Of a stretch of 29,457 nucleotides of DNA, positions 1 through 29,457 are shown piece after piece. Below the pieces are notes generated by a model. That model was not told where the DNA came from. It was given only the letters and a program-made list of their open reading frames with translations, and did not search any database. This stretch comes from a virus. The translations under genes and the position numbers were made by a program. The stretch spans positions 1 through 29,457 of the IMG/VR virus record IMGVR_UViG_3300033145_000886; one strand, written 5' to 3'. The first letter of the stretch is position 1. The number at the start of each line of letters is the position of its first letter.

Positions 1-792
1 GTTGGTAGCGTCCGTGATTGTGTATGTGCCGGGGGTTAATTGGCAGACATCAACTCCGTCGCCATTTGCATTATCATCATAGTCGATATATGTATCCGCC
101 GCTGTTGTAGCGCCTGACAAATACGCCTTGGGTTGAAATATGCCCGCCTCAAATCGCAGATCTTCCCACTCGTAGATATTTGCCACCAAGCCGTGAATGC
201 CCTGGCCCATGATCCCGTTATGCCACCAGCTTGCAGGCCCTGATCCGCACAGCGCGCGGTAATCCGGCTTCACGGGATCGAAAATACCATAATTTTCCCA
301 GGAGGCCGCATCCCGCGTATCCTTGCCGTTGTGATTATTGCCCCGCACGTTGCCCCAGTTGCCGGCCGCCATAATAAGCGACAAAATAGCGAACCGCTCG
401 AACGGCGTAATAAGATGACAAAACCTGCCGCCAATCTTGCGATTCGACGCGGCAATCCGGGCGTTAAGCCACGAAATGTCCGTCCACGGCACGACTCCGG
501 GCTTGCTGCACGCAGCTACAAGCCCAGGCGTGTTTGGCGTAGTGCCGCCGCGGGACGTGGATGATGCGTCCGGTTGGCAGGCCTTATACACATCGACCCA
601 AAAGCCGCCGACCTCCAGGCCGTTCAGGGCTGACTGGGGCCAGCCGGAGGTCTTGAACTTTGGCACGTATGCCATCGTAGAGATCACGTCCGTGCCCGAG
701 TCGTCTGATTTTGAGTTGTGGATGAAATCCCGCACGATGAGGGAACTGTTCAGGATCTTTTGAATGCCGCCAAGGCTAAGGGGTATGTCCAT
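1..792 (-). CDS. Tail-tip/receptor-binding protein with formylglycine-enzyme (C-type lectin) fold, 3' end missing
   Basis: An open frame of 264 codons runs off the left edge, so the C-terminus is missing. The ATG at 792 follows an AAAGGAG ribosome site. Residues 61-75 (VGGFWVDVYKACQPD) resemble the early strand of formylglycine-generating-enzyme/sulfatase-modifying (SUMF1-like) domains. Later come NWGNVRGNN (145-153), GSGPASWWHNG (183-193) and GLVANIYEWEDLR (201-213), the last matching the G-N-V-W-E-W box of phage members of this fold. Such proteins sit last in tail operons and usually bind receptors rather than catalyse a reaction; that role is inferred here. Some are variable targets of diversity-generating retroelements, but no template repeat or reverse transcriptase is in view. 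Confidence 0.7.
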   Translation of the reverse strand, partial: MDIPLSLGGIQKILNSSLIVRDFIHNSKSDDSGTDVISTMAYVPKFKTSGWPQSALNGLEVGGFWVDVYKACQPDASSTSRGGTTPNTPGLVAACSKPGVVPWTDISWLNARIAASNRKIGGRFCHLITPFERFAILSLIMAAGNWGNVRGNNHNGKDTRDAASWENYGIFDPVKPDYRALCGSGPASWWHNGIMGQGIHGLVANIYEWEDLRFEAGIFQPKAYLSGATTAADTYIDYDDNANGDGVDVCQLTPGTYTITDATN

Positions 793-793
793 G

Positions 794-1159
794 TTATAGC
801 TCCTTTAATTGCCACAGGGTTATCTTGATCGTATCTGCGGTGGTCGGGACCACCACCTGCTCGGTTTGCGGCTCACTATCGCTATCGAGCACGGGGTTGC
901 CCTCCCCGTCCAAAACAGGCACGGAGTCATATGATTTTGCCGGCAGGTCTATGACGGCGATCAACCAATAATCTTCTGCCGCATCCACGGAGATGCGAGC
1001 ACCTTGATCCATAGAAAACAATAACCGCCGGGGCTCATTGCTCTGTAATACGGCCAGATCAAAAACCTGGTCAGGGAATTCAATAAAACTCAAATCGCTA
1101 CCGTCTAATTGCGGTGTTGCGAACTTGCCCTGATCATCGGGCATATATGATAGATTCAT
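794..1159 (-). CDS. Hypothetical tail-region protein, 121 aa
   Basis: I do not recognise this protein. It is acidic and soluble, with no signal peptide or membrane segment. Its C-terminal third holds a stretch rich in Asp, Glu, Val and Pro (about residues 80-105), followed by a beta-like end. The stop lies two bases before the start of the tail-tip gene, and an AGGAGG-like site precedes its own ATG, so it belongs to the tail operon. Its place between two tail-fibre-like genes suggests a small tail-tip or fibre accessory subunit. That is inference from position only. Confidence 0.65.
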   Translation of the reverse strand: MNLSYMPDDQGKFATPQLDGSDLSFIEFPDQVFDLAVLQSNEPRRLLFSMDQGARISVDAAEDYWLIAVIDLPAKSYDSVPVLDGEGNPVLDSDSEPQTEQVVVPTTADTIKITLWQLKEL

Positions 1160-1168
1160 ATATCCTCC

Positions 1169-1795
1169 TTAATACTTGAACATTGTCCAGTCGAACGCAG
1201 TTGAATCATCCGCCCCGGAATTTTTTACCGTGAATTGGTTTGTCGTCTTACTGACGATATGGATTTCGCCGACTAACCCGCTCTCAGCCTGTTGTTCGAT
1301 CAGCACCTGGTAGTCCGTATCGACAACCGCAGGAGAGATACTCACCTGCCTGCCCGTCTGCCCGTTGAATGTGCTGCTGCCGGACTGGCGATATGTGCCG
1401 GTCATCGGGCGAAGATCTCCGATCCGGTCAATAGCGGCTGCGCCCGCGTCAACCAGGGCTATGGGCACATAATCACCCGTGGGCGGTGTTGTGGATATTT
1501 GCATTGCCCCGGCATTGTCCACATAGAGCCAGTTCTTGACATTCGCGGTGCATGTCTTGTTGCTCGCAGCTATAGTATGTTTTGATCCTGCAACCTCGAC
1601 CACACCGGCGGCGTAATCAACCAATAAGCCGCCGCCATCGCTCGGGGCCACGCCGTACAGCACGCGATTCCCTTGAAGTGATGCGGCTGCGGCAACCTCC
1701 AGGATTAGCGCATTGTCGTTTATCTCATCGTCCCAGTTTACGTCCCCCGCGGCGGGCATGCGGAGCTTGAGGCGATCCGAGTATGTGTTCGCCAT
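1169..1795 (-). CDS. Tail fibre/tip structural protein, 208 aa
   Basis: The N-terminus (MANTYSDRLKLRMPAAGDVNW, then DDEINDNALILE) is the short conserved attachment segment often seen at the start of phage tail-fibre and baseplate-appendage proteins. It is followed by repetitive beta-rich sequence (GGLLVDYAAGVVEVAGSKH and similar) typical of trimeric fibres. There is no signal peptide. A GGAGG ribosome site lies just before the ATG at 1795. It lies between the 159-residue structural protein and the 121-residue protein in a tight run. Assignment as a fibre component rests on sequence style and position, not on a named family. Confidence 0.6.
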   Translation of the reverse strand: MANTYSDRLKLRMPAAGDVNWDDEINDNALILEVAAAASLQGNRVLYGVAPSDGGGLLVDYAAGVVEVAGSKHTIAASNKTCTANVKNWLYVDNAGAMQISTTPPTGDYVPIALVDAGAAAIDRIGDLRPMTGTYRQSGSSTFNGQTGRQVSISPAVVDTDYQVLIEQQAESGLVGEIHIVSKTTNQFTVKNSGADDSTAFDWTMFKY

Positions 1796-1808
1796 ACGTG
1801 CCTCCGAT

Positions 1809-2288
1809 CTACACTGATATTGTCAATGTCCAGGTAAGGCCCATTATATCGCTGGCCCCCTTATTCTTAACCGCAAATACGGTACGGCAAAGCATGGCCC
1901 CTGCCGAGGCATCATTAAAGATGCCCGCCTCGGTGATTGCACCCGTGCCATCGCCGGCGGCCCAGTCGCCCACGTAAGTCACCTTGTGGGCGTTGCCCTC
2001 CGTGCCCTGGGTTGTGGACGTAAGCGCATTTCTATCCAGCTCCGTTTCAAGGGTTGTGTCCCCGGCCGCTGCCGCGGTAGTACCCGTGCCGATTGCCATG
2101 TGAGACATGGCGGCTTCGCCCTGGTCTGCCATTTGATCCGCGATATGGTTTTTCCCGACGGTGACGATCAGGTTTTTGACGGTCTCTTCATCCTTAATAT
2201 TGCCGTCTTCGTCCCGCAACACAATGTGTAACTCCCCGCTCACTTTGACCTTTTCCTCGTTTGCGTCTTTGGGTTTTTCTTCGTTCAT
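1809..2288 (-). CDS. Phage structural protein, 159 aa
   Basis: The protein starts with a charged segment (about residues 1-35), then a V-K-N-L-I-V-T-V-G-K-N-H-I-A-D motif and a G-T-G-T-T-A-A-A-A-G-D-T-T-L-E-T-E-L region. This pattern recurs in small virion proteins of many siphoviruses, encoded between the tail hub and fibres, for which I know no solved function. The ribosome site TAGGAGG is well placed before ATG 2288. It probably forms beta-sandwich subunits at the tail tip. The family resemblance is moderate and the exact role is unknown. Confidence 0.6.
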   Translation of the reverse strand: MNEEKPKDANEEKVKVSGELHIVLRDEDGNIKDEETVKNLIVTVGKNHIADQMADQGEAAMSHMAIGTGTTAAAAGDTTLETELDRNALTSTTQGTEGNAHKVTYVGDWAAGDGTGAITEAGIFNDASAGAMLCRTVFAVKNKGASDIMGLTWTLTISV

Positions 2289-2299
2289 GACAAATCCTC

Positions 2300-5053
2300 C
2301 TATTTTCCAAATGGGGTGTTACCGAAACCATCACCGCCGAGCGGGTCGCCAAAGCCGCTGCTGATAATCAATTGGTCTGATGCTGTTACGGTTTCGGATA
2401 GATCAATGTCAATAGTAAATGTCAGGGCCTCTGCAACTGTTACAATTTCAGATAGATTCCAGGTAAATATCAAGGTATCTGCAATTGTGACAGTTTCGGA
2501 TAGATTCCAGGTAAATATCAAGGTATCTGCAATTGTGACAGTTTCGGATAAATTAATACCAAGGGTAAAAGCAAGAGCATCCAGGACCGACATACTGTCC
2601 TCGATCTCTACGATGAATTCCTGCCATAGGGCTTGCACCATGCGGATCTGCCGCGCGGGTGTTGACAAGTCCGCTACGTCTATCACCCGGAAGCGATGAG
2701 ATGATAACACCAGGTCCAGCAGCGCGGCCTGCAACAGGTCTGAGTCGGTCATGCTGAAGCCGATGATGTCCCCGCGCTCTATGTCTGACAGGTAATATCC
2801 GCCGATCAGCTCGATGATCAGCCGGGGATTGGCCAGATCGCCCTTTATCCAGTCCAGCACGGCCTGGGCCTGGGCCGGCGCCGTAATATAGGGCAGGGTC
2901 TCCTGCTTGCCCTCAAGCGTGCCGTATTTTGTCACGCTGGCCGAATCCGTGGCCGTGACCACGGCCCGGTCCGCTTCCACCTGATCCTGGTATCCCGACC
3001 AGTCACGCGCGTACCTGGCCGAGAGCGTGTTCTTGATGTCGATCCTATTCGTGTACGATATCCGTATCTGGTTCAGATCGATCCGGTCCTCATCGAGCCA
3101 CTTGTCCACGGTCTCGCTCGCCGGGATATGCACCAGATGGTGCACGCCCGCCTCCCAGAACTCGATTGATTTTGCCTGCATGGCGATCCGGTTGATCAGC
3201 TCCCGGACATTCGGCTTTTGAAGCAGGACCACGGCCTCGGTAAAGGAATTGCTGTTGTAAAACGTGCCTGCGGCTGTGTACGTCGTTGAGTCGATTTCAG
3301 ATGCGCTCTGGCCGCACTTTGCGATGATTATATGCTGGAGGATGTGGTCCGGCCGCTCAATCAGCGCATTTGGCGTGCCCGTGTATGTGCCGGCGCCGTC
3401 GTCCTGGTAGCCGTCGATGTCGGCTGCGACCCTGCCGCCGATCACGGTATCGGCCACGGAGTTGCCTATGAGGGTGGCAGCGCCTGTTTTTGTGGCAGCG
3501 CCTGTTTTCGCAACACCGGTCGCGGGACTTGGCACTATTGACGGAGTATATTTTACCTCTGCCCAGACTTCTACGATACGGTCATTCGCACCACCGGTAG
3601 TTGTCCTGGTCACTAAACCCGTAGCATTATTAAGCTCGGCCCAAGTATTATATGATGCTGACAAGGCAACCCAGCCTCCCCTTATTGTTGCGCCGGGAGT
3701 AGAGCTTGAAATGGATGTATTCGTAAAGGCAAACCGCATAGTAGCTGCTAACGCCGAGCCAGTTTGCATACACAATCTTATATGAGTCGGAGGCCCCGAA
3801 TAATCTTCATAATACGTCTTTAAAACCCTCGCTTGCGCGTTAATAGAGGTAAAAAGCGCGCTGGTGTAAAAATCGTCATCTACAAGGGCCTCTGGGTTAT
3901 ACATGGTTTCTACTGTTAGAACCCCCGTGTTAAATTTCCATATTACTATCTCTTCTGTGCCGGCATGGGCATGGCTGCCCGTAGAAACACCGATGGTATC
4001 ATCCACATCGATGGTATCATCCACCTCTACATTCACCTGTTTTGTCAGCACCGGCAGCGTGGTAAATTTTATGCACGCCTTGCCCGGATAGGACGCATGT
4101 TCGTCCCCGGTCTGGCCGGTATAGGCTGTGTAGTTCTCAGTGGGCTGTTTTACCCATGTGCCGTCATCGGCCTGCACGTAAACGGCTTTTATCTCCTTGA
4201 CTGCATGGCCGATGATGTAGAAATAGTCGGGCTGGATCTCGGCAACCGTTGCGCCTAAGTCGTGGTCCACGTCGGTCGTGCCGTTCTGCGCGCGGGCGGA
4301 GATGTTCAGGGTGTTGTTTGCGTCCGACTTGGAACCATAAGTCATCTGCTCCGCATCGATCTGAATAGTGCCGCTCGCAGGGAGGCCGGAGACATTCGTG
4401 AAGTTCACATTGCCGGTGGCCGCCTTGGCAAGATCCTGGGCCAGGGTCGTGATCCATCCAGCATCCACGGCCATGAAGGGGACCTTTTTCGCCTGGCCCC
4501 ATGCTTCGGGCAGCATCTTGCCCACGTCGTCCGGGTCTGCGTCCGGGTAGGTCGTGGTGTCGACAATGCTGTGCGCAAACTTGTTCGCAATATCCAGCTC
4601 AATGCCGGAGCATGCGACTGCAACCCGGTCGGTAGTCATCTCGGGGAAGTCCTCGATCTTGCCCTTGAACTGATCGATCTTGTCCCCGGCTGCTGACGCC
4701 CCATTATGGATCTCCGAGGCGATCACCGTGGCATAGTGCGGATCATAAGTGTTGAACAGGTCGGTGAGCCGGTCTGCCCCGCCTATGGGAGTATTGTTGT
4801 CGATCACAAAGCTCATCTCTCCCGGATTGGTCTCATGGGTTGTCGGGTTGATCTTGCCACCCTTGATCGTACCCCAGGAAAGGATCAGTGGTTCATATAG
4901 TTGGCCGTTGAATACGCATTCGCTGCCCGGATCGCCCCACACGCGGTCACATAGATGGAGCGTGAGACCGTCGAACTCGATCTTCACAAGGCGGATGACA
5001 TCCACATGCGGATCGTCGATCGCTGCCTGGTTGAATGAGCTTAAAGACTTCAT
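2300..5053 (-). CDS. Large tail hub/tail-tip protein, 917 aa
   Basis: This is the largest tail gene after the tape measure and lies two genes downstream of it, the place of tail hub (lambda J-like or gp27-like) proteins. The first 180 residues (VDVIRLVKIEFDGLTLHLCD, then Y-E-P-L-I-L-S-W-G-T-I-K-G-G-K-I-N-P) look like the hub domain of siphovirus tail proteins. The middle is long and beta-rich. The last 110 residues hold repeats of the form LSETVTIADTLIFTWN. I chose the ATG at 5053. An upstream TTG at 5104 would add 17 residues encoded by intergenic repeat sequence and has no ribosome site. The chosen ATG also lacks a clear Shine-Dalgarno site. Confidence 0.7.
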   Translation of the reverse strand: MKSLSSFNQAAIDDPHVDVIRLVKIEFDGLTLHLCDRVWGDPGSECVFNGQLYEPLILSWGTIKGGKINPTTHETNPGEMSFVIDNNTPIGGADRLTDLFNTYDPHYATVIASEIHNGASAAGDKIDQFKGKIEDFPEMTTDRVAVACSGIELDIANKFAHSIVDTTTYPDADPDDVGKMLPEAWGQAKKVPFMAVDAGWITTLAQDLAKAATGNVNFTNVSGLPASGTIQIDAEQMTYGSKSDANNTLNISARAQNGTTDVDHDLGATVAEIQPDYFYIIGHAVKEIKAVYVQADDGTWVKQPTENYTAYTGQTGDEHASYPGKACIKFTTLPVLTKQVNVEVDDTIDVDDTIGVSTGSHAHAGTEEIVIWKFNTGVLTVETMYNPEALVDDDFYTSALFTSINAQARVLKTYYEDYSGPPTHIRLCMQTGSALAATMRFAFTNTSISSSTPGATIRGGWVALSASYNTWAELNNATGLVTRTTTGGANDRIVEVWAEVKYTPSIVPSPATGVAKTGAATKTGAATLIGNSVADTVIGGRVAADIDGYQDDGAGTYTGTPNALIERPDHILQHIIIAKCGQSASEIDSTTYTAAGTFYNSNSFTEAVVLLQKPNVRELINRIAMQAKSIEFWEAGVHHLVHIPASETVDKWLDEDRIDLNQIRISYTNRIDIKNTLSARYARDWSGYQDQVEADRAVVTATDSASVTKYGTLEGKQETLPYITAPAQAQAVLDWIKGDLANPRLIIELIGGYYLSDIERGDIIGFSMTDSDLLQAALLDLVLSSHRFRVIDVADLSTPARQIRMVQALWQEFIVEIEDSMSVLDALAFTLGINLSETVTIADTLIFTWNLSETVTIADTLIFTWNLSEIVTVAEALTFTIDIDLSETVTASDQLIISSGFGDPLGGDGFGNTPFGK
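2451..2546 (-). repeat. Perfect 48-bp tandem duplication inside the tail hub gene
   Basis: Two identical 48-bp units (2451-2498 and 2499-2546) encode two copies of a 16-residue unit, LSETVTIADTLIFTWN. Degenerate copies flank them, from about 2380 to 2590. The length is a multiple of three, so copy number can change without breaking the frame. Confidence 0.9.
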
Positions 5054-5059
5054 AAAAAA

Positions 5060-5128
5060 ACGTGTCCGTGTCCGTTGCCCGTGTCTGTAATCGCCAATCG
5101 ACAATCATCAATCGACAATCATCAATCC
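5060..5128. repeat. Intergenic short-repeat array (GTGTCC hexamers then ATCAATC/GACAATC heptamers)
   Basis: On the plus strand GTGTCC-type hexamers occupy about 5061-5086. Heptamers ATCAATC and GACAATC then follow up to the stop of the 246-residue tail gene. The array fills the whole junction between two tail genes and holds no ribosome site for the hub gene. Confidence 0.85.
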
Positions 5129-5869
5129 TTACAGCATTTCAATTACTTGTATGGTCACGTGCGTGTGGGTCTTATGATCAAACCGCTCTCGCGGCACTTC
5201 ACGCAACCGGCACATCCAGTAATCGCCTTCATGGTCCTTGATGTAAAACGATTTTGAATACCCGCCCAGCTCGTCCATTGCCGCGCGGAAGCTGGTCAGG
5301 TCGCTCGCGCTTAAAAACATGCTGTAGTCTCTTGAGCGGCGTTCGTCTCCGAATTTTGTGGACCGCTCAAGCCCGCCCACGCTCTTGTTCCAGCGCACGT
5401 TTGCCAGCTCGTCTCCGACAGGGTGCGGGGCGGCCTGGACCGCGAAGACGCGGCCGTAGCTCATGAAGATCTCGGAGCACTTGGGATTTGCCATGCTGGC
5501 AAGGGTCACGCGCCAGTAGCGCTTGGTCAGGGCCGCACCCAGGGTCTTTATGATCTGATTGTTGTCGGCCTGGTTCCAGTCGGTGACTGCATCGTTTATG
5601 TCTGCCGCGAAATCGTCCGTGGACCACTGCCACTGCATGTCCTTGCCGTTGAAATTGTGCTTTGGGATGGCAAGAAAATTAACGGCCAGGTTATCGGATG
5701 CGCCCTGATCCACGGTGAAATTCTTGGCCTCGGTGACCGTGTCCTTCCAGAACAGCGAGATCGCCCGGTCGTGCAGGCGGCTCTCGGGATAGCCGGTGTC
5801 CGGGTCCCCGGTCACAACGACCGTGCCGGTCTCAAGGATGTTGCGGGTGTATAGAGTGATATCAGCCAT
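5129..5869 (-). CDS. Tail protein downstream of tape measure, 246 aa
   Basis: The gene lies between the tape measure and the tail hub, where siphoviruses encode the distal tail or minor tail protein. The sequence is beta-rich: MADITLYTRNILETGTVVVT at the start, a DMQWQWSTDDFAADINDAV segment near residue 80, and a C-terminus with the YWMCRLREVPRERFDHKTH pattern expected of a folded jelly-roll-like domain. It has no membrane segment. The ATG at 5869 follows directly on a GTCACTG-type repeat, whose unit in minus sense ends in ACTAATG, and there is no Shine-Dalgarno site. The role as distal tail-like protein is inferred from position. Confidence 0.6.
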   Translation of the reverse strand: MADITLYTRNILETGTVVVTGDPDTGYPESRLHDRAISLFWKDTVTEAKNFTVDQGASDNLAVNFLAIPKHNFNGKDMQWQWSTDDFAADINDAVTDWNQADNNQIIKTLGAALTKRYWRVTLASMANPKCSEIFMSYGRVFAVQAAPHPVGDELANVRWNKSVGGLERSTKFGDERRSRDYSMFLSASDLTSFRAAMDELGGYSKSFYIKDHEGDYWMCRLREVPRERFDHKTHTHVTIQVIEML

Positions 5870-5940
5870 TAGTCACTGGTCACTGGTCGTTGGTCGTTGG
5901 TTTTACTAATGACAATTGACTACTGACCAATGACCAAACC
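5868..5940. repeat. Imperfect palindrome made of GTCACTG/GTCATTG heptamers
   Basis: The left arm on the plus strand is built of AGTCACT, GGTCACT and GGTCGTT units. After TTTACTAATGACAA the right arm carries TGACTAC, TGACCAA and TGACC units, so the RNA could fold back on itself. A close copy lies at 8680-8748, in the same orientation. Confidence 0.85.
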
Positions 5941-7938
5941 TCAGTTCCACCTATTGTCCAGCTCCTGCAATGCTTCCTTGATTTCCACTGCGACTTCCCT
6001 TGCGGCTGCACGGTCCCCGGTCATCATATGCGGCGCAATCGTAATGTTATAGGTATTGCCTGTGCCGCCGGACCTCTCTGTGTCGCTCTCTGCCGGGCTC
6101 TTCACGATCTCGCCTTTGTGTCCGTAAAATACGCCGGTGCGCGGCAGGCCCTGGGGACCGGTACCGGATTGATAACTATCTCTGGACGCGGGATACGGCG
6201 GCCCGAATGTGGCTTCATTGACCAGCCAGCCGCTGCTCCTTGGTACCCTTACATTCAGGCTTCCTGAAACTGGTTGCCAGTCCGGCCCAAAACCGCCTAC
6301 CGTGCCGCCTGAAGATCTTTCCCCCAGGTCGGTGGCGCTTCTTATGATGGCCCGAGTCGCAGAATTCTCAATGGCTACCCGCGAGCGGGCCAGGTCCTCC
6401 GCGATCCGAATGCGCTCACTTGCTGTATCCCGCTCCGCGTCCACAATTTCATCAAGGCCTCCGCAGAGAGACTGCGCAAAGTCTGCTTCTCTTCGCATGC
6501 GAATTATCAGGGCGTCATCCGCATTGCCCAGGATCTCGATCCAATGGGCCTCGTCTTTGTCTAAGATCTTGTCGTAAGCCTCGATTGCCTTATTTGCATA
6601 CTCGTCGTATCCAGTGGCTTCAAACAAAGTCTTATATAGAGCAATGCTCTCGTTTGTTGATTCTAATTCGATTCGCGCTTTTTCCGCAGCCCACCACTCT
6701 TCAAGAGCCACCTTGTCTTTGGCTACTTTTTTATATGCTTCATATTGAGCATGCAGGCACATTAAGTCTATTTCAGTGGCGCTTTTGCCCATCTCGCGCT
6801 TTACCTTCAGCCACCCCTTCTCAATCTTCTCTCTCTCTTTCATTTCCTTGGCAGCTATTTCCGTCATCTCGTGTTGGTTTTTTGCCCAGGGCGGTAATGG
6901 TATTGCAATTCGTCCTGATTTCCAGCCGGGCTTTTGCGTGCCACCCTCCTCGGTTATCAGCTCTTTCCATTCTTTTGGCACCTGGCCTGCGGCAAGGGCC
7001 ATTCCGGTCTCTATTTTTTGATAGAGATCATAAAGCCATTTCAGCCTGTTATAAAATGTCTCGATCCTGGAGATGAGGGTTTCGAGTGCTGTCGATATAC
7101 CTTCCGCCCATTCCTCAAGCGTTCTCTCTTCCTTCAATCTCTCTATCTCGCTTAATAATGCCTGGGCCTGCTCTTTTAAAACATCAAACACTCCGGCATC
7201 CATCACCAGATTGCGGAACTGGAACCATTGGTCCCCAAACATAGACATGGTGCCCTGCCACGTCTTTGCCAGTTCGCCGGTAGCGCCGCGGAACTGACTG
7301 CCGGCCTTTTTCCACTCTTCCATCATCTTTTTGCGGGTCTCTTCGGCTGTATAGCTGACCCCGGCCTTGAATCCCATCATGGCGAGAATGCCGCGGTCGC
7401 GGAAAAGATCGGCGGCGCCCGCGCCGGCCGAATACATGCGAATGACCTGCCCGGTTGTCTCCTCCACGGTCAGGCCTGTGGTGGCCGCGAGATCGCCGAT
7501 CAAAGGCATCCATTGTTTAACCTCGTCAACCCCGCCCCTCATAACGCCCGAGAGTGAAGTGGCCGAGGCCATGATCTTGTCGTACTCGAACGGTACCCGA
7601 CCCGCGAAATCGGCCATCTCCTTGAACATGCGGTTACCCTCGGCCTGAGAGCCGAGCATTACCTTGAGCCTGGTGCGGTAGTTTTCAGCAGCATTGGCGG
7701 CGGCGAGAAAATTGCCGGCCACTTGCTTAATCTGCCACATTCCGAACGCGCCGGCCGCGGCCGTGACTACGGGGCGCAAAAGCTTCACACTGGAGGTGAG
7801 TTTGTCTACGGACCTGTCCACCTTGCGCACTGACTTGTCTGCTTTGCCAAAGCCCCTGGACATCTTATCCGTGGCGCGTTTGACAACTACGGAACCTTTG
7901 TCATCCACGACAAGTTCAATTTTCAGTTTTTTGGCCAT
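5941..7938 (-). CDS. Tape measure protein, 665 aa
   Basis: This is the tail length ruler, around which tail tube subunits assemble. The N-terminus is basic and coiled (MAKKLKIELVVDDKGSVVVK), followed by a hydrophobic stretch near residues 54-75. Residues about 80-260 match the conserved N-terminal tape measure domain, with the pattern AANAAENYRTRLKVMLGS, FEYDKIMASATSLSGVMRGG and TGQVIRMYSAGAGAADLFRD. After that come helical segments rich in Glu and Lys. Length and location just after the chaperone pair fit the role. At about 1.5 angstrom per residue the tail would be near 100 nm. The start ATG has no clear ribosome site and abuts a GTGTCC array. Confidence 0.9.
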   Translation of the reverse strand: MAKKLKIELVVDDKGSVVVKRATDKMSRGFGKADKSVRKVDRSVDKLTSSVKLLRPVVTAAAGAFGMWQIKQVAGNFLAAANAAENYRTRLKVMLGSQAEGNRMFKEMADFAGRVPFEYDKIMASATSLSGVMRGGVDEVKQWMPLIGDLAATTGLTVEETTGQVIRMYSAGAGAADLFRDRGILAMMGFKAGVSYTAEETRKKMMEEWKKAGSQFRGATGELAKTWQGTMSMFGDQWFQFRNLVMDAGVFDVLKEQAQALLSEIERLKEERTLEEWAEGISTALETLISRIETFYNRLKWLYDLYQKIETGMALAAGQVPKEWKELITEEGGTQKPGWKSGRIAIPLPPWAKNQHEMTEIAAKEMKEREKIEKGWLKVKREMGKSATEIDLMCLHAQYEAYKKVAKDKVALEEWWAAEKARIELESTNESIALYKTLFEATGYDEYANKAIEAYDKILDKDEAHWIEILGNADDALIIRMRREADFAQSLCGGLDEIVDAERDTASERIRIAEDLARSRVAIENSATRAIIRSATDLGERSSGGTVGGFGPDWQPVSGSLNVRVPRSSGWLVNEATFGPPYPASRDSYQSGTGPQGLPRTGVFYGHKGEIVKSPAESDTERSGGTGNTYNITIAPHMMTGDRAAAREVAVEIKEALQELDNRWN

Positions 7939-7944
7939 GTATTA

Positions 7945-7980
7945 TGCGTGTCCGTGTCCGCGTGATGAAAACGTGTCCGC
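7945..7980. repeat. Intergenic GTGTCC hexamer array
   Basis: Plus-strand copies GTGTCC-GTGTCC then CGTGATGAAAACGTGTCC fill the space between the tape measure start and the end of the downstream chaperone frame. Confidence 0.8.
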
Positions 7981-8295
7981 TTACTTTTTACGCTCCGACT
8001 CCCTGACTTCTCTGATTGCCGAAATCACCGCAATGCACTTATCCAGCAGGATGGGCCGCTGACCTGACGGCACCTGGTATATCCGAAACACAGCCTCGAT
8101 CGTCCCATAATTAACGCCGCCATAGCCGTCCATCAGGGCCGGCAATATTCGCGATATCAAAAACCATGCCCGCAGGTTCGGCGGCGAGAGCTTCGGCACC
8201 TCGCCGGCGGGGCATTCATCAACCGCATCGATGCCCTTACAGTCAATCTCTTTAAGACCGTCCTCCTGGGTGCGCCGGCAGAAATCGCACGTCAT
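7981..8295 (-). CDS. Tail assembly chaperone, downstream (T) frame expressed by frameshifting
   Basis: This 104-codon frame lies between the tail chaperone G-like gene and the tape measure, the place of lambda T. The ATG at 8295 has only a weak ribosome site. The frame stays open upstream of it and joins exactly to the -1 frame after the slippery site at 8334-8340. A -1 slip gives a fusion of about 227 residues. Cysteines at fusion positions 116, 126, 129 and 142 (C-W-Y-F..., CDFC, IDC) could bind a metal, and Cys116 is encoded only by the frameshift joint. The helical C-terminal half (LISRILPALMDGYG and after) fits a tape measure chaperone. Independent expression from 8295 is possible but less likely. 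Confidence 0.75.
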   Translation of the reverse strand: MTCDFCRRTQEDGLKEIDCKGIDAVDECPAGEVPKLSPPNLRAWFLISRILPALMDGYGGVNYGTIEAVFRIYQVPSGQRPILLDKCIAVISAIREVRESERKK

Positions 8296-8327
8296 CTTGT
8301 TCTTCTGGAAATACCAGCACGCCCAGG

Positions 8328-8663
8328 TTAGGAGTTTTTTTCCTCTTCCTCTTTGGCTTCCTCAAATTGCCGGCTTTTTTCCATTACGAACATGATCAAC
8401 TCCGGATTCAGGTTGAAGTCAAAGAGCTTTTGCTTAACTTCATTCGTACAAGGCAGGGGCTTGCCGTCGGCCCCGATCACTCTTTCCCAGCCCGTGAGGC
8501 AGTATTTGAAGACCTCGCATCGGTCCTTGCCCGAAATCACCACGGCCTTGTCGCGGATCAGAAGATTGCCTAAGCTGGATGGGTAAGGCCGGATCTCCAG
8601 CCTGGCATCGCCGAAATCGTGCCATTTGGGGTCATAGGAAAGATCGGTAAAATCGAGTTTCAT
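8328..8663 (-). CDS. Tail assembly chaperone G-like protein, 111 aa
   Basis: This small acidic protein is encoded just after the tail tube genes and before the tape measure, as lambda G. AGGAGGAGC precedes ATG 8663. The fold is not recognisable by motif, but length, position and the acidic end (EEAKEEEEKNS) are typical. The last codons GAA-AAA-AAC contain a canonical A-AAA-AAC slippery heptamer in the correct phase, two codons before the stop. Purine-rich Shine-Dalgarno-like sequence (GAGGAAGAGG) lies just upstream and could stimulate slipping. Confidence 0.75.
   Translation of the reverse strand: MKLDFTDLSYDPKWHDFGDARLEIRPYPSSLGNLLIRDKAVVISGKDRCEVFKYCLTGWERVIGADGKPLPCTNEVKQKLFDFNLNPELIMFVMEKSRQFEEAKEEEEKNS
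8334..8340 (-). other. Programmed -1 ribosomal frameshift site (A AAA AAC)
   Basis: On the minus strand the heptamer A-AAA-AAC is read as GAA AAA AAC in the zero frame, the phase needed for tandem slippage. After slipping, the -1 frame reads L-L-T-W-A-C-W-Y-F-Q-K-N-K and continues without a stop into the downstream frame. This is the arrangement of lambda G/GT and many other siphovirus tail chaperone pairs. Confidence 0.85.
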
Positions 8664-8679
8664 GGTGTGCTCCTCCTTT

Positions 8680-8748
8680 GTTGGTCATTGGTCATTAGTC
8701 ACTGGTCACTGGCTTTACTAATGACAAATGACTATTGACCAGTGACTG
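8680..8748. repeat. Imperfect palindrome made of GTCATTG/GTCACTG heptamers (second copy)
   Basis: Units GGTCATT, AGTCACT and GGTCACT, then the shared core TTTACTAATGACAA, then units TGACTAT, TGACCAG and TGAC. It has the same layout and orientation as 5868-5940. The two copies bracket the chaperone and tape measure block. Confidence 0.85.
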
Positions 8749-9642
8749 CTATACATTCGCGGTAAACGACGGGATGCCGTGGAGCTGGAAGCCGATTGCC
8801 TCTTTCACGACCTCGCCGATCGGCGCATTAACATTGAAACTGTTGAAGGTGACCCACGCGTTGAAATGGTCGCCGGTCTGGTCCTTGTCTGGATCATAAT
8901 TGAAAAGCTCAAGGAAAAAATACGCCTGGCTGCCGTCCGCGCAATCTTCAAAGGCATCGAAAAAAGAATCGCCGCCGATGAAAAAGGCGTTCGCCCCGCC
9001 GTTGCCTCCGGCCTGCCCTGGGATAGCTGTTTTCCACTCCTCGCCCATCACGGAGATATCGACCATGTCCACGCTGATCTCGAAGTTCCAATCAATCAGA
9101 TATCCGACCTTTTCCAGCCCGGATTTAAGGATAAACCCATTGTTTCCGTCCACGTCCACGATTGTTACGTTGCCGTCAAACACGGCCTTGCCCTGGGTAT
9201 AGTCGATGGTCAGCACGTTCTTCCCGCCGCTGTCCGTGAATGTGGGCGGGCTGTTCGGATTCAAGATGCGCCTTGTCGCATCCGTGATCTGCGCCTCTGT
9301 GCCGGATTCCGTGCATGCCTCGTCCTTGAGATTGCCGATCACCCACTGATCGCTGAGCGTATGGCCGGTCGTGGCCGCAAATGTGATCGTCTGGCCGTCA
9401 TCCAGGGTCTGGGCCGCGCCGGTGATGGCCACGGTTTCAGTCCAGGCCCCGCCGTTCTTGCGCCACTTGAACGTGTCGGGCGTGCCCTCGGCATCAATTA
9501 CTACTTCATAATGCGCTGATGCCGCACCCGCAAATGCCGTGCCCCAGGTAACATCGTTCAATCCGTTGCCCTTGAAGCCGTTGGGCCGGAGCCGATAAAT
9601 CGCGCCATGCTTCCCATGCGTGGGAGATGTTGGAGAACCCAT
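8749..9642 (-). CDS. Major tail (tube) protein paralogue with N-terminal extension, 297 aa
   Basis: Residues about 165-297 align by eye with the neighbouring 138-residue tail protein: W-N-F-E-I-S-V-D-M-V-D-I-S, E-E-W-K-T-A-I-P-G-Q-A-G-G and F-N-S-F-N-V-N-A-P-I-G-E here against matching positions there. Both fit the long-tail tube fold. The first ~150 residues are an added module (DTFKWRKNGGAWTETVAITG, then a T-L-D-D-G-Q-T-I-T-F-A-A-T-T-G-H pattern) seen as an ornament in various phage structural proteins. A GGGGGTG ribosome site precedes ATG 9642. One of the pair is presumably the tube; the longer may be a decorated tube subunit. Confidence 0.7.
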   Translation of the reverse strand: MGSPTSPTHGKHGAIYRLRPNGFKGNGLNDVTWGTAFAGAASAHYEVVIDAEGTPDTFKWRKNGGAWTETVAITGAAQTLDDGQTITFAATTGHTLSDQWVIGNLKDEACTESGTEAQITDATRRILNPNSPPTFTDSGGKNVLTIDYTQGKAVFDGNVTIVDVDGNNGFILKSGLEKVGYLIDWNFEISVDMVDISVMGEEWKTAIPGQAGGNGGANAFFIGGDSFFDAFEDCADGSQAYFFLELFNYDPDKDQTGDHFNAWVTFNSFNVNAPIGEVVKEAIGFQLHGIPSFTANV

Positions 9643-9654
9643 AATTCACCCCCT

Positions 9655-9790
9655 TGGTCGTTATTCGTTAATCGTTATTCGCTGCTCGAAACGTCTGACG
9701 GTTGACGGTTACCGTAATGAGCTGCGCAACCGGCCAACGCCTAACGATTACACGATGCGAGGTGCGCAACCGTGAGACGATTTACGATTC
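9655..9790. repeat. Intergenic mosaic repeat region (TTATTCGTTAATCG / TGCGCAACCG / ACGATT units)
   Basis: No gene is supported here. The region holds short units related to TCGTTATTCGTTAATCG and GACGGTTGACGGTTACCG, and two copies of TGCGCAACCG. The end, TGCGCAACCGTGAGACGATT, recurs nearly unchanged at 13745-13772. Confidence 0.7.
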
Positions 9791-9793
9791 CTT

Positions 9794-10210
9794 CTATGCC
9801 GCATCTGACAGCGTTAGAGCGCCGTCGCCCTGGAAATTAAACGAGAATCCCACCTTGTCCCCAATGGCAGGATTAATCGAAAACCCCGTCAAGTAGATAT
9901 CTCCAGACAACGCATTGGTGGCCCCGTCGAGCAGGAACTTCACGTCCGTGAGCTTTGTTCCGGGCGTCGCGGCAATTATATTGTCCAGAAATGCCTTTTG
10001 CTCTGTGTTGCCGGCAACAAACTGACCGGAGAAGCTTCCGCTCCAGCCGGCCTGGCCGGGCAAGCCCTCTTTCCAGTCCTGGCCGGACCGCGAGATGTCG
10101 GCCATGTCGAGACTGGTCTCAATGCTCCAGCCGTCTCCAAAATCCATTGCCACCTCATTTTTCTCCACGCGGCACAACTTGCCGTGAAATGGTGTTGTGT
10201 TAAAAGCCAT
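9794..10210 (-). CDS. Major tail (tube) protein, 138 aa
   Basis: This compact beta-rich protein has the pattern W-S-I-E-T-S-L-D-M-A-D-I-S-R-S-G-Q-D-W-K near residues 28-47 and a C-terminal L-T-G-F-S-I-N-P-A-I-G-D-K-V-G-F-S-F-N-F-Q-G-D-G-A-L. These are the hallmarks of TP901-1-like siphovirus tail tube subunits as I know them. AAAGGAG lies before ATG 10210. Location ahead of the chaperone pair fits. Its longer paralogue is encoded directly downstream. The call of tube subunit is fairly firm; which of the two forms the tube is not. Confidence 0.7.
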   Translation of the reverse strand: MAFNTTPFHGKLCRVEKNEVAMDFGDGWSIETSLDMADISRSGQDWKEGLPGQAGWSGSFSGQFVAGNTEQKAFLDNIIAATPGTKLTDVKFLLDGATNALSGDIYLTGFSINPAIGDKVGFSFNFQGDGALTLSDAA

Positions 10211-10236
10211 AATGCACTCCTTTCAATGATTAAATA

Positions 10237-10379
10237 ACGTGTCCGTGTCCGTATTACTCAAAAGACGTGTCCGTGTGTCCGCTTTCAGCTTCTTTTGCTT
10301 TGAGCCTTCAGCTTTGAGCTTTGAGCTTCTTTTGCTTTCAGCTTTGAGCCTTGAGCTTTCAGCTTTGAGCTTTGAGCTA
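10237..10379. repeat. GTGTCC hexamers followed by an AGCTTTGAGC heptamer array, partly coding
   Basis: GTGTCC units occupy about 10237-10281, and AGCTTTG, AGCTTTC and AGCCTTC units about 10282-10379. The second part is read in frame as the C-terminal tail of the small Cys-rich gene at 10285-10521. The hexamer part shares a 33-bp stretch with 12578-12612. Confidence 0.9.
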
Positions 10380-10521
10380 CAACCCGCCCTTCCAGGTCCA
10401 GGATCTCGGTCAACCCTGATGCACAGGCCATGCAGCCCGGCTCCACGTTCTGCAGCTTCTGTAGGCAGCCGTGCTTTTTCTTTGTGCAAGATATTCTGAC
10501 AATGCCTTTGTATGGTGTCAT
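10285..10521 (-). CDS. Small Cys-rich protein with a repeat-encoded Lys/Ser tail, 78 aa
   Basis: I do not know the family. The first ~45 residues contain four cysteines (I-S-C-T-K-K-K-H-G-C and E-P-G-C-M-A-C-A), likely a small metal-binding knot. The last ~30 residues are SSKLKAQ, GSKLKAK and SSKLKAQ units, read from the AGCTTTGAGC DNA array. I chose ATG 10521, eight bases after AGAGG; a GTG at 10530 overlaps that site. It lies between the tail tube gene and the tail terminator-like gene, where a DUF-type small tail protein may sit. Confidence 0.6.
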   Translation of the reverse strand: MTPYKGIVRISCTKKKHGCLQKLQNVEPGCMACASGLTEILDLEGRVVAQSSKLKAQGSKLKAKEAQSSKLKAQSKRS

Positions 10522-10540
10522 GCGCCCCACCTCTTTTTTC

Positions 10541-10576
10541 TAATCGTCAATCATCAATCGACAATCGACAATCATT
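10541..10576. repeat. Intergenic heptamer array (CGTCAATC/ATCAATC/GACAATC)
   Basis: About five consecutive heptamers, on the minus strand GATTGTC, GATTGTC, GATTGAT and GATTGAC types, fill the gap between two tail genes. TGA occurs in the GATTGAT units. Confidence 0.85.
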
Positions 10577-11026
10577 TTAGCTCCAGTCCTCAAACTCTTC
10601 GGCCTCAAGCGAGATCTCGCCGTAATGGCACAGCACAGAGCCGAACATGCGCAGCTCGACCACTTCCACCTGCGGCGGACCGCTGTCCTCTGCCGTGTCA
10701 TTGAGCGTGCGCTTGGCCCGGAATGCCGCGCAGGTGTTTTCAACCAGCAACTGAAAGGTTATCTCTGTTGCGGCATCGTCTTTCAGGCCATAGTACAGCC
10801 GGATCAGATAGCGGTGTCTGCGGCTGTTATGGTTTGACGACTCGCACTCTTCCGGCGTCTTTACGCGTGTGATTGTCGCCCCGTTGATCTTCTTACTTGA
10901 GGTCTTGAAAAACTCCAGAAACTTTTCCCACGTGGAAGCCCACCGCACGTAATCGTGGACAATGCCCATGCCGCTGACACCTTCCATGATCGTCTTTATC
11001 TGCGCGCGGATCGCGACCTCGCTCAC
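10577..11026 (-). CDS. Tail terminator-like protein, 149 aa
   Basis: It lies between the HK97 gp10-like gene and the tail tube, where siphoviruses encode the tail terminator (lambda U or HK97 gp11-like). The N-terminus, R-A-Q-I-K-T-I-M-E-G-V-S-G-M-G-I-V-H-D-Y-V-R-W-A, has the pattern of phage proteins of this size, and the rest is a mixed alpha/beta domain. The start is GTG 11026 after AGGAGG, overlapping the stop of the preceding gene by GTGA, so it is translationally coupled. Two Cys in the middle and one near the end have no evident role. Function is inferred from position. Confidence 0.6.
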   Translation of the reverse strand: MSEVAIRAQIKTIMEGVSGMGIVHDYVRWASTWEKFLEFFKTSSKKINGATITRVKTPEECESSNHNSRRHRYLIRLYYGLKDDAATEITFQLLVENTCAAFRAKRTLNDTAEDSGPPQVEVVELRMFGSVLCHYGEISLEAEEFEDWS

Positions 11027-11514
11027 GAGATCCTCCTGATTATCTCCGCCGGGATCTCCTCGAGCATGCGGACCACCCTGGCCTCAGCGGCCTCAAAGCC
11101 ACCCTCAAACATGTGCGCACCCTTGGTCCCCCTCTTGGATATTGCCCTGGCTATTAAAAACGCCACAGAGGCCGCCTCTTTGCCTGTAATGCCGAGTTTT
11201 CGCTCTACCCAGTGCTGTATCGGCCCTGTGGGCGGAAAGTGCGGCCTCGTGCCGAGTTCCACGGGCTCGCCGTGCTCTACTGGTGTACCCGTGATGCCCC
11301 AGACCTTTTTCCCGCTCACGCCCACGTCCGAATGAATCGTATCGGCCAGGTGAATCGGCCCGGCCCCCCTGGGCGTGCGCTCAATGATCTCCCTCTCGAG
11401 CAGCAAGAGCGCCTCGGTCAGCTTTGCAATCCTGGCCTTCCTGGAGGCCTCTGGATACTTCTTTGTGAGCTGTTCAAGGTCTCTTAAATCGACTTTTAAT
11501 CTGGTTTCAAGCAA
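11023..11514 (-). CDS. HK97 gp10-like tail completion protein, 163 aa
   Basis: The middle and C-terminal half show the HK97 gp10/Mu virion morphogenesis pattern: E-R-T-P-R-G-A-G (47-54), P-V-E-L-G-T-R-P-H-F-P-P (about 84-95), W-V-E-R-K-L-G and F-L-I-A-R-A-I-S-K-R-G-T-K-G-A-H-M-F (about 119-138). These proteins join head and tail. The likely start is TTG 11514, without a good ribosome site and a few bases from a GTGTCC array; a stop two codons upstream limits other choices. Start confidence is low, family confidence good. Confidence 0.8.
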   Translation of the reverse strand: MLETRLKVDLRDLEQLTKKYPEASRKARIAKLTEALLLLEREIIERTPRGAGPIHLADTIHSDVGVSGKKVWGITGTPVEHGEPVELGTRPHFPPTGPIQHWVERKLGITGKEAASVAFLIARAISKRGTKGAHMFEGGFEAAEARVVRMLEEIPAEIIRRIS

Positions 11515-11519
11515 TGACT

Positions 11520-11624
11520 ACCGTGTCCGTGTCCGTTTTCCGTGTCCGCTTTCCGTGTCATCGTGTCTGTGTCTGTACTGCCCGGACACGTCTTTTACTC
11601 ACGGTCACGGCCACGGTCTTTTGA
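11520..11624. repeat. Intergenic GTGTCC array with an inverted copy
   Basis: Plus-strand GTGTCC, GTGTCA and GTGTCT units run from 11523 to about 11575. An inverted CGGACACG follows at 11583, then CACGGTCACGGCCACGG. The array fills the junction between two head-tail connection genes. No coding sequence is supported in it. Confidence 0.85.
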
Positions 11625-12317
11625 TTAGCGATATCTTCCCTTATGCGTCAGCTTGTCGCTTGCCCAGCTCCCCTTCAGATCCTGGTCTTTTGTCACGCTG
11701 GCCGCGGGCGACTGGCCCTCTTTGATTCCTAAATGATCAAAATACGTCTTCCGGTACGTCTTTGCCCTTGCCGCATAATCTCGCGACCTGCTCTTGTGGT
11801 CCACGCTGTCCGCATTTATGATGCTATCACCGGTCTGCGCATAATACGTGGACAACATGTCGCAGAAATGGGCCGCGCACAGGGCCTGAACGGCCTCCTC
11901 GTCAAACGTCTTCACCGTGCATGCGCTGTCCGAGCACGTGTGAAGGGCGGTATATGTCACGCGGAACTCTTCTGATGCTGTCGGCCTGTTCTCTTTGAAT
12001 CGTAGGCAGTCTCCCGCAGGCTTTTCGTAGAGCATCCACTCATCGTCCTGGAGGATATCCGGCGTCTCGTCCGTATCGTCCACCGGATATTCGACCTCCT
12101 TGATGACTGAAAAACCGTCCGACCAGGAGGCAAAGGAAGAAACCGCATAGTCAAAACCGCCGTCCCCGCTAATGTCCTCCACCACCTTGCGCGGCTTGTG
12201 CTTTGAGTGCCTCTTCATGGCCGCATTGACAGCCAGGATCTTGTCGGCCTCGACCAGTGGGATCTCGCCGGCTACCATGCTGTCGATCGCCATGATATAA
12301 TCCTGTCTCGTGCTCAT
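11625..12317 (-). CDS. Head-tail connector-like protein, 230 aa
   Basis: This soluble protein has an N-terminal helical part and a pattern W-S-D-G-F-S-V-I-K-E-V-E-Y-P then Q-D-D-E-W-M-L-Y-E-K, a C-rich turn (H-T-C-S-D-S-A-C) and a helical end (L-C-A-A-H-F-C-D-M-L, N-A-D-S-V-D-H-K-S-R-S-R-D-Y-A). I associate this style with connector proteins encoded after the capsid in several Gram-negative phages. Length and position before the gp10-like gene agree. ATG 12317 has an AAAGG site about twelve bases upstream. Function is inferred. Confidence 0.55.
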   Translation of the reverse strand: MSTRQDYIMAIDSMVAGEIPLVEADKILAVNAAMKRHSKHKPRKVVEDISGDGGFDYAVSSFASWSDGFSVIKEVEYPVDDTDETPDILQDDEWMLYEKPAGDCLRFKENRPTASEEFRVTYTALHTCSDSACTVKTFDEEAVQALCAAHFCDMLSTYYAQTGDSIINADSVDHKSRSRDYAARAKTYRKTYFDHLGIKEGQSPAASVTKDQDLKGSWASDKLTHKGRYR

Positions 12318-12322
12318 TCTGA

Positions 12323-12577
12323 TTAATCGCCTTTGTTCTGAATTTTTACTTCCGGCTTAACAAGTAGATACTGCATAATCCCCTCCCAGAAGCCCACCTT
12401 TCCCCGGTTATCAACCTCCACTTCCGCTCCGTCTTTTTTGATCTTAACAAGGGCGTCCGACTTGCTCATAACCGTCCACACTTCACCTTTCGGGTCCTTG
12501 ACCGTGGTTTTGACATTCGTAAAACCGGAACAGCCGATCAGCGCGGGAACAAGCATTACAATAATAAGCCGTGTCAT
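12323..12577 (-). CDS. Small lipoprotein, 84 aa
   Basis: From ATG 12577 the protein starts MTRLIIVMLVPALIGCSGF, a short signal peptide ending in the lipobox L-I-G-C, with Ser after the Cys, which favours outer-membrane sorting. The mature part (~69 residues) is polar and beta-like (T-T-V-K-D-P-K-G-E-V-W-T-V-M). A longer reading from 12622 would add 15 residues made from GTGTCC repeat. It follows the O-antigen ligase/polymerase-like gene in an envelope cassette. Possible roles are superinfection exclusion (Bor-like or Cor-like lipoproteins are known in prophages) or an outer spanin; the lysis genes are 14 kb away, so I prefer the first. Confidence 0.7.
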   Translation of the reverse strand: MTRLIIVMLVPALIGCSGFTNVKTTVKDPKGEVWTVMSKSDALVKIKKDGAEVEVDNRGKVGFWEGIMQYLLVKPEVKIQNKGD

Positions 12578-12646
12578 CGTGTCCGTATTACTCAAAAGAC
12601 GTGTCCGTGTCCGTATCGTCAATCAACAATCGACAATCATCAATCC
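12574..12646. repeat. Mosaic GTGTCC and ATCAATC/GACAATC array, partly coding at both ends
   Basis: The GTGTCC part (12577-12613) carries the likely start of the lipoprotein gene at one side, and the heptamer part (12616-12646) encodes the last residues (LMIVDC) of the O-antigen protein. It thus replaces normal sequence at two gene ends at once. Confidence 0.85.
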
Positions 12647-13792
12647 CTCTTGTGATATTTCTTTTCTCCCGATCCCCAACCACGCGCAGCCCGCAAGCGC
12701 CAGGGGCGGAATATGAAACACATGCCACCCCATGCAGGACACGGCCAGGGCCGCAATGCCCGCGGCCGCGAGCCTGCCTTCCCGCGAGAGTGTTTTTCTG
12801 CGTTGCCAGGCCGCAATTACAACCCACACCGGATATGCCGCGATCAAAATCATAGCCGGGACACCCATCTCAAAGCCGGTTTGCAGGTATTCATTGTGCG
12901 CGTGCGCCCAGTATTGACGCGCCAGCCTGGGATCGCCGGAAACCATCAATGGAAATTCCTCTGCAAACGACTTCAGGCCCCGGCCAAGCGCCTCGGACCG
13001 GAACGACCAGGCCACGTGCTTCCACGCTTGCCAGCGATCATTCGTGATGGTCCCCTGGAGCGGATCAACCTTGATAAAGAACCAGGCCGAAAACAGGACC
13101 GTCACGATTGAGATCGCCGCAATCATCCGCCTACGCATCCTGCTGAGCGGCACAAGTACAATTATCGAGGCAAGCGCGGCCATGACCCCGGTTGTTGAGC
13201 GACACGTGGCCAGCCCGATGACGATCAAGGGCAACAGGTGCCACCAGCAAACAGGCTTGCTCGGATATCGTGTTGCGAACCAACCCCGGCCGGGCCATAT
13301 CGGTCCCCTGAAAAATGCAATCATGCACAGGGCCAGAAACACGCTTGCCGCGTTTTTGTTGAAGGGCCCCGCGCCGGATTCGCCCAAAGAAAATCTCGGC
13401 AAAATATCAGCCGCCTGCAATAAGACCCACAAGGAGAGCAATAGGCCGGCCACACAGATTGCATTCAAGACACCCTTGGCCCCCAACCCACTGAACCCCT
13501 GGGCCGCGGCCAGAAAAATACCTATCAGCACAAGAGACATGTACGCCGTTATCACCGCGCCGTGTGCAATTACCTGGGCTAATGCCAACAAGAAAAAGGC
13601 CCTCCACCACCAACTCAACAGCCATGTCGCAAACGCCACCCCGGCCAGCCAGATCGACACCAGCTCCCAGGAAAACCGAAACGGCATCCCGTCAATTGGG
13701 ATGATGCAAAACATCAAACCGGGTATGGCTGCGAGCAAGATGAGCTGCGCAACCGCGAGACGATTCACGATTATACTAATACCCCGCCCCAT
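12623..13792 (-). CDS. O-antigen ligase/polymerase family membrane protein, 389 aa
   Basis: About ten hydrophobic segments span the protein, with a large periplasmic loop near residues 220-310. In that loop is W-A-H-A-H-N-E-Y-L-Q-T-G-F-E-M-G-V-P, the conserved WaaL/Wzy-type motif with the catalytic-region His. Such enzymes polymerise or ligate O-antigen sugars at the outer face of the inner membrane. Phage copies (such as the D3 Wzy) change the host surface to block reinfection; that role is inferred. The C-terminus (LMIVDC) is encoded by repeat DNA, and the N-terminus lies on another repeat. The start overlaps the preceding gene by 17 bases, with no good ribosome site, so coupling is likely. 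Confidence 0.8.
   Translation of the reverse strand: MGRGISIIVNRLAVAQLILLAAIPGLMFCIIPIDGMPFRFSWELVSIWLAGVAFATWLLSWWWRAFFLLALAQVIAHGAVITAYMSLVLIGIFLAAAQGFSGLGAKGVLNAICVAGLLLSLWVLLQAADILPRFSLGESGAGPFNKNAASVFLALCMIAFFRGPIWPGRGWFATRYPSKPVCWWHLLPLIVIGLATCRSTTGVMAALASIIVLVPLSRMRRRMIAAISIVTVLFSAWFFIKVDPLQGTITNDRWQAWKHVAWSFRSEALGRGLKSFAEEFPLMVSGDPRLARQYWAHAHNEYLQTGFEMGVPAMILIAAYPVWVVIAAWQRRKTLSREGRLAAAGIAALAVSCMGWHVFHIPPLALAGCAWLGIGRKEISQEGLMIVDC
13739..13774. repeat. Repeat TGCGCAACCG...ACGATT, coding
   Basis: This unit matches the end of the intergenic array at 9655-9790. Here it lies inside the N-terminal coding region of the O-antigen protein (I-V-N-R-L-A-V-A-Q-L), so it has been taken into the reading frame. 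Confidence 0.7.
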
Positions 13793-14252
13793 CGCTTACA
13801 GGTGGAATCACGTTGATAAAATAACTCGTGGTCGAGGCCGATCCTGAGTTCGGCATGCCCCATCCCAATATCTGCTCGTTTGTCGGCGCAGTAGCAGTAA
13901 TTGCGGCCGGCGTCTCAGACAGGTGCAGCTTCGCACCCGGAGACACTGCCGGCTGCCCAGCCAGAACACCCGTAACCACGATTTCTACAGTAGTCGTGAT
14001 TGCGCCGCCCTTGCCTATGATCCCGACAGCGGGCCGCTTGTCGGAATCGTTCGCGTCAGCCTTGAAGACGTTGCCGGTCGAGGCCTGGATGGAAACAACG
14101 TCTCCGGTTGCAAGCGTCTCGCCTGCGACGCCGGAAAACCGCGCATACTTTTGCTTCCAGTATTCGGCCGCCATTGCCTGGGGCACGGCGAACATGATCG
14201 CCAGTACCAGCATCAGGGCAACCACCGCCATCTTTCTGAAACAATGTTTCAT
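13776..14252 (-). CDS. Exported decoration-like protein, 158 aa
   Basis: ATG 14252 follows AAGGAGG at a good distance; an upstream start at 14291 would add 13 charged residues. The N-terminus MKHCFRKMAVVALMLVLAIM, ending in Q-A-M-A-A, is a clear Sec signal peptide with an AMA cleavage site. The mature part (F-S-G-V-A-G-E-T-L-A-T-G-D-V-V, then A-V-G-I-I, G-V-L-A-G, P-G-A-K-L-H-L) looks like DUF2190-type capsid decoration proteins, which normally have no signal peptide. It lies directly after the capsid gene, the usual decoration-protein position. Either a decoration protein has gained a signal, or this is an envelope relative. Confidence 0.65.
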   Translation of the reverse strand: MKHCFRKMAVVALMLVLAIMFAVPQAMAAEYWKQKYARFSGVAGETLATGDVVSIQASTGNVFKADANDSDKRPAVGIIGKGGAITTTVEIVVTGVLAGQPAVSPGAKLHLSETPAAITATAPTNEQILGWGMPNSGSASTTSYFINVIPPVSDGAGY

Positions 14253-14287
14253 GATCAAATCCTCCTTTTCGGATTTTTTAATTTTTT

Positions 14288-14315
14288 TCAATCATCAATC
14301 ATCAATCGACAATCC
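14288..14315. repeat. Intergenic heptamer array (ATCAATC/GACAATC)
   Basis: Four heptamers separate the capsid gene stop from the signal-peptide gene. The last base abuts the capsid stop codon. Confidence 0.85.
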
Positions 14316-16915
14316 TATGCCACCGCTCCCTTGTACCCGCCCCGGTAGTCGATCGGGGTCCCGGCGTACTCATGCCGGATCTTGTGCCGGACTTTGTCCG
14401 CCACGAATACCTGCTCGCTCTGCGGGGAATCGGCCACGAACATCTCCGGCTCTTCGCGGCCGTTGAGATATGCCATCTCGATCAGCTCGGCGATTTCCGG
14501 CGGGAGCGTCATGTACCAGTCGTTTGCATCCGCGTTCAGCAGGCTCAGCGTGTGGCCTTTCACCTGGCCAAAAAGCGGATTCGGGAGCTTAGTCGTGAGG
14601 TCGTTTGAAGAGTAATAGAACTCCTCTTTTTCAACCCTTCCGATCAGGTCCTTCAGGGCTGTCGGGCCGGTCACGTTAACAACCACATCCTGCCCATCCA
14701 GCAGCCCCAGATACTTGCCCGAGTCTTTCTCCGTCATGTTTGCCAGGGCCTTCCAGCCGACGAGTGCAGTCGCATGGGAAAGGGCCGTGGAGCCTAAGTT
14801 CCCGTGGCCCGAGGTGAATACCGCAGTCCCGTCCGTGCAGTTGCTGTTGTTGATATACATGTTCCACACATACTGTCCGTGTGTCCGCCGCGCCGACCTG
14901 GCGAGTCCGTTGATCAGCCTCTGGATGATCGAGATGTCGTCGTTGACGATGGTCTTTCTGGTGATCGTCAGGAGGTTCCCTTTGGTGCCGACCGAGTAGG
15001 TCGATTCCTCGTCGGTTACGGCGGCGATCTCTTCATAATCCGCAGCCTCGGGGTCCACGTCCGCCAGGTCCGGGAACCCGCCCACGAGCACGGCCTCCTG
15101 TGTCCTGAAATCCTTCGCGGATTTTTTCACGCTCACAAGAAGCCCTTCAAGGTAATCGGTCTCCTTGTAGATCTTGACCAGCCGCCTGCCGAGCGTGTTG
15201 CCCAGCACGTAGGTAAACGTGGCGCTGGTAATGTCCATCCTTGCCCGGAGATCCGCCGGCAGTTTTTTGCGATTGAAAAAGCCGGTCACTCGAGGGTCGC
15301 CCGTGAAGAACGTGTACATCTCTCGCAGGCCCCTGAACGCAGGCACATCATCGTAATCCTGTACGTCCTGCACGCTCCGGGTCTGAAAACCCGCGGAACC
15401 GAGTCGCTCCAGGAAAAACGGGTCATGATCCAGGGTCTCCATGCGCGCCAGGGCCACCACGTCTTCTTTTGACAGGCCGAACATCCGGTCCGCTGCCATC
15501 TGTGCGCGCTCGATGGTGCCGATGCCGACATTGATCTCGGATGCGGGTATTGGATCGTTGCCGCCCGCGGGTTCGGCCATCTTGGCCAGATAGTCTTTTT
15601 CGTCATTGATAGCCGTGCCCAGCTCGTCGGGCTCGAATACCCGGCCCTCAAATATCTTCTGGATGCGCTTTCTGGCCAGGCCCGGCAGATCACTGGACGC
15701 CAGCTTCTCTTTCAGGTCCATCTCGCAGCGCAGTTTTGCCAGGTCGTCCTGGGTGACAGCCTGCGGCTCGCCGCCTCCGCCGTCGCCAGGGGTGTTGCCA
15801 TCCCCGCCGCCGCCATCGGCCGCGGGCTCCATTGCCATGCGCGCGAGCTCGGTCACTTCCTCATCGGAAACAGAGTCAAACTCTTTCCCTTTGAGCAGAT
15901 CGGGCCGCGCTTTTGAGATCATGTCCCAAAGTTGCTGCTTGTCCATAACTGCCTCCTTCTGGGCCGCTACGGCCCGGTTGAATTTTCCGCCCGCTGCAGG
16001 ACGGGTTACAATGTCCACGCTGTCTGCCGCCAGGAACTTCAGCAGCTTGAAAACCGGCCTGTCCTCAACGACTTCTTTCTTGGCCCGCACGGGCGCGTCA
16101 TAGCTCAGGCCGTAAACTTTTTCGCCCTCCTTCATGGCTTCCAGCAGGTTTTTCCCTAACCATTTTGCTGAATCCAGGAAGTGAAGAACCCCATTCAATC
16201 CCCGACCGGCCGCGTGCTTTACGTTGTCGATCCAGGCTACCTTATTTTTGACCAGCAGGCTCTTTATGTCGAACAGGGCATCCGGCACGTGCGTCGCTCC
16301 CTGTGGAAGCTGGTAAAGGTTGACGTCCACGCCTTCGAACAGTCCCTCGGCCTCTGCGTCGCGCAGCGCATCATCCGGGATGTACCAGCCATTTTTTGTA
16401 AAGCCGGGCTCGCAGATGGTCACGTCCCAGGCCATGCCGAGCGGGTCTTTGGCCTGGCCGAGCCTTAACAGGATCTCGATGCCGTCATCCATTTCCGACT
16501 GCCGGCTTCTTGCCTCCACCCAGCTATGCTCGACCTCCGTGGACTCGCTGCCAAGCTGAACCTCGCCGTCCAGGATAGAGTACGCGACCTTGTAATATTT
16601 GCCGTCATTTGAGTAGATGAGATATGCCCCGTAAACCTCGCGGACCCAGGCGTCTTTTCCCTCCCTGTCCTGAAGGGCGTCGTAGAGCATGTTCCGGATA
16701 TCGTCCAGGCTCACGTCCGTGTCCTGCTTTGCCCGCCACTTATCGTCATCGTCTCTTTCATATTTCTGTTTAATCGCGCCCCAGGCTGCCTGCCGGGCCT
16801 TGTCCTCGTCGTCATCTTTTGCCAGGGCTGCATTAAAAACCTTCACCCCGATCTTGATCGCGCCCTTGGGCAGGTTCTTCATCCAGTCCGGCGGTTTTTT
16901 CACTGTGTATGGCAT
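14315..16915 (-). CDS. ChaB-like/maturation protease/scaffold/major capsid polyprotein, 866 aa
   Basis: Residues 1-60 (D-W-M-K-N-L-P-K-G-A-I-K, A-R-Q-A-A-W-G-A-I-K) match the ChaB-type domain often found in phage head proteins. Residues about 90-315 look like a prohead protease: H245 in G-V-L-H-F-L-D, S271 in Y-G-L-S-Y-D, and a closing S-V-D-I-V-T-R-P-A-A-G-G (299-310) typical of S78-like enzymes. A Gly-rich linker (366-384) and helical scaffold-like part follow. From about 475 the HK97-fold capsid begins, including T-I-T-R-K-T-I-V-N-D-D-I-S-I-I-Q-R and a late H-G-N-L-G-S. An internal start at M324 gives a protease-free product. The usual separate protease, scaffold and capsid genes are joined here. 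Confidence 0.8.
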   Translation of the reverse strand: MPYTVKKPPDWMKNLPKGAIKIGVKVFNAALAKDDDEDKARQAAWGAIKQKYERDDDDKWRAKQDTDVSLDDIRNMLYDALQDREGKDAWVREVYGAYLIYSNDGKYYKVAYSILDGEVQLGSESTEVEHSWVEARSRQSEMDDGIEILLRLGQAKDPLGMAWDVTICEPGFTKNGWYIPDDALRDAEAEGLFEGVDVNLYQLPQGATHVPDALFDIKSLLVKNKVAWIDNVKHAAGRGLNGVLHFLDSAKWLGKNLLEAMKEGEKVYGLSYDAPVRAKKEVVEDRPVFKLLKFLAADSVDIVTRPAAGGKFNRAVAAQKEAVMDKQQLWDMISKARPDLLKGKEFDSVSDEEVTELARMAMEPAADGGGGDGNTPGDGGGGEPQAVTQDDLAKLRCEMDLKEKLASSDLPGLARKRIQKIFEGRVFEPDELGTAINDEKDYLAKMAEPAGGNDPIPASEINVGIGTIERAQMAADRMFGLSKEDVVALARMETLDHDPFFLERLGSAGFQTRSVQDVQDYDDVPAFRGLREMYTFFTGDPRVTGFFNRKKLPADLRARMDITSATFTYVLGNTLGRRLVKIYKETDYLEGLLVSVKKSAKDFRTQEAVLVGGFPDLADVDPEAADYEEIAAVTDEESTYSVGTKGNLLTITRKTIVNDDISIIQRLINGLARSARRTHGQYVWNMYINNSNCTDGTAVFTSGHGNLGSTALSHATALVGWKALANMTEKDSGKYLGLLDGQDVVVNVTGPTALKDLIGRVEKEEFYYSSNDLTTKLPNPLFGQVKGHTLSLLNADANDWYMTLPPEIAELIEMAYLNGREEPEMFVADSPQSEQVFVADKVRHKIRHEYAGTPIDYRGGYKGAVA
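15944..15958 (-). promoter_or_regulatory. Internal ribosome binding site and in-frame ATG within the capsid polyprotein
   Basis: On the minus strand AAGGAGG (15958-15952) lies five bases before an in-frame ATG (15946), codon 324. The product, M-D-K-Q-Q-L-W-D-M, would be 543 residues: scaffold plus capsid without the protease. It is stronger than the site before the full-length start, recalling lambda C/Nu3. Confidence 0.75.
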
Positions 16916-16927
16916 CTTCTCCCCCTC

Positions 16928-16962
16928 TCAGCTTTGAGCTTTGAGCCTTCAGCTTTGAGCTA
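16928..16962. repeat. AGCTTTGAGC heptamer array
   Basis: Five plus-strand units (AGCTTTG, AGCTTTG, AGCCTTC, AGCTTTG, AGC) lie between the capsid gene start and the preceding gene, and encode the last residues of the latter. Confidence 0.85.
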
Positions 16963-17227
16963 TTTTTTTCTTCTTCGCTCCTGTTATCGGCTTCATCTTC
17001 TTGCGGATCTTGCCGTCCACCTGTATCTCCGTGAGAGGAACAAAGCCCTCTTCCTTTTCATCACCCCTCTTGTAACGCACCTTTGCCCCGCCATGCGTCA
17101 CGATCACGGCCTCGCCGCTTTCCGGGTAATAATTGCTCGTAAAAACGTGTTTTTTGCCGATGCCGTAAGCCTCGCAAGCCATAGCCAACATCTTTTCCCC
17201 GGCCTGATTTGTTTCTTTCTCTCCCAT
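16949..17227 (-). CDS. Small basic phage protein of unknown role, 92 aa
   Basis: I do not recognise it. It has a helical acidic start (MGEKETNQAGEKMLAMACEA), a beta-like middle (H-V-F-T-S-N-Y-Y-P-E-S-G-E-A-V-I-V-T) and a Lys-rich end (G-A-K-K-K-K-I-A-Q-S), whose last residues come from repeat DNA. AGGAGG precedes ATG 17227. It sits between the Mu F-like head protein and the capsid polyprotein, so a minor head role is possible. There is no signal peptide or membrane segment. Confidence 0.55.
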   Translation of the reverse strand: MGEKETNQAGEKMLAMACEAYGIGKKHVFTSNYYPESGEAVIVTHGGAKVRYKRGDEKEEGFVPLTEIQVDGKIRKKMKPITGAKKKKIAQS

Positions 17228-17253
17228 GATGCCCTCCTTTTGGTCGCTTCGCT

Positions 17254-17338
17254 CTCAGCTCAAAGTTGAAGGCTGAAGGCTGAAGGTAAAATGTTTTTTC
17301 TTTTATTCTTTGAGCTTTGAGCTTTCAGCTCTTAGCTT
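17254..17338. repeat. Inverted pair of AGCTTTGAGC-type arrays (potential long hairpin)
   Basis: Plus-strand AGCTCAAAGTTGAAGGCTGAAGGCTGAAG (in minus sense CTTCAGCCTTCAGC...) faces CTTTGAGCTTTGAGCTTTCAGCTC after a T-rich spacer. The two halves could pair in RNA. It lies in the gap between the Mu F-like gene and the 92-residue gene. Confidence 0.8.
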
Positions 17339-17397
17339 TATGCCGCCAGGCGTTCCGCTGTTTCATCCCAACTGGGATGATAAGGTATGCTGTATCA
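17338..17397 (-). other. In-frame UGA with downstream open frame and SECIS-like hairpin (candidate recoding site)
   Basis: The stop at 17397-17395 follows N-T-V-R-C-E. After it the same frame stays open for 18 codons (YSIPYHPSWDETAERLAA) to a TAA at 17340-17338. A perfect 7-bp stem TCATCCC/GGGATGA (17380-17363) with loop AGTT begins 14 bases after the UGA. The G at loop position 2 and the distance fit what I recall of bacterial SECIS rules. Plain chain termination is the simpler reading. Confidence 0.3.
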
Positions 17398-18171
17398 TTC
17401 ACACCGCACCGTGTTCTTTGCGGACCCCGCAGGATCTCGCGGATACATGAGCTTTTCGCCGCCCACAATGAACGGCTCGTCGACTTTTCTGACCTGGCCT
17501 TCGACTGCCAGATGGGCAAGCCTCGGCACCTGGCTGATATGAGAATGTCTCCACTCTTTCATCAGTCCCGGCACGACCAGCGCGGCCTTTTTTTTCCTCG
17601 CATGGCTTGCGGCTGAAAGCACCCGGCCCGCCTCGGTGCGGGTGATCGCCTCGGCCCGGTCTGCAATCGACTTGAAGATCGACTTGTCTTTCAAGTTCCG
17701 GCCGATCGCCCCCATGACTTCGTAGGGCGACTTCTGTCCCATCAGCCCCAGGGTCAGCTCGGTGTTGACCTTGCTCACCGCGCTTTTACTCAGGCCGCCC
17801 ACCAGGTCCGCTGAAAAATCCTGCATAATGGCCAGCACTGTATGATCGATCTGCGGGATTGCCTGTGCGATCCCGACCGTCTTGATCGGCAGGTCCACCA
17901 TGTCGATTCCGTGTTCCCAGAAGCCGCGCTGTATCTCCCTCAGCTCAATGCCGTATTGATCGCCGAACGCGTGAAGCGCTCTTTCAATGGCCCCTTTAAG
18001 TTCCGGCAGCCGGTATATTTCCCATTCAGTGGATGCCACCACAGCAGCCACTTCCTTGCGTGCATTGGCCAGCAGTTTTACAACCCGCTTGACAGCCGCA
18101 TCATTAAGGTTGTCCGCCTCTGCGATCAGCGCCTTGATCTTTCTCTGAAATGCCCGCTCTTTTTTAGTCAT
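17395..18171 (-). CDS. Mu F-like minor head (head morphogenesis) protein, 258 aa
   Basis: The C-terminal half shows the SPP1 gp7/Mu F pattern: I-T-R-T-E-A-G-R-V-L-S-A-A-S (about 175-190), K-E-W-R-H-S, R-L-A-H-L-A-V-E-G-Q (about 215-228), K-V-D-E-P-F-I-V-G-G-E-K-L-M-Y-P-R-D-P-A-G and N-T-V-R-C. It stands between portal and capsid, as expected for this portal-associated head protein. In homologues the motif normally runs N-x-x-C-x-C and on; here the second Cys position is a UGA stop. The start ATG 18171 lies within a heptamer repeat (CCAATGACT) and has no ribosome site. The helical N-terminal region (1-110) is of unknown role. Confidence 0.85.
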   Translation of the reverse strand: MTKKERAFQRKIKALIAEADNLNDAAVKRVVKLLANARKEVAAVVASTEWEIYRLPELKGAIERALHAFGDQYGIELREIQRGFWEHGIDMVDLPIKTVGIAQAIPQIDHTVLAIMQDFSADLVGGLSKSAVSKVNTELTLGLMGQKSPYEVMGAIGRNLKDKSIFKSIADRAEAITRTEAGRVLSAASHARKKKAALVVPGLMKEWRHSHISQVPRLAHLAVEGQVRKVDEPFIVGGEKLMYPRDPAGSAKNTVRCE

Positions 18172-18220
18172 TGGTCACTGGTCACTGGTCATCAATCGAC
18201 AATCATCAATCATCAATCAT
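18165..18220. repeat. Mosaic array: GTCATTG/GTCACTG heptamers joined to ATCAATC/GACAATC heptamers
   Basis: Plus-strand AGTCATTG-GTCACTG-GTCACTG-GTC passes directly into ATCAATC-GACAATC-ATCAATC units with one shared register. Two repeat families are spliced into one array, ending in CATCAG by the portal stop. It supplies the start codon of the Mu F-like gene. Confidence 0.85.
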
Positions 18221-19638
18221 CAGTCCAGATAGTCTTCCGTCACCTTGTCGCCGCCCTCTTTGGTCCCTTGTTCTACCGCATCGATCATTGCCTGCGCGTC
18301 AACCTCCACGCCGAGATGGCCGCAGATCATGGCAAAGATCCTGGTCGCCTCGTCCCGCGTGATCCACTTGTTTTGTTCTGCCACGGACAGGGCCGTTGCA
18401 AGCGGGGGCACGCCGTTGACTAATTTTGCCAGGTCCTTCTTTGAGATCTCCGGCATATTCACGGTGAAGCCGGTTGCAGCCTTTTCCTCTGACAGCCTGC
18501 CCGCAATCACTGCCTGGTCCACCTGGAACTGCAAAACCCGGTCGAGTATATGTTTTGCAAGCAACTGGCGCTGGTCCAGGTCTTTGATAGGCACCTGGCC
18601 GAACTGGTCGGCCTCGGTCTGGTATGCCTTGCCCCCACCGCCGAACCAGGACTCCGGGCGACGCGCAGCGCCCATGATAAAGGACTTGCCCATTTGAAAG
18701 CCTTTTGAGGCGTCGGGGGCCTTGATCTCCGGGACCACGGCGTTCCATTCCACATTCTCGTTGTGTGCCCGCACAGAGCCCGCCTCGGGGACCGGATTGT
18801 TCTGCAGCCACTCCCGGATCTGGTCTTCGTTCATGCCCTTTAAAAGTACGTCCCAGACAAAGTTGAGCATGAACTCGGCCCGCTCCAGATAGTTGAATCC
18901 GTAACGCTCCAGGCCGTCTATCCAGTCGAACAGCGTGAGAAAATCAGATCTACCCCTGGGCGAATTTGGGGGATGGTTGATCGAGAAGAAGAAGCAATCC
19001 CCCACCAGGAGGCCATGCGCCTTTGACATGGGATTGTTATCTTGCCGGATCACGGCATACTTCTTGCCCATGCGGCCGGCCCTGCCCTGCATCTTCACCT
19101 GCACGGCCTGCTTTACGTTTTGCCGGTTCACATAAACCTGCTTGATCTGCGAGGGGTCTTCGTATCTCAGGCGCACGTGGCCGTTGTGTGGATTTACGTC
19201 CACGGGCCAGCATTGCTCGCCTAACAGGCCCAGCCACATGATCTGATCGGGAAAATCGAGATCCATGTTGTTTTCCGGGTCCGCCCAGAAACGGTCGAGG
19301 ATCTCCTGCACGTCATCGTCGCCGGCAGCCACGGTGATCGGCTCCGCAAAGAGAAAGCCCTTGTCTAACAATGCCATGCCTCTTGTCATGGCCGAGTTGT
19401 CGAACATGAAGTATGCGATCTCAAACATCCGGTCCTGGTTGACCCCGGACAGATCCCGGCGCTGCGGGCCGGACGTCAGCCTCCGGTACCCCTCATTGTT
19501 CGGGTCGTAGTTTGCGGTGACCGGCAGGGCCATGCGGGCAGCCTTGACCTCTTCTTTCACGATCTCCCGAATCTCGGCCTCCGACCTCAGCCCCGGCGCA
19601 ATAAAACGCCCGATTTTTTCTCGTATATTTCTGATCAT
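18220..19638 (-). CDS. Portal protein, 472 aa
   Basis: Length and position between the large terminase and the Mu F-like protein fit a portal of the DUF935/Mu gp29-like or related SPP1/HK97 type. The sequence shows typical portal stretches: M-F-E-I-A-Y-F-M-F-D-N-S-A-M-T-R-G-M (about 75-92), W-P-V-D-V-N-P-H-N-G-H-V-R-L-R-Y-E-D-P (about 155-173), F-F-F-S-I-N-H-P-P-N-S-P-R-G-R-S, and a C-terminal E-Q-N-K-W-I-T-R-D-E-A helical part. The portal forms the dodecameric DNA gate. GAAGGGATGAC precedes ATG 19638. Subfamily assignment is uncertain. Confidence 0.85.
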   Translation of the reverse strand: MIRNIREKIGRFIAPGLRSEAEIREIVKEEVKAARMALPVTANYDPNNEGYRRLTSGPQRRDLSGVNQDRMFEIAYFMFDNSAMTRGMALLDKGFLFAEPITVAAGDDDVQEILDRFWADPENNMDLDFPDQIMWLGLLGEQCWPVDVNPHNGHVRLRYEDPSQIKQVYVNRQNVKQAVQVKMQGRAGRMGKKYAVIRQDNNPMSKAHGLLVGDCFFFSINHPPNSPRGRSDFLTLFDWIDGLERYGFNYLERAEFMLNFVWDVLLKGMNEDQIREWLQNNPVPEAGSVRAHNENVEWNAVVPEIKAPDASKGFQMGKSFIMGAARRPESWFGGGGKAYQTEADQFGQVPIKDLDQRQLLAKHILDRVLQFQVDQAVIAGRLSEEKAATGFTVNMPEISKKDLAKLVNGVPPLATALSVAEQNKWITRDEATRIFAMICGHLGVEVDAQAMIDAVEQGTKEGGDKVTEDYLD

Positions 19639-19661
19639 GTCATCCCTTCAATTATACATTT

Positions 19662-19722
19662 GCGCGTCCGTGTCCGTGATCCGTGTCCGTATCGTCAATC
19701 ATCAATCGACAATCAACAATCC
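19662..19722. repeat. GTGTCC array followed by ATCAATC/GACAATC heptamers
   Basis: Three GTGTCC-type units (19664-19691) are followed by CGTCAATC, ATCAATC, GACAATC and AACAATC. This is the last such array before a 7-kb stretch with none. It separates the terminase stop from the portal start. Confidence 0.85.
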
Positions 19723-21291
19723 CTACGCCGCTCTGCGGCGAAACCTCCCCATTATCCCGCCTGCCCTGGCAATCAGGCCCCTTCGCCCTCCGCTCATCGT
19801 CTCCCTCGGCTTCGGGTCTGTGCCCGCGCATGCGGCCCTGCTCACCTGCAACAGGCTCACCGCCCCCTCTAAGGCGTCCGGGCCGTCGTCATTGACGTTG
19901 CTATCCAGGATGTAGATCAACTGCTCAACGAGTAGATCCTGGTCGGAGTGGCCCTTTACGAATCGGAGGCGGCTGAATTCCACTAAGGGCGAGATCCGGT
20001 TGACGATTCGGGCCTCCTTGTCCGTGGCATGCTTCACTTTCGTAAGGTTGATGAACCGGCCCACTCTCTGCGCATGGTTCTGGTACGAGTCGATCAAAAA
20101 ATCTTCAAACATATTGATCTCAACACCCAGGCCGCAGCCGTACTCTTCGTCGATCTGCCAGGCCGCGGTCCACATCTCATTGACTGTGGCATGCCTGATC
20201 CATGCGTGCAGCACGTCCATTAACTGCGTCTCCGGATCAAGCCCCACGGCCACGATTGCCTTGTAGTCATTCGCCTGGCCGCTCTTTCCGGACGGGTCCA
20301 AAAAGGCCCTGATCTGCCATTCTTTCCGCACAAGAATGTCCACAAGCGGCACGTAAATGATCCACGATTCCTTGATGGGGCTGTCTTCCGCGCCCACGCG
20401 GTTGCGCATTTCCTTGTTGAACCGCACCGTGCCCATTTGACGCCTGCGCTTTTCCAGGCGCTCAAGGGGCCAGAGCGCGGGCCAAAGTGGTGTGCCGTCT
20501 TCACGGATGGCATCGTATTCCTTACCCGGATAAAGGGGATTGCCGTCTTCGTCTTTTGCGGAAAGCAACTGGTCCAGCACGGACCGGGGCGCAAATTTGT
20601 TGCCCACCATAGTGAAGCAAAAACCGTCTGCCAGCGAGCCCAGCACGGCCTGAAGCAGCCAGTCCAGGGCCTCCTTGACCAGCTTCGGATTTTTGACGTT
20701 CTTGTCGTTCTCCAGGTCGTCCACGATCACCCGGTCCGGCCTGTATTGCCTGTTCTTCAGGCCGCGGACTTTTTCGCCACGGCCCCTGGCCAGCACGCGC
20801 ACGCCGCTTGCCGTGACAAAGTCGTTCTCCTTCCACTTGCGGCCCCGGAATTCGCCGAAGTCGTGAATGATTCGCGGGTTTTCCTCAAGCTCAAGGCGGA
20901 TCGGCAGGGTAAATCCCGTGGCCTGATCGTTTGAATCCGAAATGATCATGATGAAATGTCGCAATTCGTAACAGGCATCATGCACGGGCACGCCAAGAGA
21001 GAAAAACGTGCTCTTTGCATGCTCCCTGGGGGCCGCAATAGGAACGATCTCGTCCCGGATATCCGCAAGCTCCGACCATTCCTCATGAAGCTCACCGAAG
21101 GGCTTGAAAAAATAATGCGGCAGGTAGGTCTTCATGAAGTACAACTTGTCCCAGCGCCCGCGCTCTTTGCGCTCGGCCTGCTTTTCGGGCGTGTCGTCCT
21201 CAAACGGAGAAACGCTTTTGCGAATCCAGTCTCTGAGATCCTCAGCCCACTGATCAAAACGATACTCTGTAATTTTAGGTCGCTTGCGCAT
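19723..21291 (-). CDS. Terminase large subunit, 522 aa
   Basis: This is the DNA packaging ATPase and nuclease. Walker A-like A-P-R-E-H-A-K-S lies at residues ~87-94 and Walker B D-R-V-I-V-D-D-L-E-N-D at ~186-196. The nuclease domain shows R-A-F-L-D-P-S-G-K-S-G (~328-338) and N-D-D-G-P-D-A-L-E-G-A (~467-477). The last residues are Arg-rich. I chose ATG 21291, five bases after GAGG; GTG/ATG starts up to 21324 would overlap the small terminase gene more. The end overlaps the last bases of the small subunit gene by 17 bases, a sign of coupling. Relation to the Mu gp28-type is plausible from neighbours. Confidence 0.92.
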   Translation of the reverse strand: MRKRPKITEYRFDQWAEDLRDWIRKSVSPFEDDTPEKQAERKERGRWDKLYFMKTYLPHYFFKPFGELHEEWSELADIRDEIVPIAAPREHAKSTFFSLGVPVHDACYELRHFIMIISDSNDQATGFTLPIRLELEENPRIIHDFGEFRGRKWKENDFVTASGVRVLARGRGEKVRGLKNRQYRPDRVIVDDLENDKNVKNPKLVKEALDWLLQAVLGSLADGFCFTMVGNKFAPRSVLDQLLSAKDEDGNPLYPGKEYDAIREDGTPLWPALWPLERLEKRRRQMGTVRFNKEMRNRVGAEDSPIKESWIIYVPLVDILVRKEWQIRAFLDPSGKSGQANDYKAIVAVGLDPETQLMDVLHAWIRHATVNEMWTAAWQIDEEYGCGLGVEINMFEDFLIDSYQNHAQRVGRFINLTKVKHATDKEARIVNRISPLVEFSRLRFVKGHSDQDLLVEQLIYILDSNVNDDGPDALEGAVSLLQVSRAACAGTDPKPRETMSGGRRGLIARAGGIMGRFRRRAA

Positions 21292-21754
21292 ATTGCCTCT
21301 TAAATGCCTTCGTGAGCGCATCAAAATTTCTTGCCAGGATCTTTAATCCCTGAGGATCTATGGTTTTCAGGGTTCCGGCAATAAATTCCAGATTTTTCAA
21401 AAACATGGTGGGCTCGTCCACATTGACGACCTGCGTCTCCTTTTTTGCGGTGATCCGCGCGAGCACGTCCTCAATGCCTTTCCACGCATGTATTAGCTGG
21501 GCCTTTTCCTGCGGGGACGCCGCATCGCCCGCGGCCTGGAGTGCATCAACCGAAAGTTTTAGTATCCGTATGCGTTTCTGCGAACGCGCCTGCTGAAAAA
21601 AATCCTTCATTTTTTTCCAGCTATATTCTTTTGCCCAATTTTTGAGCTGCGAAACGGACACGCCCGTTTGCGCGGACACCTCTTCAAACGTCCGACCCTC
21701 AAACACATACGCGGCCTGGCAATCATCAACCACATCAAAGGAATACTGGCTCAC
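21275..21754 (-). CDS. Terminase small subunit, 159 aa
   Basis: The first ~55 residues form a helix-turn-helix (A-Y-V-F-E-G-R-T-F-E-E-V-S-A-Q-T-G-V-S-V-S-Q-L-K-N-W), then long helices. This is the layout of small terminase DNA-recognition subunits. It directly precedes and overlaps the large subunit. The start is GTG 21754, overlapping the previous gene stop by GTGA, so translation is likely coupled; its own ribosome site is weak. In Mu-like phages this place is held by the DUF3486 or DUF1804-type protein; I cannot fix which family applies. Confidence 0.75.
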   Translation of the reverse strand: MSQYSFDVVDDCQAAYVFEGRTFEEVSAQTGVSVSQLKNWAKEYSWKKMKDFFQQARSQKRIRILKLSVDALQAAGDAASPQEKAQLIHAWKGIEDVLARITAKKETQVVNVDEPTMFLKNLEFIAGTLKTIDPQGLKILARNFDALTKAFKRQYAQAT

Positions 21755-22056
21755 GAGGCATTGACCCCCGGATCTTCAATTGTGCCTTCGAGCAGGTCCA
21801 CGCCCTTGGCCGCGAGGGTCAAAGTTTCTTCCATGCCGGATTCCATCACACCTTTTGTCGTTCGTGTTATGTAGCCGCGCTCGGCCAGATAATCGACAAA
21901 ACCGGAAAGCTCTCCCGGCGACACCAGTATGCCCGCATCTATCAGGCAGATGTCGATCGTGTGGAGACGCACGCCGTGCGGATAGTTAATTTTTAACACC
22001 CTCAGGATATATCCGCGGGCCTCGCGGTTCATCACTGCTTGAAATTTTTTGCTCAT
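21751..22056 (-). CDS. Winged-helix Mu-like phage protein (VpaChn25_0724-type), 101 aa
   Basis: The pattern N-R-E-A-R-G-Y-I-L-R-V-L-K, then G-I-L-V-S-P-G-E-L-S-G-F-V-D-Y-L-A-E-R-G-Y-I and T-L-A-A-K-G-V-D-L-L-E-G with a closing E-D-P-G-V matches a small winged-helix family that Mu-like phages encode just before their small terminase. The function is unknown; DNA binding in packaging or late control is possible. Start ATG 22056 has a GGGGAGAG site. It overlaps the preceding gene by ATGA and the next by GTGA. Confidence 0.75.
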   Translation of the reverse strand: MSKKFQAVMNREARGYILRVLKINYPHGVRLHTIDICLIDAGILVSPGELSGFVDYLAERGYITRTTKGVMESGMEETLTLAAKGVDLLEGTIEDPGVNAS

Positions 22057-22337
22057 CTATTTCTCTCCCCTATGTCTATTTTGCCGACGATTTCGAGCGT
22101 CTTGTCCAGCTTGTGCTGAAACGCCGCCATCGTGCGCACATAATCCTCGCGCAGTACAAACTCCCGCGGCAGGGTCTTTTCAAGGGCGCCCAGGTCGTCC
22201 TTGAGGCTCGCGGATCGCTCGGCCTGCACGCGAAAATCGTTTCGGAGGTTGTATAAATAAAATACAATCACACCGGACGCGATGCCCAGGACCACGTTAA
22301 AAACCATCAGGAAAACCCGGAACAATTCAGCACTCAT
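22053..22337 (-). CDS. DUF2730-like membrane protein, 94 aa
   Basis: A membrane helix spans residues ~6-28 (F-R-V-F-L-M-V-F-N-V-V-L-G-I-A-S-G-V-I-V-F). A helical, coiled tail (about 30-90) with S-L-K-D-D-L-G-A-L-E-K-T-L-P-R-E-F-V-L-R-E-D-Y follows. This is the shape of the DUF2730/Mu gp25 family, encoded at the start of Mu-like head modules. GGAGGG precedes ATG 22337. It is the first gene of the long leftward late run. Its promoter should lie in 22338-22497, but I see no clear minus-strand consensus there, as expected if a phage activator is needed. Confidence 0.7.
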   Translation of the reverse strand: MSAELFRVFLMVFNVVLGIASGVIVFYLYNLRNDFRVQAERSASLKDDLGALEKTLPREFVLREDYVRTMAAFQHKLDKTLEIVGKIDIGERNR

Positions 22338-22352
22338 TTATGCCCTCCAATG

Positions 22353-22365
22353 TGCCATTTTGGCA
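22353..22365. promoter_or_regulatory. Short palindrome TGCCA-TTT-TGGCA ahead of the late gene run
   Basis: A 5-bp-arm palindrome lies 16 bases upstream of the DUF2730-like start and overlaps the sigma-54-like element. It could be an operator for either divergent transcript. Support is limited to symmetry and location. Confidence 0.35.
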
Positions 22366-22376
22366 TGATTTTTGCA
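22360..22376 (+). promoter_or_regulatory. Sigma-54-like promoter element
   Basis: Plus strand TTGGCATGATTTTTGCA matches the YTGGCACG-N4-TTGCW form with one mismatch (C to T). GG and GC have the usual 10-base gap. It is directed at the plus-strand island, with a start about 110 bases before the first gene. No activator site was identified. Confidence 0.35.
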
Positions 22377-22417
22377 ATTCCTTTATATATTGTCTTGCTG
22401 TTTATTTGATTTTTTGC

Positions 22418-22446
22418 TTGACATTTGCTATGTTTTTCGCTACAAT
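22418..22446 (+). promoter_or_regulatory. Consensus sigma-70 promoter of the plus-strand island
   Basis: TTGACA (22418-22423), a spacer of exactly 17 bases, and TACAAT (22441-22446) lie in very AT-rich DNA. Start would be about 22453. A full AAAAAAGGAGGTGG ribosome site follows at 22479-22492, before ATG 22498. It would work without phage factors. Confidence 0.85.
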
Positions 22447-22497
22447 ATTTTTAAAGATATAACATATTAAAATCATTACAAAAAAGGAGGTGGTTAT

Positions 22498-22968
22498 ATG
22501 TCGAAAACAGTAAGCCCGCGAATCGCGGACAGCGCCGCGGAGTTTTACCCCTCTATCTTCCGCAATCTCAACGCGGGCGTGGAGCACGTCCTGGACTCGT
22601 TCCCGGTGTTGTACCGGATGACGATCTGCTCTCTGCGAGGCCGGTTCTCGTGCGGGGAGCTGTCGCTCATGATCGATGTTTTTAACGGGACCGCGCTGCT
22701 GCCAAGGCTTCTGGGCCAGCACCTGGGGCTGCAATGCGCGGACGGCATCGCCCTGGACGGCCTGGACGAAAAATGGGAGATCGAAAAAACCCCGTTTCTG
22801 GAGCGCATCCAGGCTCTCACGCTGTTTGAGAGCGCATGCCTGGAGCTTTGGGCCGTGGGGTTCTGGGCCACGCTCCACGAGGGGGTTGATGACGGAACGA
22901 AACTTAATGCCTGGTTGAAAAATTTGTTGGTCGAGGGAGGTGAGAAAAAATCCGAAACAACGAAGTGA
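22498..22968 (+). CDS. Unrecognised protein, first gene of moron-like island, 156 aa
   Basis: No family is recognised. The protein looks alpha-helical and soluble: F-Y-P-S-I-F-R-N-L-N-A-G-V-E-H-V-L-D near residue 17, R-F-S-C-G-E-L-S-L-M-I-D-V-F-N-G-T (about 49-66), then F-E-S-A-C-L-E-L-W-A-V-G-F-W near residue 111. Three Cys and several Trp suggest a compact fold. No signal peptide. It has a strong promoter and ribosome site of its own and is opposite to both flanking phage modules, as in genes expressed by lysogens. A role in host defence, exclusion or regulation is possible but unproved. Confidence 0.8.
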   Translation: MSKTVSPRIADSAAEFYPSIFRNLNAGVEHVLDSFPVLYRMTICSLRGRFSCGELSLMIDVFNGTALLPRLLGQHLGLQCADGIALDGLDEKWEIEKTPFLERIQALTLFESACLELWAVGFWATLHEGVDDGTKLNAWLKNLLVEGGEKKSETTK

Positions 22969-23073
22969 GCCCCCGGTTGCGGGCAGGAGAACGCCCGCCG
23001 GTGCGCAAACACCGGCTCCGGAGGCTCGGGAGAAACATCGCACAAAAAACCAAAAAACGAAAGGAGAAAAATC
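22969..23073 (+). other. Structured intercistronic region with two adjacent stem-loops
   Basis: GCGGGC/GCCCGC (22979-22998, loop AGGAGAAC) and CCGGTG/CACCGG (22998-23015, loop CGCAAA) form two adjoining hairpins between the two island genes. They are GC-rich in an otherwise A-rich leader that ends in AAAGGAG. They may stabilise the transcript or alter the ratio of the two proteins. An ORF in another frame across this region (from 22965) is judged a shadow. Confidence 0.55.
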
Positions 23074-23970
23074 ATGGAAATCAACTACCAAATCAGCACA
23101 GAACAACAAAGAAGACAAATTTTGGCCGGGGAAAACGCAAAAGTCAACCAGATCGCAATCCTCCCCGACAGCGATCTGAGAACAGAACGAGGCGGCGAGG
23201 CGATACTCTCGCACCCGCTGACCAAAATCGGGGCTGACGGCACTATCACGCTCGAGCTCGGGGTGCCCGCGTTGCTGGACAAATCCATCTACGCCAGCGC
23301 TGATTGCGGCCCCGCTGGCGGGAATGTTTTGCGCGAGGAGTGGTACCTGTGCTGGCCAGGCGCCGGAGTCTGGTGCCCCAATATGCGATACCCTTTGGAC
23401 TCCATGATCCGAACCGTGTCTGATCTGGCCGAAATCCTCGCGGAGATCGATGTGATAGCATCCGAGCGGCAGGCGGAAGCGGACAAAAAAACCCGCGAGT
23501 CCGCCGAAACGTTCCAGGCTCGGATCGACGCATATAATGCGAACCACCGACGACAATCTGAGCCGAAAAACGACGCCGAGCCGGAAAACGACGCCGAGGC
23601 CGATTACGACTCTTATCAGACCTACCGTTCCCTGGACGGCTTGGAGCTGATGCTCCAATACGGCAGGGAGAGACAGGCTAAATCGATGGTCTTGGATTTC
23701 CTGGAGGTCGAATTCGCGGCCAACATGTCCGAGCGCGGGTTTGAAATGCTCAACATCGACGATCTGGAATGCAGCAGCCTGGAGAACTACGAGGGAGATA
23801 TTCCGGGCGAGGCCCTGCGCGAGTTGGTTAAGCTCGCGGACATCGACGGTACGCCCTACGTGTATTACGAGGATGCCGATCCCTACATCGGGCTGGACGT
23901 GTCGCTCAAGTTTATGAATACAAGCAGGCTGGTAGTCGTCAACGTGTTTCAGTGGGATACTGACGCCTAA
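23074..23970 (+). CDS. Unrecognised acidic protein, second gene of moron-like island, 298 aa
   Basis: No family is recognised. The N-terminal part (~1-120) is beta-rich with several Gly and two W-C pairs (W-Y-L-C-W-P-G-A-G-V-W-C-P). The middle is a charged helix (about 125-170: L-A-E-I-L-A-E-I-D-V-I-A-S-E-R-Q) followed by a low-complexity segment of two similar EP(K/E)NDA units (18-bp tandem repeat at about 23563-23598). The C-terminal part is acidic. It has no signal peptide or membrane segment. AAAGGAG precedes ATG 23074. An intrinsic terminator follows at once, so it ends the island operon. A protein-binding or DNA-mimic role is conceivable from acidity only. Confidence 0.8.
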   Translation: MEINYQISTEQQRRQILAGENAKVNQIAILPDSDLRTERGGEAILSHPLTKIGADGTITLELGVPALLDKSIYASADCGPAGGNVLREEWYLCWPGAGVWCPNMRYPLDSMIRTVSDLAEILAEIDVIASERQAEADKKTRESAETFQARIDAYNANHRRQSEPKNDAEPENDAEADYDSYQTYRSLDGLELMLQYGRERQAKSMVLDFLEVEFAANMSERGFEMLNIDDLECSSLENYEGDIPGEALRELVKLADIDGTPYVYYEDADPYIGLDVSLKFMNTSRLVVVNVFQWDTDA

Positions 23971-23977
23971 CCCCCCG

Positions 23978-24009
23978 AGCCCCGGTGAGAGCCGGGGCTT
24001 TTCTTTTTT
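23978..24009 (+). terminator. Rho-independent terminator of the island operon
   Basis: AGCCCCGG (23978-23985), loop TGAGAG, CCGGGGCT (23992-23999), then TTCTTTTTT. A perfect 8-bp GC-rich stem and a T-run lie eight bases after the stop of the 298-residue gene. Confidence 0.9.
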
Positions 24010-24025
24010 GAAAGGAGGTGATTTT

Positions 24026-24346
24026 TTGGATCTCACACAACGTGTACGATATAAAGTGCTCACGATCAGGGGCACGTCGACGGGCCTGGCGCACAGCACG
24101 GTAATCCAATATCGCATGCGGCGCTGGAATTTCCCCGCAGAGTCCAAGCCGATCCCCGGCCCAGGCGGGCCAGGCGGATTGTGGACATGCCCAAGCCGCG
24201 GCCAGGCACGATCCTTGCAACGATACCTCAAAGCAAAATACGATAGGGACACAGTGATCCACCTGTGTATCATCGACAAAAATCTGTATGAGAGTTCCTG
24301 CCGCACAAAAACCAATCGATTATTTTTACTCGATCCCATCGCCTAA
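24026..24346 (+). CDS. Small unrecognised basic protein after the island terminator, 106 aa
   Basis: No family is recognised. The start is TTG 24026, seven bases after a full AAAGGAGGTGAT ribosome site; a GTG/ATG-based longer start has no such support. The N-terminal 35 residues (L-T-Q-R-V-R-Y-K-V-L-T-I-R-G-T-S-T-G-L-A-H-S-T-V-I-Q-Y-R) have the look of a short helix-turn-helix. The rest is basic with two Cys. It ends four bases inside the convergent ParB/PAPS fusion gene. No promoter is seen after the terminator, so read-through of the island transcript may be needed. Confidence 0.6.
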   Translation: MDLTQRVRYKVLTIRGTSTGLAHSTVIQYRMRRWNFPAESKPIPGPGGPGGLWTCPSRGQARSLQRYLKAKYDRDTVIHLCIIDKNLYESSCRTKTNRLFLLDPIA

Positions 24347-25608
24347 TCTTTTCGGGACCGTGCCTGGTGCACGGTCCCAAGCCCCATAATTTTTCTGAGC
24401 CTGTTTCTGACCTCTTCGTCCGAGATACCGTGAGAGCACGCGCCCTCGGCCATGTAGCCCAGGGCTCGCAAAAAAACGGCAGGGTCATGCTCTCTCAGAT
24501 CGTTCCACTCCTCACGTGTCGTGGCAAAACAAAATATACATCCCAAGCGATCACGATATCTGTACGAGTAATGTAATTGCCAGGCATGCTTTTCGACCAA
24601 GGCCAAAACCTGGCCTTTTGCCAAATCCAATATGGGCCGGGCAATGAAAATCTTGTGCCCCGCGTGCATAGCGCGATCCTTTGCCTGGGCTCTTCGCTCA
24701 CTTTCCTCTTTTCGCCATCCTTCGCAGACTACAAGATCTTGCCTGCCCGTATATCCATTGTCGCAGAAAAAGGCGTTTGTCGGATGGATCTTCCAGGTAA
24801 TTGTGCACCAGTTCCTGTTTTGCAAGGGCCAGCCGTTTTTACGAAACATCGCGGCTTTTTCCTCTTCGGTCATTTGTTTGCCGATAACCTCGAGGGCCAA
24901 CGCTTCTTTGGCGGCAAAATCGCGCACAAAGCCCTCCAGGTCCGGGTAATCAAGCGGGGTGCGACAAAAAACAAGTGTCATTTTTTCCCTGGGCACACCA
25001 TAGTCGAGCAGGACGGCCACGGTGGCCATAGAATCCTTACCGCCGGAGAAATTGACCAAAACGCGATTGAAGGACTTGATCCAGTCCATTAAGGGGATCG
25101 CAGCGATTTCGGGCGACACCGGGATATCGCGGGCAATGCCTTCCTTTTCCTCTTTCTCCTCCCCAAACAGGTCGGGATAGTCAGAGCGGAGATCCCCGAG
25201 ATCTATTTCCGGGATCTCGATATCGTCGAACACGTCGCCGGCAAGCTGCATCTCGCTTAGAAAATCGTATAAGCCCTCGCCGGAAATCCTGCCGTAGCGG
25301 CTATTGATCTTGAGCAAAATCTCGGCTGCCTCCTGTCGGCTTTCCGCCTGAATCTCGGCCACGGGAAGCGACGGGACCTCAAAGCCCTTTGCGGCCATGT
25401 CTTGCAGGGTAAAGAGGCGCTGGTGCCCGTCCAGGATCTCATTGCCCCAAATGAAGATCGGCACACAAAAGCCGTGCTTCAGAAATGATTTCTTGAGCTT
25501 TTTCAGGTTCTGCGCGGGCAATGTCTTGAGATTGCCCTGAAATGTCTTTAGCTCCGACAGAGGCATATTCTTTGATCCTTTGCATCGGATCTTGATTTCT
25601 TTTGCCAT
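24343..25608 (-). CDS. ParB-like/PAPS reductase-like fusion protein, 421 aa
   Basis: Residues ~15-105 are a ParB N-terminal-type domain, with I-L-D-G-H-Q-R (58-64). Residues ~175-400 are a PP-loop ATPase of the PAPS reductase type: F-S-G-G-K-D-S (187-193), N-W-C-T-I-T-W-K (266-273), G-W-R-K-E-E-S-E-R-R-A (297-307), G-C-I-F-C (356-360) and Cys391. The PP-loop domain is close in plan to IbrA and DndC, and the ParB domain to IbrB. IbrA and IbrB are separate prophage-linked partners that activate gene expression. A nucleic-acid modification or regulatory role follows by analogy. It sits after the holin, next to the moron-like island. The last 12 codons run over a palindrome (24354-24378). Confidence 0.8.
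   Translation of the reverse strand: MAKEIKIRCKGSKNMPLSELKTFQGNLKTLPAQNLKKLKKSFLKHGFCVPIFIWGNEILDGHQRLFTLQDMAAKGFEVPSLPVAEIQAESRQEAAEILLKINSRYGRISGEGLYDFLSEMQLAGDVFDDIEIPEIDLGDLRSDYPDLFGEEKEEKEGIARDIPVSPEIAAIPLMDWIKSFNRVLVNFSGGKDSMATVAVLLDYGVPREKMTLVFCRTPLDYPDLEGFVRDFAAKEALALEVIGKQMTEEEKAAMFRKNGWPLQNRNWCTITWKIHPTNAFFCDNGYTGRQDLVVCEGWRKEESERRAQAKDRAMHAGHKIFIARPILDLAKGQVLALVEKHAWQLHYSYRYRDRLGCIFCFATTREEWNDLREHDPAVFLRALGYMAEGACSHGISDEEVRNRLRKIMGLGTVHQARSRKD
24354..24378. repeat. Perfect 10-bp palindrome at convergent gene ends
   Basis: GGGACCGTGC (24354-24363), loop CTGGT, GCACGGTCCC (24369-24378). It lies within the last codons of the ParB/PAPS gene, just after the convergent stop. A weak relative (GGGAC...GTCCC) is at 27240-27256. 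It may act as a bidirectional transcription barrier, although no T-run adjoins it. Confidence 0.7.
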
Positions 25609-26217
25609 TTACCTACCTCTCCCTATCAGTCCTGTTATTGATTTTGCGATGCTCGGCAGATCGCTCGGCAGGCCGCGCTTGTCATACTTGGACCGGACAA
25701 CCGTGTAGCCGGTAAAGCCCGTGAGAAATGCCGACCACAATCCCGTGCCGATCCAGACCAGCAGGCTTTTCAGCACGCCGAGTTGAGCGGCATCCAGATT
25801 CAGATAGCAGGCGTCGATATAGATCACCGGCGCAAAAGCCGAGTAAAAGCACACGAAACTGAAAAGCCGTCTCAGGATCTTGGGCCGGGTCCTGCGGACA
25901 AAAGGATCTTCCGAGGTCAATGCCGTCTTCACAACCTCGCGGCCGCCTGCCTGATCTTCGTAGACCAGCTTTTCTCTCTCAAATTCATACCGTGCCTTGA
26001 CTTGCTCGTTTTCAAGGAGCAACCGCTTCAGCTCGACCTGCTGCTCCGGGGAGATCCGGCCGCTCTGGATCTCGGCCTGCACGCCCTCGATCAGCTTGCC
26101 TGCCTCGACCACCGTCTCAGGCGGTTCTTTGCCGAACAGGCAGGATATAATGCCCCAGGCCTTTGGTACATACTTTGCCGCCCCCAGGATCAGGGCTATG
26201 TCGTCAATGCCGAACAT
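25609..26217 (-). CDS. 3TM holin-like membrane protein, 202 aa
   Basis: The N-terminal half is amphipathic and helical (about 1-95). The pattern D-P-F-V-R-R-T-R-P-K-I-L-R-R-L (about 105-120) then precedes three hydrophobic stretches: F-S-F-V-C-F-Y-S-A-F-A-P-V-I-Y, L-G-V-L-K-S-L-L-V-W-I-G-T-G-L and a short G-F-T-G-Y-T. This matches holins of the three-membrane-segment family (gene transfer agent/phage type). Holins open the inner membrane so that the endolysin reaches the wall. ACAGGAGGC precedes ATG 26217. It is next to the small lysis-region protein and amidase. Confidence 0.75.
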   Translation of the reverse strand: MFGIDDIALILGAAKYVPKAWGIISCLFGKEPPETVVEAGKLIEGVQAEIQSGRISPEQQVELKRLLLENEQVKARYEFEREKLVYEDQAGGREVVKTALTSEDPFVRRTRPKILRRLFSFVCFYSAFAPVIYIDACYLNLDAAQLGVLKSLLVWIGTGLWSAFLTGFTGYTVVRSKYDKRGLPSDLPSIAKSITGLIGRGR

Positions 26218-26235
26218 AATTAGCCTCCTGTGACT

Positions 26236-26418
26236 TCAAAAAATCATATGCCAGATGCAGTCATAGAGCCTCATAATCCGGCTCCGCAGAAACCATTTGT
26301 AAGGTAGCCTGCAATACAAATGCAGCGGGTTCGTCTTATGTTGCAGATAGAGCCAAGCCCGCGTTGCTGTTACAACTGCCTTCTGAATAGCTCTATGTCG
26401 AAACGCTCTCCGGGACAC
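26236..26418 (-). CDS. Small basic lysis-cassette protein, 60 aa
   Basis: The centre W-L-Y-L-Q-H-K-T-N-P-L-H-L-Y-C-R-L (about 22-38) recalls a short conserved phage protein with an N-P-L-H-(V/L)-Y-C-R-L box encoded near lysis genes; function unknown to me. The protein is highly basic with a hydrophobic centre. The start is GTG 26418 inside the end of the amidase gene (49-base overlap) with no strong ribosome site, so coupling is possible. Support comes from the box and the cassette, but the start is uncertain. Confidence 0.5.
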   Translation of the reverse strand: MSRRAFRHRAIQKAVVTATRAWLYLQHKTNPLHLYCRLPYKWFLRSRIMRLYDCIWHMIF

Positions 26419-26861
26419 GACTTGTACCCCGCAAAATCCCTGTGGCCGAACACGTTGCTTGTTGGGAGGTTAAAAACCTCCACCAGGGTTCTGACCAGAT
26501 TCAATCCCAGATCCCACTGCTTCTTGGACGGAGGCATCTTGTCGAAGTTGCCCACGAAACAGATCCCCAACGATTGGCTGTTCATGGCCCCCGGCTTGCA
26601 GTGCGCTCCGCAATCGTTCATCATCCTGCCGAGCAGGATCTCGTAGCTCTTGCCGACCCGCTCAATGCCGAAGTGGTAGCCGACATCCCTCCACGGCCTT
26701 TTTACTTTATGGCCCTGAACGATCAAATCTTTTGCTTCGTGCTCGGCAATGATCGTTCCATTATAGGCCCAGGATTTATGATAGCGCCTGATCGCACCCC
26801 AGGACACGGTCTTGCCGTCTGCGGTTAAGCTGTGATGCAGTATGATGTATTCGGGATTCAA
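26370..26861 (-). CDS. Endolysin: N-acetylmuramoyl-L-alanine amidase (amidase-2/PGRP type), 163 aa
   Basis: The zinc and catalytic set of T7-lysozyme-like amidases is present: H-H-S-L (H9/H10), Y62 in V-G-Y-H-F-G-I, G-H-R-D (H140), K147 and C149 in Y-K-S-C-P-G. It cuts the amide bond between MurNAc and L-Ala in peptidoglycan. No signal peptide, so release depends on the holin. I chose TTG 26861, just after GGGGGGAG. The TTG at 26882 lies in a heptamer repeat and would add seven repeat-derived residues. Confidence 0.85.
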   Translation of the reverse strand: MNPEYIILHHSLTADGKTVSWGAIRRYHKSWAYNGTIIAEHEAKDLIVQGHKVKRPWRDVGYHFGIERVGKSYEILLGRMMNDCGAHCKPGAMNSQSLGICFVGNFDKMPPSKKQWDLGLNLVRTLVEVFNLPTSNVFGHRDFAGYKSCPGERFDIELFRRQL

Positions 26862-26872
26862 CTTTCTCCCCC

Positions 26873-26899
26873 CAATCGACAATCATCAATCATCAATCA
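26873..26899. repeat. Intergenic heptamer array (CAATCGAC/ATCAATC)
   Basis: Four heptamers join the start region of the amidase to the end of the 84-residue gene. This is the first array right of the repeat-free 7-kb stretch. Confidence 0.85.
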
Positions 26900-27147
26900 G
26901 TACTCCTCCCCACGGCCTCTTCAAGCGCCTGGGCGACCTCCATCTCTTTTTCTCGTGATATGTCCGCAGTCACATTGACGGTCCGGGTCTCGTAATTAAT
27001 CTTGACATCGATCTCTTTGATGTTGAACCGCTTCAGCACGCCCCGCACGGCAGCCGTGAAAAACGCATCAATTAGGTTTTCCTGGGTGGCCTCCACCTGC
27101 TTGGCCGGTGACTGAAACATGGGCCATCCACATGCCTTTGTTGTCAT
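26893..27147 (-). CDS. Unrecognised small protein, 84 aa
   Basis: No family is known to me. The N-terminus is polar (MTTKACGWPMFQSPAKQ), followed by a helix (E-N-L-I-D-A-F-F-T-A-A-V-R-G-V-L-K-R) and a beta pair (I-K-E-I-D-V-K-I-N-Y-E-T-R-T-V-N-V-T-A-D-I). A final helix is acidic (E-K-E-M-E-V-A-Q-A-L-E-E-A). GGGGAAAT precedes ATG 27147. It is upstream of the endolysin and so in the same run. The stop lies in a repeat array. Confidence 0.6.
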   Translation of the reverse strand: MTTKACGWPMFQSPAKQVEATQENLIDAFFTAAVRGVLKRFNIKEIDVKINYETRTVNVTADISREKEMEVAQALEEAVGRSTD

Positions 27148-27160
27148 GATTTCCCCTTTT

Positions 27161-27280
27161 CTATGGCCGGTCGGCCCGCAAAGCCTTTGGCCCCAGGCCG
27201 ATCGGATAAGGCGATAATGGCTGAGTGTCCGAGCATCCGGGGACTGGCACCGTCCCGCCTTGATATATCCCCTCTTTCAT
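27161..27280 (-). CDS. Possible 39-aa small protein
   Basis: A frame from ATG 27280 to TAG 27161 reads MKEGIYQGGTVPVPGCSDTQ and a Pro/Leu-rich end. The ribosome site is weak and adjoins a heptamer array. It might be a tiny gene or a chance frame over a GGGAC...GTCCC palindrome. Confidence 0.25.
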   Translation of the reverse strand: MKEGIYQGGTVPVPGCSDTQPLSPYPIGLGPKALRADRP

Positions 27281-27283
27281 TCT

Positions 27284-27319
27284 TTCAATCGACAATCATC
27301 AATCGCCAATCATCAATCC
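27284..27319. repeat. Intergenic heptamer array (ATCAATC/GACAATC/GCCAATC)
   Basis: Five heptamers adjoin the stop of the MazG-like gene. One unit is GCCAATC, a variant also present at 5091-5097. Confidence 0.85.
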
Positions 27320-27550
27320 TCAAACCACATCCACCAAAAACTTCAGCGCCATCGCCGCTACCTTCACGGCCTCTCGCTGTAAGAGTTCGTCTTTGCGGGG
27401 GTGCGGCTTTTTCTTCACGATCTCCCACAGCTTGTCCATCTTTTCCCTCATCACCGCAAACCCCTCATGCGGCGACCCGAACGGCTTATGGTGCCGGGTG
27501 GCCTCCTCGTGCTTTTCAATGATCAGCCCTATGGCCAGGGGCTTATCCAT
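27320..27550 (-). CDS. MazG-like small protein, probably inactive, 76 aa
   Basis: The pattern P-H-E-G-F-A-V-M-R-E-K-M-D-K-L-W-E-I-V-K-K then R-E-A-V-K-V-A-A-M-A-L-K-F-L-V-D resembles phage all-alpha NTP pyrophosphohydrolases, whose form is usually H-E-G-Y-A-V-I-x-E-E-x-D-E-L-W. Here two of the metal-binding acidic positions are Lys. Such proteins hydrolyse dNTPs; this one may have lost the activity or changed partner. It starts at ATG 27550 with a weak site. It is a member of the small accessory run. Confidence 0.5.
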   Translation of the reverse strand: MDKPLAIGLIIEKHEEATRHHKPFGSPHEGFAVMREKMDKLWEIVKKKPHPRKDELLQREAVKVAAMALKFLVDVV

Positions 27551-27559
27551 AAAATCCTG

Positions 27560-27775
27560 TCAGGCTTTCAATTTGGAGCAGGCAAAAAACCATTCTTTCC
27601 TGCGATGCCTCCGCCCCTTGGCCCATCGTACAATCATCCAGGCCCTCAGCGACGGATATCCAAGTTGCCGCCATCTTGGCTTTGAGCTTTCAGCTTTCAG
27701 CTTTGAGCTGTCTGGCTTTGCGATCTTTCTTGTGTAAACAGGCTCGGATCCTTCCTGTATTTCGTGTTGGCTCAT
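27560..27775 (-). CDS. Small basic protein with a repeat-derived insert, 71 aa
   Basis: The protein has three parts: an acidic start (MSQHEIQEGSEPVYTRKIAKP), an insert (D-S-S-K-L-K-A-E-S-S-K) read from an AGCTTTGAGC array at 27679-27710, and a basic block R-W-R-Q-L-G-Y-P-S-L-R-A-W-M-I-V-R-W-A-K-G-R-R-H-R-R-K-E-W-F-F. The last block has the look of a conserved short DNA- or RNA-binding protein. ATG 27775 has no ribosome site and abuts a repeat. Translation of the basic part may also begin elsewhere. Confidence 0.45.
   Translation of the reverse strand: MSQHEIQEGSEPVYTRKIAKPDSSKLKAESSKPRWRQLGYPSLRAWMIVRWAKGRRHRRKEWFFACSKLKA
27679..27710. repeat. AGCTTTGAGC array within a coding frame
   Basis: Four plus-strand units (CTTTGAG, CTTTCAG, CTTTCAG, CTTTGAG) are translated in frame as part of the 71-residue protein. 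Confidence 0.85.
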
Positions 27776-27820
27776 ATCGATTGTCTATTGATGATTGATG
27801 ATTGATGATTGATAATTGAT
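27776..27820. repeat. Heptamer array in opposite orientation (GATTGAT on plus strand)
   Basis: ATTGATG-ATTGATG-ATTGATG-ATTGATA units run on the plus strand. All other arrays of this family show these units on the minus strand, so this one is inverted relative to them and to the genes. Confidence 0.85.
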
Positions 27821-28347
27821 CACCGGCAGATCCACGCCCAAATGCCACAGCCCAGCGCAATCAGGAAACACACAACAGCAACCGGCCCATAAAAGAAAAC
27901 ATCAAAGCCCTCTGTCTGGCTGCCAGCCTGCCAGGCCAGGACGCCCGACCAGGTCGATGCAATCAAAAAGATTGCAGCGGCTATGGCTAAAACCCAAAAT
28001 TTCATTACTCTTCCTCCTTCATTTGTATTTTCAGATTTTCCGCCTTTTGGAGGAGGGGATATAATTTTCACTCCTTCTTTAATCATGCGTTTCGGTGGCG
28101 GTGGCGGTGGCGGTGGCGGTGGCGGTGGCTCGGGCTGGCTGAATCCGTGGAAACCCTCGGCCTGCCTGAATGTGTCGCCATTCTCCCCTTTAGCGCAAAC
28201 CGATGCAACGATTGAGGCCCAGGTGGCAGGAGATATGATTTCCGTCATGATAACCGGAGATCCTTCAACCGGAGCCTCGGCCTTTACAATTTTAACCGAT
28301 CCGTCTTCTAACCGCTTAAAAAACAGCCCGTTCCCTGCGTGATACAT
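27820..28347 (-). CDS. Pro-rich protein fused to a two-membrane-segment protein, 175 aa
   Basis: Residues 1-70 (N-G-L-F-F-K-R-L-E-D-G-S-V-K-I-V-K, then W-A-S-I-V-A-S-V) match a short conserved phage domain I have seen in many phages but cannot name. Twelve consecutive prolines follow (from a CGGTGG hexamer repeat, 28093-28128), then a charged linker. From residue 115 (ATG 28005) a 61-residue segment has two membrane helices (W-V-L-A-I-A-A-A-I-F-L-I and A-V-V-C-F-L-I-A-L). That ATG has its own AAGGAGG about eight bases upstream, so it can start a separate protein. AGGAGGGC precedes the full start at 28347. Confidence 0.6.
   Translation of the reverse strand: MYHAGNGLFFKRLEDGSVKIVKAEAPVEGSPVIMTEIISPATWASIVASVCAKGENGDTFRQAEGFHGFSQPEPPPPPPPPPPPPKRMIKEGVKIISPPPKGGKSENTNEGGRVMKFWVLAIAAAIFLIASTWSGVLAWQAGSQTEGFDVFFYGPVAVVCFLIALGCGIWAWICR
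28003..28022 (-). promoter_or_regulatory. Internal ribosome site and start for the membrane part of the 175-aa gene
   Basis: AAGGAGG on the minus strand precedes ATG 28005 at about eight bases, in frame with the larger gene. It would yield a 61-residue double-membrane-helix protein. Confidence 0.6.
28093..28128. repeat. Six copies of CGGTGG, encoding twelve prolines
   Basis: A perfect hexamer tandem lies in coding sequence. Gain or loss of units changes proline number by two and keeps the frame, a possible length-variable linker. Confidence 0.9.
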
Positions 28348-28357
28348 TTTTGCCCTC

Positions 28358-29029
28358 CTACACCAATCCCCTCACCAGCTCTGTCAGCTCTCTCGCCTTG
28401 GCCTCGATCTCTCGCGCCCTGGCTTTCGGCAGCAGGACCGAGCCGTGCTTCTGGCCTATCTTGAGCAGGTCGTCGCGGAAACGTTCCGGCTCTCGCATCA
28501 TTTTTTCAATCATGGCATCCACAACCGCAATGGGCGTGGGCCTGCCATCGATGGTGATCATCTCCTGACCGGTGCGATCCTCAAGATCATCGAACTCAAA
28601 AGAGAGTTGCTGCACCATCTCCACGAGCACGGCCTGCTTGCCCCTGGCCGCCTTGGTGAGCCCGGTGAGCCCGCGCTGCCTGAAACTGTCATAAAACTTC
28701 TGGCCCTCCGCTTCGGTGCCGATCCAGTACCCGCCGTAATGACCGGACCGCGAGTAAACCGGCACGTTGTGCTCTATGAGAAGATGGTTTTGCAGCCGCC
28801 TCACGTGCCGCTTCCATTTGGCCAGGTAATCATCGAGGATCTCTGTGATTGGGTTCCAGGGCTGCCTTAAGACCCCGGCATATCGGTGCGCGAGATCCTC
28901 GGCAGAAATCGCATAGTCCTCGCCCACATGATCAACCCACATGATCCCCAAAAACGCAGACTCGGCGCGGGTCAGCACCTGTGTGTGCTTCCCGGTTTTC
29001 GGGTCTATGCCGAGATCTTCTCTCTTCAT
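28358..29029 (-). CDS. Unrecognised helix-rich regulatory-like protein, 223 aa
   Basis: I cannot name the family. Residues 20-75 include L-T-R-A-E-S-A-F-L-G-I-M-W and E-D-L-A-H-R-Y-A-G-V. Then V-R-R-L-Q-N-H-L-L-I-E-H-N-V-P-V-Y-S-R-S-G-H-Y-G-G-Y-W-I-G (about 75-104) resembles the winged-helix DNA-binding part of small phage regulators, followed by F-R-Q-R-G-L-T-G-L-T-K-A-A. The C-terminus is a long charged helix. AAAGAGAC precedes ATG 29029, overlapping the preceding stop by ATGA. It may control the downstream genes, but this is inference. Confidence 0.55.
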   Translation of the reverse strand: MKREDLGIDPKTGKHTQVLTRAESAFLGIMWVDHVGEDYAISAEDLAHRYAGVLRQPWNPITEILDDYLAKWKRHVRRLQNHLLIEHNVPVYSRSGHYGGYWIGTEAEGQKFYDSFRQRGLTGLTKAARGKQAVLVEMVQQLSFEFDDLEDRTGQEMITIDGRPTPIAVVDAMIEKMMREPERFRDDLLKIGQKHGSVLLPKARAREIEAKARELTELVRGLV

Positions 29030-29217
29030 GTCTCTTTGCTTTCAGCCTTCAGCTTTGAGCTTTCAGCTATCTTCCGCCCCTGCTCACAATCCGCGCACTT
29101 CTCTTGGTGCTTTGACAGTTTTTCCGTGGCCTGCGCCTGTTTTTGCCAGAACACGCAGAGCGCCTTGGCTGTCTGCCTCTCCATCTTCTTGCAGAAAAAG
29201 TAATTTGAATCAGTCAT
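29026..29217 (-). CDS. Small Cys-rich protein with a repeat-derived tail, 63 aa
   Basis: Residues 1-45 hold four Cys (F-F-C, A-L-C-V, C-A-D-C), which could form a zinc site. The last ~13 residues (A-E-S-S-K-L-K-A-E-S-K-E-T) are encoded by an AGCTTTGAGC array (29036-29070). It overlaps the next gene by ATGA. The ribosome site is weak. Function is unknown. Confidence 0.55.
   Translation of the reverse strand: MTDSNYFFCKKMERQTAKALCVFWQKQAQATEKLSKHQEKCADCEQGRKIAESSKLKAESKET
29036..29070. repeat. AGCTTTGAGC heptamer array within the gene end
   Basis: Units CTTTCAG, CCTTCAG, CTTTGAG and CTTTCAG are read in frame at the C-terminus of the 63-residue protein. Confidence 0.85.
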
Positions 29218-29220
29218 ATC

Positions 29221-29457
29221 TCAAACAGCTTGCCCTGAGCCATTGCCCCGATCACTAAATACCCCCCCCCCCGCAAGCTCTCTCCACTCCTGGACGATCC
29301 GGGAGACGTTGTTCAGCGCGGCATCCAGACCGATGCCATGATTCAACCCCTCGCACACGCAGTCACAGCGATCCACACCCGCGGGGTTGCCACCATAACA
29401 CCTGGCGTCGCACCGGCCCACAAGGCCGCTGCTGTCTCTGACTTCAATTAGGGTCAT
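29221..29457 (-). CDS. Small Cys-rich phage protein, possibly partial at the right edge, 78 aa
   Basis: The frame begins with ATG at the last base of the window; an earlier start beyond it cannot be excluded. The pattern C-D-A-R-C-Y-G-G-N-P-A-G-V-D-R-C-D-C-V-C-E-G-L-N-H-G (about 16-41) resembles a small Cys-rich protein common in phage accessory regions. An 11-G tract on the minus strand (29272-29262) encodes A-G-G-G; a one-base change would move the frame to an early stop. Function is unknown. Confidence 0.6.
   Translation of the reverse strand: MTLIEVRDSSGLVGRCDARCYGGNPAGVDRCDCVCEGLNHGIGLDAALNNVSRIVQEWRELAGGGVFSDRGNGSGQAV
29262..29272. repeat. C11 homopolymer in coding sequence
   Basis: Eleven C on the plus strand lie near the 3' end of the Cys-rich gene. 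Such tracts are prone to slippage and to sequencing error. Confidence 0.9.

Follow-up and report, generated by a model that had tools for sequence, protein, structure and literature searches.

In the head gene run of a virus record we find a gene for a protein with a capsid decoration fold and a predicted export signal, overlapped by the following gene for a membrane enzyme of the Wzy_C / O-antigen ligase family. The record stretch analysed here (the window) comprises 29.5 kb, and its identified genes all lie on the minus strand. With slightly less than even confidence, we read the two genes as the core of a unit in which the enzyme is a protein O-oligosaccharyltransferase dedicated to the exported decoration protein and acting on it, like TfpO with pilin. 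The exported structural-type partner, the overlap of the genes and the intact catalytic residues fit such an enzyme. The original prediction had proposed a surface-changing module which blocks reinfection or alters serotype. The enzyme could indeed change the sugars of the cell surface, as happens with phage D3, but its place next to an exported protein, with operon-like overlap of the two genes, fits action on this neighbour better than a general surface cassette or an independent moron.

The trio in the head gene order

The head genes begin with a terminase in large-subunit position (21324-19723), identified by homology to relatives and gene order. A portal (19638-18220), a MuF-type head protein (18171-17395) and a fusion of protease/scaffold and major capsid protein (14315..16915, 866 amino acids) follow. 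The fusion matches Phage_capsid_4 (5e-28), phrog_29592 and phrog_4523, and is a major head protein by PHROGs. Between it and the head-tail genes lie, consecutively and in the order originally predicted, genes encoding a signal-peptide protein (14252-13776), the Wzy_C enzyme (13792-12623) and a small lipoprotein (12577-12323). The downstream border of this slot is a head-tail protein in adaptor position (11625..12317, 230 amino acids), which is 62-73% identical across all closest relatives and gave no match in Pfam and PHROG scans. A Neck1-type protein (11514-11023, phrog_5) and the tail genes come after it. No promoter-like site was found on the minus strand in or just upstream of the trio, the nearest (15945) being within the capsid gene, so the trio looks like a part of the head operon.

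The lipoprotein (12323..12577) has 84 amino acids and a lipobox, LIGC; an alternative TTG start lies at 12622. Homologues are found in the same slot in three relatives (L024, L030, L104) and downstream of the slot in L029. Together with the first three of these, the retention of the decoration and Wzy_C genes in L009 (73% identical capsid) and L010 indicates that the trio is more than chance. The claim that the three genes form one cassette was rejected because the lipoprotein and the enzyme occur independently of each other: L024 and L030 have the lipoprotein without Wzy_C, L009 has Wzy_C without the lipoprotein. The trio is therefore not one fixed cassette, and the lipoprotein is an optional neighbour of a two-gene core. 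In an unrelated phage group (L234, L235, L238, L268, L282, L287), a small lipoprotein of another kind, which has paired cysteines, lies between a signal-peptide protein and Wzy_C.

Repeat arrays had been described as flanking the cassette at both ends. One short tandem array (14274..14314) is located between the capsid and decoration genes, and another (12600..12652) covers the 3' end of the Wzy_C gene and the adjoining gap, i.e. it lies inside the trio. Similar arrays of 6-7 bp occur in 12 of the 15 window gaps over 40 bp. The arrays at the trio hence mark no module, and they were rejected as module borders. They are degenerate and consist of several different words; 17 are listed, some of them overlapping gene ends (examples are 5061-5127, 8681-8747, 10238-10378, 11521-11618, 17267-17339, 19666-19721 and 27679-27820). 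Other repeat words occupy the same places in relatives such as L011. In appearance alone, the arrays are reminiscent of the TAACTGA repeats found between genes in Beggiatoaceae (PMC4679880).

The decoration-type protein and the Wzy_C enzyme

The first gene of the trio (13776..14252) is preceded by a ribosome binding site, AAGGAGG, before the ATG at 14252, and encodes 158 amino acids. Codons 1-28 (14169..14252) encode a predicted signal peptide, MKHCFRKMAVVALMLVLAIMFAVPQAMA, followed by AEYW, with predicted cleavage after A28 (between AMA and AEYW). The AlphaFold model (pLDDT 87) has its best PDB matches among capsid decoration and stabilising proteins (Foldseek, best E 4e-4), namely those of Adjutor, HFTV1, phiCD508, Sf11, T1, TW1 and Pam3, with lambda gpD further down the list. 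Matches among viral models included a DUF2190 protein and many tail-fibre-type domains. In fold and in the position of its gene next to the major capsid gene, the protein resembles the decoration proteins of Adjutor, TW1, T1, Pam3 and HFTV1, lambda gpD and those of DUF2190 type, and it can be counted as DUF2190/gpD-type. It differs from known decoration proteins in that the versions of this clade carry a signal peptide and the long forms add fibre-like C-terminal repeats. All three products of the trio are envelope-directed, as had been proposed, but by its model the signal-peptide protein belongs to the head-decoration type and bears an export signal, which makes it more than a plain envelope protein.

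The predicted signal peptide is a property conserved across the clade. A simple rule, used instead of SignalP, scored a signal-peptide-like N-terminus in 67 of 68 clade homologues versus 1 of 170 capsid and adaptor proteins. Conservation of a signal peptide on capsid-decoration-type proteins throughout a phage clade is unexpected even without glycosylation. As an alternative to export, the hydrophobic N-terminus might stay uncleaved and anchor heads at the inner membrane while they assemble, and the neighbouring membrane enzyme would help to organise or modify this site. The hydrophobic segment is conserved as required (67/68), and a second head-region protein, 'SP2', also has one in 43 of 47 copies. 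However, A-x-A, typical of cleaved signal peptides, stands at the expected place in 45 of the 68 homologues, and we regard membrane anchoring as very improbable and as less likely than an effect on surface sugars (see below).

SP2 has about 145-175 amino acids (L010:7278-7781, L074:13185-13712 and about 40 more), is common in the clade and is absent from the window. It shows a weak match to DUF6385 and to a major tail PHROG. Its N-terminus is scored as signal-peptide-like by the rule named above, and copies in some distant relatives, L016-L020 among them, begin directly with the domain.

The Wzy_C gene (12623..13792, 389 amino acids) overlaps the decoration gene by 17 bp. Its product belongs to the Wzy_C superfamily (PF04932, GT-C fold), with a Pfam score of 43.1 bits versus a gathering cut-off of 31.7; Wzy_C is matched at E <= 0.01 by all 21 clade members and all 14 distant members. 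The AlphaFold model (pLDDT 86) is most similar to WaaL (7TPG; Z 19.5, 309 residues), with FtsW/RodA next. R253 (codon 13036-13034), H299 (codon 12898-12896), N300, G270, G272 and G310 are invariant in 33 of 33 representatives of enzyme clusters. PMC3643930 gives R288/H338 for WaaL, where they are essential, and R298/H349 for PglL; judged by spacing, R253/H299 would correspond to the WaaL pair. The enzyme thus combines a WaaL-like fold with a conserved Arg and His. It shares with WaaL the fold and the His of the HN motif, and differs from it in a sequence identity of only 15%, in a location outside any LPS locus and in the adjacent exported protein. In L132, which is not among the cluster representatives, the Wzy_C copy (L132:3270-4382) has Asp in place of the catalytic His (ADNEY vs AHNEY) and is possibly inactive.

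The Wzy_C domain by itself cannot tell ligase, polymerase and O-oligosaccharyltransferase apart, and neither NCBIfam nor a PDB sequence search assigned the enzyme a subclass. PglL_A (PF15864) and Wzy_C_2 were found in none of the 21 clade enzymes, which contain Wzy_C alone, plus one weak Acyl_transf_3 match. Without these two domains the enzyme does not classify as a general O-oligosaccharyltransferase of the PglL type. By tblastn at 1e-5 the window enzyme had zero matches among 50,697 phage records, and three distant Wzy_C enzymes likewise had zero among cultured phages.

The genes of the protein-specific O-oligosaccharyltransferases TfpO, TfpM and PglS adjoin those of their substrates; in TfpO and TfpM, Wzy_C is accompanied by neither PglL_A nor Wzy_C_2, and the target of TfpO is a C-terminal serine (PMC12645811, PMC3643930). 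Measured by the TfpO/TfpM criteria of PMC12645811, the window enzyme resembles TfpO/PilO and TfpM (with pilA) in having Wzy_C without PglL_A/Wzy_C_2 and in being encoded directly beside the gene of an exported structural protein. In contrast to these enzymes, its partner is no type IV pilin; it is a phage protein of capsid-decoration or fibre type in the head gene run, and transfer is here a prediction only. Because the partner has the decoration fold and not that of a pilin, we do not file the enzyme as TfpO.

Co-variation in the clade and recurrence beyond it

Capsid relatives were gathered from IMG/VR, and a maximum-likelihood tree of 51 capsids was computed. Wzy_C is found in the slot in 21 of the 51, and its presence has changed (by gain, loss or swap) at least 12 times on well-supported branches. 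In each of the 21 members with Wzy_C the decoration protein is short, and no enzyme stands beside a long form. Only the long decoration protein is present in 26 of the 30 members without Wzy_C, the other four having short ones. Fibre-like C-terminal repeats of the long form were seen in the four tested that gave a match (L030, L056, L072 and L143; phrog_38058). Among 12 independent pairs, a change of the enzyme came with a switch of the decoration type in 10-12, and never in the opposite way (p about 0.001).

A C-terminal tail of the type P-x-S/T-x-G-A-x-Y behaves similarly. It is present in 18/21 members with Wzy_C versus 0/30 without, is lacking in all four enzyme-less short decoration proteins, and switched with the enzyme in 9-10 of the 12 pairs. 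In the window this tail is PPVSDGAGY (13779..13805), which forms a lower-confidence end of the model (pLDDT 68) and, from the pattern in the clade, is a candidate acceptor region. A Pro/Gly-Tyr stretch similar to the P-S tail is seen in other head proteins and could serve as an arm for docking to the capsid. In roughly half of the clade the decoration protein has a signal peptide but Wzy_C is absent, so export itself calls for another reason.

For the search beyond the clade, viral contigs were searched with enzyme alignments alone, which yielded 33 Wzy_C clusters at 50% identity. An exported protein or lipoprotein is encoded directly upstream of the enzyme in 26 of the 33 by rule; L137, L270 and L285 were added as exported on reading their sequences, after the rule had missed them. 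Two clusters (L101, L227) are cut off, which leaves 29 of 31 judgeable clusters with such a gene, versus a background of 13% by the same rule (40/308; p about 1e-23). The two exceptions are L272, with an exported protein two genes upstream, and L281, with none. The genes of the pair mostly overlap or are at most 30 bp apart. Many unrelated, uncultured phages repeat the arrangement in which a major head protein is followed by a signal-peptide protein, in some cases a lipoprotein, then Wzy_C and a head-tail gene, and in the L274 group the pair is upstream of the major head gene. The head proteins adjoining the pair were major head proteins by PHROGs in 10 of 10 cases checked, belonging to six unrelated families (phrog_1005, 3437, 9953, 371/133, 334 and 1328) plus the window's own type. 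The P-S tail is absent in unrelated partners, which end in YYTATQ, EFYYNRK and similar; a universal P-S acceptor tail was therefore rejected.

This recurrence bears on an objection to our preferred reading, namely that neighbouring genes can co-switch through linkage alone. As the two genes adjoin, some of the co-switching could be due to their exchange as a block. Taken to its end, Wzy_C would be a moron which landed behind one decoration gene, has been swapped as a block ever since and does not act on its neighbour; given the adjacency, block exchange alone would then yield the co-switching. Yet the enzyme is paired again and again with exported partners that are not related to each other, next to capsids that are likewise unrelated (L196 included), a pattern which one landing plus block swaps does not give. 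We consider linkage alone improbable, and it also ranks below seroconversion.

A host chromosome copy with the same neighbours, which would have spoken against a phage module, was looked for in 395 genomes from the phylum to which the Geobacteraceae genome G016 belongs. The best match of the enzyme (G358, E 3e-34; the remaining matches being far weaker) adjoins a phage capsid, and a host chromosomal origin was rejected on this match, the comparison of neighbourhoods being confined to it. In a prophage-like region of G358, the capsid gene is immediately followed by genes for another type of signal-peptide head protein, for Wzy_C and for an adaptor.

The main rival explanation is late surface masking or seroconversion. 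Hereby Wzy_C would alter O-antigen polymerisation or ligation, and the decoration-fold protein and the lipoprotein would block receptors, which stops superinfection or prevents new particles from adhering to cell debris or to sister cells. D3 wzy-beta and VarioGold Wzy_C are phage genes of the same family which are tied to lipopolysaccharide change and, as in the window, encode polytopic proteins. Moreover, the fold of the enzyme is closest to WaaL, and lipoproteins adjoin Wzy_C in two unrelated groups (that of the window and L234, L235, L238, L268). Lysogeny is likely as well: a Mu-type transposase C-terminal domain is present in 13 of 14 near-complete relatives, and one relative lies within a 146 kb bacterial genome contig. 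Judged by these domains, the clade members are probably Mu-like transposable phages; the window, itself a fragment, lacks the domain.

Seroconversion leaves unexplained, however, why unrelated phages nearly always have the enzyme immediately after an exported protein of virion type, and why the enzyme switches with the decoration type. The known seroconverting genes of D3 and VarioGold are positioned elsewhere, near lysis or integrase genes and in opposite orientation, whereas the window enzyme has an exported head-type partner. The neighbours of a D3-type cassette (wzy-beta with iap and oac near lysis or attachment genes) are not found here. The position of the trio, which had been called unusual, is thus unlike that of these genes, but for the enzyme the slot is normal in the clade and in many unrelated phages. 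Furthermore, the operon-like position suggests late expression, which would be too late for remodelling long-lived surface sugars. We therefore judge seroconversion or superinfection exclusion rather unlikely, even though it comes before the other alternatives.

Proposed glycosylation of the decoration protein

For the dedicated O-oligosaccharyltransferase, we infer export, glycan transfer, acceptor site, virion incorporation and benefit as follows. The decoration protein would be made late alongside the other head proteins and carried by its signal peptide across the inner membrane. There the Wzy_C enzyme would transfer a host lipid-linked glycan to it, probably within the exposed C-terminal Pro/Ser tail. 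Once glycosylated, the protein may meet capsids at cell lysis and coat them, or may work at the cell surface. An exported head protein fits poorly with head assembly in the cytoplasm, unless binding follows lysis; binding at lysis would be the simplest route of an exported protein onto the virion.

A broader and more speculative proposal, which we hold to be rather unlikely, is a widespread, undescribed group of tailed phages which export a head decoration or head-fibre protein, glycosylate it in the periplasm with host glycans by a phage O-oligosaccharyltransferase, and apply it as a coat to their virions on lysis, which would give particles bearing host-type sugars. If this is true, tailed phages can complete virion proteins outside the cytoplasm, and these proteins can bear host sugars; virion assembly, adsorption and evasion would be understood differently; and new compact O-oligosaccharyltransferases with built-in substrate partners would become available. 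In any case, a phage 'O-antigen ligase' need not mean seroconversion. The enzyme family and the principle of an enzyme encoded beside its substrate are already known. Open-licence papers contained nothing relevant on exported decoration proteins, phage O-oligosaccharyltransferases or the pair, and we found no precedent for the exported decoration-type partner of Wzy_C in a head gene run.

Two further features of the window concern other genes. Two adjoining genes (8749-9642 and 9794-10210) both match major tail protein families, one having about twice the length of the other, and probably represent a duplicated tail-tube gene. A fusion protein of 421 amino acids (24343-25608) combines a ParB/methyltransferase-like N-terminus with a phosphoadenosine phosphosulfate reductase-like C-terminus.

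Follow-up and report, generated by a model that had tools for sequence, protein, structure and literature searches.

The window analysed here, a 29,457-base IMG/VR virus record from an uncultured phage, carries on its + strand a two-gene cassette whose first product, a protein of 156 amino acids, belongs to an uncatalogued family which, judging from sequence comparison and modelling, is in all likelihood a distant relative of the anti-CRISPR protein AcrIE10, as part of a superfamily in the wide sense. We tentatively propose, by analogy with AcrIE10, that the 156-aa gene serves a temperate Mu-like phage in counter-defence, probably by blocking a type I CRISPR system. The positions of the cassette elements and of other genes discussed below are collected in Table 1.

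Table 1. Features of the window and, where a locus name is given, of related loci
Feature	Position	Strand	Remarks
Membrane protein, 389 aa	12623-13792	-	O-antigen ligase domain (Wzy_C, E 4.7e-11); amid structural genes
Terminase large subunit	19723-21291	leftward	PHROG 38, E 6e-74
Short inverted repeat (TGTGCCATTTTGGCATG)	22351-22367		7-pair stem, between divergent units
Sigma-70-type promoter, TTGACA-17-TACAAT	22418-22446	+	51 bp upstream of first ATG
Helical protein, 156 aa	22498-22968	+	very probably AcrIE10-related (family, profile tests, predicted fold)
Perfect 7-bp hairpin, GCCGGTG-N6-CACCGGC	22997-23016	+	between 156-aa and 298-aa genes
Acidic orphan, 298 aa	23074-23970	+	pI 4.3; coding by codon usage
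Intrinsic terminator	23977-24000	+	10-bp stem, 7 G-C pairs, then TTTTCTTTTTT
Doubtful third ORF, 106 aa	24026-24346	+	TTG start; strong ribosome site AAAGGAGGTG; basic, pI 10.2
ParB-like + PAPS-reductase domain fusion	24343-25608	-	matched by PADLOC models SspD, BrxP and DndC
Protein, 175 aa	27820-28347	-	run of about a dozen prolines (PPPPPPPPPPPP) preceding a predicted membrane segment
F2 genes (examples)	L032:6602-7873; L008:4555-5889; L040:6886-7902		seven more loci
88-90-aa gene upstream of AcrIE10	L042:2184-2456; L047:3644-3952		Klebsiella plasmid (L042) and phage (L047)
MucR-like zinc-finger gene	L048:4342-4899; L049:4344-4850		follows AcrIE10 homologue
ThiF, Mov34/MPN and nucleotidyltransferase genes	L060:8899-12285		Desulfosarcina ovata plasmid with 156-family homologue

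Nearly all genes of the window run leftward, in the order tail, capsid, Mu F-like head protein, portal, terminase and a small spanin-like/lipoprotein gene, with the ParB-PAPS reductase fusion, a holin-like protein and an amidase further right. The terminase is nearest to those of Mu-like Pseudomonas phages such as MP42 and JBD69 (~31% identity), and on this ground the virus was taken to be temperate and Mu-like; the window shows no recognised integrase, transposase or repressor. The cassette is flanked by the spanin-like gene on one side and the PAPS gene on the other, and lies between genes for lysis and for DNA packaging. An Rfam search of positions 20000-29457 gave no match, and no tRNA was found.

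Three leftward genes of the window are recorded as observations in their own right. The Wzy_C protein has a pI of 10; its gene, whose codon usage departs furthest from the norm among the reference genes, is possibly one for surface conversion. The ParB-PAPS reductase fusion is possibly linked to DNA modification, and similar genes lie near the 156-family gene in loci L009 and L032. The third encodes the 175-aa proline-run protein.

Both cassette genes run against the leftward modules on either side, as the preliminary description had stated, and their codon usage is that of the phage: the scores per codon are 0.233 for the 156-aa gene and 0.261 for the 298-aa gene (reference phage genes, 0.04-0.36), and the five other frames across the two genes score below zero. 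An antisense ORF of 645 codons (22402-24339) was rejected, its codon score also being below zero; it is spuriously open because both + strand genes are without TTA, CTA and TCA codons. The third ORF begins beyond the terminator and has a neutral codon score (-0.01), which leaves its coding status uncertain.

Apart from the consensus promoter reported earlier, neither strand of the window has a site that scores 11/12 or more, and shuffles of the whole window gave a mean of 0.1 such sites; when the AT-rich intergenic stretch itself was shuffled, a site of at least 11/12 arose on the + strand in 14 of 2000 cases. The claim of perfect ribosome sites stands for the first gene, which has AAGGAGGTGG; that of the second, AAAGGAGA, is good, short of perfect. 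A strong terminator does follow the second gene, with a folding energy (dG) of -20.3 kcal/mol and a z of -3.2. The inverted repeat ahead of the promoter is a possible operator.

The 298-aa protein proved to be the orphan that it had been called. No relative was found with the whole protein and its two halves against viral contigs, by tblastn against phages, or by hhalign against ~500 proteins and families from related loci. Neither the 298-aa nor the 106-aa ORF showed a Pfam domain, PADLOC models matched none of the 156-, 298- and 106-aa proteins, and a match of the 298-aa protein to the H-NS N-terminus (E 0.087) was taken as noise. It is acidic as described, and unexceptionally so: its charge is -9.7 per 100 aa, and a late-region protein of the same phage reaches -12.4. 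Since other proteins of this phage are charged to a like degree, its acidity by itself does not point to DNA mimicry. Its position after the 156-aa gene, ahead of a single terminator, suggests that the two are co-transcribed. At no other locus of the 156-aa family was a relative of the 298-aa protein found, which makes a two-gene system doubtful.

For the 156-aa protein, in contrast, the statement that it has no recognised relatives did not hold. A single protein search returned two relatives; alignments of growing depth gave six and then 32 viral-contig loci and three genome-contig loci, placing the family on 36 contigs (the window, 32 other viral contigs and three from metagenome-assembled genomes, MAGs). 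Further members were found on viral contig L052 and on a plasmid of Desulfosarcina ovata (WP_155326323). The three MAGs are labelled Paceibacterota, Methanoperedens and Nitrospiraceae, and in two of them terminase or portal genes lie nearby. In the genomes and plasmids covered by the searches, family members turned up on phage-type contigs and one plasmid only; 296 Nitrospirota genomes gave no match except the already known prophage, and tblastn with three members gave none against 50,697 phage records. No credible match to the family was obtained in Pfam, PHROGs, NCBIfam or PADLOC, the best of the stray single matches (PDC-S69 of PADLOC, E 0.0026, in one of 31 members) being dismissed as noise. 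The family alignment of 31 sequences has six invariant positions (E54, L107, E116, A119, G121 and W123), and its members are acidic (pI about 4.6-6). The D. ovata plasmid with the homologue also has ThiF, Mov34/MPN and nucleotidyltransferase genes (Table 1), which look like a CBASS-type defence operon.

In 18 of the 36 loci a terminase large subunit gene lies 0.75-4 kb from the family gene within the sequence stretch examined, on the same strand in eight and on the opposite strand in ten, and lysis genes adjoin the family gene in the window and in L035. The neighbouring terminases that were tested fall into five PHROG families (38, 9, 2, 15 and 3717), which suggests transfer of the gene between unrelated phages. 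This scatter, together with the cassette's own promoter and terminator and its opposite strand, bears out the description of a moron-like accessory cassette. Four relatives (L012, L013, L016 and L017) likewise have a near-consensus promoter of their own (TTGACA/G-17-C/TAAAAT), 26 bp before the ATG, with an integrase adjacent, and several others are the last gene of an ordinary operon and have no promoter of their own. Directly or nearly directly upstream of the family gene in ten loci is a gene for a protein of 338-444 aa, here called F2, with a conserved C-terminus (ESHEITSPSL...LPPGEYRLY) and no credible match in Pfam or PHROG. Small regulator-like genes, judged by eye, were seen near the family gene in L024, L026 and L029.

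When the family profile was compared with the PDB, chains of AcrIE10 appeared at an E-value of about 0.3, which is not significant by itself, and the link was therefore tested by independent routes. The best PDB sequence match, 9r2l 'N37' (E 0.019), was judged to be a chance match, as it looks designed and has little of the conserved pattern. In hhalign, the family scored 32.4 (probability 54) against five AcrIE10 sequences, two of them from plasmids (Klebsiella and Edwardsiella) and three from viral contigs; the best control scores were 21.9 among 200 column-shuffles and 25.4 among 499 decoys. An HMM built from AcrIE10 placed 156-family members in all of the top 13 ranks among 679 phage-locus proteins, and with the family HMM three AcrIE10 homologues outranked every background protein and 1000 shuffled sequences. 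In the joint alignment, G27, E54, P69, D82 and K103 of the family correspond to G27, E54, mostly P69, D81 and K/R98 of AcrIE10, at an identity of only about 15%.

The predicted structure points the same way. The AlphaFold model made from the 31-sequence alignment (pLDDT 88.8) is all-helical, in agreement with the preliminary description. On re-alignment to 155 Foldseek candidates with VIA-align, the best PDB match was apo AcrIE10 (9m71; Z 7.4), followed by the AcrIE10-DNA complex (9m7t; Z 7.3), each over 111 of 113-115 residues, with the next unrelated entry at Z 3.0; a Z below 8 for a helical protein leaves some remaining doubt on the fold match. An earlier model from 10 sequences (pLDDT 76.6) gave AcrIE10 at Z 6.5 and the next entry at 3.4. 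Foldseek alone, run against the PDB with either model at E up to 10, did not list AcrIE10 and gave no match, and the structural match that ranked first in BFVD was to an uncharacterised protein of a siphovirus (E 0.2, prob 0.99). Each of these lines is modest; taken together, they make it very probable that the family is related to AcrIE10.

AcrIE10 is a Klebsiella plasmid anti-CRISPR (PDB 8JI9, 9M71, 9M7T and 9UER). It is reported to be dimeric (PMC12740422) and to stop the assembly of type I-E Cascade by binding Cas7e in the groove between Cas7 subunits, where it blocks Cas7-Cas7 contacts and crRNA loading (PMC13131331). Both it and the 156-aa protein are small, all-helical and encoded by mobile elements, and its phage homologues in L048 and L049 lie near late phage genes, as the 156 family does. 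There are differences as well: the N-terminal RNPSFTPSPxLR, invariant in five AcrIE10 homologues, is absent from the family, which has an extra C-terminal signature (E-x-W-A-x-G-x-W) and helix of its own, and the 88-90-aa gene upstream of AcrIE10 has no match among the 679 phage-locus proteins. Since RNPSFTPSP and the partner are missing and the C-terminal signature is present, the target of the 156-aa protein may differ from that of AcrIE10. The 88-90-aa gene is common to the Klebsiella plasmid and a phage (E 4e-18), and its product is a candidate partner of AcrIE10. The MucR-like zinc-finger genes of L048 and L049 (E 1e-22 to each other) perhaps encode regulators of the AcrIE10 homologues that they follow.

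Two further systems invite comparison. Mu-like Pseudomonas phages carry small promoter-equipped anti-CRISPR genes among their late genes, and the JBD group of such loci resembles the window in that the window's terminase is closest to those of MP42 and JBD69 (31%). As differences, no Acr-associated helix-turn-helix (Aca) gene was recognised in the window cassette, and the cassette is placed between lysis and terminase genes. AcrIF25 is another Acr that attacks the Cas7 interface (reviewed in PMC13131331); its likeness to the 156-aa protein is one of analogy only, no sequence or fold match having been seen.

For the 156-aa gene we infer the following course of action. Its product, predicted to be compact and all-helical and to share the superfamily of AcrIE10, would probably attach to one subunit of the type I CRISPR complex of the host, of Cas7 type or another, and so keep the complex from forming. 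With a sigma-70 promoter of its own, the cassette would not depend on the late operon for its expression and could be active early in infection or in the prophage. The acidic 298-aa protein would be a co-transcribed, phage-specific companion; a need for it is not claimed. Cas1 is encoded in all three MAGs that hold relatives and a PF05107-type Cas7 in two, and type I-E markers (CT1975, Cse1) were found in none, binning being uncertain and the PF09344 model silent in the E. coli control. The absence of these markers makes Cas7e an unlikely target in the three MAGs, which, uncertainly binned as they are, prove nothing. A broader version of the proposal, in which a large uncatalogued anti-CRISPR family, sister to AcrIE10, has members that shifted from Cas7e to other type I Cascades (I-B or I-C) and that each work with a different phage-specific partner, such as the 298-aa protein or F2, is rather doubtful.

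Because AcrIE10 has been crystallised with DNA (9m7t), the chief rival to a counter-defence role is one in regulation: the 156-aa protein would bind DNA and might, for instance, repress the divergent late operon or its own promoter. With that complex ranking second among the structural matches, DNA binding may be what the shared domain chiefly does; the family gene often begins at a divergent junction by the terminase, and the intergenic stretch of the cassette holds the inverted repeat. The acidity of the family proteins, the position of many members at operon ends or on the terminase strand, and the lack of a recognised Pfam DNA-binding domain argue against this role, which we hold to be unlikely.

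That the family gene is so often beside terminase or lysis genes raises the alternative of an accessory late protein aiding packaging, lysis or morphogenesis. The frequency of nearby terminases and the adjacent lysis genes described above are what would be expected of it, yet the terminase is on the opposite strand in more than half of these loci and belongs to five different families, a homologue occurs on a non-phage plasmid, and there is the resemblance to AcrIE10; we consider this reading improbable. Defence against other phages by the 156/298-aa pair, expressed in the lysogen as a superinfection or anti-phage moron, which the preliminary description had put forward, would suit the promoter and terminator, the opposite strand, the late-region setting and the mobile distribution, but it found no positive support and is very unlikely, as neither protein nor the 31 aligned family members had a credible PADLOC match, family members are found with no 298-aa protein beside them, and the closest relative that has been characterised is an anti-CRISPR.

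Counter-defence is favoured over defence for this last reason: through its relation to AcrIE10, the family is more likely to act against bacterial immunity than to protect the host. If this is true, AcrIE10 would be one twig of an old and widespread family, and several dozen phage sequences would become candidates for tests against type I CRISPR systems in bacteria and archaea from the environment. The comparison would also separate those features of AcrIE10 that serve Cas7 binding from those that serve the fold only, and would tell if binding to DNA, as in the AcrIE10 crystal, is the ancestral state.
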